This document shows positions 1 through 64,000 of a stretch of DNA of 64,000 bases, piece by piece; within the stretch, counting starts at the first letter, position 1, and the number at the start of each line of letters is the position of its first letter. The notes beneath the pieces were generated by a model, which worked only from the letters and a program-made list of their open reading frames with translations, did not search any database and was not told the DNA's origin. Position numbers and translations under genes: made by a program. This DNA comes from Clostridium pasteurianum (GTDB taxonomy: Bacteria > Bacillota > Clostridia > Clostridiales > Clostridiaceae): the NCBI RefSeq assembly GCF_001705235.1, contig NZ_MCGV01000001.1, positions 1,922,001-1,986,000 of the forward strand, given 5' to 3'.

Positions 1-1625
<1,625 letters not shown>

Positions 1626-1751
1626 AAAGTTTGACTTAAGCTCATCGCTTATATATTAAATAGAATAAATTCTATTCAAAAGAATTGCTGGTTTATAATT
1701 CTCTGTTTAATTTTCAAAGTTCAATTCCTTGCTGTACGAGACAGCTTTTAT

Positions 1752-1780
1752 ATAATATCACCTATGAGCTTTCATGTCAA
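1752..1780 (-). promoter_or_regulatory. rrn promoter, copy 1
   Basis: On the minus strand a perfect -35 TTGACA (1775-1780) is followed by a 17-base spacer and -10 TATTAT (1752-1757). The leader between promoter and 16S holds a small hairpin and a boxA-like ACTTTGAAAA. The same promoter with the same spacing precedes the second operon. Confidence 0.9.
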
Positions 1781-1784
1781 CACT

Positions 1785-2063
1785 TTTTTTTAAGTTTTTC
1801 AAAACTTATTAAGTGTTATCATTTGTACTCATTAAATGCTGCTGTCTTGCGACAACGTTTAATATAGTAACATATTCTTTACTTTCATTTATTATTGTAC
1901 ATGTTATTAGGCAAAACTACTTTATTCATACTTACTTATACACTTCAAATTCTCTATTTTACTTATGCAGATACTCTAGGAAATGTGTACATGTCATTGC
2001 TTGTAAATACTGGAATTATATCGTTATATTTAGTTAGTTAGCCTTTAAATTTGAAGTTTTGAA
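1785..2063. other. Upstream region of rRNA operon 1
   Basis: This AT-rich gap has no gene. It is nearly identical to the matching region of the other operon up to about 1893, then diverges. A 26-base block at 1968-1993 is conserved exactly between the operons inside the diverged part. No clear terminator is visible for the regulator gene that ends at 2064. Confidence 0.6.
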
Positions 2064-4043
2064 TCAATAAAAAAGATATGCCTGTGGATCATTTACTATT
2101 TTATTGATAAGACATTTAAAATCTTCATAATCATTTTGCTTTAAAAACATACTTATATTTTCATTTCTACATAATTCCCTTACACAATTATTTAAAAACA
2201 TAATATCTTCAATATTGGTTTTATAACCGTATTGAATAAGAAATACAACTTTAACAAACTCATTATCCCATATTATTGGCTTTTTCAGTAAAAGTGTAAC
2301 TGCAAAACCATGCTCTGAATATTCTCGCAAAAAATTAGGGAGAGCAACATTGCTATCTGTCTCACTGCTATTTATAGCTTCTCTTATTTCAATATCCTTA
2401 TAACATCTGTCATCTACAACATTCCTCTTTAACAATTCAGTACATAAAAATTTCAAAACATCTTCCTTTGTATTTAGATCAACATCTTTAAAATATAATT
2501 TTTCCGTAAAAATATTATTAATATACAAAGACTTTTCATCCAAATTTAATAATATTCTTTTTACGTTTAATACCTCCTGTTGGCTAAACAATTTACTTAT
2601 GTATACAGTATTTTTTAAGTTTCTCATATCTTCTGGATCACAATCTGCAATTACACAGTCATAGTCATTGTGTAAAAAGTTCAATTTATTAATATCTTTA
2701 ATGTCAACATCAACATTAAATGGATGAATACCAGATTTTAATCTTAGTTCTATACTTTTACTTATGGCTACACCCCTTATAGATGAAATTATTAGCACCT
2801 TTTTCTTATTAATTTCATCACTGTAATCTGATATTTTACTTCCAACAAAACCTATTATGTGAATTAACTCGTTTTCATTCAATTTAATATTATATTTATC
2901 CCATATATAGTAACAAAAAAGTACCGCTACGTTATATCCTATAATGTCACACTTTATTGCTTTTATATCAAACTGAAAATTTATTACTCCAACCTTATCT
3001 CTATATATCATTTGAAATATAGCAGCTTGAAATTCATCAATATATTTTTCATTTTCAAGCATATTTATATTAATCTTATCATCTATATACTTAAAAGCTT
3101 CCACAGTAATTTTTAAATAGAAATCATAATTATTAGCATTTTTAAATATCTCAATATTATAATTCATACATGAAAATATAACCGAATATAAAGTTTTTAT
3201 CTCTGCATCATTAATATCCATACAATATAAATTACAAATTAGTTTTTTAATTGTATTCATGTTTTTGAAAACCGATGATGTACTGATCAGCGTATATATT
3301 CCATAATCATCAAATTTTTCAATTAACTTTCCAGCCTTTATTCTGTTTATTTGAAACATTATATAAAGAGAAATCTTTTTTATTCCCATAAGTGGTATAG
3401 AAATTTCATTTACACTGCACAGTATATCAATAAACTCACTTATTTTCTCCACAGTATCTGCATTTGCCTGTATGAATTTTTCATAATTAACCTCACTAAA
3501 TTCACCTTCCTTATAATAAAGATGAGAATCCACAAGACACATACGAATATTAAATTCATCTCCAACTACCTTTATTCCATACTTAGGAGTATTTACTACT
3601 CTTAATCTATATTTATTAAGGATCTTTCTAGCCTTGGACATATATAAGCTTATGGTTGTCCTGTTCATGAATAAATCATTTGCTATATCGTCTAATTTTA
3701 TAAAGCCATCGACGGATACTATAGTTCTAATAATATAATAAATTATTGCATTTTTATTAGTCATAAAAAATATTGTTCTTTTACTTTTATCGTTAATATC
3801 GTCTTTAAATTTTGAAAATGCCACTTCATCTATAACTTGAATATAGTATCCATAGCTCATCTTTGACTTTATAACAGCACCTTTATCCTTAAGTATCTCA
3901 TTAATAACTTTAATATCTTTACGTACGGTTTTAGCTGTAACACCACTTATATTTGCAAGAATATCACTGGCTACAATATTGTTTTCATAAAGAAGTATTT
4001 TTAATATTTTGGTTTGTCTTTTATTCATATGATATAAATCCAT
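2064..4043 (-). CDS. PRD-containing PTS-type transcriptional regulator with degenerate phosphosites
   Basis: This 659-residue protein has the MtlR/LicR-type layout: an HTH_11 domain (about 5-60), an Mga-type HTH (85-160), two PTS regulation domains (about 185-400), an EIIB-like domain (about 405-490) and an EIIA-like C-terminus (510-655). Such regulators are normally phosphorylated by PTS proteins on conserved His and Cys. By eye these sites are altered here: PRD1 has Tyr in SLYIMFQINRI where His is expected, PRD2 has Phe in IIGFVGSKI, the EIIB loop reads IISSIRG without Cys, and the EIIA site is VALPNFL with Asn for His. The start is ATG at 4043 after AAAGGAG. It lies directly downstream of the PTS operon on the same strand and probably controls it, perhaps without phosphorelay input. 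The target is inferred from position only. Confidence 0.85.
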   Translation of the reverse strand: MDLYHMNKRQTKILKILLYENNIVASDILANISGVTAKTVRKDIKVINEILKDKGAVIKSKMSYGYYIQVIDEVAFSKFKDDINDKSKRTIFFMTNKNAIIYYIIRTIVSVDGFIKLDDIANDLFMNRTTISLYMSKARKILNKYRLRVVNTPKYGIKVVGDEFNIRMCLVDSHLYYKEGEFSEVNYEKFIQANADTVEKISEFIDILCSVNEISIPLMGIKKISLYIMFQINRIKAGKLIEKFDDYGIYTLISTSSVFKNMNTIKKLICNLYCMDINDAEIKTLYSVIFSCMNYNIEIFKNANNYDFYLKITVEAFKYIDDKININMLENEKYIDEFQAAIFQMIYRDKVGVINFQFDIKAIKCDIIGYNVAVLFCYYIWDKYNIKLNENELIHIIGFVGSKISDYSDEINKKKVLIISSIRGVAISKSIELRLKSGIHPFNVDVDIKDINKLNFLHNDYDCVIADCDPEDMRNLKNTVYISKLFSQQEVLNVKRILLNLDEKSLYINNIFTEKLYFKDVDLNTKEDVLKFLCTELLKRNVVDDRCYKDIEIREAINSSETDSNVALPNFLREYSEHGFAVTLLLKKPIIWDNEFVKVVFLIQYGYKTNIEDIMFLNNCVRELCRNENISMFLKQNDYEDFKCLINKIVNDPQAYLFY

Positions 4044-4062
4044 ACCCCTTACTCCTTTATAT

Positions 4063-4096
4063 AAAAATAGAGCAAATTAAACTTCACTCTATTTTT
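4063..4096 (-). terminator. Hairpin between PTS operon and regulator
   Basis: A 10-bp stem, AAAAATAGAG paired with CTCTATTTTT, closes a 14-base loop. It lies after the hydrolase stop and just before the ribosome site of the regulator gene. It could be a leaky terminator that sets regulator expression by readthrough. The T run is inside the stem, so termination strength is uncertain. Confidence 0.5.
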
Positions 4097-4127
4097 ATTG
4101 ATATTATTTTTTATTTTAACACAAATC

Positions 4128-5402
4128 TTATAATTTATCCTTGCTTTTCATTATAGTATCTATTATATTATCAACTATCTCTTCTGCTTTTCCACATGGT
4201 GCATTACTTACATAAGTCTCAAAAGTTTTGCCGTATTCATCTTTTCCTACAAAATAACCATTATAACCATTGGCATAACAAACTATTATTGTGTTTTTAT
4301 ATGGGCTAGCATTTTTTATCTTAAGTCCCAAATTCGAGTCCAATTCTCCTGGAAAATAAACAATACAAAGTTCTCCGTATACTTCTACTTTTATATTGGC
4401 AGTAAAATGTAATTCCCCTCCATTAATTTTGCTGTTTATAGCTTCTATTTCTGATATTGGAACCTTGTCCCTTGTCGGATCTGGTTTTCCTCTCCCTTTA
4501 ATTTTATCTTCAAGGTATTTCCTTCTACTCATAAGATTATCTATATCCGGAATGAAATCTATTTTTTCAGATATACTAAAACTTTTCTTGTAGCTTAAAA
4601 CAAGCTCATGTTCATCAGTATTACTGCTTATCTGATCAAATAATTCATTTGCAACTCTTTTAACCTCGCTAAAATCTGTTCCTTTTCTGCACATTCTGGT
4701 ACTTATGTTAGCACATGCACCATTCATAAACATAGGAACTACCTTATGCTTTTCTTTAATTTTATTACTTAATTCACCAAACAAATCTGCACTTATAAGT
4801 AAATTATTAGGTCCCAAAATCGTTGGATGGCATGATATATTTAGTACCTCTGCTTGAATTTTATTCTCATTATCATAAAATTTAAATAATGTATATCTCT
4901 TATCTGTTACTTTATCCTTATAATTTCTGTTGCTATAAAGACCATCTATAGTTCCCTTTGTATATTTTACATGTACCGGTTTTAAATTTTTAAATAATTC
5001 TTTAACACCTTTTAGGATCTCGCTTATTATTTCTTCCTTATAAGTATTTATATCTTCCTCAAGTACAGTAACATTCTTATTAAAAAGTTGAGGTTTTGAA
5101 GGATCAAATACAAATTCACTCGGTCCAGAATGTGTATGAATTGTAAATAAATTTATATCATTAATATTAAGTTCTGGATATAAATCTAAAATGTTTTTCT
5201 TAATAAGATCAGACAATTTTTCTTCAACCATACACAAATCAAATTGTATAAAAATGCTGCAAAAATTATCATCTTTAAGAAGAAGCATCTTAGTATATAA
5301 ATCGTCATGTACTCCATTAGATTTTTGACTTCTGACATATCCAGCTAGTGCTGAAGGAAAACTAGGTGTTATTTTAAAATTATGTGTTGAAATATTAAGC
5401 AT
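4128..5402 (-). CDS. Neutral/alkaline ceramidase-like hydrolase (N-terminal domain type)
   Basis: The product is 424 residues and resembles the catalytic N-terminal domain of neutral/alkaline non-lysosomal ceramidases. It carries the metal-binding HTHSGP motif and the family start pattern NFKITPSFPSALAGY. The smaller C-terminal domain of full ceramidases appears to be missing. An open frame extends upstream to 5462, but ATG at 5402 has AAAGGAGAG at the right distance, so I start there. No signal peptide is visible, so it should be cytoplasmic. It is the last gene of the mannose-family PTS operon, which suggests that it acts on the imported, phosphorylated compound or a derivative. True ceramidase activity is doubtful in this setting, and the substrate is unknown. 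Confidence 0.75.
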   Translation of the reverse strand: MLNISTHNFKITPSFPSALAGYVRSQKSNGVHDDLYTKMLLLKDDNFCSIFIQFDLCMVEEKLSDLIKKNILDLYPELNINDINLFTIHTHSGPSEFVFDPSKPQLFNKNVTVLEEDINTYKEEIISEILKGVKELFKNLKPVHVKYTKGTIDGLYSNRNYKDKVTDKRYTLFKFYDNENKIQAEVLNISCHPTILGPNNLLISADLFGELSNKIKEKHKVVPMFMNGACANISTRMCRKGTDFSEVKRVANELFDQISSNTDEHELVLSYKKSFSISEKIDFIPDIDNLMSRRKYLEDKIKGRGKPDPTRDKVPISEIEAINSKINGGELHFTANIKVEVYGELCIVYFPGELDSNLGLKIKNASPYKNTIIVCYANGYNGYFVGKDEYGKTFETYVSNAPCGKAEEIVDNIIDTIMKSKDKL

Positions 5403-5497
5403 ATCAAAATCTCTCCTTTGTAAAAAAACTACCGCATTAAACAATATACAGGTATTGTACATGTTACTTTAATTCAATACGGCAGCTTCTTAAATTT

Positions 5498-6316
5498 TTA
5501 TCCCAATATCTGAAGGTTATAAGCGACAATAGCAAACACTATGACTATTAAAATTATCTTTGTTGATGTCATTTTCTTTCTTCCTAAAAGCCAGTAAACT
5601 AACCAAGTTAATAAAACTGGTACAAGGTAAGGCATAGCCATGTCTAATGTTGTTTGAATCTTTGAAGTAGCTTTTCCAACTTTAATAACTAGTGGAACAT
5701 TTGCTTTTACAGTACTAGGTATAAGTGCTCCTATTACTGTAAGACCTAGTATCCCTGCTGACTGAGTTATATTCTTAAGCTGATCACTTAATGAAGTTAT
5801 AAATTTTATACCTTCTTTATATCCAAGTGTAAATAATAAATATCTTATATAAAGCATTACTGTACCAAATGCAAGTCCTATAAGCATTCCAAGCGGGCTT
5901 CCCGATTTCGCCATATAAGCTGCAAGGGCTCCGAACACTGTAAATGGTATTACAAAGAATACTGAATCACCTACTCCAGCTAGAGGTCCCATAAGTCCTG
6001 TTTTTATACTATTTGCAGTATTACTATCAGGATTTTGCTGCTTTTCCTCAATCGCTAAAGTAGCGCCCATAATAATTCCACCGGTAATAGGATTAGTGTT
6101 AAAGAACTGAAAATGTGCTTTTAGAGCCTTTTTTAATTTTTCCTTATCATTTTTATATATCTTTTCAAGGGCAGGTCCAAGGCACGTTACAACTCCTGCG
6201 CTCTGCATAGTTTCATAATTCCAACAGCATTGGTCAAGTGTAATCCATCTAATAGCTGCTTTTCTAACATCCTTTTTAGTTATACTGGAATCCTTTTCAT
6301 TAGTCTTCGTATCCAT
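5498..6316 (-). CDS. PTS mannose-family transporter subunit IID
   Basis: This is the membrane subunit IID of a mannose/fructose/sorbose-family phosphotransferase system. It shows the family N-terminus (NYETMQSAGVV), the FFNTNPITGG segment, an EE pair shortly after, and a C-terminal membrane anchor. With IIC it forms the sugar channel. The frame opens at 6325 with ATGATGACGATG, but the AGGAGG lies immediately before the first ATG, so the fourth codon (6316) is the better start. It overlaps the end of the IIC gene, indicating translational coupling. The sugar specificity cannot be read from the sequence. Confidence 0.9.
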   Translation of the reverse strand: MDTKTNEKDSSITKKDVRKAAIRWITLDQCCWNYETMQSAGVVTCLGPALEKIYKNDKEKLKKALKAHFQFFNTNPITGGIIMGATLAIEEKQQNPDSNTANSIKTGLMGPLAGVGDSVFFVIPFTVFGALAAYMAKSGSPLGMLIGLAFGTVMLYIRYLLFTLGYKEGIKFITSLSDQLKNITQSAGILGLTVIGALIPSTVKANVPLVIKVGKATSKIQTTLDMAMPYLVPVLLTWLVYWLLGRKKMTSTKIILIVIVFAIVAYNLQILG

Positions 6317-7121
6317 CGTCATCATCCTCCTCTTCTATACTTCCTACAGCAGGCACAGCCGCCTTCATTTTGCTTAAACTTTGAAATCTTATGTTTGATT
6401 TAAATGATATAATAGCTGCTGATAATCCAATTAAGGCTACTCCTAACATTGGAACCTTAAGATATGCTACTAATACAAAACCAACTATCATAAATGCTAT
6501 ATTTTCTTTTGTAGGCATATATCTTAGAAGAATTGCAATACCAACTATAGGAAGTAATCCGCCAGCTACGCTCATTCCTCCTGTAAACCATTTAGGAAGC
6601 ATGTTTAAAACATCTGTTATCACACCTTTTCCAAGTGTAACTGCTATAAATACAGGCAGCGCTTTTGATAACACGAGAGGAATTATACCAAATAACATGT
6701 TCGTGTACATTTTTTTCATCTTTAAATCGTTTCCATATTTCATTGCTCTGTGTATAAAAAATGTATTTATTATTCTATATAAAATATCAAGCTGCATTGC
6801 TAAAAGTGATACTGGTACACTTACTGCTATTCCAGCATTAACTCCCTGACCATTTCCAACTGCAAATGCTGTTCCAATTACCGCACCTGTAAAATAATCT
6901 GGCACTGATGCTCCTCCATAAGCACCTATTCCAAGTGACATAAGTTGAAGTGTCGCTCCTACTGCAAGTCCAGTTTTATAATCACCTAATATAAGTCCCG
7001 TAAGGAATCCTCCTAAAACTGGAGATGACGCAAATATAAGCCACTGAAGGTTCATTGAATCATAAACAACTATTATAACCATCAAGGTAATTAATAGTGC
7101 CTGTATGATAGTAATATTCAT
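6300..7121 (-). CDS. PTS mannose-family transporter subunit IIC
   Basis: This 273-residue polytopic membrane protein is the IIC channel subunit of the mannose family. Hydrophobic segments run through most of the length, and the family segment GGFLTGLILGDYKTGLAVGA is near residues 37-56. The C-terminus ends in a very acidic tail (EEEDDDDGYED) encoded in the stretch overlapping the IID gene. Start ATG at 7121 follows AGGGGGGAATAAAT. It lies 12 bases after the IIB gene in a five-gene operon IIA-IIB-IIC-IID-hydrolase. Confidence 0.9.
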   Translation of the reverse strand: MNITIIQALLITLMVIIVVYDSMNLQWLIFASSPVLGGFLTGLILGDYKTGLAVGATLQLMSLGIGAYGGASVPDYFTGAVIGTAFAVGNGQGVNAGIAVSVPVSLLAMQLDILYRIINTFFIHRAMKYGNDLKMKKMYTNMLFGIIPLVLSKALPVFIAVTLGKGVITDVLNMLPKWFTGGMSVAGGLLPIVGIAILLRYMPTKENIAFMIVGFVLVAYLKVPMLGVALIGLSAAIISFKSNIRFQSLSKMKAAVPAVGSIEEEDDDDGYED

Positions 7122-7133
7122 ATTTATTCCCCC

Positions 7134-7619
7134 CTACTTTGTATTTTTCTTTAGTAATTCCATAAAATTTTCTGATGGATGCGACGGTACAAGTTGTGCT
7201 GTAAGTTTAATCCCCATACCTTCAAGTTTTTTAAATGCCTCAACGTCTTCCTTTGTTACAGATATTGTATTTGTAATCTTTTGTTTTCCTTCACTGTGAC
7301 TCATGTTGCCAACATTAATCTGTGTAAGTTCTACGCCTAATTCTATTAATTTAACTAAAGTTTCCGGTCTCTTTGCTATAAGGAAAACTCTCTGACCTTC
7401 ATATTTGCCATTTAGTATATTTGCCGCTGCTTTTTTTGCAGATAATATTGATAATTTCACGCCATCAGGTGTTGCAAGCTTAAGTGACATTTTAACCATA
7501 TCATCCTTTGCTGCACTGTCATCAACAACCATAATCCTTGAAGCCTTGAGATTATTAGTCCACATAGTAGCAACCTGCCCATGAATAAGTCTTTCATCAA
7601 TTCTTACATGTATAATCAT
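7134..7619 (-). CDS. PTS mannose-family transporter subunit IIB
   Basis: This cytoplasmic phosphocarrier of 161 residues has the family signature RIDERLIHGQV; His13 is the expected phosphorylation site. It receives phosphate from IIA and passes it to the sugar entering through IIC/IID. Start ATG at 7619 follows GAGGAGGACTTTAT. The gene lies between IIA (23 bases upstream) and IIC. IIA and IIB are separate polypeptides here, unlike the fused ManX of enteric bacteria. Confidence 0.92.
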   Translation of the reverse strand: MIIHVRIDERLIHGQVATMWTNNLKASRIMVVDDSAAKDDMVKMSLKLATPDGVKLSILSAKKAAANILNGKYEGQRVFLIAKRPETLVKLIELGVELTQINVGNMSHSEGKQKITNTISVTKEDVEAFKKLEGMGIKLTAQLVPSHPSENFMELLKKNTK

Positions 7620-7642
7620 ATAAAGTCCTCCTCATTTTTTAT

Positions 7643-8050
7643 TTAGTCTTCATCTTCAACTTCAAATTTATAAGTATTCATATAACATATATTTTTTCTT
7701 GCCTTCTCCACTATTAATGGAATTTCTTCATCTAATTTGCTATCCTTATCAAGTAAAAGTACCTCAAGCACCAACGCTAAATTGAAACCTGATATAACGT
7801 GAATTTTATCCTGACCTAATAATTTTATAGCTTCTTGATTAACACTGCCTCCAATTAAGTCTGTAAATATTATAAGTTCGTCACCATAATTAAGTTTCTG
7901 TATAAACCTTTTGAGCTTTTCACCTACTGGTTCATTATCAATGTAACAATTAATAAAATATAATTCCTTGTTTTCTCCTGAAAAAAACTCCACTGTATTT
8001 TTCATTCCCTCTGCCAGCTTATTATGGGAAATTATTAAGTATTTTCTCAC
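7643..8050 (-). CDS. PTS mannose-family transporter subunit IIA
   Basis: This small cytoplasmic EIIA of the mannose family begins with a Rossmann-type strand followed by ISHNKLAEG, where His9 (counted from the GTG start) is the expected phospho-acceptor from HPr. An ATG at 8056 is in frame but touches the AAGGAGGG site; GTG at 8050 has normal spacing, so I start there. It is the first gene of the PTS operon, directly below a strong promoter overlapped by a catabolite-control-like site. Confidence 0.88.
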   Translation of the reverse strand: MRKYLIISHNKLAEGMKNTVEFFSGENKELYFINCYIDNEPVGEKLKRFIQKLNYGDELIIFTDLIGGSVNQEAIKLLGQDKIHVISGFNLALVLEVLLLDKDSKLDEEIPLIVEKARKNICYMNTYKFEVEDED

Positions 8051-8072
8051 TTTCATCCCTCCTTATGTATAA

Positions 8073-8101
8073 ATTATATAACGTTTTCATTTTTGTGTTA
8101 A
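8073..8101 (-). promoter_or_regulatory. Promoter of the PTS operon with overlapping cre-like site
   Basis: On the minus strand TTAACA (8096-8101), a 17-base spacer and TATAAT (8073-8078) form a sigma-A promoter. The complement of 8077-8089 reads TGAAAACGTTATA, close to the CcpA operator consensus on its left half and core. Repression by preferred sugars is the likely meaning. No -24/-12 sigma-54 promoter was seen, although many mannose-family PTS operons use one. Confidence 0.7.
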
Positions 8102-8228
8102 CAAATTTAATTTCCCTTATATAACGGTAATATTATAAATGAAGACTAAACTAATTCAGTCTTCATTATATTGGTTTTATCCTTTTTTCTACTTTGCAAA
8201 ATCCTCTGTGCAATTCCTTCAAACACAA

Positions 8229-8259
8229 AAAGTCCGCTCTACTTATTAAGAGCGGGCTT
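8229..8259 (-). terminator. Terminator of the licheninase gene
   Basis: An 11-bp stem, AAGCCCGCTCT paired with AGAGCGGACTT (one G-T pair), closes an 8-base loop and is followed on the minus strand by TTTTTGTGTTTG. It stands about 110 bases downstream of the licheninase stop and upstream of the PTS promoter. Confidence 0.85.
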
Positions 8260-8369
8260 ATTTTATCCACAATTCACATTTATTTTTTAAGCTTTCTGTT
8301 CATAATTAATGTAGAAAGTTTATTTTTGTGCATAACTTTATTTTTTAGAAATGAAATCATGCTATTTGC

Positions 8370-9107
8370 TTAATTGGAAGTGTATGATGCCCAATTATAA
8401 TGTGCATATATTGGTGTTACTCCATCATACCTACCTAACCAAGAATCTACACCAGTTCCTGGCCATAAATTCATCATAATTTTGCCAGAATGTGTTGGAA
8501 TGTTATTTGTTGCTCTATATACTTCTCTTCCATCAACTAGCCATGCAATATAGTTAGGCTGCCAATTAAAAGCATAAGTATGATACCCCCTTGATGCATC
8601 AAACCCTAATCTATAAAGATGTTCATGATTTCCTACTCCATTTGTAAAATAATTAAACTGTACTTCTGTAGTATCTTTTCCTAAAAATTCTATGTCTATT
8701 TCATCCCATGGATTATTGTCGCTAGGACCTGTATAAGTAAAGAATGAAGAGTCTACTCCGCTATGACCTGCCGGCTGCATGTTTACCTGATAAAGTCCAT
8801 AACCATATCTATTAACAGAACGGTATTCCCCTCCTGAATAAGGTGTTGTTCCTCCTTGTGTATCCCTATTTATAGAAAGTGTCATTGTTCCTCCACCAAA
8901 GTTTACATTGCCAGCTCTCCAAGTACAATTGAACATATTACCATTTGTCCAACCATCAGACTTTGACCATATACTTGTATTGTAAAAATCAAAGTTATCC
9001 GTAAACCTAGTTGATGCAAAAACATTTGTTGACAATAAACTTGTTGAAACCAAAGCACCAAATGTCAATACAGCACAAATTGTAGTTTTTAACTTTTTCT
9101 TTAACAT
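8370..9107 (-). CDS. licB: Secreted GH16 endo-beta-1,3-1,4-glucanase (licheninase)
   Basis: The product cleaves mixed-linkage beta-glucans such as lichenan outside the cell. The catalytic motif of family GH16, DEIDIEFLG, is present, followed by the family segment KDTTEVQFNY. A signal peptide (KKKLKTTICAVLTFGALV onward, ending near VFA) opens the protein. No dockerin or carbohydrate-binding module follows, so it is a free single-domain enzyme. The frame opens at 9122, but the AGGAGG lies inside those first codons, so ATG at 9107 is the start. It has its own promoter, an operator-like palindrome and a terminator, so it is a single-gene unit. Confidence 0.95.
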   Translation of the reverse strand: MLKKKLKTTICAVLTFGALVSTSLLSTNVFASTRFTDNFDFYNTSIWSKSDGWTNGNMFNCTWRAGNVNFGGGTMTLSINRDTQGGTTPYSGGEYRSVNRYGYGLYQVNMQPAGHSGVDSSFFTYTGPSDNNPWDEIDIEFLGKDTTEVQFNYFTNGVGNHEHLYRLGFDASRGYHTYAFNWQPNYIAWLVDGREVYRATNNIPTHSGKIMMNLWPGTGVDSWLGRYDGVTPIYAHYNWASYTSN

Positions 9108-9149
9108 ACTATTCCTCCTCATACAATAAACTTGCTTATTTTTATGCTA

Positions 9150-9164
9150 TGTAAACGTTTTACA
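9150..9164. promoter_or_regulatory. Catabolite-responsive element (cre) of the licheninase gene
   Basis: The sequence TGTAAACGTTTTACA is a near-perfect palindrome matching the CcpA operator consensus around its CG centre. It lies roughly 10-25 bases downstream of the expected transcription start, where bound CcpA would block elongation. This fits sugar repression of a polysaccharidase gene. Confidence 0.85.
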
Positions 9165-9181
9165 TAACTTGTTGTATATAT

Positions 9182-9210
9182 ATTGTATTCTCTGGTAACA
9201 AGTGTGTCAA
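9182..9210 (-). promoter_or_regulatory. Promoter of the licheninase gene
   Basis: On the minus strand a perfect TTGACA (9205-9210), a 17-base spacer and TACAAT (9182-9187) precede the cre site and the gene. Confidence 0.85.
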
Positions 9211-9349
9211 TTATATTTTATTTGTATTTTTTCTATAAATTTAACATTAGAAAAAATAGCATTGAATTTAAAGCCTAAAACTGTTTTTATCCTACAATAT
9301 CCTTGAATTCCTTACTTTAACCGTCAAATTATCATCATAATAATTACAC

Positions 9350-9389
9350 CAAAAAGGAGTTCACTAATTATATTTATAAATGAACTCCT
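9350..9389 (-). terminator. Terminator of the polymerase IV gene
   Basis: A 9-bp perfect stem (AGGAGTTCA with TGAACTCCT) and a 17-base loop are followed on the minus strand by TTTTT. Confidence 0.85.
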
Positions 9390-9400
9390 ACATATAAAAT

Positions 9401-10594
9401 TTATTCTTTATTTTTAGGCAGTAAAACAGATCTCATTACAGAATTTTCACCATATTTTTTTCTTATTGAATCCAGTGCTTTATCCAATGCTTCATTCTTA
9501 GGATTGATTTTATTATAATCAAATATAGAAATTTGAGTATTTTTCTCTTTACAGAAACCTGAAAGCTGAACCCCTAAAAGCCGTATAGGCTCCCTCTTCC
9601 ACATCTCATGAAATATTTTATTTGCAATTGTCATTATATCCTTGGTGCTGTTAATTGGAGTTTTCAGTTTCTTCTGATGGGAATAATTTTTAAAATCATA
9701 AGTTCTTATATTCACTGAAATTGATGTACAGTAATTGCTAGAATCTCTAAGCCTTTTGCCAAGCTTTTCACACAAAGCAATAAGCACCTTATGAATTTCT
9801 TCAATATTGTTAACATCGCTAGACAAAGTAGTTTCATTACTTATGCATTTCATTTCATCCCTGTATCTGCTTATTTCTGAATTATCTGCTCCATTTGCAT
9901 ATTCCCATATAAGTTTCCCATGACTTTTAAATTTCAGTTTAAGTATATTAACATCATAATTTGCAAGCTCGCCTATGGTATTTATATACATTGCATTTAA
10001 TTTTCTTTTCATGCTTCTTCCTACCATAAAAAGCTCTCCTACAGGAAGCGGCCACATTTTTTCCTTAATTTCATCCTTATACAAAGTATTTACCTTATCA
10101 GGTTTATTCAATTCTGATGCCATTTTCGCCAAAAGTCTATTAGTAGAAACCCCTACGTTAACTGTAAAGCCCAATTCATTTTTTATTCTATCACGTATAA
10201 TATTTGCAACTTCTACGCTTTCCATTCCCCTTAAATGATTTGTCATATCAAGAAAGCACTCATCAATTGAATATTTTTCTACATCAGGAGTATACCTTTT
10301 AAGTAGGTCCATCATGCTATCACTTGATCTTCTATAAATATCAAAACACGGAGGAAAAACTAGAATACTAGGGCATTTTTTTCTGGCATGATAGAGACTT
10401 TCTCCTGTTACAATGCCATACTTTTTAGCTGGAGTTGATTTTGCAAGCACTACACCGTGCCTTGTACTTTCATCTCCACCAATAACAGACGGTACTTTCC
10501 TTATATCAATTTTTTCGCCATTTTTAAGCTTTTCTACAGCAGTCCATGAAAGAAATGCTGAATTTACATCAACATGAAATATTACCTTACTCAC
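9401..10594 (-). CDS. dinB: DNA polymerase IV (Y-family translesion polymerase)
   Basis: This error-prone lesion-bypass polymerase has 397 residues, normal for DinB. The catalytic carboxylates are visible in FHVDVNSAF (Asp9) and YSIDECFLD (Asp111, Glu112), and the little-finger domain occupies the C-terminal third. The C-terminus lacks an obvious classic beta-clamp motif, although QLSGF near residue 350 is within the expected region. The start is GTG at 10594 after GAGGGG. No clear LexA box was seen in the short upstream stretch. It appears to be transcribed alone. Confidence 0.95.
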   Translation of the reverse strand: MSKVIFHVDVNSAFLSWTAVEKLKNGEKIDIRKVPSVIGGDESTRHGVVLAKSTPAKKYGIVTGESLYHARKKCPSILVFPPCFDIYRRSSDSMMDLLKRYTPDVEKYSIDECFLDMTNHLRGMESVEVANIIRDRIKNELGFTVNVGVSTNRLLAKMASELNKPDKVNTLYKDEIKEKMWPLPVGELFMVGRSMKRKLNAMYINTIGELANYDVNILKLKFKSHGKLIWEYANGADNSEISRYRDEMKCISNETTLSSDVNNIEEIHKVLIALCEKLGKRLRDSSNYCTSISVNIRTYDFKNYSHQKKLKTPINSTKDIMTIANKIFHEMWKREPIRLLGVQLSGFCKEKNTQISIFDYNKINPKNEALDKALDSIRKKYGENSVMRSVLLPKNKE

Positions 10595-10599
10595 TGTAC

Positions 10600-10729
10600 A
10601 CCCCTCAAAACAAAATAAAAATTAAGAATTAAGAGTGAAGATTTAAGAATGGATGTAACTTTTTCTCCGCTCCACTACAAAAACTTATAAACTATGAATC
10701 ACTAATTTCACAGTTCCTATTCTCATATG
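10600..10729. repeat. Spacer with possible remnant of a dispersed repeat module
   Basis: The stretch near 10652-10680 (ctttttctccgctccacta) resembles the complement of the module seen next to the foldback repeats (ttttcggtagcggagcgga near 44650). The preceding aattaagaattaagagtgaa is a low-complexity stretch. No gene or clear terminator is present. Confidence 0.35.
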
Positions 10730-11473
10730 TTATAATTCCCTAACAACTTCCCCTAAAACCTTCCCAATAGCCTCATGAATAACTAAATCCGCCCTGCTAT
10801 CAGCAGAAGTTGTGCTTTTATTTATTAGAACAAGGTTATTTCCTCTAAAATAATTAATAAGCCCTGCAGCAGGATATACTACAAGGGAAGTTCCACCGAT
10901 AATTAAGGTATCAGCTTCAGATATAGCCTTAACTGCACCTTCAATAGTAGCTTCGTTTAAACCTTCTTCATATAAAACCACATCTGGCTTAACCCTTCCG
11001 CCGCATTTGGGACAAGTAGGTATTCCTTTAGATTCCAAAATAAATTTCTCATCATAAGAAGCATGGCACTGCATACAATAATTTCTTAGAACTGAGCCGT
11101 GAAGCTCAAATACATTTTTACTGCCTGCTGCTTGATGAAGACCATCTATATTTTGAGTAACTATTGCTTTAAGTTTTCCCATTTTCTCAAGCTTTGCAAG
11201 AGCTAGATGTGCTGCATTTGGTTTTGCATCAGGATAAACAAGCTTAGATTTATAAAAATTAAAAAATTCTTCAGGATATCTTATAAAAAATGTGTGTGAA
11301 ACTAATTGCTCTGGAGTGAAATTGATTTTTAATTTTTTACTGTATAAACCATTTGAACTTCTAAAATCCGGTATGTTACTTTCAGTAGAAACTCCAGCCC
11401 CTCCAAAGAACACTATATTAGAGCTGTTATCAACTATCTTTTTTAACTCTTCTATCTTATCCAATAACAACAT
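10730..11473 (-). CDS. Sir2-family NAD-dependent protein deacylase (sirtuin)
   Basis: The enzyme removes acyl groups from protein lysines using NAD. Visible motifs are the NAD-binding FFGGAGVSTESNIPDFRS (about 22-39), the catalytic TQNIDGLHQAAG and FELHGS with the active His, a zinc site from CMQC and CPKCGG, and GGTSLVVYPAAGL near the end. At 247 residues it is a typical compact bacterial CobB-type enzyme. AGGGAG abuts the ATG at 11473; a TTG at 11464 would have normal spacing, so the true start may be three codons later. No neighbour clarifies the target proteins. Confidence 0.93.
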   Translation of the reverse strand: MLLLDKIEELKKIVDNSSNIVFFGGAGVSTESNIPDFRSSNGLYSKKLKINFTPEQLVSHTFFIRYPEEFFNFYKSKLVYPDAKPNAAHLALAKLEKMGKLKAIVTQNIDGLHQAAGSKNVFELHGSVLRNYCMQCHASYDEKFILESKGIPTCPKCGGRVKPDVVLYEEGLNEATIEGAVKAISEADTLIIGGTSLVVYPAAGLINYFRGNNLVLINKSTTSADSRADLVIHEAIGKVLGEVVREL

Positions 11474-11548
11474 CTCCCTATAAAATTTATTACTTATATT
11501 TTATCATAATGAAAGTTATTTGAACTGTATTCGCCTAAATATATTAAA

Positions 11549-11576
11549 GGACTGACATTTAAATAAATATCAGTCC
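11549..11576 (-). terminator. Stem-loop after the parvulin gene
   Basis: A 7-bp stem GGACTGA/TCAGTCC is followed on the minus strand by TTTAATATATTT. It is a weak but well-placed terminator. Confidence 0.6.
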
Positions 11577-11587
11577 AATTATAATTT

Positions 11588-12331
11588 CTATTTTATTTCA
11601 ACTTTATACTTGTCTTTTAACTGGTCAACATACCAGGTATACTTCATTCTTTGTCTTTCTTGAATTAGCATATTTTTTATAGTATCTTTTATAGCTGGAA
11701 ATTCCTTTTCAGTAGGTTCAATCTTTCTTTCTACCTTAATTAAATGATATCCAAATTGAGTTTTTACAGGATCACCTACTTCTCCTATCTCCTGCGAAAA
11801 AGCAGCATCTTCAAATTCGGGAACCATTTGTCCTCTGGCAAATTCGCCTAAATCGCCGCCTCTTTCTTTTGATGGACAGCTTGAATACTGACGTGCAGCT
11901 TCTTCAAATTCTTTTCCTTCTTCTATTTCCTTTTTAATCTTTAATGCTTCTTCTGCTGTTGACACTAAAATATGCTTAGCAGAAACTTTTTCAGGATCTT
12001 TAAACTTATCTTTGTTAACTTCGTAATATTTTACAACTTCAGAATCAGCCACTACAACATCCTTAAATACTCTATCAAGAATTGCATGTGTTAAAATTTG
12101 CTTTTCTGCATTTTTTAATTGGGCTTTTACATCTTTTTGATCTTTAATATCAGAATCCTTTGCATCATTATAAACAAGTTCAAAGGATATTATTTCATCA
12201 AGAAGTTGTTTTCTTCCGTTTTCATTTAAAAAATATTGTCTCCTCTCCTCTGGGAAACTATTTATTGTAGCGTTTAAATCATTTTCTGTTATTTCTTCGC
12301 CATTAACAACAGCTAAAACTTTATTTTCCAT
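11588..12331 (-). CDS. Cytoplasmic peptidyl-prolyl isomerase of the parvulin (PpiC/SurA) type
   Basis: This 247-residue protein has a SurA-like helical N-terminal region (about 1-110) and a parvulin domain (about 113-205) with the family landmarks AKHILV, RGGDLGEFARGQM and TQFGYHLIKVE. It catalyses cis-trans isomerisation of prolyl bonds and probably acts as a chaperone. Unlike PrsA it has no signal peptide or lipobox; the protein begins MENKVLAVVNGEEIT, so it should stay in the cytoplasm. The start ATG follows AAAAGGAGAATTTAA. It is divergent from aspartokinase and appears monocistronic. Confidence 0.92.
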   Translation of the reverse strand: MENKVLAVVNGEEITENDLNATINSFPEERRQYFLNENGRKQLLDEIISFELVYNDAKDSDIKDQKDVKAQLKNAEKQILTHAILDRVFKDVVVADSEVVKYYEVNKDKFKDPEKVSAKHILVSTAEEALKIKKEIEEGKEFEEAARQYSSCPSKERGGDLGEFARGQMVPEFEDAAFSQEIGEVGDPVKTQFGYHLIKVERKIEPTEKEFPAIKDTIKNMLIQERQRMKYTWYVDQLKDKYKVEIK

Positions 12332-12707
12332 TTAAATTCTCCTTTTTTCTAAAAAAATTACGTATATACCTTATAATCCTAATTTAAAGCATTATATTAT
12401 ACGTTTAATCATAACACTAAAGGTGTCCTTTATCTACAGCATATTTTATGTTAAATCTACTTTTTACCTTTTATACCATTGTATAACGTTTTCATAAATT
12501 GTTCAATGGTTTTTTAGTAAATATGAAAAAATCTTTCCACATAAATATTGACATGCGGAATTATATATCCGTTAAAGCAAGTGCTATAATTATGTCTAAA
12601 TTTGCATATAAATCTCTCACAATATTGAACTTTTAATAACACTTAGTATATAATAAAAGTGGTTTACTTAAAATTATACATAATAATAAATAATAAGGGT
12701 GGTTAAC
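12332..12707. promoter_or_regulatory. Divergent intergenic region with the aspartokinase promoter
   Basis: A promoter for the rightward gene is visible: TTGAAC (12625-12630), an 18-base spacer and TATAAT (12649-12654). The ribosome site AAGGGTGG stands five bases before ATG at 12708. No lysine riboswitch or T-box elements were recognised in this stretch. Confidence 0.65.
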
Positions 12708-14021
12708 ATGAAAATTGTAGTAACAAAGTTTGGGGGCAGTTCTCTCGCCGATTCTAATCAATTTAGAAAAGTAAAAGGAATAATAGATGCAGATAAAAGT
12801 CGTAAATACATAATTCCATCTGCACCTGGAAAGAGAAACAGCAAAGATTACAAAATAACTGATCTACTTTATTTGTGTCATGCTCATGTCAAAAATGGTA
12901 TACCTTTTGATGATGTCTTTAAATTAATTTCTCAAAGGTACATAGAAATAGTAAACGAGCTAAACATAGATATTGATATTAACTATTATCTTACAAAAAT
13001 CAAAGAAAATATTGAAAATGGGGCTTCAAGTGACTACGCAGCAAGTAGAGGAGAATTTCTAAATGGATTAATCTTATCAAAATATTTAGGTGCTGAATTT
13101 ATAGATGCTGCTGAGGTTATGTTCTTTGATAAGTCAGGTACATTCGATGAACAAAAGAGCTATGCTAAGATTAAAGAAAGAGTTTTAGCCTGTGATAAAG
13201 CTGTTATTCCTGGTTTCTATGGCTCATCCTTTGATGGTGAAGTTAAAACTTTTTCAAGAGGTGGTTCTGACATTACAGGTTCCATAATATCTGCTGGCGT
13301 TAATGCCGATTTATATGAAAACTGGACTGATGTTTCAGGCTTCCTAATGGCAGACCCTAGAATAGTTGATAATCCAAAAACTATAGCAAGAATATCTTAC
13401 AAAGAACTTAGAGAGTTATCCTACATGGGTGCCACTGTTCTTCATGAGGAAGCAATATTTCCTGTAAAAGATTCTGGAATACCAATAAATATTAAAAATA
13501 CAAATAAACCTTCTGATCCAGGAACTCTTATATTAAGTGATATCCATAAGGAAGTTAACATAGGCACAATAACAGGTATTGCTGGTAAAAAGAACTTCAC
13601 AGTAATAGCTATAGAAAAAGCTCTTTTAAATAGTGAAATAGGCTTTTGCAGAAGACTGCTTTCTGTGCTTGAAATGTATGGAATATCATTTGAACATATG
13701 CCTTCTGGTGTGGATTCCGTTTCTCTTGTTTTAGAGGATTCCGAATTAGATGGAAAATGCGATAAAGTAATAGATGAAATTAAAAAGCAGTGTAATCCTG
13801 ATTCAATAGAAGTTCATCCTAACATGGCATTAATATCAACAGTAGGTACTGGAATGGCAAAGACTAAAGGAACTGCTGCAAAAATATTTAGTGCTCTTGC
13901 AAAAGAAAACATAAATATAAGAATGATAGATCAAGGTTCTAGTGAAATAAATGTAACTGTAGGTATTGAAACGGCTGATTTTGAAAAGGCTGTAAAGTCA
14001 ATATATAATGCTTTTAATTAA
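12708..14021 (+). CDS. lysC: Aspartate kinase
   Basis: The enzyme phosphorylates aspartate, the first step towards lysine, threonine, methionine and diaminopimelate. The N-terminal kinase domain shows TKFGGSSLAD (residues 6-15) and the FSRGGSDITGS signature; ADPRIV follows later. Two ACT regulatory domains make up the C-terminal 150 residues (AIEKALLNSEIGFC and STVGTGMAKTKG), where end-product amino acids bind. A GTG at 12699 is in frame, but it overlaps the ribosome site, so ATG at 12708 is preferred. It is a monofunctional enzyme without a homoserine dehydrogenase part. It is followed by a good terminator. Confidence 0.95.
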   Translation: MKIVVTKFGGSSLADSNQFRKVKGIIDADKSRKYIIPSAPGKRNSKDYKITDLLYLCHAHVKNGIPFDDVFKLISQRYIEIVNELNIDIDINYYLTKIKENIENGASSDYAASRGEFLNGLILSKYLGAEFIDAAEVMFFDKSGTFDEQKSYAKIKERVLACDKAVIPGFYGSSFDGEVKTFSRGGSDITGSIISAGVNADLYENWTDVSGFLMADPRIVDNPKTIARISYKELRELSYMGATVLHEEAIFPVKDSGIPINIKNTNKPSDPGTLILSDIHKEVNIGTITGIAGKKNFTVIAIEKALLNSEIGFCRRLLSVLEMYGISFEHMPSGVDSVSLVLEDSELDGKCDKVIDEIKKQCNPDSIEVHPNMALISTVGTGMAKTKGTAAKIFSALAKENINIRMIDQGSSEINVTVGIETADFEKAVKSIYNAFN

Positions 14022-14043
14022 CTTTGATTTTAAATAGCAAAAA

Positions 14044-14080
14044 CTGCTCCACGATAAAATTATTATGGGGCAGCTTTTTT
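14044..14080 (+). terminator. Terminator of aspartokinase
   Basis: The stem CTGCTCCA paired with TGGGGCAG (one G-T pair) is followed by CTTTTTTT. Confidence 0.85.
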
Positions 14081-14116
14081 TATTATGTTATAATTTATCT
14101 CAAGAGGTGATTGATT

Positions 14117-14968
14117 ATGGATATATCTAATTTTAAAATAAGTTCAAAGAATGATTTCAAATTAAAGGATATAAAAACAGACTATACATATGATATAACT
14201 TCAAAGGAAACTGCCAAAGCTCTTCTTGAGGAAAACATAAAAACAATGGCAAGACTTCAAGATAAGCTATATTCTCAAAGTCATTATGGCATCTTAATTA
14301 TCCTTCAGGGCATGGATACTTCAGGAAAGGATAGTGCTATAAAACATGTAATGTCTGGTGTTAATCCTCAGGGTACAGGTGTTTTTAGTTTTAAGGAGCC
14401 TTCATCAGAAGATCTTAAACACGATTATTTAAGAAAAGCAGCAGTACACTTACCAGAAAGAGGCCAAATACAGATTTTTAATCGTTCTTACTATGAAGAG
14501 GTACTGGTTGTAAGAGTACATAACCTTCTCAAAAATGAAAATCTGCCAGATGATTTTATCACATCAGACATATGGGAAAAACGCTATAATCACATAAATA
14601 ACTTCGAAAAATATCTATTTGAAAACGCAATAATTCCAATTAAATTATTTTTGCACATATCAAAAGATGAACAGAAAAAAAGGCTTATTGCCAGAATAGA
14701 TGATAAATCAAAAAATTGGAAATTTTCAGGAGCGGATATAAGGGAACGTAAATATTGGGATACTTATCAGAAATATTATGAAGAAACAATCTCAAGAACT
14801 TCAACAGAAATTGCTCCTTGGTATGTGATTCCATCTGATAAAAAGTGGTTTGCAAGACTTTTAATATCAGATATAATTGTGCAAACCCTAGAGAATCTAA
14901 AATTAGAATATCCTAAATTAAGTGACTCTGAAATAACTAATTTAGATGAATACAGGAAGCAATTGTAG
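14117..14968 (+). CDS. PPK2-family polyphosphate:nucleotide phosphotransferase
   Basis: The family transfers phosphate between polyphosphate and nucleotides. This 283-residue protein has the Walker A variant GMDTSGKDS (65-73), the lid-type segment FNRSYYEEVLVVRVH (about 127-141) and ERKYWDTYQ further on, all typical of one-domain PPK2. The overall pattern recalls the AMP/ADP-phosphorylating subgroup, but substrate class cannot be fixed by eye. The frame opens at TTG 14111; ATG 14117 has GAGGTGA six bases upstream and is chosen. It has its own ribosome site after the aspartokinase terminator. Confidence 0.88.
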   Translation: MDISNFKISSKNDFKLKDIKTDYTYDITSKETAKALLEENIKTMARLQDKLYSQSHYGILIILQGMDTSGKDSAIKHVMSGVNPQGTGVFSFKEPSSEDLKHDYLRKAAVHLPERGQIQIFNRSYYEEVLVVRVHNLLKNENLPDDFITSDIWEKRYNHINNFEKYLFENAIIPIKLFLHISKDEQKKRLIARIDDKSKNWKFSGADIRERKYWDTYQKYYEETISRTSTEIAPWYVIPSDKKWFARLLISDIIVQTLENLKLEYPKLSDSEITNLDEYRKQL

Positions 14969-14990
14969 TGGGTATATCCCCCTACAATTG
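14960..14990. terminator. Stem-loop between convergent genes
   Basis: CAATTGTAG and CTACAATTG form a 9-bp stem overlapping the last codons of the PPK2 gene, followed on the plus strand by TTGTCTACTTT. It may stop transcription from either side, weakly. Confidence 0.45.
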
Positions 14991-15015
14991 TTGTCTACTT
15001 TATTAAGCTTTAATC

Positions 15016-16035
15016 TTAATCTATTATAGCAGGAAGAATCCCTTTCTTAATGAGCTTCCATCTATCAGGGGGGGCCTTAGGTGTCCACTTAGCAATAATT
15101 GATACAACTAATTTTTTCTCTGGTATACAGCAGATAATATTACCACCATCACCTATGGCTGCATATGAAAAAACTCCATCTTCAGTTTTAAGCCACCAGA
15201 GATAACCGTATTTTAAAATTGTGTTTTTAAACTTTACTTCTGAATGAAGATCTATCGATTCACGAATCCATCCTTTAGAAATAATCTGTTTATCATTGCA
15301 AACTCCATCATTTATATATAAAAGTCCAAATCGTGCCATATCTACGGGCGTTAGTGTAAGCCCCCAGCCACCTATAGAATTACCATTTGGATCTTTGACC
15401 CATCCCTTTATATCGTTTCCAAATAAATCATTAACTCTAAATCCCTTCATTTTACAATCTGGAATTTTCCTCATACCAATAGGCTTAAATAAATACTCAT
15501 TGGCAAACTCACGGGCACATTTCCCTGTACTTCGAGTAATAATAGCTGAAAGCAAATGGACTCCTTCAGAGGAATATTTAAAATCTCCAATTTTTCCACC
15601 ACGTCCAAGACAATCAAGTGTGTATTTTACCCAATCTGTCTGCCTGCATAATCTCTCAAAGGGCTCATGCCAGGCTTTAAATGGATATGGAGCAGTCATT
15701 GTGAGAAGATGCCTCAGTGTTATTGCCTGTTTCTGCGTATCAGCAGAATTAAAATCATATTCAGGGAAGAAATCCAGTACCTTTTCATCTACACTTTTAA
15801 TATACCCTTTGTCTATTGCAATTCCAATTAGCGCTGATATAATACTCTTCGTAACAGATGCTACATGTAAAGTATCAGAAGGCTTGAAACCATTATAGTA
15901 TCTTTCAAAAGCAATGCAATCCTTTCTAAGAACAACTATTCCTTCTATATCTTTATATTGAGCTTTTACAATTGAATCAAGCTCTAAAAGTTTCTTGGGG
16001 TTCATTCCTGCATCTTTAATATCTATGCTTTCCAT
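15016..16035 (-). CDS. Serine hydrolase of the beta-lactamase (class C/PBP4*) family
   Basis: This 339-residue protein has the penicillin-recognition fold: the nucleophile motif SVTK (Ser60-Lys63), the second motif YSS (154-156) and GDGG near the end in place of the KTG box. No signal peptide is visible, which is unusual for a beta-lactamase or PBP and points to a cytoplasmic esterase or peptidase. The ATG directly follows the TAA of the UvrA-like gene, with the ribosome site inside the end of that gene, so the two are translationally coupled. It is the last gene of an AraC/UvrA-like/hydrolase operon; a role in modifying a toxic compound is a guess from that context. Confidence 0.85.
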   Translation of the reverse strand: MESIDIKDAGMNPKKLLELDSIVKAQYKDIEGIVVLRKDCIAFERYYNGFKPSDTLHVASVTKSIISALIGIAIDKGYIKSVDEKVLDFFPEYDFNSADTQKQAITLRHLLTMTAPYPFKAWHEPFERLCRQTDWVKYTLDCLGRGGKIGDFKYSSEGVHLLSAIITRSTGKCAREFANEYLFKPIGMRKIPDCKMKGFRVNDLFGNDIKGWVKDPNGNSIGGWGLTLTPVDMARFGLLYINDGVCNDKQIISKGWIRESIDLHSEVKFKNTILKYGYLWWLKTEDGVFSYAAIGDGGNIICCIPEKKLVVSIIAKWTPKAPPDRWKLIKKGILPAIID

Positions 16036-18387
16036 TTATAAATACCTCCCAGTTATAGAATTTGAGTTTTCTTTTAACATTTTTGGCGAACCTTCTGCAA
16101 TAATGTGCCCTCCTTTTTCGCCTCCCTCAGGTCCAAGCTCAACAATCCAATCACAGCTTTTTAAAACTTCTATATTATGTTCAACAACAATTACAGAATT
16201 TCCATTTGCTATAAGCTTATCTAATAAGCTAATAAGCTTTGCAGTATCGTATGCACTAAGCCCTGTAGTTGGTTCATCAAGCACATAAAGAATATTTCCT
16301 TTTTTACATTTGCCAATTTCTTTAGCAAGTTTTATTCTTTGAGCTTCACCGCCGCTTAAAGTAGGCGTAGGTTGACCTAGTTTCATATAACCCATACCGA
16401 TTTGATCTAATACCTTCAAAGTTTTTATTATACCTAGACCATCTCTAAAAAAATTCACTGCTTCAGATACGCTCATTTCAAGGACATCGTATATATTTTT
16501 GCCTTTATATTTAATTGAAAGAGCCTCATCATTGAATCTTTTTCCATCACACTTACTGCAAATTTTGTCTATACTCAGGTTACTTGTAAGCCATATTTTT
16601 TCATAACCACTTCCACCACATGCACTGCAAGCCCCCTTTGAATTAAAAGAAAAATGGCCAGCAGTAAAATTTTGCTTAATTGCTTCTGGCTCATTGGCAA
16701 ACAAGCTGCGTATTTTATCCCAGATGCCTATATAAGAGACAGGATTTGAATTCATGTTCTTACCAATGGGAGCCTGAGATATTTCTGCATATCCAGATAT
16801 GTTTTTTATGCCTTCTAATTTATCCTTATTACTTTGATTATGAAAATAACTTTTTAAGAGAGGTAAGAGGGTATTCTCTACAAGTGAACTTTTTCCACTT
16901 CCTGATTTACCAGCTATTCCTACCATTGCTCCTAAAGGAAGTGATACAGTCACATTTTTAAGATTATTTGTGTTTGCATTATGAATAGTCAGACATGGTC
17001 TTTTATCGTTGAGGTTAATTTTTTGATGTGTTTTTCTTTCTGGCATAGTGATTTTTCCTGAAAGATACTTACCTGTTATTGACTCGCTGCACTTAAGTAA
17101 TCCCTCCAAATCACCTTGATATATTACTTGACCACCAGAAGCACCAGCTTTAGGACCAATATCAATAATATGATCTGCCATTTTGATAGTGTTTTTGTCA
17201 TGATCCACTACAATAACTGTATTGCCTAATTCTTTTAGTTCCTTGATAGCTTTTAGAGTTTCAATTTTTTCAGTTTCGTGCAAACCTGCTGTTGGTTCAT
17301 CAAGTACATAGATAAGTGAATTAAGCTTTGCTTCTAGATGTTCATTTAGAAAAAGTCTCTGTATTTCTCCACCACTTAAGGTTGACATTTCTCTGTAGAG
17401 ACTTAAATGACCTAAACGAAATTTAATTAGATTCCTTGTTTTACTGAGAATATCTTTAAATAGATTTTGCCCAAACTGTGTTAATGTTTTTTCATTTGAT
17501 AAAGTTTTTAGAAAATCGTGCATTTCTAAAATTGTCATTTTCCCAAGTTCTCCAATATGCTTTCCATTTAAAAGAACTCTGTGAGCTTCATCTCCTACCC
17601 TAAAGCCATGGCAATCAGAGCAAGTAACCATAGTATAAATGTCGTCCAAGTCTTCACCTTTTTCATAACGACTTTGAAAGATTCTTGTTAAAGAGTAGCT
17701 TTGCTTTCCATTTTCATAATGTCCATAAATCACTTCATTTTTAACTTCTAGAGGCAATTGTAAAAATGCAATTGAAAAATATTGTTTGAATTTTTTCTCC
17801 AATAACTTCATAAAGCCTGGAGTCACTTTCACGCTATCAAAAACTTGTTTTAAAGTTGTGAGTTTATTTGGAACTAGCTTTTCAAGGTTAATCTCAAAAT
17901 ATGTTCCACGTCCAGAGCACTTCATGCACATTCCATCTGAAGAGTTGTACGAAAAAAAGCTTGGATTTAAACGTTCTTCTACATTGCCGCAGTTATTACA
18001 AATGAGATTATTATTTACTGATGATTTGCATACAGAACAAAGTATCTTTCCTTCACCTGAATAAAGAAATGCTAGCATATTAAGAATACCAGTTCTTGAC
18101 CCTACAGTTGAGCGAGGATTGCTTTGACGGACAATGTTCTGCTTAACTGCTATAGCAGGACCTAAACCTTGAATACTGTCAAATTTGTTTTCATTATCAA
18201 TCTCTGTAAGTATTCCTAGTGACTTAAGGTATTGTCTGCGACCTTCTTCAAATATAATGTCAAAGGCAAGACTAGTTTTACCTGAACCACTTACCCCTGT
18301 TATAGCTATAAGTTTGTTCTTCGGAATAGAAATGTTTATATTTTTCAGATTATGAATTCTTGCTCCCTTAATTTTTATTTCTTCCAT
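16036..18387 (-). CDS. UvrA-like ABC-class ATPase (short UvrA paralogue)
   Basis: The protein has two ABC ATPase halves. Walker A GVSGSGKTS is at residues 31-39 and a second, GKSGSGKSS, lies near 490; signature motifs LSGGEIQRL and LSGGEAQRI follow each. Zinc-finger-like cysteine pairs typical of UvrA are kept. At 783 residues it is about 150 shorter than standard UvrA, so it belongs to the UvrA2/DrrC-like group. Members of that group often give resistance to DNA-binding drugs. GTG at 18399 is in frame, but ATG at 18387 lies at the right distance from GAGGTGG. It sits directly downstream of an AraC/GyrI-type regulator and is coupled to the hydrolase gene. Confidence 0.9.
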   Translation of the reverse strand: MEEIKIKGARIHNLKNINISIPKNKLIAITGVSGSGKTSLAFDIIFEEGRRQYLKSLGILTEIDNENKFDSIQGLGPAIAVKQNIVRQSNPRSTVGSRTGILNMLAFLYSGEGKILCSVCKSSVNNNLICNNCGNVEERLNPSFFSYNSSDGMCMKCSGRGTYFEINLEKLVPNKLTTLKQVFDSVKVTPGFMKLLEKKFKQYFSIAFLQLPLEVKNEVIYGHYENGKQSYSLTRIFQSRYEKGEDLDDIYTMVTCSDCHGFRVGDEAHRVLLNGKHIGELGKMTILEMHDFLKTLSNEKTLTQFGQNLFKDILSKTRNLIKFRLGHLSLYREMSTLSGGEIQRLFLNEHLEAKLNSLIYVLDEPTAGLHETEKIETLKAIKELKELGNTVIVVDHDKNTIKMADHIIDIGPKAGASGGQVIYQGDLEGLLKCSESITGKYLSGKITMPERKTHQKINLNDKRPCLTIHNANTNNLKNVTVSLPLGAMVGIAGKSGSGKSSLVENTLLPLLKSYFHNQSNKDKLEGIKNISGYAEISQAPIGKNMNSNPVSYIGIWDKIRSLFANEPEAIKQNFTAGHFSFNSKGACSACGGSGYEKIWLTSNLSIDKICSKCDGKRFNDEALSIKYKGKNIYDVLEMSVSEAVNFFRDGLGIIKTLKVLDQIGMGYMKLGQPTPTLSGGEAQRIKLAKEIGKCKKGNILYVLDEPTTGLSAYDTAKLISLLDKLIANGNSVIVVEHNIEVLKSCDWIVELGPEGGEKGGHIIAEGSPKMLKENSNSITGRYL

Positions 18388-18406
18388 TAAATCATCCACC
18401 TCAATT

Positions 18407-19330
18407 TTACAGTGGTTCTATAGGCAGGTATATATCAACTAAAATTTTATGCTCTGGATTAGTATTTGGATCATTAAGGTATACTTCAAAAGGAAATGAA
18501 TCACGAGGTTTAAAGCCACTATTTGTAAGCCATTCACCATACATAAAGTCCCAGGCATCACTAAACTCATCTTGAAAAATGTTAAAATGACCTACAACAT
18601 ATTTTCCAGATGAAAGTATCATACTGCCAACATCACTGTTTTCTTCAACAAGCACATCATCTGGAATTATAATACAAATACTGGTTCTAAGCTTATCTGC
18701 TTCTGTGAATTCAGGATTATCATGATAAATAGCTAAAAACTTTGTTCTTCCAGCTTCTATAAGCTTTTGTTTGGCTGCATACTTATATAGTTTTTCCAGA
18801 AGTTTTGAAAAGTTAATGGCTAGATTTTTATATGAACCCATATGTCTAACATACGCAACATGTATACTTGAAAGCATTAATATTTCAGTACTTACTTCAC
18901 CCAAAGTGTGCTTATTTTTACATTCAATTTTTGGTACATACTCATTATACTTAGAAATTTTGTAAAGGTCTTTGCAATTCTTGCTATAGTGATTTCTATA
19001 ACAAGTTGGACTTATGTCAAAGTGATTTTTAAATGACCTCGAAAATACTGCAGAATCAGTGAAACCAAAGTGATAGGCAATATCTGTAACTGTCATATCC
19101 TTGCGATGAATAAGCATCTGAGTTGACTTCTCTAGCTTTAAACGATTTACGTATTGAGATAAAGATTCATTTACTATTGCTTTAAAAATTCTGTGAAAAT
19201 GAAATTTTGAAAAACCTGCAACATTAGAAAGCTCTTCAAGAGAAATGGAATCATGTAAATGAGCTTCTAAATAATCCTGTACTTTATAAATACGACGTAA
19301 ATATTCTTTTTTGCTTTCAGCATTTATCAT
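18407..19330 (-). CDS. AraC-family regulator with GyrI-like effector domain
   Basis: Residues about 13-112 form the double HTH of AraC regulators (ISLEELSNVAGFSKFHFHRI, then VTDIAYHFGFTDSAVFSRSF). Residues about 150-305 resemble the GyrI-like small-molecule binding domain (AraC_E_bind) found in Rob- and BmrR-type multidrug sensors. The gene starts at ATG 19330 with no strong ribosome site. It is the first gene of the operon and ends just before the UvrA-like gene, so it probably senses a toxic compound and activates that gene and the hydrolase. Confidence 0.9.
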   Translation of the reverse strand: MINAESKKEYLRRIYKVQDYLEAHLHDSISLEELSNVAGFSKFHFHRIFKAIVNESLSQYVNRLKLEKSTQMLIHRKDMTVTDIAYHFGFTDSAVFSRSFKNHFDISPTCYRNHYSKNCKDLYKISKYNEYVPKIECKNKHTLGEVSTEILMLSSIHVAYVRHMGSYKNLAINFSKLLEKLYKYAAKQKLIEAGRTKFLAIYHDNPEFTEADKLRTSICIIIPDDVLVEENSDVGSMILSSGKYVVGHFNIFQDEFSDAWDFMYGEWLTNSGFKPRDSFPFEVYLNDPNTNPEHKILVDIYLPIEPL

Positions 19331-19437
19331 ATATTTTCTGTTACCAAAACCTTATAAAGCATGTTTAATTTTATGCTAAACATACTTCATTTGGCAAGCT
19401 TCCTCCCTTCTCTATTTAATTTATATTTTGCAATACT

Positions 19438-19499
19438 AAAAGAGGCACATTAAATTATCAGCAGCAAACAATTCTTCCCAACTTTTAATATGCCTCTTT
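19438..19499. terminator. Long terminator hairpin
   Basis: A 16-bp stem with one mismatch (AAAGAGGCACATTAAA against TTTAATATGCCTCTTT) is flanked by T-rich sequence on both strands. On the minus strand it ends transcription from the HD-GYP gene before the AraC operon. Confidence 0.85.
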
Positions 19500-19553
19500 T
19501 TTACATTGTTTTATTAAATTTTATAATTTCTATATTGAAAAACATCTTAACGA

Positions 19554-20675
19554 TTAATTTTTTTCCTTTTCAGGCACATCTTTTGCAATGCCCTCTATTA
19601 CTATGGAATTTTCCTCAATTAGCTTTATAGTTTCATTTATTCTATTACTATCTTCACTATAAATTAACTTTACATCTGGCCTTAAAGTTAAGTTTTCATA
19701 TATTTTTACTACTAAACCTATTTCACCATTACTTAGATTTACAATTGTTCCTTCAGGATATGGTATAACAGACTTTACAAAAGCTTGTACTACTCTATGC
19801 TCAAACCTATTTCCGCTATTCGCCATTATGTATTCTACGGCATCATTCGGAGCAACTGCTCTTTCATAAACCTTATCAGAAGTCATAGCATCATAAACAT
19901 CTGCTACCGCAACTATTTTGGAAAGAGTACTAATTTTATCGCCTGCTCTACCTTCTGGATACCCCTGGCCGCCTATTCTTTCATGATGCTGAAGTGCTAT
20001 TATCCTAGCTGGAACAGATATTTCATAAAGTCCTCTTAAATATTCATACCCCTTTACTGTATGTTGCTGCAATATTTTATTTTCTTCTTCTGTAAGTTTG
20101 GATTCCTTATTTAATATTTCATTAGGTATAAATACCTTACCAATGTCATGCAAAAGTGCACCTACACATAAATCGAACAATTCATACTTGTGAAATTTAA
20201 GTTTTATACCTATAATAAGTGATATTACAGCTACATTAACAGAATGTTGATATGTATAATCATCAAAACTTTTTATGTCTACTAAACCCAACATAACATT
20301 CTTTTGCGACAAAATTTCGTCAATAATTTCTGTCGCTATGTAATATATTGACTTAAAATCTTCTTCACTTTCCTTATAAAGATTTCTTCCAGTATAATTT
20401 TCTTTATTATTATACTTATTAATATTGTAAAAAGTATTTCTTACCATCTTAATAGCATTTCTTCTAATTTCAGGTTTTATAACATCTTCAACTATAATAT
20501 CTTTACTATATTCATCGTCAATATATATAGTATATATATTAAGGTCCTTTATTCTCTCTATTGTACTTTGTTTAAGTACAACACCTCTGGCTAAAAGAGT
20601 TCTTCCTTCTCCATCATATAATGTTTTACCTAAAATACTTCCTTCTTTTACATTTTCTATTTGAGCCAATCTCAT
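19554..20675 (-). CDS. HD-GYP domain protein, probable c-di-GMP phosphodiesterase
   Basis: The C-terminal HD-GYP domain carries LLHDIGK (His176-Asp177) and HHERIGGQGYP (230-240), the full set expected for cyclic di-GMP hydrolysis. The N-terminal ~110 residues form an unnamed domain resembling those preceding HD-GYP in soluble proteins. There is no membrane segment and no receiver domain, so the input signal is unclear. The start at 20675 follows GAGGTG. The gene stands alone between terminators and would lower c-di-GMP, affecting motility or surface attachment. Confidence 0.92.
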   Translation of the reverse strand: MRLAQIENVKEGSILGKTLYDGEGRTLLARGVVLKQSTIERIKDLNIYTIYIDDEYSKDIIVEDVIKPEIRRNAIKMVRNTFYNINKYNNKENYTGRNLYKESEEDFKSIYYIATEIIDEILSQKNVMLGLVDIKSFDDYTYQHSVNVAVISLIIGIKLKFHKYELFDLCVGALLHDIGKVFIPNEILNKESKLTEEENKILQQHTVKGYEYLRGLYEISVPARIIALQHHERIGGQGYPEGRAGDKISTLSKIVAVADVYDAMTSDKVYERAVAPNDAVEYIMANSGNRFEHRVVQAFVKSVIPYPEGTIVNLSNGEIGLVVKIYENLTLRPDVKLIYSEDSNRINETIKLIEENSIVIEGIAKDVPEKEKN

Positions 20676-20812
20676 ATATAAAACACCTCATAGTTTTTCT
20701 CTGTACATATATTATAACCCTTTATAATTAAAATAGTAAAGTTAATAATTTTATATTTAATTTTTAGTGTCACTATCGCCGGAAACACATATTATGTTAC
20801 TAGGAGGCGATA

Positions 20813-21079
20813 ATGATGAGCAGATGTAGACACATGAACAACATGAGAAGAGTTTTGAGAAGGTATAGAAGAAGAAGAGTTAATATAACCTTACAGCACG
20901 GTGAATGCAGACAATTAAGAAATGTAAAAATTAAAAGAGTATGCAAGGATGTAGTTTTAGTAAAAAGACATCATACTAGATGCATATATATAAAAATATG
21001 TTGTATTTGCGCTGTCACTCCTATATGCAGGGATGAATGTTGTCATCATAAGCATAGGGATAATAATGACTGCTGCTAA
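20813..21079 (+). CDS. Small Cys/His/Arg-rich protein, possible DUF2642-like spore-associated protein
   Basis: This 88-residue protein has a very basic N-terminus (RRVLRRYRRRR), a middle part with the rhythm VNITLQHGE...LRNVKIKRVCKDVVLV...CIYIKICCICAVTP, and a Cys/His tail (DECCHHKH...DCC). The middle part resembles the Sm-like DUF2642 pattern found in small Bacillus spore-coat proteins; this is an eye match only. It has a strong AGGAGG site five bases before ATG 20813 (a second ATG follows directly). The 11 cysteines suggest metal binding or cross-linking. It lies divergent from the HD-GYP gene and convergent with the rRNA operon. Confidence 0.7.
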   Translation: MMSRCRHMNNMRRVLRRYRRRRVNITLQHGECRQLRNVKIKRVCKDVVLVKRHHTRCIYIKICCICAVTPICRDECCHHKHRDNNDCC

Positions 21080-21119
21080 AAACTTAATTATTAACTCTCT
21101 ATAAAAACTTATGTGAAAA

Positions 21120-21145
21120 AGAACACTTGCTATAGCAAGTGTTCT
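21120..21145. terminator. Bidirectional terminator of the rRNA-tRNA operon and the small gene
   Basis: An 11-bp perfect stem (AGAACACTTGC with GCAAGTGTTCT) and a TATA loop are followed on the minus strand by TTTTTCACAT. It ends the rRNA operon just after tRNA-Lys and can also end the convergent small gene. Confidence 0.9.
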
Positions 21146-21152
21146 GCTTTTA

Positions 21153-21228
21153 TGGTGGCTTATCGGGGAATCGAACCCCGGACACCATGATTAAAAGTCA
21201 TGTGCTCTACCAACTGAGCTAATAAACC
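21153..21228 (-). tRNA. tRNA-Lys (anticodon TTT)
   Basis: The minus strand folds into a 76-base cloverleaf with acceptor stem GGTTTAT/ATAAGCC, encoded CCA end, T loop GGTTCGATTCC and anticodon TTT in CTTTTAA. It is the last gene of the rRNA operon. Confidence 0.97.
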
Positions 21229-21234
21229 AAAATA

Positions 21235-21351
21235 CCCGGCAATGACCTACTCTCCCACAGGGCAACCCCTGCAGTACCATCGGCGCTTTGGTTCTTAACC
21301 TTCGTGTTCGGTATGGGAACGGGTGTTGCAACCAAGCTATGATCACCGGAT
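21235..21351 (-). rRNA. rrf: 5S ribosomal RNA
   Basis: About 117 bases lie between 23S and tRNA-Lys, with the complementary ends CCGGTG and TTGCCGG and conserved internal segments (complement of gttcggtatgggaacggg). Confidence 0.95.
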
Positions 21352-21512
21352 TTACATTTTGTTTTTGAAAGTCAAGCTTTCTACTCAACTACTAACTTCC
21401 ACATGTACCATAATACTTTGAAGCTAGTATTTTGGAACAAGTACAAGTTAAGTTTCGTAAAGAAACTTGTATATACTTTCAAAATTGCATAGTAACTTAT
21501 ATATTTACTCTT

Positions 21513-26103
<4,591 letters not shown>

Positions 26104-26229
26104 AAAGTTTGATGTTAGCTCATCGCTATTTTATTAAATAGAATAAATTCTATTCAAAAGAATTGCTGGTTTATAATTCTCTGTTTAATTTTCAAAGTTC
26201 AATTCCTTGCTGTACGAGACAGCTTTTAT

Positions 26230-26258
26230 ATAATATCACCTATGAGCTTTCATGTCAA
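26230..26258 (-). promoter_or_regulatory. rrn promoter, copy 2
   Basis: On the minus strand TTGACA (26253-26258), a 17-base spacer and TATTAT (26230-26235). It is the same as the first operon. Confidence 0.9.
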
Positions 26259-26262
26259 CACT

Positions 26263-26713
26263 TTTTTTAAGTTTTTCAAAGCTTATTAAGTGTTATCATT
26301 TGTACTCATTAAATGCTGCTGTCTTGCGACAACGTTTAATATAGTAACATATTCTTTACTTTCATTTATTACTCGATATCTTATTACAGCAGAATACTTT
26401 ATTTATGCTTATTCTATAGTTTAAATTCTTCATTTTACTCATACAGATACTCTAGGAAATGTGTACATGCTTTAGGAGTTAAATATTAGCATTATTACAG
26501 TTTTATAACCATAAATAAATACTTTTTATGCTCTACATATTAACATACAATCTTCAAATTTTCATATTTCTTATTTTTATTATATATGAGACTAATTTAT
26601 AAAATGTTTTCGATTATGTACCATATATAATGTATTTAATATTTTTCTTACATTATATATAAATATATAAACACCTCTTATGAAATAAAAATTTATAATA
26701 AATATTTACATAT
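26263..26713. other. Upstream region of rRNA operon 2
   Basis: There is no gene here. The part up to about 26370 copies the upstream region of operon 1. A 26-base block at 26444-26469 is also identical to 1968-1993, within otherwise diverged sequence. The rest is AT-rich without visible structure. Confidence 0.6.
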
Positions 26714-26767
26714 AAAAAAAACATACATGTACTTCCTTCTTATTAGAAAGAATTCAGTATCATGTAT
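26714..26767 (-). terminator. Terminator of aspartase
   Basis: A long hairpin (outer stem ATACATG/CATGTAT, with inner paired blocks) is followed on the minus strand by eight T residues. Confidence 0.85.
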
Positions 26768-26786
26768 ATTCTAATTAATTATTCAT

Positions 26787-28184
26787 CTACTTTCCTACAA
26801 TCCCCGGTGTAATCATTCTAAATGGGTTAATAATATTATTAATATCTTTTTCCTTTAAAATGCCTTCTTTTAATATTACTTTTTTAACTGAATCTCCAGT
26901 TCTTATGGCCATCTTAGCTATCTTAGCCGCCTCTGTATATCCTACATACGGGCAAAGAGCAGTAACCATTCCAACACTGTTATTTACAAGCTCACTGCAT
27001 TTTTCTTCATTTGCAGTTATACCAACAATACAATTTTTAATTAAAGTATCCACACCATTTGTTAGGGTTTCAATTGATTCAAACACATTATAAAATATTA
27101 CGGGCTCAAATGCATTTAATTCTAATTGTCCAGCCTCTACTGCCATTGATACAGTAACATCATTTCCTATAATATTAAAAGCTATTTGATTTATAACCTC
27201 TGGTATTACAGGATTTACTTTCCCAGGCATTATTGAAGAGCCATTTTGTTTTGCTGGAAGATTTATTTCTCCTAAACCTGTTCTAGGTCCCGATGACATT
27301 AGCCTTAAGTCATTAGCGATCTTTGATAAGTTTACCGCACACGTTTTTATAGCTGATGATATACTAGAAAAACCATCTAAATTTTGAGTGCTATCTATTA
27401 AGTCCTCTGCCTTCTTTAAATTTAATCCCGTAACGAATGAGAGCCTTGGCACTATTCTTTCTACATATCTATTATCTGCATTAATTCCTGTTCCTACTGC
27501 TGTTCCCCCTATATTTACAACTTTAAGTTCTTCTTTAGCTTTTTCAATTCTTATAATATCTCTTTTTACTACAGCACTGTAAGCCTTGAATTCCTGTCCC
27601 AATGTGATTGGTACAGCATCTTGAAGCTGTGTTCTTCCCATTTTTATAACATCCTTAAATTCTCTTGACTTTTTTTCAAGTGCTGAATCAAGTTCTTTCA
27701 ATTTATCTATAGTTTTCGAAACTAATCTCAATGCTGTTATCTTTCCTGCTGTAGGTATTACATCATTAGTTGATTGCCCCATATTTACATGATCATTGGG
27801 ATGAACTATACTATAATTTCCTTTTTCTTCTCCTAAAATTTCTATTGCCCTATTTGCTATAACTTCATTGGCATTCATATTTATAGATGTTCCTGCTCCA
27901 CCTTGAATTGGGTCAATTATAAAATCTTCTTTTAGCGCACCATCTACTATTTCATCGCATGCTCTAATTATAGCCTGTTCAATGTTTCTATCTAATGTTC
28001 CAATTTCACAGTTTGTTATTGCTGCAGCCTTTTTTACTTGAACAATACTCCTTATGAACTCTACATTGAGTCTCAAACCTGTTATTCTAAAATTATCTGC
28101 ACCCCTTAAAGTTTGAACACCATAGTACACATCCTTCGGAACCATTTTTTCTCCTATAGAATCACTTTCGACTCTAAAATCCAT
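26787..28184 (-). CDS. aspA: Aspartate ammonia-lyase (aspartase)
   Basis: The enzyme reversibly splits aspartate to fumarate and ammonia. The 465-residue protein belongs to the fumarase/aspartase superfamily; the signature GSSIMPGKVNP and HPNDHVNMGQSTND are intact, as is GGAGTSINMN. The segment after the signature (EAGQLELNAFEPV) fits aspartase better than class II fumarase. The start ATG follows TAAGGAGG. It is a single-gene unit between its own terminator and a long upstream region, with no adjacent asparaginase. Confidence 0.92.
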   Translation of the reverse strand: MDFRVESDSIGEKMVPKDVYYGVQTLRGADNFRITGLRLNVEFIRSIVQVKKAAAITNCEIGTLDRNIEQAIIRACDEIVDGALKEDFIIDPIQGGAGTSINMNANEVIANRAIEILGEEKGNYSIVHPNDHVNMGQSTNDVIPTAGKITALRLVSKTIDKLKELDSALEKKSREFKDVIKMGRTQLQDAVPITLGQEFKAYSAVVKRDIIRIEKAKEELKVVNIGGTAVGTGINADNRYVERIVPRLSFVTGLNLKKAEDLIDSTQNLDGFSSISSAIKTCAVNLSKIANDLRLMSSGPRTGLGEINLPAKQNGSSIMPGKVNPVIPEVINQIAFNIIGNDVTVSMAVEAGQLELNAFEPVIFYNVFESIETLTNGVDTLIKNCIVGITANEEKCSELVNNSVGMVTALCPYVGYTEAAKIAKMAIRTGDSVKKVILKEGILKEKDINNIINPFRMITPGIVGK

Positions 28185-28660
28185 ATTAAATACCTCCTTA
28201 GTTATTTATAGATATCATTATTTGATGCATAAATAATTTCATAGCATATAAAATTGCAGTTTCAATTATTCTTTTAAAGTTATTATTTGTTATCTGTAAA
28301 ATCATAACAAATAAGTCGAACTTTTTTAATAGTATTTTAAAAATCATAGGTTCATTTTAATGCTTTTAAAATTTTAATACCTATATATTATCATATTATT
28401 AATTTAAATTCCATATGCAATTTGTACAATAGAAAAGATATCTTTAGTACTGGAAGCACAATATGAATTAATTATTATGATGAAAGTCATTTCATTTATC
28501 ATAAATCTAGTATATGCATATTATCTTTCATTAAATCTTTCAAATATGTAAGAGCAGTACATGGTTTCTTTCATATTACAGATAATTAGAACTTTAATTT
28601 TTTTATCTTAACCTAACATATGAATCAAAATAAAGCCCTAGAAAAAACTTTAATTAAATT
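28185..28660. promoter_or_regulatory. Aspartase upstream region with a dyad
   Basis: The long AT-rich gap contains no gene. The dyad ATGAAAGTCATTTCAT at 28480-28495 is the only clear symmetric element and may be an operator. I could not identify a convincing promoter for aspartase. Confidence 0.4.
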
Positions 28661-28664
28661 AAAT

Positions 28665-28704
28665 TAGGAGTTCAGCGGTTAAAAATACTACCGCTGAACT
28701 CCTA
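28665..28704 (-). terminator. Terminator of the acetyltransferase gene
   Basis: A 15-bp perfect stem (TAGGAGTTCAGCGGT with its complement) encloses a 10-base loop. On the minus strand ATTTAATTTAATT follows. Confidence 0.8.
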
Positions 28705-28738
28705 GTTACAATATTACCTATTCGTAATTTATTATGTA

Positions 28739-29206
28739 TTACTTGTTTATTTCCTTCTTATATATCTTTATGTATTCCCCTGAATATTCAACACCATCTT
28801 CAATGTATTCCCATCCAGTTTTTTCATAATAGTCACAAATATCAGTATAAAGGAATAGTTCTGTAAAACCTGCTTTTCTGCAATACTCAACTAAAAAGCT
28901 TTGTAATTTTTGTCCAATCTTTTTTCCTCTAGAATCTTCTTTTACAAACAATGCTGACAACCAAGGAAAAAGGTCTTGTCTACTCATTAAGTCACTTCTC
29001 CACAATCCGACAGTTCCAACTAATTCATTATCTTCAAGTGCAACAAATGTTAATGGTAGTTTATTTTTTATTAAACTGTTCTTTATTATACTTTCAAAGA
29101 AATCATAATTATTTTCGTTTCCAAATTCCCTCCAAATCCAATTTGTCACTGTATCAATATATTCCTTGTGATCTGCTAAATGCTCAATAATAAGAATGAT
29201 GAACAT
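28739..29206 (-). CDS. GNAT-family N-acetyltransferase
   Basis: This 155-residue protein has a single GNAT domain with the acetyl-CoA loop region SRGKKIGQKLQSF and the C-terminal ELFLYTDICDYYEKTGW typical of the family. The acceptor is unknown. The ATG at 29206 abuts AAGGGG with almost no spacing and no better start is in frame, so expression may be weak or the start non-standard. It appears to be monocistronic. Confidence 0.85.
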   Translation of the reverse strand: MFIILIIEHLADHKEYIDTVTNWIWREFGNENNYDFFESIIKNSLIKNKLPLTFVALEDNELVGTVGLWRSDLMSRQDLFPWLSALFVKEDSRGKKIGQKLQSFLVEYCRKAGFTELFLYTDICDYYEKTGWEYIEDGVEYSGEYIKIYKKEINK

Positions 29207-29380
29207 CCCCCTTGCTTAGTAGTAATTTACAATCGCTCTTTTGTCTAATTATATACTACACATCCACAAATATACAACCATAATCTTTTGTCCTAAGCAA
29301 ACCCCTAAACTTATTAACAATCATAAAAAAATTTCTTTAATTCATATGTTTCAATAATATGAAGCATTTCCAATTTAATT

Positions 29381-30181
29381 TCATTCTTTGCTATTAATTA
29401 AAAATTCCAACACAATTTTGTTAAATTCATCTGGTTTATCTAAATTAGGTAGATGTCCAGTATCCTTTATTTCAACTTTTTTTACTGTAGTAATATCCGA
29501 CTCTAATACCCCTGCTATTTCTTTGATAGGTTCAGAGTCTTCTGAACCTATAATTAGCAATGTTCTCTGGGATATTTCCGAAAGTCTTTCTACTGCAGGT
29601 GGCTTAGCTATTTCCGCTATATCCTTGAGAGCCCATTCTAATGATGTATCTAAAAGCATACTTTTTAAGCGTTGATGAGCCTTTGGATTACTTTGTCTCC
29701 ACACAGGAGTATTAAGCATAAACTCTACCGATTTATTAAAATCTTTATCTCTCCTTGCTATTGACATTACAGCTAAAGACATTAGTTTACTTTTATCATC
29801 AACAGTAAAATTATATCCATTTAAAGAAGGACCACTCAATATTAGACTATTAACTAATTCTGGATATTGAAGAGTAAAGTCAATTGCAATACTTCCACCC
29901 ATAGACACACCAATCAAATGTGCCTTCTTAATATTAAGATAGTCAAATAATGCTTTTAAATCTTCAAAATGTGAAAATGATTTATTGGATATATCAGACT
30001 TTCCGAATCCCCTTATATCATATCTTATGACTCTAAAGTGCTTTCCTAAAAAATCAAATTGGTCATCCCACTGTCTTAAATCGGTAAGACCACTATGGAT
30101 TAAAACTATAGTCTCTCCTTTTCCAGTCACTTCATAATACAGTCTCGTGTTATTTACTTTAGCAAAACCGTCTGTATACAT
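29381..30181 (-). CDS. Alpha/beta-fold hydrolase
   Basis: This 266-residue protein has the complete catalytic triad pattern: nucleophile elbow GVSMGG (Ser93), an acid in IGSEDSEP and the histidine in DTGHLPN. The region LIHSGLTDLRQWDDQ gives the oxyanion-hole segment. The family includes esterases, haloperoxidase-like enzymes and lactonases, and the substrate is not evident. The chosen ATG at 30181 follows GGGGGG; a TTG one codon earlier is less likely. Its neighbours are unrelated. Confidence 0.88.
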   Translation of the reverse strand: MYTDGFAKVNNTRLYYEVTGKGETIVLIHSGLTDLRQWDDQFDFLGKHFRVIRYDIRGFGKSDISNKSFSHFEDLKALFDYLNIKKAHLIGVSMGGSIAIDFTLQYPELVNSLILSGPSLNGYNFTVDDKSKLMSLAVMSIARRDKDFNKSVEFMLNTPVWRQSNPKAHQRLKSMLLDTSLEWALKDIAEIAKPPAVERLSEISQRTLLIIGSEDSEPIKEIAGVLESDITTVKKVEIKDTGHLPNLDKPDEFNKIVLEFLINSKE

Positions 30182-30269
30182 CAATTATCACCCCCCATTA
30201 ATTTACCATATTTTATAATTGGTCTTTTATTCAATTTTCTAAGTATTATCCATATGGGCGATTTGGTCG

Positions 30270-30853
30270 AACCCATCGCATGCTGACGAGCAAAGCAATG
30301 TCAGCACCCTGCAAACTAATATTATTACCATTACACATTGTTTGCGCCCAAAGTTCCGTAGGCACGGAGGAATTTTTTCCTTGCTTAACCCTCCAAGCCA
30401 AGTAACAGTGATGAAGGAACGATTTAAAAAGAATCCAATAAATCTTGGTAGAAAAATCGTAAAATACTTAGATATTATAATATACAATGTTTTCTTGAAG
30501 ACATCACATGCCGACGAGCGAAGCAATGTCAGCACCCTGCAAACCAACTATTACCACTACACATTGTTTACGGCCAAAATTCCGTAGGCACGGAGGAATT
30601 TTTCCTTGCTTTACCTTCCAAGCGAAGTAACAGTGATAAAGGAACAATTTAAAAGGAATCCAATAAATCTTGGTAGAAAAATCGTAAAATGCTGAGATAT
30701 TATAATACACAATGTTTGCTTGAGAACATCGCATGCCGACGAGCGAAGCAATGTCAGCACCCTGCAAACTAATTATTACAATTACACATTGTTTACGGCC
30801 AAAATTCCGTAGGCACGGAGGAATTTTTTCCTTGCTTTACCTTCCAAGCGAAG
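30270..30853. repeat. Tandem array, unit about 226 bases
   Basis: At least two complete units precede the terminal foldback. The anchor TAACAGT occurs at 30403, 30628 and 30854 (spacings 225 and 226). Units carry gacgagcgaagcaatgtcag, ttccgtaggcacggaggaat and one arm of the foldback. Small open frames in it on both strands are repeat-driven and not genes. Confidence 0.9.
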
Positions 30854-31034
30854 TAACAGTGATGAAGGAACGATTTAAAAGGAATCCAATAAATCTTGGT
30901 AGAAAAATCGTAAAATACTTAGATATTTCAATTTGTCTGAGCTTCTTTTCAGCGAGTTATTGAAATATCTTAGGATTTTACGATTTTTCTGCCTTAGATT
31001 TATGGATTCCTTTTAATGTTCCAAATCACTGTTA
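30854..31034. repeat. Stop-codon-anchored foldback element 1
   Basis: A 181-base imperfect inverted repeat is bounded by TAACAGT and ACTGTTA. The arms are about 80 bases; the apical loop at 30933-30958 contains tgagcttcttttcagcgag. Its right end supplies the TAA stop codon (31032-31034) of leuA. The two other copies in this window have the same orientation relative to their gene. Confidence 0.9.
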
Positions 31035-32708
31035 CTTCGCAGCTGCTCTATTTAGGGCACTTACAAGAGCATTAAGTGATGCCGTATCAATATTATCAGA
31101 TATGCCAACTCCAAAATATCTCTTATCATTATTTTCAACTTGTACATATGCAACTGCTTTTGAATGTGAACCAACATTTAATGCATGTTCATCATAAGAT
31201 ATAAATTTAGCACCGTTATAACCATTGTTGTGCATTGCATTGAAAAACGAATCTATAGGACCATTTCCTATTCCTTCGATTCTCTTGTCTACACCATTTA
31301 CTGCTACAATAGCTTCCATATCAACGGAGTTCTGATCCTGTTCCATATCCTGTATTGAGTGAATCTTATAATTTTTCAAATAATATGGAGCCTTAATCTC
31401 TAAATATTCAGCTTTGAAATATTCAAAAATCTGCTGTGGCGTAAGCTCAGTACCAAGTTCATCAGACTTCTGTTTTATTATCTTACCAAACTCAGGATGC
31501 ATTGATTTAGGAAGTATGAATCCAAAATCACTTTCCATTATATAAGCTGTGCCACCTTTACCTGACTGACTGTTAATACGTATGATTTCTTCATATTCTC
31601 TGCCTAAATCATGTGGATCAATTGCAAGATAAGGAACTTCCCAACGCTCACTCTTACTTTCCTTTAATGCTTTAAGTCCTTTACGTATAGCATCCTGATG
31701 TGAACCAGAAAAAGCAGTAAATACAAGCTTACCGGCATAAGGGTGACGGTCATTTACAGTCATCTTAGTACATTCCTCATAAACTTCAACCACATGATTC
31801 AACTCTGAAAAATCAAGCTCAGGATCTATTCCTTGAGAATACATATTAAGCGCCATATTCATAATATCAAGGTTTCCTGTTCTTTCGCCATTTCCAAAAA
31901 GTGTTCCTTCTACTCTATCTGCCCCTGCAAGAACTCCAAGTTCACTAGCAGCTGTGCAAGTTCCTCTATCATTATGCGTATGAAGACTTAATATTACGCT
32001 TTCTCTATTTTTAAGATGTTTTAAAAACCATTCAATCTGATCTGCATATATATTAGGTGTCGCCATTTCAACAGTTGAAGGAAGATTTATTATTGCTTTA
32101 TTTTCCTTCGTTGGTTTCCAAACATCAAGCACAGCTTCACACACTTCAAGAGCATAGTCAAGTTCAGTTCCCGTAAAACTTTCAGGTGAATATTCAAAAA
32201 TAAATTTACTTTCTTTATATTCAGTATTTTCACTATATTTTTTTACCAATTCGGCACCATAAACTGCTAAATTCTTAACTTCTTCTTTGTCTTTTCTAAA
32301 TACAACTTTTCTCTGAAGTACAGAAGTTGAATTATAAACATGTACGACAGCACTCTTTACTCCTTTTAAAGCCTCAAAGGTCTTTTTCACCAGATGCTCT
32401 CTTGCTTGAGTTAACACCTGAATCGTAACATCATCCGGTATTAGATTGTCCTCTATTAGCTTACGTGTAAATTCATATTCTGTATCTGATGCAGATGGAA
32501 ATCCAATCTCCAATTCTTTAAATCCCATATCTACAAGCATCTTAAACATTTTAATCTTTTCATCTACATTCATAGGTTGTGGAAGAGCTTGATTTCCATC
32601 TCTTAAATCTACGCTGCACCATATTGGTGCCTTTTCTATTTGCTTGTCTGGCCATTCACGATTTTTAATATTTACCTTAGGATATTTGGCATATTTTGTA
32701 TATATCAT
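31032..32708 (-). CDS. leuA: 2-isopropylmalate synthase (long, type 2 LeuA)
   Basis: The enzyme condenses acetyl-CoA with 2-oxoisovalerate, the first committed step to leucine. The N-terminal TIM barrel shows CSVDLRDGNQAL and LHTHNDRGT, and the C-terminal region is the LeuA allosteric dimer domain where leucine binds. At 558 residues it is of the long actinobacterial/yeast type rather than the ~510-residue E. coli type. The start ATG at 32708 follows AAAGGAG; an in-frame GTG at 32717 is too close to it. A Leu T-box leader precedes the gene, and no other leu gene follows. The last codons run into a foldback repeat. Confidence 0.95.
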   Translation of the reverse strand: MIYTKYAKYPKVNIKNREWPDKQIEKAPIWCSVDLRDGNQALPQPMNVDEKIKMFKMLVDMGFKELEIGFPSASDTEYEFTRKLIEDNLIPDDVTIQVLTQAREHLVKKTFEALKGVKSAVVHVYNSTSVLQRKVVFRKDKEEVKNLAVYGAELVKKYSENTEYKESKFIFEYSPESFTGTELDYALEVCEAVLDVWKPTKENKAIINLPSTVEMATPNIYADQIEWFLKHLKNRESVILSLHTHNDRGTCTAASELGVLAGADRVEGTLFGNGERTGNLDIMNMALNMYSQGIDPELDFSELNHVVEVYEECTKMTVNDRHPYAGKLVFTAFSGSHQDAIRKGLKALKESKSERWEVPYLAIDPHDLGREYEEIIRINSQSGKGGTAYIMESDFGFILPKSMHPEFGKIIKQKSDELGTELTPQQIFEYFKAEYLEIKAPYYLKNYKIHSIQDMEQDQNSVDMEAIVAVNGVDKRIEGIGNGPIDSFFNAMHNNGYNGAKFISYDEHALNVGSHSKAVAYVQVENNDKRYFGVGISDNIDTASLNALVSALNRAAAK

Positions 32709-32758
32709 AAAAAACACTCCTTTAAATGTAATTAATTTTCTAATAATTTTTTGTAAAT

Positions 32759-33045
32759 AAAAAACTCGTCTCTAACAATACGAAAGAGACGAGGATTACT
32801 CGCGGTACCACTCTATTTAACTTAACTTAAACTAAAGTTCACTTTTTCAATAGCATTCCACTTAAAGCTGGTTTATACTATCTATCCTTATAACGGTGGA
32901 ATTCCGTTCTACCCTACAAAATAACTTTCAGGTGACTGCTCGCAGACGAGTTCAAAGTCTAAAAACTATCGGTTCACAGCAATCCCGATTCTCTGAAAAT
33001 TTATTCGGCTTCTACTATTTCTGTTCATAGCAACTTTTCTTATTT
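32759..33045 (-). ncRNA. T-box leader, probably leucine-specific
   Basis: The minus-strand RNA ends with the T-box core AGAGTGGTACCGCG (complement at about 32801-32814), followed by a terminator hairpin (32765-32793, CTCGTCTCT with AGAGACGAG, then TTTTTTA). Upstream lies a long stem I with an AGAGAATCGGGA segment and a specifier-loop candidate, GAACTC, giving CTC for leucine. Uncharged tRNA-Leu would favour antitermination and leuA expression. The specifier is inferred from position and the downstream gene. Confidence 0.93.
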
Positions 33046-33163
33046 GATTGTCTATATACTACTATATTATCTCCTAAATGTAAATATAAAGTTGGAAATT
33101 TTATAAATTTGATTATTTTGTCAGTTCCAGTTTAACAATTTACCATTTAGAATATACATTTTT

Positions 33164-35023
33164 TTATTTATCATCATCTTCCGCTGCTAAATGGAATGGA
33201 TAAGTAGCAATTACTATATTATCATATCTCAAAAGTGCTTCCCTAAGCAAAAAGCTAGTATGATTGTGTAAAAATTGTCCTGACTTATCACTAGTTATAA
33301 ATTGAGGCAATACAACTGTTATCTTTTCATCAGGTGCTGCAGCTTTTGATATTATTCCAATATACTCTATAAGTGGAGTAACTATTGCTCTATATGGTGA
33401 ATATTTAGAAACTAAAAGCATATCAGTATCTAATTCATTCCACCTTTTTTTAAGTTTATCCATATATTCCTTATTAGGTGATACATTAAGTGCTATTACA
33501 TCACTAGTTATACTTCTTGCATATTTTAACGCTCCAAGTGTTGCTTTATTTAAACTAGCTATTGGAACTATTATTATATGATTGAAGTTTTCTCCAATAC
33601 CACAGTTTTTAACATACTCTTCATCAGCTTTTAACCCTTTTGCAACATAATTATAGTGCTTCTTAATATGCTGCATAATAAGCACAATGATAGGTATTAG
33701 TATAACTATAACCCATGCTCCTAATGCAAATTTTTCTTTAACTATTACACATGTTGTTACAAGTGTAACGAAAGCTCCAAAACCATTTATAATTTTTCTT
33801 TTAGTTTTTCCATTTTCGTTTGTCTTATCCCAATGAATAACCATACCTGTCTGTGCTAATGTAAATGACAAAAAAACACCTACAGAATACAAAGGTATAA
33901 GAGAATGCACATCAGCTTTAAATATAATAACTAATATACCTGCAATTATGGCTAAAAAAATTATTCCATTTGAAAAACTTAATCTTTTACCCTTTGTAGC
34001 AAAACTTCTAGGGGCATATCCGTCTCTTGCAATTACAGACATAAGCATAGGGAAACCTGTAAATGAAGTATTACATGCCATTATAAGTATGATAGCCGTA
34101 GTAAACTGTATAACATAAAACATAAATGTCTTTCCAGAAAAAACTCCAAATGCAATTTGTGCTAGTACAGTAGCATTATCATTAGGAACAACTCTGCATA
34201 TTCTAGCAAGTATCGATGTTCCTCCAAATATAAGAAGTATAATACATGTAAGTAATACCATTACTTTTGTAGCATTTTTTTGACTTGGCTCTTTAAAATT
34301 AGGAACTGCATTACTTACAGCTTCAAGTCCAGTAAGAGCTGAACATCCAGAAGAGAACGCCTTTAAGATAAGGAATATACTAACATCCCCCATTGGTTTA
34401 AGCGTTTGATTTATCATATGCATGTTTGGTGCTCCATATATATAGTATCTTACTATCCCATAACCTATCATAAATAGCATACTAATAATAAATAAGTACG
34501 TAGGAATACTAAACATTCTAGAAGATTCACCTACACCTCTTAAATTAAGAATAGTTAGGATAGTTATAATAGCTACTGCAAGCAAAACACTGTGCTTAGC
34601 AAGACTTGGAAATGCAGACGTTATTGCTGCGACTCCAGAACTTGCACTAACAGCTACTGTTAAAATGTAATCAAGCAAAAGAGCAGCACCTGCTGTAAGT
34701 CCTGGTAATACACCTATGTTTTCTTTAGCAACTACATATGCTCCTCCACCGTGAGGATAAGCCTTTATAATTTGTACATATGAAACGGTGAGTATAAAAA
34801 GCAGCCCTATAATCATAAGTGAAATATTACCCAACCACTGATATGATAATGCTCCTATAATGGGTACAAGTGCTATTAGAATTTCTTGTGATGCATATGC
34901 AACTGAAGAAATAGCATCACTAGCCATTACCGCAAGCCCAAATGGAACATTATATTTTTCGCTAGAACTTTGCTCATTTGCTAAGGGTCTTCCAATGAGC
35001 ATATCAAAAAATTTATTAACCAA
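33164..35023 (-). CDS. kimA: KimA-like APC-superfamily potassium importer
   Basis: This large membrane protein has about 12 membrane segments in residues 30-450 and a soluble C-terminal domain (about 470-619). It resembles Bacillus KimA/YdaO in the N-terminal IGRPL, in SDAISSVAYASQEIL, in AYPHGGGAYVVAKENIG, and in the C-terminal VVLPQFIT and LHNHTSFLLR segments. KimA takes up potassium and is controlled by c-di-AMP. The frame opens at GTG 35047, but AAGGAGG lies inside it, so TTG at 35023 is the likely start. The short 5' region has no room for the ydaO-type c-di-AMP riboswitch. Annotation as a generic amino-acid permease would be the alternative. Confidence 0.88.
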   Translation of the reverse strand: MVNKFFDMLIGRPLANEQSSSEKYNVPFGLAVMASDAISSVAYASQEILIALVPIIGALSYQWLGNISLMIIGLLFILTVSYVQIIKAYPHGGGAYVVAKENIGVLPGLTAGAALLLDYILTVAVSASSGVAAITSAFPSLAKHSVLLAVAIITILTILNLRGVGESSRMFSIPTYLFIISMLFMIGYGIVRYYIYGAPNMHMINQTLKPMGDVSIFLILKAFSSGCSALTGLEAVSNAVPNFKEPSQKNATKVMVLLTCIILLIFGGTSILARICRVVPNDNATVLAQIAFGVFSGKTFMFYVIQFTTAIILIMACNTSFTGFPMLMSVIARDGYAPRSFATKGKRLSFSNGIIFLAIIAGILVIIFKADVHSLIPLYSVGVFLSFTLAQTGMVIHWDKTNENGKTKRKIINGFGAFVTLVTTCVIVKEKFALGAWVIVILIPIIVLIMQHIKKHYNYVAKGLKADEEYVKNCGIGENFNHIIIVPIASLNKATLGALKYARSITSDVIALNVSPNKEYMDKLKKRWNELDTDMLLVSKYSPYRAIVTPLIEYIGIISKAAAPDEKITVVLPQFITSDKSGQFLHNHTSFLLREALLRYDNIVIATYPFHLAAEDDDK

Positions 35024-35169
35024 TTTTTCAATCCTCCTTAGTATCACTATACTAATAATCTATATTAATATTCAATTTAAGTTATTTTGTCATAAGAATT
35101 ATTATAATATATTTACAAATAATATCAATGTGTAACTGAAAAAACTTTTCGACATTATGTAGTAACTTC

Positions 35170-35589
35170 CTATAACTCGATTTTTTCGAATTTTTTCCAC
35201 ACTTCTGGGTACTTCTTATTTAATCTTATTATCTTAAAACTTTTGCTATCTACAAATACCTGAGCAGTTTTGCCATTAGCCAAAGTTTTTCCATCACAAG
35301 CTCGTATAACCTTGTAATTTAGTTCTACTTTTATGGGACTAAGTTTTTCTAAAGAAGTTTCTATAAGAATATCATCTCCATACCTTGCACCTTCATGATA
35401 CTTGCACTCTGTCTCTACTATAGGCATCATTATACCCATATCTTCCATATCACTATATTTCAAATTAACTGCCTCTATAAAATCTTCTCTAGCAGCTTCA
35501 AAATATACATAATAATTTGCATGATGTACTATTCCCATTTTATCTGTTTCAGCATATCTAACTCTGATTTTCGTAACACTTTTATTCAT
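35170..35589 (-). CDS. YbgC/4HBT-family acyl-CoA thioesterase
   Basis: This 139-residue single hotdog-fold domain has the family motif RYAETDKMGIVHHANYYVYFE (catalytic Asp16 in this motif). It hydrolyses acyl-CoA thioesters of unknown chain type. The start ATG follows AGAAAGGAAATAATAATT. It sits upstream of the KimA-like gene on the same strand with a 120-base gap, so co-transcription is possible. There are no tol-pal genes, as expected in a Firmicute. Confidence 0.92.
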   Translation of the reverse strand: MNKSVTKIRVRYAETDKMGIVHHANYYVYFEAAREDFIEAVNLKYSDMEDMGIMMPIVETECKYHEGARYGDDILIETSLEKLSPIKVELNYKVIRACDGKTLANGKTAQVFVDSKSFKIIRLNKKYPEVWKKFEKIEL

Positions 35590-35947
35590 AATTATTATTT
35601 CCTTTCTATGTAAATACTAAAACAAGTACCACAATATGTATCTTTCACATTATTATATCACAATTATGTAGAAAGTTATTATGCATAAAAACTATTATAT
35701 ATAAACTAAAAATATTTTTAGTTTATGTACACATATATTTTTTATGCGTTTTATATTTTATGTACAACTATATAAATAACACAAACTAGTAATAACTTAT
35801 AGCATCAAAAAAAATTTATAAATTGAAGTCAAAAAAAGCCACAAAGCTTCAATATATTCCACCAATTTACTAAATATTCAAAGGCAAATTAAGCTAGTAT
35901 CTATATCATTTGTAATACATTGTTAATTATGCTATCATAAGCATAAG
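35590..35947. other. Divergent intergenic region with a perfect palindrome
   Basis: This AT-rich gap lies between divergent genes. A 26-base perfect palindrome at 35701-35726 (centre aaaaatattttt) is its most striking feature. The ribosome site AAGGTGGTGG at the right end serves the rightward gene. Confidence 0.6.
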
Positions 35948-35959
35948 GTGGTGGTAATA

Positions 35960-36697
35960 ATGGCTAATATTATACCCAATGACCAATTAAAAAAAATAAA
36001 TTTTTACTGGCAAAATATATTTGATTTCAAACCAAATGATAAAGATACTGAATCTTTAGTTGTTCCTAAAACTTCCTTTAAGAATTCAAGTAAAATATCA
36101 ATATACCATATAAACGATAAATCTTTTGTTGAAACAGATGAAAATATATTTGGGAAGATAGCTGATTTTGTAAATAGCTACTACTCATACAAACCTGTGT
36201 ATTTAAAAGACTTCCAAAATTATTTTACAACTTCCATAGAAAAAGAAAACAGCTATTATTTTTCTTATCTTGCTAAATGCAAAGATGTTTCAGACATTTT
36301 AGGTAGTAACTATTACATAAGAAATCTTACAAATAGCGATACTAAATTGTTAGAAAATTTTAAAAAATCATATTTTCGTTCAGAACTGAAAGAAAATCTT
36401 CCTAATATAGATTTACCAATAACTTTAGGTTGCTTTTACAATAAAGAATTAATTTCAGCTGCAAGTCTATTCTATTTCAAAAATGATATAGCTGACATAA
36501 AACTTATAACTCATCCTGCTTTTAAAGATGATATTATAATCTCTAAAGCCATGATAATTGATTTAGGCAGAGTCTGCTTCAAAAAAAATAAAATATTACA
36601 ATATAGATTTTCCGAAGATAATGACTTTTCAAGAAAAATAGCAAAATCAATGGGCTTCAGCTTGCATGTACTTAAAGAAAATTTTAAGTTCAAATAA
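35960..36697 (+). CDS. Putative GNAT-fold acetyltransferase
   Basis: I do not recognise the N-terminal half of this 245-residue protein. The C-terminal half (about 110-240) looks GNAT-like: YYIRNLTNSDTKLLENF, then LGCFYNKELISAASLFYF, and an ending with FSRKIAKSMGF similar to the last helix and strand of the fold. The frame opens at GTG 35948, but ATG at 35960 lies five bases after the GGTGGTGG site. Its TAA stop codon is the first three bases of a foldback repeat. Function and substrate are unknown. Confidence 0.65.
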   Translation: MANIIPNDQLKKINFYWQNIFDFKPNDKDTESLVVPKTSFKNSSKISIYHINDKSFVETDENIFGKIADFVNSYYSYKPVYLKDFQNYFTTSIEKENSYYFSYLAKCKDVSDILGSNYYIRNLTNSDTKLLENFKKSYFRSELKENLPNIDLPITLGCFYNKELISAASLFYFKNDIADIKLITHPAFKDDIIISKAMIIDLGRVCFKKNKILQYRFSEDNDFSRKIAKSMGFSLHVLKENFKFK

Positions 36698-36868
36698 CAG
36701 TATTTTGAAACATTAAATAAAAATCATAAGTCTAAGCCACAAATTATAAAAATGCTAAGAAATTTTAATAACTCACTATCGTTCAAACAAATTAAAATTT
36801 CTAAGTATCTTTATAATTTGCGGCAAGACTTATTGAATTTTATTTAAACCGTTCCCAAAATACTGTTA
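36695..36868. repeat. Stop-codon-anchored foldback element 2
   Basis: A 174-base imperfect inverted repeat is bounded by TAACAGT and ACTGTTA. The first TAA is the stop codon of the upstream plus-strand gene. Loop sides AATAACTC and CAAACAAATT match the other copies, but the central loop is diverged. It is the single-copy form, without a tandem array. Confidence 0.88.
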
Positions 36869-37039
36869 TTTAACTTAAAGTCAAAACAATGATACCTTTT
36901 CTTCGTTTCACTACGAAAAGCTTTTAACTTTAAATTTTCGGGAGCGTCAGAGAAAAAAATCGTTTATCCCTTTGCCGCAAGCAAAACACTAGCTTCAACT
37001 TATATAAACTTATCCCTGTAAATATTCATTGCTGCAATT
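36869..37039. repeat. Repeat-derived spacer next to foldback 2
   Basis: This stretch contains a second small foldback (ttaaagtcaaaa near 36874 with ttttaactttaa near 36922). It also contains a segment at about 36934-36982 resembling the tttcggtagcggagcgga...aaaatcc module seen in the array at 44553-45140. There is no gene. Confidence 0.5.
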
Positions 37040-38689
37040 CTAGCTTTCATAGCTGGCAATTTTCTTTTCTCCGCTTTTACATACGAATTTGTACAATAAG
37101 TAATCCAATATTGTAAATACTAATACGCATAGGATAAAGAATATATTATAATTTATCTTTACAAATATACACATAATTATCACAATAACACTAGGTATGA
37201 TTGAAATCAAAAAATCTATAAACGAATTTACATTTGATTTAACTGCTCTCTGCTCATTGTCCCATTCCAACTTAGGTGTATTGATATCTATATACATTCC
37301 TATAATTGATGCAAATATTATTCCAAGCATTCCTGCTATTATCATATATAGAAGTATATATATAGGAAACTTAAATGCAAATAGCGCAACTATATCTACA
37401 AGAACTATAGAAATACCTCCAACCAATATTCCACAAAGCAATTTTGCTGTTATTTGCTTTGCATATGATATAGGTAAATATTTCATTACAAAAAAATTGC
37501 TTCCTTCTCTTGAAATTGCCGTAGATGTAACAGCATTTACAGCACCCATTAAAAGTCCAAATACGATAGCCGCAGTTATTAAAATTCTAAAACTTTCTGT
37601 ACCATTCATATATTTCATAAGCTCACTTATACCTGTTCTTTGTCTCTTATTAACCATAGCTGGAACCACAATAACTATTGGAAATATAAAACTGGACATT
37701 ACACAATTCACAAAATATGCTGGTGTTCTAAATAAAATTTTAATTTCCTTCATTGTGTATGCAAACAAAACAGATTTTCTTTGAACTTCCTTTTCCATCT
37801 TCTTCTTATCTATTTTCTTCCTTGTAGAAGATGATTCTGAAAGTCCTTGAACTCCTTTAAAATACAAAAGCTTTCCAAGATACATTATAACTATGAAACT
37901 TACTACATTTATTAGAATAAATATACCAAGGTACACTAAATCAGTTCCTACCAAGGCCTTACTGGCTATATTACCAAGAGGGAAAAAATCTTTCATTACA
38001 GAATTTGCCTTCGTCACACTACTAAGCATCTGCTTACTATTTGAAGAGCTCATACTATTCGTAATAACATTTATACTTAATCCAAAAGCTACTGCTAAAA
38101 TACCACCTAAAGTTTTAAAAAGATCCTTTTTCTTAGACCTGTTTACAAACGGCATAATAAATATACTTATTAACAAAGCCACTGCTAAAGGCAGTATTGG
38201 CTCAAATATTATAAGGATAATACTAAATATATAAAAAGGAACTCCCATCCCAGATCCTATTCCATATATTAATGTACATGGAACTAAAACTATAGCTGTA
38301 ATAAAGTATTCATATATAAGTGATACTGTAAATTTACTTGCAACGATTGTTTCCGGTTTTAACGGCATTGGAATGAGAAAATTTATATCATTTGAATAAT
38401 AAAATGTTCCCATAGTATAAAATATTCCAAAGAAAAAGATTATAAAAGTAATTACTGCATAATTCATTTGAAGCATTAAATACTCTGCATGAAACATCTT
38501 AAGTCCAAAATAAAAAGGTGCATCTATTAAGGCTACTAGTCCTGCAAACATGACAAATAAAAAGATTCTAAGGATAACTGCCGCCACTGCATTTGCTGTA
38601 AATATACTTTTCTTTTTACTTCTGCTTTTATATCCTCCGCCCATAAGAAGATATTTAGTTAAAATCCAAAACTTATTTGTTCTCATCAT
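37040..38689 (-). CDS. ABC-2 type exporter permease
   Basis: This 549-residue integral membrane protein has about 12-14 hydrophobic segments and a charged cytoplasmic loop (STRKKIDKKKMEKEVQRK, about 285-302). It forms a two-component exporter with the ATPase whose gene overlaps it by 17 bases counted from this start. The chosen ATG 38689 has GGAG inside the end of the ATPase gene. Lack of extracellular domains argues against FtsX-type systems. The exported substrate is unknown; export of peptides or drugs is typical of such pairs. Confidence 0.85.
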   Translation of the reverse strand: MMRTNKFWILTKYLLMGGGYKSRSKKKSIFTANAVAAVILRIFLFVMFAGLVALIDAPFYFGLKMFHAEYLMLQMNYAVITFIIFFFGIFYTMGTFYYSNDINFLIPMPLKPETIVASKFTVSLIYEYFITAIVLVPCTLIYGIGSGMGVPFYIFSIILIIFEPILPLAVALLISIFIMPFVNRSKKKDLFKTLGGILAVAFGLSINVITNSMSSSNSKQMLSSVTKANSVMKDFFPLGNIASKALVGTDLVYLGIFILINVVSFIVIMYLGKLLYFKGVQGLSESSSTRKKIDKKKMEKEVQRKSVLFAYTMKEIKILFRTPAYFVNCVMSSFIFPIVIVVPAMVNKRQRTGISELMKYMNGTESFRILITAAIVFGLLMGAVNAVTSTAISREGSNFFVMKYLPISYAKQITAKLLCGILVGGISIVLVDIVALFAFKFPIYILLYMIIAGMLGIIFASIIGMYIDINTPKLEWDNEQRAVKSNVNSFIDFLISIIPSVIVIIMCIFVKINYNIFFILCVLVFTILDYLLYKFVCKSGEKKIASYES

Positions 38690-39407
38690 CAACCAACTCC
38701 AAAAACATTTTTTCCAGTGAACTACCTTCTTCCTGAAGTTTTTGTTTCATCTCTTGTATAGTTCCACAAAATATAAGTTTCCCTTTACTAACTATTCCAA
38801 TTCTATCGCATAACTTTTCAGCAACTTCCAACACATGAGTTGAAAAAAATACTGTTTTCCCACTGTCGGCATGCCTTCTCATCATTTCCTTCAAATTATA
38901 CGAAGCTTTAGGATCAAGACCTGTCATAGGTTCATCTAGAATCCAAACATCTGGATCATGTACTAGAGCTCCCATTACAACCATCTTCTGTCTCATTCCA
39001 TGAGAATAGCTTTGTATTTTATCGTTTAAAGCACTTTCCATATCAAAATATTTACTTAAACTATTGATTCTTTCTTTTCTAATATCAGTCGGTACATCAT
39101 ATATGTCTGACATAAAATTCAAATATTCAATACCCTTAAGTCTTAAAAACATATCAGGACTGTCAGGAACATATCCAATTTTTTTCTTAACCTCAATTGG
39201 CTTCTCGTTAATATCTAGTCCATCTACTTTTATAGCACCAGAATCACTTTTTATAATACCCGTAATCATCTTTATTGTGGTACTCTTTCCTGCACCATTA
39301 GGTCCTAAAAATCCGAATATTTCTCCTGAATTTATAGTAAAGTTTAAATTATCAACGGCTTTATTTTTACCATTATAACTTTTATTTACATTCATCAATT
39401 CAATCAC
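38673..39407 (-). CDS. ABC exporter ATPase
   Basis: This 244-residue nucleotide-binding protein has Walker A LGPNGAGKST, signature SYSHGMRQKM, Walker B VWILDEPMTGLD and the switch His in STHV. It belongs to the CcmA/NatA-like group that pairs with ABC-2 permeases. The frame opens at 39464, but GTG at 39407 follows GGAGGTG at five bases, and the preceding codons do not look like protein. It energises the permease encoded by the overlapping gene. Confidence 0.92.
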   Translation of the reverse strand: MIELMNVNKSYNGKNKAVDNLNFTINSGEIFGFLGPNGAGKSTTIKMITGIIKSDSGAIKVDGLDINEKPIEVKKKIGYVPDSPDMFLRLKGIEYLNFMSDIYDVPTDIRKERINSLSKYFDMESALNDKIQSYSHGMRQKMVVMGALVHDPDVWILDEPMTGLDPKASYNLKEMMRRHADSGKTVFFSTHVLEVAEKLCDRIGIVSKGKLIFCGTIQEMKQKLQEEGSSLEKMFLELVDDENK

Positions 39408-39584
39408 AGTAACACCTCCACCATTTGTTATATACATGATATAACATACGTAATTAAATTTCAATATAATATTTTATATAATTAAGAGTGTAATCGAACT
39501 CATTTAAATTTATCTGTTTCTTTATGAGTTATATTTTAAATAGGCGCGGGCTTTTACATACACTGTAAAAATGTAAATAAAAAA

Positions 39585-39622
39585 TTCAAGATTTAAACCT
39601 TTATTTAGATTTAAATCTTGAA
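39585..39622 (-). terminator. Terminator of lactate dehydrogenase
   Basis: A 13-bp perfect stem (TTCAAGATTTAAA with its complement) is followed on the minus strand by TTTTTTATTT. Confidence 0.88.
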
Positions 39623-39641
39623 TCATTATTACATATTTATA

Positions 39642-40583
39642 TTAATTTATATTTTTCAAAGAATCTTTTAGCGTTTTTGAAGAATCATTCAATCTTTTCT
39701 TTTCATCTTCACTCAGTGGAACCTCTATAATTTGCTTTACTCCATCAATTCCAACAACTGATGGAACTCCCATATATACATCATTTATTCCATATTGGCC
39801 TTGAAGTAAAGTTGATACTGTCAAAATTGAATTTTCATCTCTTAATATTGCTTCTACGATTCTTTTCACTGCTAATGCGACTGCATAATAAGTTGCTCCT
39901 TTTCTTTTTATAATTTCATATGCGGCATTTTTTACATCTTCATATAACTTATATTTAAGTGAACCATCGCATTTTTTGCAGGACACTCTGCAATATTCAT
40001 TTACGTCCATTCCTGCTATATTAGTTAAACTCCAAGTAGCTATTTCAGAGTCACCATGCTCTCCCATAATGTACGTGTGAATATTTCTTACATCAATGTC
40101 AAAATGCTCACTTAGCATATATCTAAATCTAGATGTATCGAGCACTGTTCCAGAACCTATTACTCTTTCCTTAGGAAAACCTGAAAGTTTATACGTTATA
40201 TATGTCAAAACGTCAACGGGATTTGAAACTACAAGTAAAATAGCATTTGGATTATACCTTACCACTTCAGGAATTATTGATTTGAATATATTATAATTTT
40301 TATTAATTAAATCTAGCCTCGTTTCTCCTGGTTTTTGTGCTGCACCCGCAGTTATTATAACTATATCTGAATCTTTAGTATCCGCATATTCCCCTGCTCT
40401 AACATCTACAGGTTTTACAAAAGCTTTTCCATGGGATAAATCCATAGCCTCCCCTTCTGCTTTATCTTTATTTACATCCACTATAACTATTTCAGATGCA
40501 AGTCCACCATTCATTAAAGCAAAAACTGTAGAAGAACCAACAAATCCTGCTCCAATCACTGAAATCTTAGTATTCTTATTCAT
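39642..40583 (-). CDS. ldh: L-lactate dehydrogenase
   Basis: The enzyme reduces pyruvate to L-lactate with NADH. The 313-residue protein shows the NAD fold [10 protein letters not shown] (9-18), the substrate-closing Arg in GETRLD (Arg89) and the catalytic GEHGDSE (His176). The family's lactate rather than malate specificity fits QKPGETR (Gln at 83). The start ATG follows TTTGGAGGG. It is a single-gene unit. Upstream, 40663-40680 (ttgtaacacttataacct) distantly resembles a clostridial Rex redox operator, but the match is poor. Confidence 0.95.
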
Positions 40584-40823
40584 AATTGACCCTCCAAACT
40601 AACATATAGAAAACAGTTCATCTATTAAATTATTCACACAAAAAGCTTTTGACATTAGCATTTTGTAACACTTATAACCTAAGTTTCTCACTAGTTTTCT
40701 TTTAATAGTATTATTTAAACAAATGTTTTTTATTCACTGCTAATAATTTATATATTTGTGGATTTATTATCTATTAATATAATATACTAATTAATATTAA
40801 TTATCAAGTAAATTATTTATATA

Positions 40824-40852
40824 AAAAAATCTGCATTCTCTGCAGATTTTTT
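40824..40852. terminator. Bidirectional-type terminator after the GntR/ABC operon
   Basis: A perfect 12-bp stem (AAAAAATCTGCA with its complement) and a 5-base loop, with T run on either strand. It ends the leftward GntR/ABC operon upstream of ldh. Confidence 0.88.
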
Positions 40853-40870
40853 AAATCATATTAAGTTAGC

Positions 40871-41575
40871 CTAAAAATCTTTAAATACTTCTCTGTATAA
40901 TTCATCTATTGAAGTCCCTTTTTCGTTTCTCAAATCTTCTGCATTCCCACTCAAAATATTTTTGCCTTCGGATATAAATACTACATCATCAAATAATCTT
41001 TCTATATCATTTACTAAATGAGTAGTTATAACCATAGAACTTTCTTCCGAAAAATTATTTACTATAGTATCAAGTATCTTTTCTCTTGTAGTAGGATCTA
41101 CCCCTCCAAGAGGCTCATCAAGCATATAAATCTTAGCTTTTCTAGATAAAACTAAAGTTAGCTGAAGTTTTTCAAGCATACCTTTAGAAAGAGAAGTAAC
41201 TTTGCTATCTTTATCTAAACGCATGAAATCTAAAAGCTCTACTGCTTTATTAAAATCGAAATCAGCATAAAAGTCTTTAAAAAATTCTAAAGCATCCTTT
41301 ATCCTCATCCACTTATATAAATAATTCACATCTGGTAAATAGGAAACTATAGATCTTGTATAAACTGATGGCTTCTGGTTATCTATTAAAATTTCTCCTG
41401 AACTCTTTTTTAGAATTCCTGCTACTATTTTTATAAATGTACTTTTTCCACTACCATTTGGGCCTAATAATCCTAATATACGGCCCTTTTTAACTTCTAC
41501 ATTGAAATCATCAAGTGCCTTCTTTTTTAAATAACTTTTACTTAAATTTGTAGCCTTTAATAAACAATCTTCCAT
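40871..41575 (-). CDS. ABC transporter ATPase (YtrB/YhcG-like)
   Basis: This 234-residue ABC ATPase has Walker A LLGPNGSGKST, signature SLSKGMLEKLQLT and Walker B KIYMLDEPLGGVD. It is the last gene of a three-gene unit permease-GntR-ATPase and starts one base after the regulator stop, with GGAGG at good spacing. The arrangement resembles Bacillus ytr and yhc operons, which respond to cell-envelope antibiotics. The permease partner is the protein encoded at 41992-42744. Confidence 0.9.
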   Translation of the reverse strand: MEDCLLKATNLSKSYLKKKALDDFNVEVKKGRILGLLGPNGSGKSTFIKIVAGILKKSSGEILIDNQKPSVYTRSIVSYLPDVNYLYKWMRIKDALEFFKDFYADFDFNKAVELLDFMRLDKDSKVTSLSKGMLEKLQLTLVLSRKAKIYMLDEPLGGVDPTTREKILDTIVNNFSEESSMVITTHLVNDIERLFDDVVFISEGKNILSGNAEDLRNEKGTSIDELYREVFKDF

Positions 41576-41576
41576 T

Positions 41577-41942
41577 TTACTTTTCCTCCTTATTAAGCCT
41601 ATTTTTTACTACATTTATTATTTCATCATCCTTAAATCCAAACTTTTTTATATTTTGAATAAAATTTTCAATGAGCTCACTTGCCATCTCTTTTTTTAAA
41701 TTATTAATCATATCAGCATCCTCCATAATAAAACTTCCTGTACCTCTTTGTGTATAAGTTATATTTTCTCTTTCAAGTTCTTGATACACTCTTTGAAGTG
41801 TATTAGGATTAACCTTAAATTTAACCGCCATATCTCTTATAGATGGCAGTTTATCTCCAGGCTTTAAGCTTCCATTTATTATATCGATTTTTATGGCATT
41901 CATTATCTGTATATAAATAGGTATCTTATTATCAAATTTCAT
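41577..41942 (-). CDS. GntR-family transcriptional repressor (YtrA subfamily)
   Basis: This 121-residue protein has an N-terminal winged HTH (PIYIQIMNAIKIDIINGS, then PSIRDMAVKFKVNPNTLQRV) and only a short helical tail, which is the YtrA-type layout. Such regulators repress a linked ABC operon until an envelope stress or antibiotic relieves them. The start ATG follows GAGGAAG. A perfect palindrome containing AGTGTACTAT and its mirror image covers the promoter upstream of the first gene of this unit, and is the obvious operator. Confidence 0.93.
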   Translation of the reverse strand: MKFDNKIPIYIQIMNAIKIDIINGSLKPGDKLPSIRDMAVKFKVNPNTLQRVYQELERENITYTQRGTGSFIMEDADMINNLKKEMASELIENFIQNIKKFGFKDDEIINVVKNRLNKEEK

Positions 41943-41991
41943 ATTACCAACTTCCTCTAATTAAATTTTAAATAATATTTATTTCATATTC

Positions 41992-42744
41992 TTATAAGTC
42001 CATTTTTTCATCAAGTATTTTCACCGAAATAACAAATAATATAATGGCCAAAATAAATTCAAGTATTGTACTTACAACAAAAATTGATGGTCCTCCCGCA
42101 TGCACAGTAACTTTAACCGATGACACCGTGAATGCTTTTAACACATTATTAAACACAATTTGCTGCGGAAATAATTTATCAATAACTTTGCAAATTTCAA
42201 ACCATATCCAATTAAATGCTACAAATACTCCAAGTGACAGAATCCCTGAAAACCTACCATTTTTAGTTATCATTCTAGCTAACAAAATACTAAAATAAAT
42301 TATTATTAATGTTCCAATATATTCCATGAGTCCAAATATCGTATAAAATATAACTCTTGAATCAAAAATTTGTGAGAAACTGATCTTAGCGCCTAAAGTA
42401 TATGCAAAATTCAGTAGAAAGCATCCACCTACTATAAGGCTCAATATCATCATAACCAAAGAACATATAAGTTTTTCACCTATTATTGAATACCCACTCT
42501 TAGGGACAGTAAAAATAAGATACTTAGTATCCCTCTTTAAATCTCTCACAAAAATTCGTATACTCATAATAAAAGTAGCTACACAAATAGATGTGAGTAT
42601 AAGCACAGAAAGTGCAATTATCGCACCATTTTCCCACACATTCACTCTCGTCATAAGTCCTATATTAAGAGCTATTGATATAAGCATAACCAATAAGAAC
42701 TCTCTATATATTGTTTTAAATTCATACTTTATAAGCTTTAACAT
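41992..42744 (-). CDS. ABC transporter permease of the GntR-linked system
   Basis: This 250-residue protein has six predicted membrane segments and begins MLKLIKYEFKTIYREFLLVM, typical of single-unit ABC-2 permeases. The frame opens at 42768, but ATG at 42744 lies downstream of GGAGG. It is the first gene of the operon, immediately below the palindrome-covered promoter. The substrate is unknown; in related systems the role is antibiotic response. Confidence 0.82.
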   Translation of the reverse strand: MLKLIKYEFKTIYREFLLVMLISIALNIGLMTRVNVWENGAIIALSVLILTSICVATFIMSIRIFVRDLKRDTKYLIFTVPKSGYSIIGEKLICSLVMMILSLIVGGCFLLNFAYTLGAKISFSQIFDSRVIFYTIFGLMEYIGTLIIIYFSILLARMITKNGRFSGILSLGVFVAFNWIWFEICKVIDKLFPQQIVFNNVLKAFTVSSVKVTVHAGGPSIFVVSTILEFILAIILFVISVKILDEKMDL

Positions 42745-42770
42745 ATTAACACAACCTCCAAAGTTCAATT

Positions 42771-42827
42771 ATTTAATCAGTTTTAGTGTACTATGATTAT
42801 AGTACACTAAAACTGATTAAATGTCAA
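42771..42827 (-). promoter_or_regulatory. Promoter within a 52-base perfect palindrome (GntR operator)
   Basis: Positions 42771-42822 form a perfect inverted repeat, 24-base arms around GATT. On the minus strand TTGACA (42822-42827), a 17-base spacer and TACTAT (42799-42804) give a promoter whose spacer and -10 lie inside the palindrome. The core AGTGTACTAT...ATAGTACACT fits YtrA-type operators. Binding of the GntR protein would block transcription. Confidence 0.88.
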
Positions 42828-42828
42828 T

Positions 42829-43584
42829 TATATAATATCTGTAAAGAACTTAACACAAAGCAAGTACCAAAATCGCAATCTTCAAGCGATTTTGGTACTT
42901 GCTTTGTGTTTTTAGTTCTTTTAGATATTATAAATATCCCACATATTGCCTCTATATTTCTTCTCAGCCTCAATTCAAATCGCAATCTTCAAGCGATTTT
43001 GGTACTTGCTTTGTGTTTTTAGTTCTTTTAGATATTATAAATATCCCACATATTGCCTCTATATTTCTTCTCAGCCTCAATTCAAATCGCAATCTTCAAG
43101 CGATTTTGGTACTTGCTTTGTGTTTTTAGTTCTTTTAGATATTATAAATATCCCACATATTGCCTCCATATTTCTTCTCAGCCTCAATTCAAATCGCAAT
43201 CTTCAAGCGATTTTGGTACTTGCCTTGTGTTTTTAGTTCTTTTAGATATTATAAATATCCCACATATTGCCTCTATATTTCTTCTCAGCCTCAATTCAAA
43301 TCGCAATCTTCAAGCGATTTTGGTACTTGCTTTATGTTTTTAGTTCTTTTAGATATTATAAATATCCCACATATTGCCTCTATATTTCTTCTCAGCCTCA
43401 AATCAAAATCGCAATCTTCAAGCGATTTTGGTACTTGCTTTGTGTTTTAGTTCTTTTAGATATTATAAATATCCCACATACTGCCCCTATATTTTTTCTC
43501 AGCCTCAATTCAAATCGCAATCTTCAAACAATTTTGGTACTTGTTTTATGTTTTAGTTCTTTTAGATATTATAAATATCCTAAT
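42829..43584. repeat. 107-base tandem array with a foldback at its left edge
   Basis: Seven copies of the core aatcgcaatcttcaagcgat start at 42871, 42978, 43085, 43192, 43299, 43407 and 43513 (the last one mutated). The left edge, about 42829-42870, is the complement of the unit segment that follows the core, giving a foldback with a ~50-base arm. Units are contiguous with no variable spacers. The array fills the gap between the GntR-operator promoter and the HAD gene. All open frames in it are repeat-driven. Confidence 0.93.
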
Positions 43585-43593
43585 TTTATTGAA

Positions 43594-44337
43594 TTATAAT
43601 ACAAACTCACAGTCACATTCCAAGCATTTAGGTGAAAGCTTATATATCATGTCTTTTCTTTCTATAACTATTTTCATTCTGCTTTTAATTTCATCATAAT
43701 TTAATACTTCTTTAACAAGCTCACGCGTTGGATTGATACATACTGGATTTCCCACCATTTTGAGCATTCCTAAATCACCTGATGTATCACCATAAGCATA
43801 GCTTTCGTCTAAGTCTATATCATATTTATTTTTCATTTCAATTACTGCACTTTCTTTACTTTCACTATCCCACATAGGTACAACTTCACCAGTATAAATT
43901 CCATCATTATTCATTAAATATTCCGCACCCTTATAATCATCAAATCCATACTTCTCTGCCATTTTTCTCACAAGCTCAAGAGGGCTTCCTGAAATTGTTA
44001 TTATCTTATGTCCCTGTTCCTTATGCCACTTTATCCTATCGCGGGTATAAGTATATACTCTTTCACCTTTTTGACTAACTACCTGTCTTGCAATAAACTC
44101 CACCTGGGATTTGTGAAGCCCCTTAAGCGCATCTACATATATGTCCGCCATTTTTAAAAGGTAATTATCATAATCGCCTTGTCTGTTATCCCATTTTGTA
44201 AATTCCGGTCTTACTTCCTTATACCATTTTTCTGCATCAATAATTTCATATTTTATAAGTTTTTTAAAAATCTCTGAAATTAAACCCTCTCTATATAAAG
44301 TACCATCTATATCAAAAAAAGCTGCTTTACATTTCAT
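43594..44337 (-). CDS. HAD-superfamily phosphatase (subclass IB, SerB-like)
   Basis: This 247-residue protein has the nucleophile motif FFDIDGT (Asp9, Asp11), the motif-II ITISGSP, a motif-III Lys in SKESAV, and the acidic motif YGDTSGD. The all-helical cap after residue 20 fits HAD subclass IB. It hydrolyses a small phosphoester; phosphoserine is possible, but specificity is not certain. The start ATG follows GGAGGG. It is flanked by the 107-base array on its 3' side. Confidence 0.9.
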   Translation of the reverse strand: MKCKAAFFDIDGTLYREGLISEIFKKLIKYEIIDAEKWYKEVRPEFTKWDNRQGDYDNYLLKMADIYVDALKGLHKSQVEFIARQVVSQKGERVYTYTRDRIKWHKEQGHKIITISGSPLELVRKMAEKYGFDDYKGAEYLMNNDGIYTGEVVPMWDSESKESAVIEMKNKYDIDLDESYAYGDTSGDLGMLKMVGNPVCINPTRELVKEVLNYDEIKSRMKIVIERKDMIYKLSPKCLECDCEFVL

Positions 44338-44552
44338 CTCTTTCCCTCCATTCTATAATTTCCTGTTCTAATAATATTTTTCCTTCTATTATAATTTTAT
44401 TATCTTCAACTTTCAACTTTTTTATATATCTTAAAATATTAAAAAACAGTGAACCAAATTATAAGTGCTATCTTAGCATTTATTAAACTTTATTATTTCA
44501 TTATATTATCCTTGAACATTTAGTGTTCTTTATTTAAATGATATTTTTCATA
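44338..44552. other. Gap upstream of the HAD gene
   Basis: AT-rich sequence without a gene. I see no clear promoter or structured element beyond the ribosome site at the left end. Confidence 0.4.
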
Positions 44553-45144
44553 GAGAATCGGAGAAAAATCCACCTTGCCTTTAATCTAATCGAATTAATA
44601 GTCTTTTCATTATTAAAAGCTTACCTCCATATAAGCCTTTAATTCGGATTTTCGGTAGCGGAGCGGAAGAAAATCCTCCTTGCCCTTACCATCCATGTGA
44701 AGTAACAGTATTTTGGAAACTATTTAAATAAAACTCAATAAGACTTTGCCTAAAATTATAAAAATCCTTAGAAGTTTCAATTTATCTGAGCTTCTTTTCA
44801 GCGAGTTATTAAAATTTCTTAGTATTTTCATTATTAAAATCTTACCTCCATATAGGCTTTTAATTCGGATTTTCGGTAGCGGAGCGGAAGAAAATCCTCC
44901 TTGCCTTTACCTTTCATGTGAAGTAACAGTATTTTGGAAACTATTTAAATAAAACTCAATAAGACTTTGCTCCAAATAATGAAAAGACTTAGTAATTTTA
45001 ATTTGTCTGAGCTTCTTTTCAGCGAGTTATTAAAATTTCTTAGTATTTTCATTATTAAAATCTTACCTCCATATAGGCTTTTAATTCGGATTTTCGGTAG
45101 CGGAGCGGAAGAAAATCTTCCTTGCCCTTACTTTTCATGTGCAG
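44553..45144. repeat. Tandem array, unit 221 bases
   Basis: The anchor TAACAGT occurs at 44703, 44924 and 45145, and aattcggat at 44641, 44862 and 45083, all exactly 221 apart. Each unit carries ttttcggtagcggagcggaa, one foldback arm and the loop tgagcttcttttcagcgag. A degenerate partial unit begins near 44553. Open frames inside it are not genes. Confidence 0.92.
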
Positions 45145-45324
45145 TAACAGTATTTGGGAAACAATTTAAATAAAGCTCAATAAGACTTTGCTCAAAATAA
45201 TGAAAAGACTTAGAAATTTTAATTTGTCTGAGCTTCTTTTCAGCGAGTTATTAAAATTTCTTAGTATTTTCATTATTTTGAGCTTAGTCTTATGAGCTTT
45301 ATTTAATGTTTCAAAATACTGTTA
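45145..45324. repeat. Stop-codon-anchored foldback element 3
   Basis: A 180-base imperfect inverted repeat is bounded by TAACAGT and ACTGTTA, with the same loop as element 1. Its right end supplies the TAA stop (45322-45324) of the amino-acid permease gene. It terminates the 221-base array. Confidence 0.92.
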
Positions 45325-46716
45325 CTTCACAGCATTGCGCATAGTGCTATGCTTATATCCATAAACAATATATACTACTATTCCAACTAAAAACCAGATT
45401 ACAAATCTCATCTTTGTGAAATACGTAAGATTCATTATTAAATAAAAGCAAATGATTGCAGAAATTATTGGAATTACTGGTACAAGCGGACACTTAAAGC
45501 CCCTATCAATATCCGGTTTTCTCTTTCTCAAAACTATAATTCCTATAGAAACTATTATAAATGCTGCAAGCGTACCTATATTGGTAAGCTCAGAAACAAC
45601 TGTTATTGGCAAAAATCCAGATAAAGATGCTGCTGCTATTACAACTATTACGGTACTTGTAACAGGCGTTTTGGTCTTTTGATTCACAGCACCTAAAAAC
45701 TTAGGGAAAAGTCCATCTCTTGACATCGCGAAAAATATTCTAGTTTGTCCAAACATTATAACAAGCAAAACTGAAGTCAATCCAAAAAGTGCTCCTACTG
45801 ATATCATTGCTGAACCCCAATTATAACCTATTTGTTGAAGTGCAAATGCTACTGGTGCAGATGTATATTTAAACTTATAATATGGAACTATCCCTGTAAG
45901 CAGTGCAGCGACAATTATATAAAGTACAGTACATATAAGAAGTGAACCCACAATTCCTTTTGGTAAATCATGTTTAGGGTCTTTAACTTCCTCTGCCGCA
46001 GTAGAAACCGCATCAAATCCTATATATGCGAAAAATACATAAGCTGCTCCCTTAAACACGCCTTTCCATCCATATGGCATAAAAGGATGCCAATTAGCAG
46101 TCTTTACATGTCCCACAGCTAAAACTATAAATAAAGCAATAACTGCAAGTTTTATCATTACTATAATATTATTGAATTTTGCAACTTCAGTTACACCCCT
46201 TATGAGAAGTGCCCCTATGATTAAAATAATAATTACAGCTGGTAAATTTACTATACCGCCTTCTGCTGGTGAATTTAAAAATTGCTTAGGTATATTAATT
46301 CCTATTTGTTTAAGCATATCTGCTGCATATCCTGACCATCCAATTGCAACGGTACCAATAAAAACAGTATACTCAAGTATCAAATCCCAACCTATAATCC
46401 ATGCCCATACCTCACCAAGTGATGCATAACCATATGTATATGCACTTCCAGCTACTGGTACAATCGATGCAAATTCTGCATAACACAAAGCGGCAAAAGC
46501 ACACGCAATACCAGAAATTATAAATGAAATAACTAGTGCAGGTCCTGAATATCTACCTGCTGCTAATCCTGTTATTACAAAGATTCCAGCACCAACAATT
46601 GCCCCAATTCCAAGTAAAGTTAGTTCTTTTGCTCCAAGAGCCTTTTTTAGGGAATTTTTCCCCTTAGTTTCGTCAATTAACTCCTTAATTGATTTAGTCT
46701 TAAAAATGTCATTCAT
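45322..46716 (-). CDS. APC-superfamily amino-acid permease (CAT/YhdG-like)
   Basis: This 464-residue transporter has 12 membrane segments. The first contains the substrate-binding GIGAIVGAGIFVITG pattern, and YAEFASIVPVAGSAYTY follows. It resembles cationic or branched-chain amino-acid permeases of the CAT group; the exact substrate is not evident. The start ATG follows GGGGG. It is transcribed alone, and its stop codon lies in foldback element 3. Confidence 0.92.
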   Translation of the reverse strand: MNDIFKTKSIKELIDETKGKNSLKKALGAKELTLLGIGAIVGAGIFVITGLAAGRYSGPALVISFIISGIACAFAALCYAEFASIVPVAGSAYTYGYASLGEVWAWIIGWDLILEYTVFIGTVAIGWSGYAADMLKQIGINIPKQFLNSPAEGGIVNLPAVIIILIIGALLIRGVTEVAKFNNIIVMIKLAVIALFIVLAVGHVKTANWHPFMPYGWKGVFKGAAYVFFAYIGFDAVSTAAEEVKDPKHDLPKGIVGSLLICTVLYIIVAALLTGIVPYYKFKYTSAPVAFALQQIGYNWGSAMISVGALFGLTSVLLVIMFGQTRIFFAMSRDGLFPKFLGAVNQKTKTPVTSTVIVVIAAASLSGFLPITVVSELTNIGTLAAFIIVSIGIIVLRKRKPDIDRGFKCPLVPVIPIISAIICFYLIMNLTYFTKMRFVIWFLVGIVVYIVYGYKHSTMRNAVK

Positions 46717-46823
46717 CTGTAATTGCCCCCATTACTTTCATTTGTTGTTTATTATATGTTTTATAACAATTATATCACTTTTTTGCACTTTTATTATATA
46801 ATATAGTATTTAATTACAAAAAT

Positions 46824-46853
46824 AAATGGTAGAATCCTTTTGATCTACCATTT
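46824..46853 (-). terminator. Terminator of the TspO gene
   Basis: A 10-bp stem (AAATGGTAGA with TCTACCATTT) is followed on the minus strand by ATTTTTG. Confidence 0.85.
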
Positions 46854-46876
46854 TGTTAAAAACGTATATTATTATT

Positions 46877-47374
46877 TTAACTATTTAAAGCCCATATAGA
46901 ATAATTTAAAATCCCTGCAAATGATACCCATAATAAATATGGAATCATTAAGTAAGACGATATCTTATCTGATTTATAGAATTCAAAGGTAGTAAGCACT
47001 ATAAATATAATTAAAACCATTAATTCAACAAAAGCTAATCCATAAAGTTTAAATCTAAAAAATATTATAGTCCACATAAAATTCAAAAAAAGTTGAATTG
47101 CATAAAAAGTTAATCCTTTTTTTACATCGTAACCTTGTTTTCCCTTAATACTTATCCTGTATGCTGCTAATCCCATTAAGAAATATAAAATAATCCAAAC
47201 TATAGGAAATATAAACCCCGGTGGAGAAAATGATGGTTTATTTAAATTGCTATAAGAATTGGCATTTGACATTCCTAAAAATCCGCTTAATAGTCCTACA
47301 CCTTCTGCTATAATAATGTTGAATATAAGATTTTTCAAATAAACTTTACCATCTACTTTAAAGATATTACACAT
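46877..47374 (-). CDS. tspO: TspO/MBR family membrane protein
   Basis: This five-helix tryptophan-containing membrane protein of 165 residues has the family pattern KPSFSPPGFIFPIVWIILYF. TspO homologues bind porphyrins and steroid-like ligands and have been linked to tetrapyrrole and stress control. It starts at ATG 47374 after AAAGGAG. It lies just beyond the end of the nif cluster on the same strand, but with its own ribosome site and terminator; a link to nitrogen fixation is not supported. Confidence 0.93.
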   Translation of the reverse strand: MCNIFKVDGKVYLKNLIFNIIIAEGVGLLSGFLGMSNANSYSNLNKPSFSPPGFIFPIVWIILYFLMGLAAYRISIKGKQGYDVKKGLTFYAIQLFLNFMWTIIFFRFKLYGLAFVELMVLIIFIVLTTFEFYKSDKISSYLMIPYLLWVSFAGILNYSIWALNS

Positions 47375-47434
47375 ATTCGCTCCTTTTATATGATTTTTAC
47401 TTACTTCATAATTATTCTACTTTAATTTTATTTT

Positions 47435-48244
47435 TTATATACTTATTTTAAGTAAATTTATTATACTTTTCTCTTGCTTTTTTAACTTAAAAAATTCATT
47501 TCCTACCATACGGTGCTTTGACAGTATCTCAAATGCTTTTAAAAATTTAATATAATTGCAATTTCCCGCTCTTTCACCTATTCCTCCAATTGTAGTATCA
47601 ATGTATTTAGCTCCACCTTTTACTGCACCAATTGAATTTGCTTCAGCCATACCAAAATCATTATGTGCATGCATTTCTATTTCTACAGGCACTTCCTTAA
47701 TTATCGTGCTTATATTCTTATACGCTTTTCTTGGGTATAATATCCCAACAGTATCTGCATATCTAACCCTTCTTACCCCTTCCTTATATACAATGTTGCA
47801 TAATTTAATTAAAAATTTTATATCGGCTCTAGAAGCATCTTCTAATCCTACTGTTACTTCATATCCACTGCTTTTAGCATAATATATACACCTTTTTAAA
47901 TTGTCCATTATCCATTTCTTGCTCTTTTTCAAGTTATATTTAATCTGTATCTCCGAAGCTGGAACAGATATATGGATTATATCTACGTTACAATCAATAG
48001 ATTGTTTTATATCCTTCAAATTCATTCTATTCCAAGATGATATTTTACTTTTAAGTCCCAGCTCTACAATTTTTTTAATGCTTGTTTTTTCATATCCACC
48101 CATTATGGCTGCACCAGCTTCAATTTGAAAAACACCCATAGAATCAAGTAGTTTTGCAATTTCTATTTTTTGCTGTACATTCAAAGCTATCCCTGCCTTT
48201 TGTTCACCATCCCTCAAGGTTGTATCAACTAAATTAATTTTCAT
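47435..48244 (-). CDS. nifV(alpha): Homocitrate synthase alpha (catalytic N-terminal part of split NifV)
   Basis: Homocitrate is the organic ligand of FeMo-cofactor. The 269-residue protein is the TIM-barrel half of a LeuA/NifV enzyme: LVDTTLRDGEQKAG at the start and EMHAHNDFGMAEAN with the metal-binding HAHND. The C-terminal portion of a normal NifV (about 380 residues) is missing and is encoded by the preceding gene. This split is known from Clostridium pasteurianum. The start is uncertain between 48256 and 48244, as neither has a strong ribosome site. It is the last gene of the nif cluster. Confidence 0.92.
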   Translation of the reverse strand: MKINLVDTTLRDGEQKAGIALNVQQKIEIAKLLDSMGVFQIEAGAAIMGGYEKTSIKKIVELGLKSKISSWNRMNLKDIKQSIDCNVDIIHISVPASEIQIKYNLKKSKKWIMDNLKRCIYYAKSSGYEVTVGLEDASRADIKFLIKLCNIVYKEGVRRVRYADTVGILYPRKAYKNISTIIKEVPVEIEMHAHNDFGMAEANSIGAVKGGAKYIDTTIGGIGERAGNCNYIKFLKAFEILSKHRMVGNEFFKLKKQEKSIINLLKISI

Positions 48245-48269
48245 TATACATACCATCTTTCAATAAAAT

Positions 48270-49307
48270 TCATTTAAAGCTTTCATACATATCCTTTAAT
48301 TCATCATCAAAAATATTTCTGTGAAGTTCAATGCTTTTTTCTCTTATCTTAAGTAAAAACTTATCAATATCTAGATTATCAGACTTTATATTAAGCTGTT
48401 TTAACTTAACTTCAACTGCCTTACTGCCAGAATGTTTTCCTATAATAAGTTCTCTCTCCATTCCAACCTCATTAGGTCCATATGGTTCATAAGTAATTGA
48501 TTTTTTCTCTATACCATCTACATGAATCCCCGATTCACATTTAAATATATCTTGTCCGATAACTGGTTTCATACCTGATACTTTTCTATTTGATAATTTT
48601 TCATATACTTCAGAAATCACTTTAAGCATTTTTAAATTTCCTGTCACTTCGGCATTATTGATTATCTTGCAGGCTAAAATAAACTCCTCAAGAGAAGCAA
48701 GGTTATACTCCTCTCCATTGAAAGCTGTTGTTACGAAATCTGCTCCATCATTACATGCTTCAACTACAATAGCTGTTGCCATATAATAATCATCGTCAGC
48801 GCAGAAATCAACAAGTACACCTAATTCATTTTTTATTTCTCTTATAATATTACACCAGCCATTAATATTACACTTCTTAACATTTTTCACCCTTATAGAA
48901 AACACATTAAAGTTATTAAAAATTTCATAGTTTATATCACTAAAAATTGCATTCAAATCTTTGACATCAACTTCTAGTATTATTTTTGACCTATTCATAC
49001 TATTTATAGAACTGTTATCAAAATTTTTAGCAATTTTAATATCTAAAATAAGATATTTAAAATCATAGTCGTTTATAACAGGCATATCTTGTTCATCCTT
49101 TACTAAATAAGCGAAATTCGTAATATTTCCTTCTATATTAATTTTTTCAACTACATTTCTATCTATTTCAATCAAATCAGCACCTATTTTATTGAGTAAA
49201 GTTAAAAAACAATCAATTTGGTTTCTATTTTTGCAGATCAACTCTTTGTCATTAATTAATGTCTTGTCTATTATAAATTTTCTTCTACTACTTAGTATAA
49301 CTGACAT
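48270..49307 (-). CDS. nifV(omega): Homocitrate synthase omega (C-terminal part of split NifV)
   Basis: This 345-residue protein contains the region that normally follows the barrel in NifV/LeuA enzymes (GQDIFKCESGIHVDGI and GKHSGSKAVEVKLKQLNI, residues about 250-320). Its N-terminal 200 residues look like a decayed barrel: the DTTLRDGE and HAHND motifs are absent. It probably forms a complex with the alpha subunit, as inferred for C. pasteurianum. The start ATG follows AAGGGGG. The 25-base gap to the alpha gene suggests co-translation. Confidence 0.9.
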   Translation of the reverse strand: MSVILSSRRKFIIDKTLINDKELICKNRNQIDCFLTLLNKIGADLIEIDRNVVEKINIEGNITNFAYLVKDEQDMPVINDYDFKYLILDIKIAKNFDNSSINSMNRSKIILEVDVKDLNAIFSDINYEIFNNFNVFSIRVKNVKKCNINGWCNIIREIKNELGVLVDFCADDDYYMATAIVVEACNDGADFVTTAFNGEEYNLASLEEFILACKIINNAEVTGNLKMLKVISEVYEKLSNRKVSGMKPVIGQDIFKCESGIHVDGIEKKSITYEPYGPNEVGMERELIIGKHSGSKAVEVKLKQLNIKSDNLDIDKFLLKIREKSIELHRNIFDDELKDMYESFK

Positions 49308-49363
49308 TACACCATCCCCCTTGGTATTCGCCGCAATACTTAATATTACTTTTTATATCAATA

Positions 49364-49888
49364 TTATTTCATTACTTCCTCAGCTGTTTCCATAATGTTT
49401 TCTACACCTGGAAATAGACTTGGATACTGGTTATCATTATTTTCAACAAAAATCACACCGTCTTCTTTAAGTAATTTTATATTTCGCTGTACACTTGCTT
49501 TATTGTACATTACCGGATTAATATGTGTTGCAAAAACGATAGGTGTTCTTGCCGATAATAACTTAGTAGTGAGTAAATTATCTGCTATTCCATTTGCTGC
49601 TTTTCCAATAGTATCAGCTGAAACTGGTGCAACAAGCATTAAATCCGACTTAATTGATAATGCATTATGATTCATGTCATATGCTTTTGGAAGTTCGAAT
49701 TGTTCAATTTCAATAGGTGTACCTGCTTCTCTTTGTACCATAAGTGGTGTAACAAAATTAACTGCATTTGCTGTCATAATTACATGTACCTGCGCTCCCC
49801 CATTTTTTAATTTTCTAATTAACATAAGTGATTGATTTGCTGTACTGCAAGCCGTAATTCCTAAAGTTATTATTTTTCCTGATAACAT
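49364..49888 (-). CDS. Flavoprotein of the CoaC/UbiX/SpoVFB fold
   Basis: This 174-residue protein belongs to the flavoprotein family that includes phosphopantothenoylcysteine decarboxylase and dipicolinate synthase subunit B. It shows GITACSTANQSL near the N-terminus and the FMN-site pattern APVSADTIGKAANGIADNLLTT. It starts at ATG 49888 after GGGGGAGG. It is set between modB and nifV(omega) on the nif strand, with gaps of 56-69 bases, so it is probably co-transcribed. I know of no assigned role for such a protein in nitrogen fixation; it may modify a cofactor or be a passenger. Confidence 0.85.
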   Translation of the reverse strand: MLSGKIITLGITACSTANQSLMLIRKLKNGGAQVHVIMTANAVNFVTPLMVQREAGTPIEIEQFELPKAYDMNHNALSIKSDLMLVAPVSADTIGKAANGIADNLLTTKLLSARTPIVFATHINPVMYNKASVQRNIKLLKEDGVIFVENNDNQYPSLFPGVENIMETAEEVMK

Positions 49889-49957
49889 TCTAAATTAGCC
49901 TCCCCCATTCTTTATTTAACTTACACTTTCTTATTTGCTTATTTTATAAACTTATTA

Positions 49958-50815
49958 TTAATCATCATTTTGAGTTGTTTTTATAGCTAAAAGCATTGAA
50001 AAGGATAAAAAATATAGTATTGCAGCAAAAGCTGTAGCTTCCTTAATATCTGATTGCATATATGTATATATTTGAAGAGATATTGTTCTTGTTTTATCAA
50101 GTATATTTCCAGCAAACATTAAAGTTGCTCCAAATTCACCCATAGATCTTATCCATGCTAATATAAGCCCCGATATAATTGTTCTTTTAAGCATTGGTAT
50201 TATAACCATAACATTAGTTTGAAGTTTTCCAGCTCCAAAGACATATGATGCTTCAAAAATTTCATCTGGGACATCCCTTATTGAATTTCTTAAAGCTTTC
50301 ACATAAAAAGCTGAAGATACAAAAAATTGAGCAATTACTACCGCAATTGGTGTAAAGACTATGTTTATATTATAATAAGATAAAAGCTTTCCTATAAAAC
50401 TGTTATTTCCAAGCACTAAAAGAAGAGATATACCAGCTACTGCTGGTGGGAGTACCACTGGCATTTCAACCATTATGTCAAGAAGCTTAACCATAAATTT
50501 ATTAGATATACCACTTATATAAAAAGCAGTTGCAGTACCAAATATAAATGTAAGTGCAAGCGAAACTAAAGACGTCCAAAGCGTTAGTCCTATACATTTT
50601 ATATTTTCACTGTCACAAATAGTATTAACTATATTTATAATTCCTGAATACTTTACAAGAAATGCTATGGGAGCTATCAAGACCATAAAATAAATAACGG
50701 TTAAAATAATAAAAGTAGGAGCTAATGTCTTTTCACCAAAATCATAATTAATAATACTTTTTATCCTTTTATGTTCATATTCCTTATTATTAAGTTTCAC
50801 ATTAGTCTGAACCAT
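49958..50815 (-). CDS. modB: Molybdate ABC transporter permease
   Basis: This 285-residue membrane protein has about six membrane segments and the ABC permease loop EFGATLMFAGNILDKTRTISL typical of ModB/CysT. It has a ~35-residue soluble N-terminal extension. It starts after AGGAGG, 26 bases below modA. Molybdate is needed for FeMo-cofactor, so its place in the nif cluster makes sense. No modC ATPase gene is present in this window; the ATPase must come from elsewhere. Confidence 0.93.
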   Translation of the reverse strand: MVQTNVKLNNKEYEHKRIKSIINYDFGEKTLAPTFIILTVIYFMVLIAPIAFLVKYSGIINIVNTICDSENIKCIGLTLWTSLVSLALTFIFGTATAFYISGISNKFMVKLLDIMVEMPVVLPPAVAGISLLLVLGNNSFIGKLLSYYNINIVFTPIAVVIAQFFVSSAFYVKALRNSIRDVPDEIFEASYVFGAGKLQTNVMVIIPMLKRTIISGLILAWIRSMGEFGATLMFAGNILDKTRTISLQIYTYMQSDIKEATAFAAILYFLSFSMLLAIKTTQNDD

Positions 50816-50841
50816 ATCTCTTCTCCTCCTACTAACAATTT

Positions 50842-51684
50842 TTATTCCACACTAAATCCATAACTTTTTAGTATACTTTTACCCTTTGTAGAAGTTACAT
50901 AATTAATAAACTCCTGAGCTGCTTTTTTATTCTTTGAAACATTAATTACCGCAATAGGATACTCTACTTTAAGTTTTGAAAATTCCCTATCCTCTATTAT
51001 CTGGATTTTATCTTTGTTCTTCTTATTTATATCAGTTTTATAGACAATTCCAACATCAGCTTCCCCAAGATTAACTTTACTTACAATGTCCTTTACATTT
51101 AACTCATTACTTTTTATATTTGCCAAAATTTTATCGTGCTCAGCTTTATCAATAGTCTTATCCTGTAGTGCCTTTTGGAGTGCCTTATAAAAATATGCTC
51201 CACATGGTACTGATTTATCACCAACAATAATTTTAATTCCAGGTTTAGCAAGGTCCTTAAGTGAGTTTACACTTGCAGAACTTTTTTTATATTTACCAAT
51301 AACTAATTCATTTTTTGTGAATATTACAGACTTACTCACCTTTTTCTCATCAATTACTTTATTCATATTTTTGTTATCTGCCGAAACGAAGACATCTGCA
51401 TTAACATCCTGTTCTATTAATGATACAAGCTGTTGACTTCCTGCAAAATTAAAAGAAGCCTCTATATTTTTGTCCTTCTTAAGATTTTTACCTATATCAT
51501 TAAAAGATTCTGTAAGACTAGCTGCTGCAAGTACTATTATTTTTTGAGACTTGTTGCTTTTTTTCTCAACTAAACTTTTGGAACTTTCATCTACCTTTGT
51601 ACATCCTACTAATAAAAATACGGCCATAAATATACTAAGCACATAACATAAAAAGTTCTTATCCTTGTTATGTGAATTATTCAT
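50842..51684 (-). CDS. modA: Molybdate-binding lipoprotein
   Basis: This extracellular substrate-binding protein delivers molybdate to ModB. A signal peptide ends in the lipobox LLVGC (Cys28), giving a membrane-anchored lipoprotein. The mature part has the ModA patterns VLAAASLTESFNDIG, FNFAGSQQL and VPCGAYF. Its start ATG at 51684 overlaps the end of nifN-B by 8 bases and is preceded by AGAGGTG. This indicates translational coupling with the cofactor assembly gene. Confidence 0.94.
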   Translation of the reverse strand: MNNSHNKDKNFLCYVLSIFMAVFLLVGCTKVDESSKSLVEKKSNKSQKIIVLAAASLTESFNDIGKNLKKDKNIEASFNFAGSQQLVSLIEQDVNADVFVSADNKNMNKVIDEKKVSKSVIFTKNELVIGKYKKSSASVNSLKDLAKPGIKIIVGDKSVPCGAYFYKALQKALQDKTIDKAEHDKILANIKSNELNVKDIVSKVNLGEADVGIVYKTDINKKNKDKIQIIEDREFSKLKVEYPIAVINVSKNKKAAQEFINYVTSTKGKSILKSYGFSVE

Positions 51685-54340
51685 TTAGAACACCTCTTTT
51701 CTCGTATTCTAATATCTTTTCTGCCGCTATTCTCACTCCGTCATTTATTGTTTCATACATCTCAAAGATTTCTATTCCATTTTCCTTTAGCCTTTTCTTA
51801 GGCCCGATTCCTGCCCTTAAAGCAAGTACCGCTTTACAATCCGAAACAGCATTTAATATTTTAGCTATCCTTTCCTCAGCCTCATCACATTTATCCGTTC
51901 CACCACAATACTTTTCAATATTTCGCTTTTCTAAGAATTCTACTTTTCCTTGATTGTACGTATAAATATAAAATTCAGTAGCATGACCAAAGTGTTGATC
52001 TACATTAATACCAGTCCTCGTTGAAATGGCAAATTTATATACTTCTTTAGTTTTATTTTCATCTAAACTATTACAAATTCTACTACAGCCACCACATGAT
52101 ATATTTCTAAAATTAATAGAACAATCCTCAGCTAATGTACCTATTGCATCTGCTCTACATTGCCTACAGTGATACATTTGTTTTATGTCAGTCTCGCACT
52201 CTTTTCTCATCTTATTAAGTTCTTTATTAGTAACTGTTTGAAGCTTTTCAAATTTACTCCCCTTAACAGGAATCATCTGCATTATATTAGTCATATAGAC
52301 TCCGCACTCTTTAACTTTCTTAACAACATCTTTTATGTGCTTATCATTAATACCCTTAAGCATAACTATATTGACTTTACATACGATACCCTTAGAACAT
52401 AAATACCTTATGCCTGTAAGTTGATTATTAAGCAATATTTCTGCTCCTTTTACTCCATAATATTTATTTCCAAGATAGTTTACTTCTCCATATATCTTGG
52501 CTCCTATTTCTTTGTCTACAGCATTAACCGTAATGGTAACATGTGACACCCCTAAAGCTATAATTTCATTAGCATAAAAAGGAAGCATAAGTCCATTAGT
52601 TGAAAGGCAAAATGTTATCTGAGCATCCTCTCTTCTTATTAATTGAAAGGTTTTTTTAACAGCTTCAAAATTAGCTAAAGCATCTCCTGGACCTGCCACA
52701 CCCACAACTGTCAAATTAGGCAGCTTGCTTTTTACTATTTTAAATTTTTCAAGAGCCTCATAAGGTGATAATACTTCACTCGTAACTCCTGGTCTGCTCT
52801 CATTTACGCAGTCATATCTTCTGCTGCAATAATTGCAACTAATATTACATTTAGGTGCAATCGGTATATGCATTCTTGCAAATTTATACGCATTATCACC
52901 AAAACAAGGATGAGTACGGGTCTTTTCTTCACTCATGTTCTCTATACCATCTTTATCCTTAATTTCTTCATCATTTCCTAAATAATACTTATCATAAGCA
53001 TCTTTCCTAAAGTTACTTTCTGTTATTTTAAGCATAGCATTTGATATACTATCTATTAAAAATGCTGAACCATTATATCCCGTTATTATCTGTCTCTGTG
53101 CCCCGACTCTATCATGGATAGGGAATCCAACTCTAATTATTTCTATTCCTAATCTTTTTGCCATTCTTCTCCCATCCGAATTTCCTATAAACAAATTTAT
53201 ATTAAGCTTTTTAGCATACTTTTCTATGGTTTCAAAATCCGTATCATCTAAAATAATTGCATCTTCTCTTTGAGTTTTTATTTCATCCTCAAGCTCATCT
53301 TCTACAACTTTATTCTTAGTACCAAGAGCTATAAGTTTTATAAGTACACCGTTTTCCAAACATAACTTTGCCAGTGCAAGAGCAAGTTCAGGTTCCCCAT
53401 ATATTATTACTTTTGCTTTACCCGCATATTTATGATCATCTATCATTCCATCAAGATATCTGCCTCTTTGAGTTAAAAGTTCCTGCGGTATTTTCTTGCA
53501 ACTAAGCCTAGATAACATAGAAATAAATTCAGTTGTATTTCTAATTCCTATAGGTATTCCGCATTTATAAAGAGGTACACCAAATTTTTTTTCTAAAAAT
53601 ACTCCTGGTGATCTATCTTCATCTATAGTTACACCCATTTCAATAGTAGCTACCGCACCAGACATTTTCTTTATATCTTCTATTTTGGTTCCACCAGCAG
53701 GAATCTTTCTGTATTTTTCATTATGCGGGGAATCTAACGTATTCGATACATCTGGTAAAAGCACATAAGGCATATTATAACAATTCAAAATATTCTTTAT
53801 ATTTCGGATATCACCTGGATTTAAGTTTGCACATATGATATTTATATAATTATTCCTCTCCACTCTTTCACAGACTTGTTCTACTATTCTTCTTAATGTA
53901 ATATAATATCCTTCAGCCTGTGTTCCTCCGTATCCTGGAGTAGGAACTGTTATTATTTTTAAGTTTTTTGCATTTTCTTTTTCTTCTTCATAAAATTCTT
54001 CAACTATTCTATTTGTATCTTCACCTATAGTTTCAGCAAGACATGTAGTCATAACTCCTATAGTAGATGGATTATAAAGTTTAATCATATTTTTTAATCC
54101 CTTTTTTAAATTCTCAGCTCCACCATATACTGTTCCCTTTTCTGTAAGTGCAGAGGAAGCTATATCAACAGGCTCATTATAATGAGTAGCCATATGCCTT
54201 CTTATATAAGTACTACACCCTTGAGAACCATGTAAAATAACCATACTATTTTCAATTCCCTTAAAAGCCATGACTCCACCCATTGGCATACACATTTTGC
54301 ACGGATTTATATCCACATTAACTAAACTTTTATTTGACAT
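51677..54340 (-). CDS. nifN-B: NifN-NifB fusion, FeMo-cofactor assembly
   Basis: One 887-residue polypeptide joins NifN (about 1-455), the partner of NifE in the scaffold complex, to NifB (about 470-770), the radical-SAM enzyme making the NifB-co precursor. NifB is marked by HPCFGDNAYKFARMHI and the iron-sulfur triad CNISCNYC. A C-terminal NifX/NafY-like domain (about 770-887, starting FAISTRTGINVDQHFGHATE) follows. This fusion is known in Clostridium. The frame opens at 54370, but ATG at 54340 follows GGGGGAG and clears the nifE stop, so it is the start. Confidence 0.96.
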   Translation of the reverse strand: MSNKSLVNVDINPCKMCMPMGGVMAFKGIENSMVILHGSQGCSTYIRRHMATHYNEPVDIASSALTEKGTVYGGAENLKKGLKNMIKLYNPSTIGVMTTCLAETIGEDTNRIVEEFYEEEKENAKNLKIITVPTPGYGGTQAEGYYITLRRIVEQVCERVERNNYINIICANLNPGDIRNIKNILNCYNMPYVLLPDVSNTLDSPHNEKYRKIPAGGTKIEDIKKMSGAVATIEMGVTIDEDRSPGVFLEKKFGVPLYKCGIPIGIRNTTEFISMLSRLSCKKIPQELLTQRGRYLDGMIDDHKYAGKAKVIIYGEPELALALAKLCLENGVLIKLIALGTKNKVVEDELEDEIKTQREDAIILDDTDFETIEKYAKKLNINLFIGNSDGRRMAKRLGIEIIRVGFPIHDRVGAQRQIITGYNGSAFLIDSISNAMLKITESNFRKDAYDKYYLGNDEEIKDKDGIENMSEEKTRTHPCFGDNAYKFARMHIPIAPKCNISCNYCSRRYDCVNESRPGVTSEVLSPYEALEKFKIVKSKLPNLTVVGVAGPGDALANFEAVKKTFQLIRREDAQITFCLSTNGLMLPFYANEIIALGVSHVTITVNAVDKEIGAKIYGEVNYLGNKYYGVKGAEILLNNQLTGIRYLCSKGIVCKVNIVMLKGINDKHIKDVVKKVKECGVYMTNIMQMIPVKGSKFEKLQTVTNKELNKMRKECETDIKQMYHCRQCRADAIGTLAEDCSINFRNISCGGCSRICNSLDENKTKEVYKFAISTRTGINVDQHFGHATEFYIYTYNQGKVEFLEKRNIEKYCGGTDKCDEAEERIAKILNAVSDCKAVLALRAGIGPKKRLKENGIEIFEMYETINDGVRIAAEKILEYEKRGVLNE

Positions 54341-54354
54341 AACACCATCTCCCC

Positions 54355-55734
54355 CTATACATATTTCCAAACTGGACTATTTACGGTTAAGTCTAGTTCT
54401 TCTGCAAAATTTACAGCACCTTCAAAACCAGAAAGTATATGTTTTCTCTCATGGTTATGGTCACAAAATGCAACACCAAGTTTATACGCAAGAGGTCTTT
54501 CTTTAACTCCACCTACTAATACATCAGCACCTTTTTCAAGCATGAACTTTTCAAGTTCTGAAGGATTAGCATCATCAAGTATTACAGTCCCTGGTTCAGT
54601 TATCTCTCTAATTATTTCATAATCTCTTGGTTTACCTGTTTGAGTTCCAACCATAACAGTTTCAATACCCAAATTTTTGAATTGCTTTATAAGTGATATA
54701 GCTTTATAACCTCCTCCAACATATATCGCAGCTTTTTTACCCTTAAGTCTATTTCTATAATAATCAATTTTATCTTTAACTTTATTCTTTTCAGCTTTAA
54801 TGAGCTTTTCGGCTTTTTCAATAACATTCTTATCTCCTAATATATGAGCTATTTGCAAAATAGAATTTTCCGTATCCTGTATCCCCAAAAAGCTAATTCT
54901 TATGTACGGGATTCCATAAATCTCTTCCATTTTTCTAGCTAAATATTCCATTGAACCTGCACATTGTACAATATTAAGATTGGCTCCCGGTGCCCTCATA
55001 ATTTCTTCACATTTACCATCACCAGTTAACTTAGAGACAACATTAATTCCTATTTTTTTCAAGTAATTTGTAACAACCCAAACTTCACCTGCTAAATTAA
55101 AGTCTCCTAAATAGTTAATTCCATTAACTTTTTTACTTACTTTTTTATTTCCCATAAGCTTTAGAATAGCATTACACGCCGCTCTATATCCCATTGCCTT
55201 ATTTCCAGAAAATCCTGGAGATTTTACTGGTATAACTCTTACTGAATACTTTTTTTCAGCATCCTTACATACTGCATCTATATCATCACCAATTACACCA
55301 ACTATGCAGGTTGCGTAAACAAAAATAACTTTGGGACTAAATCTTTTTACAATCTCATCAATAGCTGCCCTTAACTTTTTTTCTCCTCCAAATATAACAT
55401 CTGTTTCACTTAAATCGGTAGAAAAACTATTTCTAAAAATCTCCGAACCACTTGACAAGCTCCCACGCAAATCCCACGTATAGCTTGCACATCCTATTGG
55501 ACCGTGAATAAGATGAAATGCATCTGTTATAGGGTTTAACACAACACGTGCTCCACAATAAACACAAGCTCTCTGACTTACAGCTCCCGAAACACTATTT
55601 TCATCACAGCGAAGTTTAATAGCTTTGTTTTGGGAATTATAGCAAACAAAACCCTTTCTCTCTTCTATTATTTCCTGAGCATCTAAATTGCCTTCTAAAT
55701 TAATATTATCTAGGGATTCTGTCTTATTTTCCAT
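54355..55734 (-). CDS. nifE: FeMo-cofactor scaffold protein NifE
   Basis: NifE pairs with NifN to mature the FeMo-cofactor. The 459-residue protein is homologous to NifD, with conserved cysteines in RACVYCGARV, GPIGCASYTW and YATCIVGVIGDD. The N-terminal ~45 residues are not conserved with NifD. The start ATG follows TTTGGAGGTG. It lies 188 bases after nifK, a gap that contains a stem-loop, and directly before nifN-B. Confidence 0.95.
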   Translation of the reverse strand: MENKTESLDNINLEGNLDAQEIIEERKGFVCYNSQNKAIKLRCDENSVSGAVSQRACVYCGARVVLNPITDAFHLIHGPIGCASYTWDLRGSLSSGSEIFRNSFSTDLSETDVIFGGEKKLRAAIDEIVKRFSPKVIFVYATCIVGVIGDDIDAVCKDAEKKYSVRVIPVKSPGFSGNKAMGYRAACNAILKLMGNKKVSKKVNGINYLGDFNLAGEVWVVTNYLKKIGINVVSKLTGDGKCEEIMRAPGANLNIVQCAGSMEYLARKMEEIYGIPYIRISFLGIQDTENSILQIAHILGDKNVIEKAEKLIKAEKNKVKDKIDYYRNRLKGKKAAIYVGGGYKAISLIKQFKNLGIETVMVGTQTGKPRDYEIIREITEPGTVILDDANPSELEKFMLEKGADVLVGGVKERPLAYKLGVAFCDHNHERKHILSGFEGAVNFAEELDLTVNSPVWKYV

Positions 55735-55785
55735 GAATATTCACCTCCAAATTTAATACCAAAAATATTTCTTATAATAATTACT

Positions 55786-55879
55786 AGAAGGGACTGCTGC
55801 ATTAAATAAACTCAATTTTCTAATAGTATTTCATATCTCGTGTTAAAAAATTTAAATTAATTTATTAATACAGCCTTCT
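55786..55879 (-). other. Stem-loop in the nifK-nifE gap
   Basis: On the minus strand AGAAGG and CTGTATTAA pair with TTAATGCAG and CCTTCT, with a small bulge, enclosing an AT-rich loop. No T run follows the stem. It may protect the 3' end of the nifHDK message or limit readthrough into nifE. Confidence 0.5.
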
Positions 55880-55922
55880 CCTTCCTTTATATAAACTAAA
55901 ATTATTAAGGGGTGTCTTGTTT

Positions 55923-57287
55923 TTATCTTACTAATTCATAATCCTCATCAGCGCAATCCTTATCCATTCTATCAAGTATGGCATCGCACATTTTTATCAT
56001 TAAATTTATTGCTCCTTTATATCCAACCTTAGATACATAGTAATATCCGTACCTATCCATTATTGGGAACCCAAATCTAACAAGTGGAATATTCTCAGCT
56101 CTTGATATATGTTTTAAATGTGTATTTCCAATAAGCAAATCCACCGATTCATTTTTTATCCACTGCTGCAATTCAAATAGATCAGAGAAACTTTTTACTT
56201 TTGATCCTTCGATGCCATTTTTCTCTAGCATGGCATTTATAGTCTTTTCAAATTGCTCTCCTGGAGTACCCGTTATAACATACTTAGGATTCATTCCAAG
56301 TGCAATAACAAATTCCGTTAATGCTATTACAGTATCTGGATCACCTGAAATTGCAACTTTCTTGCCATGAAAATATTGATAGCTATCAAGCATTAAATCA
56401 ACAAGTTGGCCTCTTTCTTCCTCTATTTCATATGGAACTTCTTTTCCTGTTATTTTTGAAATCTCCATTATAAATCTATCAGTAGCATCTATGCCTATAG
56501 GAGTACTTAAAACACTAAAAGGTACTTTGCATTTCTTTTCCATTGCAATCGCAGGATCTTCAGACGCAAAACTTCCTAATGCTAGTGTATAATCTGAATT
56601 ACCCGCATCTTTTAATTCATCAATAGTTGTCCCGCCCTTAGGGAACATTTTATATTCTCCTGTCATAGGTGTATCTACTACCCCACTTGTATCCGGCATC
56701 ATTATAAAAGGAATTTTCATTACATTAAATATTCTTTTAATTTCTCGCATATCGGCTGGTCCAACAAAACCAGGCATAATATTTATTTTTCCATTCTTCT
56801 TATTTGTATTCTGTGAAAGGTATGTTACCATAGCTTTAACCATACTAGAAAAACCAGTTATATGTGAGCCAACATAACTTGGAGTATTAGCATGAATTAC
56901 TATTTTACCTTCAGGTATATCTGCATCTGCAATATAATTTACTAAATCATCACCAAGTGTTTCTGAAAGACAAGTTGTATGAACCGCTACTATATCAGGA
57001 TTATATATGGAAAATATATTTTTCATAGCAGTATCAAAGTTAGCTCTGCCACCAAAAACACTGGATGCTTCATTAAAAGAGCTAGTTGAAGCCATTATTG
57101 GATCTTTAAAGTGCCTCGTTAATTGCATTCTGTGATATGAACAGCAGCCTTGTGATCCATGACTATGAGGTAAACAATTATGTATGCCAAGTGCTGCATA
57201 CATAGCTCCAATTGGTTGACACATTCTTGCTGGATTTATTCTCAAAGCTTTTCTCTCTTTTATCTCCTTAGGAGTTGCATCTAACAT
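55923..57287 (-). CDS. nifK: Nitrogenase MoFe protein beta chain
   Basis: This 454-residue beta subunit of dinitrogenase holds half of the P-cluster. Cysteine ligands are visible in ARMCQPIG (Cys23), GSQGCCSY (Cys48) and HTTCLSETLGDD (Cys106). It is about 60 residues shorter at the N-terminus than the Azotobacter protein, which is typical of clostridial NifK. Its ATG overlaps the nifD stop in the sequence TAATG, so the two chains are translationally coupled. Confidence 0.97.
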   Translation of the reverse strand: MLDATPKEIKERKALRINPARMCQPIGAMYAALGIHNCLPHSHGSQGCCSYHRMQLTRHFKDPIMASTSSFNEASSVFGGRANFDTAMKNIFSIYNPDIVAVHTTCLSETLGDDLVNYIADADIPEGKIVIHANTPSYVGSHITGFSSMVKAMVTYLSQNTNKKNGKINIMPGFVGPADMREIKRIFNVMKIPFIMMPDTSGVVDTPMTGEYKMFPKGGTTIDELKDAGNSDYTLALGSFASEDPAIAMEKKCKVPFSVLSTPIGIDATDRFIMEISKITGKEVPYEIEEERGQLVDLMLDSYQYFHGKKVAISGDPDTVIALTEFVIALGMNPKYVITGTPGEQFEKTINAMLEKNGIEGSKVKSFSDLFELQQWIKNESVDLLIGNTHLKHISRAENIPLVRFGFPIMDRYGYYYVSKVGYKGAINLMIKMCDAILDRMDKDCADEDYELVR

Positions 57288-58882
57288 TACTCTTCACCTC
57301 CTACTACTTTTCCTTCAAGCATGGGTTCTTTTTTCCATGGTGGTATTACATAATTCCAAGATGGTGTAAATACACCCGCAGTTAATTCCCTTGCAAATAT
57401 TACAGCACCTCTAAAACCAGCATAAGGTCCAGTATAATCATAGGAATGAAGCTGCCTTGAAAGTATTCCCATCTTCTGTACTACATATTTATCCTTTATG
57501 CCGGAGAAAAACATATCAGGTTTTAATAACTTTATAAATGCTTCCGTCTCGTGATGGTTTAAATCATCTACTGCTACTGCCCCCTCCTGCATATCTTTAA
57601 ACATTCCACCGTAATACTCTAAAGGAATTTGCTGTTTTAATACTTCATATCTATCTTCAGGAATTATGATACGATATTTCTTTTCATCCTTTTCAACATG
57701 AAGTTCGGGTATATTTCTACTATCTGCATCAGGCTTTATAGTAGGTATGACTTCTCTTCCCTCGTAATCATCTCTATGTCCAAATTCATACCCCGCAAGC
57801 ACAGTTTTTACACCTAAATCCTTAAGTAATATCTGATAATGATGTGCTCTCGAACCCCCAACAAACAAACATGCAGTTTTACCTTGTAATTTTTCCTTAT
57901 AATAATTTATTTCACCTTCGATATCAGAAAGTTCTTCAGCTATTACTTCCTCTGTCCTTTTGTATATATATGGATCATCAAAAACTTTTGCCATATACCT
58001 AAGGGTTTCTACTGTAGAACTCACCCCTATGAAATTTGCTTTTATCCATGGTATTCCATACTTTGTCTTCATCATATCAGCAATATAGTTTATTGATCTG
58101 TGGCACTGTACTAAATTCAAATCTGCTGTATCAGCATTTTTTACTCTCTCATATGAACCGTCTCCACTGAGCCTTGCGACAACATTATAGCCAATTTTTT
58201 TTAATATTCTTTCAATTTCCCACGCATCTCCGCCTATGTTGTACTCACCTAGTATATTGACTGAGTATTTTTTATGCTCCCAATCTCCTGTACCAATAAC
58301 TGTATCAAGTATATTATTATTTGCTATATGGTGTCCTGCTGATTGGCTTACTCCCTTGTATCCTTCACAGTTAAAAGCAAGTACCTGTATACCATATTTT
58401 TCACTTGCTTCCTTTGCTACTGCGTTTATATCATCACCTATTAAGCCAACAGGGCATGTAGCATAAACTCCTATGGCTTTTGGATGGAATATTTCTACTG
58501 CTTCGTCTATAGCTTTTCTTAATTTGTTTGCACCACCAAAAACTATATCTCTTTCCTGCATATCAGTGGAAAAAACATATTCTATAAAATTTTGTCCACC
58601 ATTTTCTGCTCTCGCCTTATTTCTTCTAACACCCCATGTATAATAAGAACAGCCTATAGGTCCATGAGTTATGTGTATCATATCTTTTATAGGTCCCATT
58701 ACAACACCTTTACAACCTGCATAACAGCAGCCTCTATTAGTTATTATTCCTGGTATTGTTCTTACATTTGCCTGTATTACTGGTTTTTTATTATCTTTTG
58801 TTTTCACTACAATATGCTGCTTTCTATTTTTAAATGTTTTCGCAGGATATTTTTCAAAAATCTGTTCAGGTAATTTTTTCAT
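57287..58882 (-). CDS. nifD: Nitrogenase MoFe protein alpha chain
   Basis: This 531-residue alpha subunit carries FeMo-cofactor and half of the P-cluster. P-cluster cysteines lie in NRGCCYAGC (about 52-57), GPIGCSYYTWG (Cys78) and YATCPVGLIGDD (Cys143). The cofactor ligands are Cys260 (NLVQCHRSINY) and His479 (RQLHSYDYTGPYAGF). A ~50-residue insertion near 380-430 is characteristic of clostridial NifD and absent from Azotobacter. It sits between nifI2 and nifK. Confidence 0.97.
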   Translation of the reverse strand: MKKLPEQIFEKYPAKTFKNRKQHIVVKTKDNKKPVIQANVRTIPGIITNRGCCYAGCKGVVMGPIKDMIHITHGPIGCSYYTWGVRRNKARAENGGQNFIEYVFSTDMQERDIVFGGANKLRKAIDEAVEIFHPKAIGVYATCPVGLIGDDINAVAKEASEKYGIQVLAFNCEGYKGVSQSAGHHIANNNILDTVIGTGDWEHKKYSVNILGEYNIGGDAWEIERILKKIGYNVVARLSGDGSYERVKNADTADLNLVQCHRSINYIADMMKTKYGIPWIKANFIGVSSTVETLRYMAKVFDDPYIYKRTEEVIAEELSDIEGEINYYKEKLQGKTACLFVGGSRAHHYQILLKDLGVKTVLAGYEFGHRDDYEGREVIPTIKPDADSRNIPELHVEKDEKKYRIIIPEDRYEVLKQQIPLEYYGGMFKDMQEGAVAVDDLNHHETEAFIKLLKPDMFFSGIKDKYVVQKMGILSRQLHSYDYTGPYAGFRGAVIFARELTAGVFTPSWNYVIPPWKKEPMLEGKVVGGEE

Positions 58883-58902
58883 AAAACCATCCTTTCATAA
58901 AA

Positions 58903-59280
58903 TTAAATAGCTTGTTCACCCGTTTCTCCTGTCCTTATTTTTATAGTATCAGCCACATTTGTAACAAATATCTTTCCATCTCCTGGACTTCCAGTTTTAT
59001 TTGTTTCAATAATAATATTTATAATATTTTTAACATCTTCATCTTTCACTAAAATAATGAGTAACCTTTTAGATACTAATCTATGAATTTCTGATATTTC
59101 TTCACTTATTTTTTCATTTGCTAGCTCAGGTACATAATCTTCTATCATAGAAAAATTAACCTTCTGCTTTCCACGTCCAAGAACCTTTAAGCAAGTAACT
59201 GCTGGATTACCTGTTTTAAGAAGTGCTTCCTTAGTTTTGCCAACCATATTCATTCTAATAACAGCCATTATTTCTTTCAT
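58903..59280 (-). CDS. nifI2: Nitrogen regulatory PII-like protein NifI2
   Basis: This 125-residue PII-family protein has a longer T-loop than NifI1 (GKQKVNFSMIEDYVPELANEK) and the C-terminal GSPGDGKIFVTNV segment. NifI1 and NifI2 form a complex that, in methanogens, binds dinitrogenase and blocks activity when ammonium is plentiful, relieved by 2-oxoglutarate. The position between nifH and nifD is the classic location. The start ATG follows AGGAGG, 12 bases after nifI1. Confidence 0.95.
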   Translation of the reverse strand: MKEIMAVIRMNMVGKTKEALLKTGNPAVTCLKVLGRGKQKVNFSMIEDYVPELANEKISEEISEIHRLVSKRLLIILVKDEDVKNIINIIIETNKTGSPGDGKIFVTNVADTIKIRTGETGEQAI

Positions 59281-59292
59281 AGCTAAGGCCTC

Positions 59293-59619
59293 CTATAATC
59301 CATTGTTTCCAGAACTTATAGTATAAGCTTTCTCTACTGGGACTATAAATATTTTTCCGTCTCCGAAAGCTCCCTTTTTACCTGTCTTAGCATTTTTAGA
59401 AATTATATTTACAATATCATCCTTATCATCGTCATTTACAACAATTAATAACATTTCCTTAGGTATTTCATCATAGTAAATATCTCCTACCTTTACTCCC
59501 CTTTGCTTTCCTCTTCCAACCACACTAAATTTAGTAACAGCAGGAAATCCAGCATCAGCTAATTCTGATAAAACAGCATTTGTCTTTTCTGGTCTTATAA
59601 CAGCCTTTATCATTACCAC
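59293..59619 (-). CDS. nifI1: Nitrogen regulatory PII-like protein NifI1
   Basis: This 108-residue PII-family protein carries VGRGKQRGVKVGDIYYDEIPK in the T-loop and GKKGAFGDGKIFIVPV in the nucleotide loop. The T-loop lacks the uridylylated Tyr context of GlnB, as usual for NifI. GTG at 59619 is 11 bases after AGGAG; ATG at 59613 is also possible. It follows nifH after a 135-base gap that contains a stem-loop. Confidence 0.94.
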   Translation of the reverse strand: MVMIKAVIRPEKTNAVLSELADAGFPAVTKFSVVGRGKQRGVKVGDIYYDEIPKEMLLIVVNDDDKDDIVNIISKNAKTGKKGAFGDGKIFIVPVEKAYTISSGNNGL

Positions 59620-59684
59620 TATTGAATCAACTCCTATCCTATGTTATAATATGGTAACTTAATAATTTTTAAATTAACCGTTAG

Positions 59685-59723
59685 ATGTACCTCTTTTGTC
59701 CCATCAAAACATAAGAGATACAT
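59685..59723 (-). other. Stem-loop in the nifH-nifI1 gap
   Basis: ATGTA plus CTCTT pair with AAGAG plus TACAT around a loop of about 16 bases. On the minus strand no T run follows. It may shield the nifH message and let nifH accumulate above the downstream genes. Confidence 0.5.
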
Positions 59724-59754
59724 TTTTTAATCTAAGATATCTTTTATACTTTTA

Positions 59755-60573
<819 letters not shown>

Positions 60574-60617
60574 TCATATTCCTCCTTTATATTAACTGTA
60601 ATTAAGTTCAATATATC

Positions 60618-60637
60618 CCAATAACATAATTTATTGG
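60618..60637. promoter_or_regulatory. Dyad in the nifH leader
   Basis: CCAATAACATAATTTATTGG is a perfect 7-base inverted repeat around six bases. It lies roughly 10-30 bases downstream of the expected nifH transcription start. It may be an operator for a repressor or a small leader hairpin. Confidence 0.5.
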
Positions 60638-60651
60638 TATATTTAAGTACA

Positions 60652-60679
60652 ACTATATCACAAACATATTGAAAGTCAA
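60652..60679 (-). promoter_or_regulatory. Promoter of the nif cluster
   Basis: On the minus strand TTGACT (60674-60679), a 16-base spacer and TATAGT (60652-60657) form a vegetative-type promoter. No sigma-54 (-24/-12) element was seen, in line with the absence of NifA-type control here. Confidence 0.65.
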
Positions 60680-61124
60680 CGTTTTTGTTAACTAAATGTT
60701 AATATTTTTACCTTTTATTTAACAATTTATTATTTCATTTTGTTGTATTTTATTAAATGTGTAATTCAGTAGTCTCTATCATTTTGCACAGTATAATTAG
60801 TTTTGTTAAATTAAACACTTATTTAGAATGTTATAATTTTACATTATCAATGTGTTTTATTCAGTTTTAATTCGTTTTATCCTTTCTTTAAGTGCAAAGC
60901 CTATTTTAGAATTGTTTTAATTACTTACATATGATTCTATACAATTTTTTATTTTTTTAATTTTTTTGTATTATATAAATAAATTTACTTTTAATTGTTA
61001 CTCTCTTGCGCCCTATTATCATTTTAATATTTTCATATTGAATTTTTATTATATTTATATTAAAATATTACTTATATTGCCATATTAATATATAATATGT
61101 TAATTTAGAAAGAGGTTGATTAAA
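60680..61124. other. Long AT-rich nif intergenic region
   Basis: About 440 bases of very AT-rich sequence lie between the nif promoter and the divergent regulator. Several gttaac/gttaat-like pieces occur near 60687-60705. I see no gene and no recognisable riboswitch. The regulator promoter is presumably near its right end, but cannot be fixed by eye. Confidence 0.5.
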
Positions 61125-62078
61125 TTGGAGAATAAGATATTAACTCCTCTAGAAGTAGCACAAATTCTTAGAATTTCAAAGAACACGGTTTACGAATTGA
61201 TAAAACGTGGAGATTTAAATTGCTATAGAGTTGGTAAAAAAATAAGGATTGATTCAAGAGACGTTGATTTGTACAAGTATAGATCTAGAACTAATTCAAA
61301 AAAGGATACCAGTAATAACTACTTTAACACCTCAAATAATAGTCTATTTGGCTTTCAACATGAGTCATCAAAAAACGAATTTATAATTTGTGGACAAGAT
61401 ATACTTTTAGATATACTATCTCGTTACCTCCAAATTCATCCATACGGAATAACAGCTCTGCGCTCATATGTTGGAAGCTATACCGGTTTACTAGGTCTTT
61501 ATTTTAACAAAGTACAAGTTGCTACTGCCCATTTGTGGGACGGTGACTCTGGAGAATATAACATACCATATATAAGACGATTAATTCCAGGAATTCATAC
61601 TGTAACAATAAATTTAGTCTATAGAATAATGGGCTTTTATGTTGCAAAAGAAAACCCAAAAAAAATCACTGGCTGGGAAGATTTCAAGCGTGACGACATA
61701 ACTATGGTAAATAGAGAAAAAGGTTGCGGTACAAGAATTCTTCTAGATGAACACTTACGATTACTTGGTATAAATAAAAATTCAATAAAAGGTTATGAAA
61801 GAGAAAGCCTTTCACATTTGGCTATAGCCAGCATAATTTCAAGGAATGGTGCTGATATTGGAATAGGAAATGAAAATACAGGACTTCAAGTAAAAAACAT
61901 TGACTTCATACCAATTCAAAAAGAAAGATATGATTTGGTTATCAGAAAAGAAGATATAGAAAAACCGCCTTTTAGAGCACTCCTAGAAATAATTAAATCT
62001 GATGCCTTTAAATCAGAATTAACTGGCATAGGTGGTTACGATTTAAGTGAAACGGGAAACATAATAGCAGAATTATAG
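61125..62078 (+). CDS. HTH regulator with periplasmic-binding-protein-like domain, possible molybdate sensor
   Basis: Residues 1-50 form an excisionase/MerR-type HTH (PLEVAQILRISKNTVYELIKRGDLNCYRVGKKIRI). Residues about 75-310 resemble the PBP-like domain (PF12727 type) otherwise found attached to MoeA and related to ModA: GSYTGLLGLYF, HLWDGDSGEYN, VNREKGCGTRILLDE and GADIGIGNEN. Such proteins are thought to sense a ligand, often a metal oxyanion. The frame opens at TTG 61116; TTG at 61125 has GAGG nine bases upstream and is preferred. It is divergent from nifH, so control of the nif cluster by molybdate is the natural guess, not shown. Confidence 0.82.
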   Translation: MENKILTPLEVAQILRISKNTVYELIKRGDLNCYRVGKKIRIDSRDVDLYKYRSRTNSKKDTSNNYFNTSNNSLFGFQHESSKNEFIICGQDILLDILSRYLQIHPYGITALRSYVGSYTGLLGLYFNKVQVATAHLWDGDSGEYNIPYIRRLIPGIHTVTINLVYRIMGFYVAKENPKKITGWEDFKRDDITMVNREKGCGTRILLDEHLRLLGINKNSIKGYERESLSHLAIASIISRNGADIGIGNENTGLQVKNIDFIPIQKERYDLVIRKEDIEKPPFRALLEIIKSDAFKSELTGIGGYDLSETGNIIAEL

Positions 62079-62091
62079 CATTAAAATAAAA

Positions 62092-62120
62092 GAACGCCTT
62101 TTTATGGCGTTCCCAAAACA
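62092..62120 (-). terminator. Terminator after the TauE-like gene
   Basis: The stem GAACGCC/GGCGTTC is followed on the minus strand by TTTTATTTT. It lies between convergent genes and may also mark the end of the regulator gene. Confidence 0.75.
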
Positions 62121-62165
62121 TCTATATTCCTTATAAAACTTTACAATTTAAAATAACTTTCTTAC

Positions 62166-62528
62166 CTATTTACCAAAAAAAGTTTTTATCCCAACTAAAA
62201 TTATAAATATACCAAAAGCTTTTTTCATTGTACTTACAGGCAGCTGATTAGCAAGCTGTCCCCCAAATTTTGCTGCTATAACCATAGCAATACATATGAT
62301 TATTCCTGCCACTATATCTACATTGCCCTTTTTATAATATTGCATAAATGCAAGAATGCCAACTGGTGGAAGCATTGCTACAAGTGATGTCCCTTGAGCC
62401 TTTATTTGAGAAAATCCCTTTAAAAAAATTAACCCAGGAACTATTATTATTCCACCACCTATACCAAATAATCCACTTAAAATTCCTGCTAAAATGCCAA
62501 CTACCGCATAAATTATAAAATCAATCAT
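62166..62528 (-). CDS. Half-size TauE/SafE-family membrane protein
   Basis: This 120-residue protein has four hydrophobic segments and the family motif GILSGLFGIGGGIIIVP near the N-terminus. Full TauE/SafE proteins are about 250 residues with two such halves, so this one should act as a dimer. The family exports or imports sulfur-containing anions. The start ATG follows GGGGGCTAAATA. There is no partner half-gene next to it. Proximity to the oxyanion-sensor candidate is suggestive only. Confidence 0.85.
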   Translation of the reverse strand: MIDFIIYAVVGILAGILSGLFGIGGGIIIVPGLIFLKGFSQIKAQGTSLVAMLPPVGILAFMQYYKKGNVDIVAGIIICIAMVIAAKFGGQLANQLPVSTMKKAFGIFIILVGIKTFFGK

Positions 62529-62638
62529 TATTTAGCCCCCTTTGATTTAATAAATATACAGTAATTATACCCTAAATATGCATTTTTTATATACTTTAAT
62601 ATAAATCTCATTACGTTTTATATTTTTAAACTATTTTC

Positions 62639-63310
62639 TTAGCATATTCTACCATCATTTATTTCTATAATCCTATTCGTTCTTTTAGCTATCCTACTAT
62701 CATGCGTTATAATTACAAAAGTCGTTTTAAATTTTCTATTAATCTCCCTTAAAAGTTCATAAACGCTTTCCGTGGACTTTGAATCTAAATTTCCAGTTGG
62801 TTCATCTGCCAATATAATATCTGGATTATTTATTAATGCCCTTGCTATAGCCGCCCTCTGCTGCTGTCCACCAGACAAATTAGTTGCCATATTATTCTTA
62901 ACCTTATCTATACCAACCATGTATAAAAGTTCTTCCGCGCTTTTTAGTATTTTTTCATCAGGTTTTGAATTTGAAATAAGATATGGCATAAGAATATTTT
63001 CAAGCACCGTAAACTCAGGTAAAAGATAATGGAACTGAAATATGAACCCGATAGTTTTATTCCTAAGCTCTGCAAGTTCATCTTTCTTCATACTATTAGT
63101 GCATTTGCCATTTATATGAACTTGTCCATTAGTTGGTCTGTCCAAAGTTCCCATAATATTTAATATAGTGCTTTTTCCACTTCCAGATGCACCTATTATA
63201 GAATTAAATGAATGTCTTTCAATATTTAAATTTATATTGTGAAGTATTTCTGTTTTTACCAATTTACCGTAACTTTTTGTTACATCTTTAAGTTCTATTA
63301 TGTTATCCAT
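62639..63310 (-). CDS. ABC exporter ATPase of the MacB/LolD type
   Basis: This 223-residue ATPase has Walker A IGASGSGKST, signature NLSGGQQQRAAIARAL and Walker B IILADEPTGNLD, all diagnostic of the MacB/LolD/FtsE group. It pairs with the FtsX-like permease encoded upstream, whose stop codon overlaps its start by 8 bases. In Gram-positive bacteria these systems export peptides or sense envelope stress. There is no two-component system in view. Confidence 0.94.
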   Translation of the reverse strand: MDNIIELKDVTKSYGKLVKTEILHNINLNIERHSFNSIIGASGSGKSTILNIMGTLDRPTNGQVHINGKCTNSMKKDELAELRNKTIGFIFQFHYLLPEFTVLENILMPYLISNSKPDEKILKSAEELLYMVGIDKVKNNMATNLSGGQQQRAAIARALINNPDIILADEPTGNLDSKSTESVYELLREINRKFKTTFVIITHDSRIAKRTNRIIEINDGRIC

Positions 63311-64000
63311 TTTTTATCACCTCAATAGGATCTAATTTCAAAGATTTTCTAGCTGGAATTATAGAAGCTATACAAGCTGAAAATATCGCTATAGCTACTG
63401 AAAATATTATAAACTTGTAATCTATATATAAAGGTACAACAGGCGTGCCATCTGGATTTAGCACAAATTTTGTAAAACAATACGTCCATAATATCCCTAG
63501 TGTAACTCCAAGAGCTGCTCCGAAGATCCCCAAAATAAGCCCTTCATACAAAAATATTCTACTTGAAACTTTATCTCTTATACCCATAGCCTTTAATATT
63601 CCTATTTGCTTTGACTTTTGAATAACAGTTATAGCAAGTACACTTGTTATTCCTAAAATTACAGAAATAAGTACAAAAATTTGTATCATTATACTGGAAG
63701 CATTTTGCCCATTAAGTGCACTTAAAAGTGAAGAATTTGAAGCTTTCCAGTTAGAAATTTTTATTTCATTTGTCGGTATTACGTTTTTAATATTATTCAT
63801 AATGGAATCAGCGTCAAATACATCGTTAACCTGAATCTCTATAGTAGTTGCTTTATCTTCAAGACCCCCAATATCCTGTGCAGAAGTCATTGTCGTTATT
63901 ACCCATCTATCATTTATATTTGATGATTTAAGATCATATATACCTGAAATCTTAACTTCTTTTTTAGAACCATCTGGTGTAAATATTGTAATGTTATCCC
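63303..64000 (-). CDS. FtsX/MacB-type ABC permease (5' end outside window)
   Basis: The visible 232 codons are the C-terminal part of a FtsX-domain permease: an extracellular portion, then membrane helices with the hallmark QKSKQIGILKAMGIRDKVS and the C-terminal ASIIPARKSLKLDPIEVIK. The frame stays open to the right edge, so the ATG at 63890 is internal. It forms an exporter with the adjacent MacB-type ATPase. Confidence 0.93.
   Translation of the reverse strand, partial: DNITIFTPDGSKKEVKISGIYDLKSSNINDRWVITTMTSAQDIGGLEDKATTIEIQVNDVFDADSIMNNIKNVIPTNEIKISNWKASNSSLLSALNGQNASSIMIQIFVLISVILGITSVLAITVIQKSKQIGILKAMGIRDKVSSRIFLYEGLILGIFGAALGVTLGILWTYCFTKFVLNPDGTPVVPLYIDYKFIIFSVAIAIFSACIASIIPARKSLKLDPIEVIKNG

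Follow-up and report, generated by a model that had tools for sequence, protein, structure and literature searches.

In a stretch of 64,000 nucleotides of the Clostridium pasteurianum genome (contig NZ_MCGV01000001.1, positions 1,922,001 to 1,986,000; here called the window), three long inverted repeats stand directly behind genes, which raises the question of whether they are copies of a mobile element that targets stop codons or, alternatively, a structure of the 3'-UTR maintained by selection, the two possibilities named in a preliminary description of this DNA. The repeats were confirmed at 30854-31034, 36695-36868 and 45145-45324; each of them has, on its gene side, a TAA that serves as the stop codon of the neighbouring gene, and the loop has the same direction relative to that gene in 3/3. 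The ends TAACAGT/ACTGTTA are present as described, but they are not the outermost paired positions, since pairing extends 7-9 nt farther, into the last codons of the gene. The 'GNAT-like' label given to the 249-aa gene was not confirmed, as no Pfam family was found in it at E 0.001. The features are as follows.

31032-32717, minus strand: LeuA gene, adjoining copy 1
30847-31041, minus strand: copy 1, the palindrome following leuA, with 7 outer nt at either end (leuA TAA at 31032-31034; 161.5 bits)
30801-30831, minus strand: tail of copy 1, a small second hairpin (host coordinates 1952801-1952831)
30321-30706, minus strand: a pair of partial copies arrayed in tandem with copy 1, at 30321-30481 and 30546-30706 (repeat family D3)
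35948-36697, plus strand: 249-aa gene, adjoining copy 2
36688-36875, plus strand: copy 2, palindrome behind the 249-aa gene, outer 7 nt included (TAA at 36695-36697; 128.8 bits)
36896-36920, plus strand: tail of copy 2, a small second hairpin, read by eye
45322-46716, minus strand: amino-acid permease gene, adjoining copy 3
45138-45331, minus strand: copy 3, palindrome behind the permease gene, outer 7 nt included (TAA at 45322-45324; 168.3 bits)
45089-45117, minus strand: tail of copy 3, a small second hairpin (host coordinates 1967089-1967117)
44717-45095, minus strand: a pair of partial copies arrayed in tandem with copy 3 (92.8 and 72.6 bits; repeat family D2)
44647-44675 and 44868-44896, minus strand: tails of the two partial copies of copy 3, one each

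Copies 1 and 3 are the full members of tandem arrays, the other members being partial, with a spacing of 221-226. The predicted RNA folding energies of copies 1, 2 and 3 are -96.0, -65.5 and -89.3 kcal/mol, and copy 3 folded as DNA reaches -63, where its shuffled versions average -15.2 (z -16.4; 0/200 shuffles as good), so that the palindromes of the window lie far beyond chance.

Searching the host and other clostridia with a covariance model revealed a high-copy, dispersed family. An unselected 400 kb of the host holds 23 full copies: of 60 matches on the two strands (E up to 0.1), manual selection kept the 26 best-strand hits and set aside duplicates on the reverse strand as well as partial hits that were short or weak; removal of three further partial or tandem hits then gave n=23, two truncated copies being retained. 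When the best 150 candidates per genome were scored, at least 150 matches were obtained in the host, at least 150 in the congener G001, 123 in G002 and none in the congener G003; these counts include partial copies and may score one palindrome on both strands. Moreover, at least 24 of 194 Clostridiaceae genomes match the model (best 15 candidates per genome, stricter filters). The genes carrying copies mostly differ between congeners; four orthologous gene pairs share one, and some of these sites may be old or reused. The leuA gene carries no copy in G001 and G003 and a partial copy in G002, and among the LeuA loci of named species a model scan of 10 of 80 loci gave 0 matches at E 0.01. Likewise, the exact pattern found no match in named genomes, a collection that may leave out near relatives, and the plasmids and phages searched gave no match either. 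In close species, copies are present, reduced, swapped or flipped, and at one element place G164 has a core-less hairpin of about 80 nt, which may have arisen by deletion and need not be an empty site.

The explanation that we favour on balance is a mobile but non-autonomous DNA palindrome that inserts at the ends of genes, where it replaces the intrinsic terminator just behind the stop codon. Between the two original possibilities, the mobile reading is the better supported, on account of the many copies, the lack of matches in G003, the differing genes, the turnover and the collinearity of the host genes with G003, where 14/14 element-bearing host genes are found in strictly reversed order; a selected RNA structure is not favoured. 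The wording 'targeting stop codons' is better replaced by one in which the element occupies the position of the terminator that closely follows the stop codon. The intrinsic terminators of G003 begin, at the median, 17 nt past the stop, and a terminator just behind the stop was detected in 8/14 G003 orthologues vs 0/14 host genes with the element (within 120 nt), the latter figure being partly forced because an inserted palindrome pushes other features farther off. Within 400 nt, 0/8 of the host counterparts of those eight genes have a terminator, and 2/8 have one farther on. The comparison leaves out orthologues of less than 45% identity or not reaching the C-terminus, and the 6/14 G003 orthologues without a terminator are to be weighed against a detector whose yield is only 24-37% of suitable gene ends. 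In a set of 18 element genes, 0/18 had a canonical terminator in the first 120 nt after the stop, four had a terminator beyond the element, and in one a terminator was detected that starts inside it. The non-coding DNA of G003 is too diverged from that of the host for a comparison of target duplications.

The best surviving alternative, which we nevertheless regard as unlikely, is a hairpin that serves the host as RNA in the 3'-UTR, as terminator or mRNA stabiliser (a role proposed for REP sequences), and has been spread by recombination. Placement directly behind stop codons, fixed orientation, co-varying arms and the fact that most of the element genes have no other terminator would all suit it. 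The compensatory change suspected from three copies was indeed borne out, with both sides changed in 28 of 55 pairs and 96.7% of cells pairing across 31 copies, a value reached by 0/500 shuffles and falling to 52-55% after a one-column shift of partners; arms evolving without compensatory change were not what was found. However, the element arms contain 164 G-T pairs and 161 A-C mismatches, in alignments fitted to the model, a procedure that favours pairing; those of other genera contain 28 and 31, G-T being no more frequent than A-C in any of three data sets. In a tRNA control the numbers were 17 and 0 (243 pairs counted from 14 tRNAs found, some lost in parsing, by a finder that itself admits G-U). 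Since G-T has no advantage over A-C, unlike in tRNAs, the pairing looks to be kept in DNA and not as RNA, and a selected RNA structure is disfavoured. Moreover, the large hairpin is not directly followed by the T run of an intrinsic terminator, and the element-free G003 uses ordinary terminators.

Placement bears on another alternative, random insertion with later elimination of harmful copies, whereby only sites behind genes survive. Gene ends are tolerant, and 3/23 copies in the 400 kb have no same-strand stop anywhere near them, as this would allow. Nevertheless, 18/23 begin no more than 20 nt from a stop codon on their own strand, against 7.6% expected for random intergenic places and strands (P 1.8e-16, copies taken as independent; genes being the longest open frames rather than annotation), and the element TAA is exactly the stop codon in 6/23 vs 0.3% by chance. 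The preference for stop codons, on which the preliminary description had staked its case in advance, therefore holds once distances to the nearest stop are tabulated. Its claim that the elements begin exactly at stop codons was too strict: this is so in 34 of 163 distinct copies, while in 68 the stop lies 1-17 nt before the TAA, and in 38 no frame of at least 50 codons ends in the range -60 to +25. Orientation follows the fixed direction in 102 of these copies vs 3 mirrored, which also weighs against random insertion and leaves that account improbable. The loci of the 163-copy set were picked by score, except those of the 400 kb (13 loci with matches, of 20), overlapping matches and identical sequences being removed; the fetched G000 loci L019, L022, L026 and L030 are not part of it. 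In other genera, 27/36 of the palindromes matched begin at most 51 nt from a stop codon on their own strand (frames of at least 60 codons).

Arm-to-arm copying by template switching could maintain a palindrome alone, without selection for the folded form. The lack of a wobble preference fits this, as do the non-consensus letters at the outer arm ends, which are matched on the opposite side far above chance in the 78, 46 and 22 copies that remained once those with poor outer register were set aside, although a few positions fall to 35-54% and one inner position in G002 to 12%. From 8-10 nt outward the match rate is near chance, and no leftover target stems were seen beyond the arms, a point against the favoured mobile reading. 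Copying would, however, erase the constant mismatches, bulges and directional loop, yet these persist across genera (by eye), and we hold template switching on its own to be quite improbable; it may act in addition. Finally, an integron-like attC site carried with each gene as a cassette, which would also have a large, imperfect hairpin with extrahelical bases, placed right after the gene and oriented by it, is very improbable and largely refuted, given that 14 host genes are collinear with those of the element-free relative (the ground on which cassettes were rejected), that the ends have no attC core boxes (compared by eye with the attC consensus), and that copies on convergent genes face each other without cassette arrays (by eye).

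Regarding known systems, the opinion that no described family fits stands in that no Rfam family matches: Rfam 15 gave nothing above the gathering cut-off and 21 weaker matches in 5 loci, nearly all to microRNA hairpins. It gives way in that a kind that works alike seems to exist. Compared by description only, the closest kind seems to be EFAR, miniature insertion sequences of Enterococcus faecalis, reportedly palindromic, about 170 bp long, with two adjacent stem-loops and modular length; the original paper is said to report insertion into stem-loops, with most of the target hairpin lost. Length, palindrome, paired stem-loops and modularity are alike in the clostridial family. The genus differs, and for the clostridial family the present analysis adds a stop-codon register, a fixed orientation and pairing at the DNA level. 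EFAR is listed among MITEs (PMC3733652) and is probably the Efa-1 of PMC2267715, with 163 bp, 65 copies and a pair of adjacent stem-loops. Other MITEs (NEMIS, RUP, ERIC, Bcr1) measure 70-300 bp and are non-coding, hairpin-folding and found beside genes (PMC3733652). The clostridial family is likewise short, non-coding, dispersed and multi-copy, with terminal inverted repeats; it differs in that its arms pair over almost the entire length, the whole element being an inverted repeat. The REPs, of 20-40 bp (PMC3733652), with their Y1 transposases (RAYT), are similar as dispersed intergenic palindromes forming hairpins with mismatches; they differ in that the clostridial element has about 180 nt and more and Y1 genes (PF01797) do not track it, with 0 matches in G001 (at least 150 element matches) and 4 in G003 (no element matches), and a Y1/RAYT partner was discarded on these counts. 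Clot-1 of C. tetani, an intergenic stem-loop family of 74 bp and 19 copies (PMC2267715), can be likened by description alone, and the part of that source available does not mention stop codons for it. Abstract openings returned by a literature search contained no description of the clostridial family.

As to how a mobile palindrome would replace terminators, we infer a trans-acting enzyme that recognises the element as a folded single strand or a cruciform, presumably by its constant features: CTAAG boxes with A-A mismatches, small bulges and the loop AACTCG...CTCARACAA. The enzyme would insert the element at the terminator hairpin, whose direction would set the orientation of the element. The gene would lose its terminator and sometimes its last codons, the protein being kept, and the TAA of the element would often become the new stop codon; an example of an element-borne stop is ...AATATT TAA in G003 vs ...AATATT GCG AAG CAA TAG in the host. 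Tandem partial copies and nested outer hairpins would arise by slippage and repeated insertion. No mobilising gene was found, the genes directly upstream of 125 sampled copies including no recurring transposase. It is possible, as a tentative proposal, that an undescribed clostridial transposition system working on a folded single strand swaps terminators for its own oriented hairpin, rewriting the 3' ends of many genes, stop codon included. If the favoured reading is right, clostridial gene ends have been captured by a mobile element many times over and always in one direction, folded-terminator targeting becomes directly testable, and gene ends in these genomes should be annotated differently. 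The G-T vs A-C cell count also offers a simple test of DNA- vs RNA-level conservation for other hairpin repeat families.

Two further readings were dropped. Tc1/mariner-like ends with a TA duplication do not fit the 7-9 nt outside the TAA, which are also paired and variable. A 35-aa frame is present in some copies; many have no start codon, and the changes follow the pairing.

The three inverted repeats with ends TAACAGT/ACTGTTA that the preliminary description proposed were indeed found at its coordinates in the window. With the outer 7 nt on each side they span:

30847..31041, minus strand: copy 1, behind leuA
36688..36875, plus strand: copy 2, behind a 249-aa gene
45138..45331, minus strand: copy 3, behind an amino-acid permease gene

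In every copy the TAA next to the gene serves as that gene's stop codon, as had been claimed; the 249-aa product has no Pfam match. The three copies fold far better than shuffled sequence, and beyond the far arm a short spacer leads to a small second hairpin (the tail), lying 65-70 nt from the end of the covariance model in most of the instances detected. Copies 1 and 3 each belong, as the full member, to an array whose partial copies extend on the far side at a spacing of 221-226 nt.

Searching the host genome with copy 3 by BLAST gave at least about forty full copies, and 23 were counted in 400 kb, from which the whole genome would hold some 270. A covariance model built from 31 copies of three species gave at least 150 matches in the host, at least 150 in the congener G001 and 123 in G002. 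It had no match in G003, the fourth member of the genus examined, where nothing in 400 kb reached E 0.1. Within the Clostridiaceae, 24 of 194 genomes contain a match at E 1e-6; as tallied by the tool, these represent 11 of 46 genera. Match counts at E 0.001, in which a place can be counted once per strand, were 90, 84 and 56 in the genomes G158, G011 and G138, and 14 in G036, from another family. In these other genera the core sits within longer palindromes, mostly of 224-330 nt, and 27 of 36 begin no more than 51 nt from a same-strand stop codon. Paired facing palindromes in G158, G164 and G167, matching locus L286 at 1955-2452, are often combined into a single unit of some 500 nt, recurrent at many places.

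The suggested preference for stop codons was confirmed in an unselected 400 kb of the host: a same-strand stop lies within 20 nt of the start in 18 of the 23 copies, the expectation for random intergenic places and strands being 7.6% (P 1.8e-16, copies treated as independent). Among 163 distinct copies from three species, an open frame of at least 50 codons ends between -60 and +25 in 125, and the frame end lies within 20 nt in 112. Beginning exactly at the stop codon holds for the window's three copies, but not as a rule of the family, since the exact class, to which these three happen to belong, comprises about one fifth (34/163; 6/23 in the host 400 kb). The uniform orientation relative to the gene was also upheld, with 102 of 163 copies in the observed sense against 3 mirrored (frames of at least 100 codons); convergent genes can each carry their own copy, the copies facing each other.

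The orthologues of element genes in the element-free G003 have normal ends, in many cases a hairpin plus T run. Using a strict terminator detector, a terminator was found within 120 nt of none of the 18 host element genes. The detector found one at 33 of 139 other host gene ends whose next gene is distant, and at 56 of 152 in G003, where the hairpin begins at a median distance of 17 nt from the stop; for the element genes, within 400 nt there were 2 of 18. Because the element itself occupies the first 120 nt, the search was extended to the next gene, giving a terminator beyond the element in 4 of 18. Fourteen orthologous pairs show a terminator in 8 cases for G003 and in none for the host within 120 nt; two of these 8 host genes have one further on, and 19 of 49 other genes with a G003 terminator keep a detectable one in the host. 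The association between element and G003 terminator is modest (Fisher P 0.02). At one gene end, ...AATATT TAA in G003 corresponds to ...AATATT GCG AAG CAA TAG in the host, with the stop codon supplied by the element.

The compensatory change expected of the arms was found in 31 copies: pairing holds in 96.7% of cells, and 28 of 55 pairs have changed on both sides, a level reached by no shuffle and destroyed by sliding the partner. At the outer end, a non-consensus letter has its match on the opposite side in about 60-100% of cases at most positions, where chance would mostly give 4-35%; the matching ends 7-9 nt outside the TAA. The pairing looks to be kept in DNA rather than as RNA, because A-C cells are as common as G-T (78 and 100 in the host, 83 and 64 in G001 plus G002, 31 and 28 in other genera), unlike tRNAs from the same DNA, a small control leaning towards G-U (A-C 0, G-U 17). 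Recognition of the folded strand, arm-to-arm copying, or both, look to be responsible; copying alone would erase the small bulges, the A-A mismatches in the CTAAG boxes and the loop, which by eye are constant asymmetries across genera.

Regarding movement, the order of the 14 element genes is strictly reversed in G003, so the genes themselves did not move. The site is common to both members in four orthologous pairs of the sample, and by eye none of the 8 readable G001 orthologues shows an element in the 200 nt inspected. Behind leuA of G002 (L053) there is a partial copy (59.8 bits, model positions 35-120), whose TAA has by eye become GAA, so that the reading frame seems to continue into the element. 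Inspection by eye of one gene end in the close relatives G158, G164 and G167 revealed a full element, no more than an outer hairpin of some 80 nt, or a single element whose core is flipped. At a second gene, one copy is common to G158 and G164; the copy in G167 is a different one, and the last three codons are changed there. These cases show turnover, without giving the direction of individual changes.

The data fit a mobile, non-autonomous palindrome that takes the place of terminators and would be moved by an enzyme acting in trans. The EFAR elements of Enterococcus are reportedly mobile palindromes that take the place of terminators, and the clostridial element seems to work alike, the comparison concerning the way of working. 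PMC3733652 lists EFAR among MITEs, and Efa-1, described in PMC2267715, is probably EFAR. No description of this clostridial family was found in the literature searched, most subscription papers lying outside the search.

A further small hairpin motif, GCTGACA...GTCAGC, adjoins element tails repeatedly (window 30262-30773, host 1803089-1869553); its pattern has 10 hits in 400 kb, of which two are a single place seen on both strands. Tandem 107-nt units at window 42763-43621 lie directly behind the stop of a HAD-family hydrolase gene (43594, minus strand), and part of this array (42821-42940) is a weak match to the model (37.8 bits). Finally, of the eight orthologues that host element genes have in G001 (L103-L118), four by eye carry another short repeat immediately after the stop, GTACAGAGTACAAAGTACAGTGAAGG-like in three and CACAATGCACAATG-like in one, as if several repeat families used the same place.
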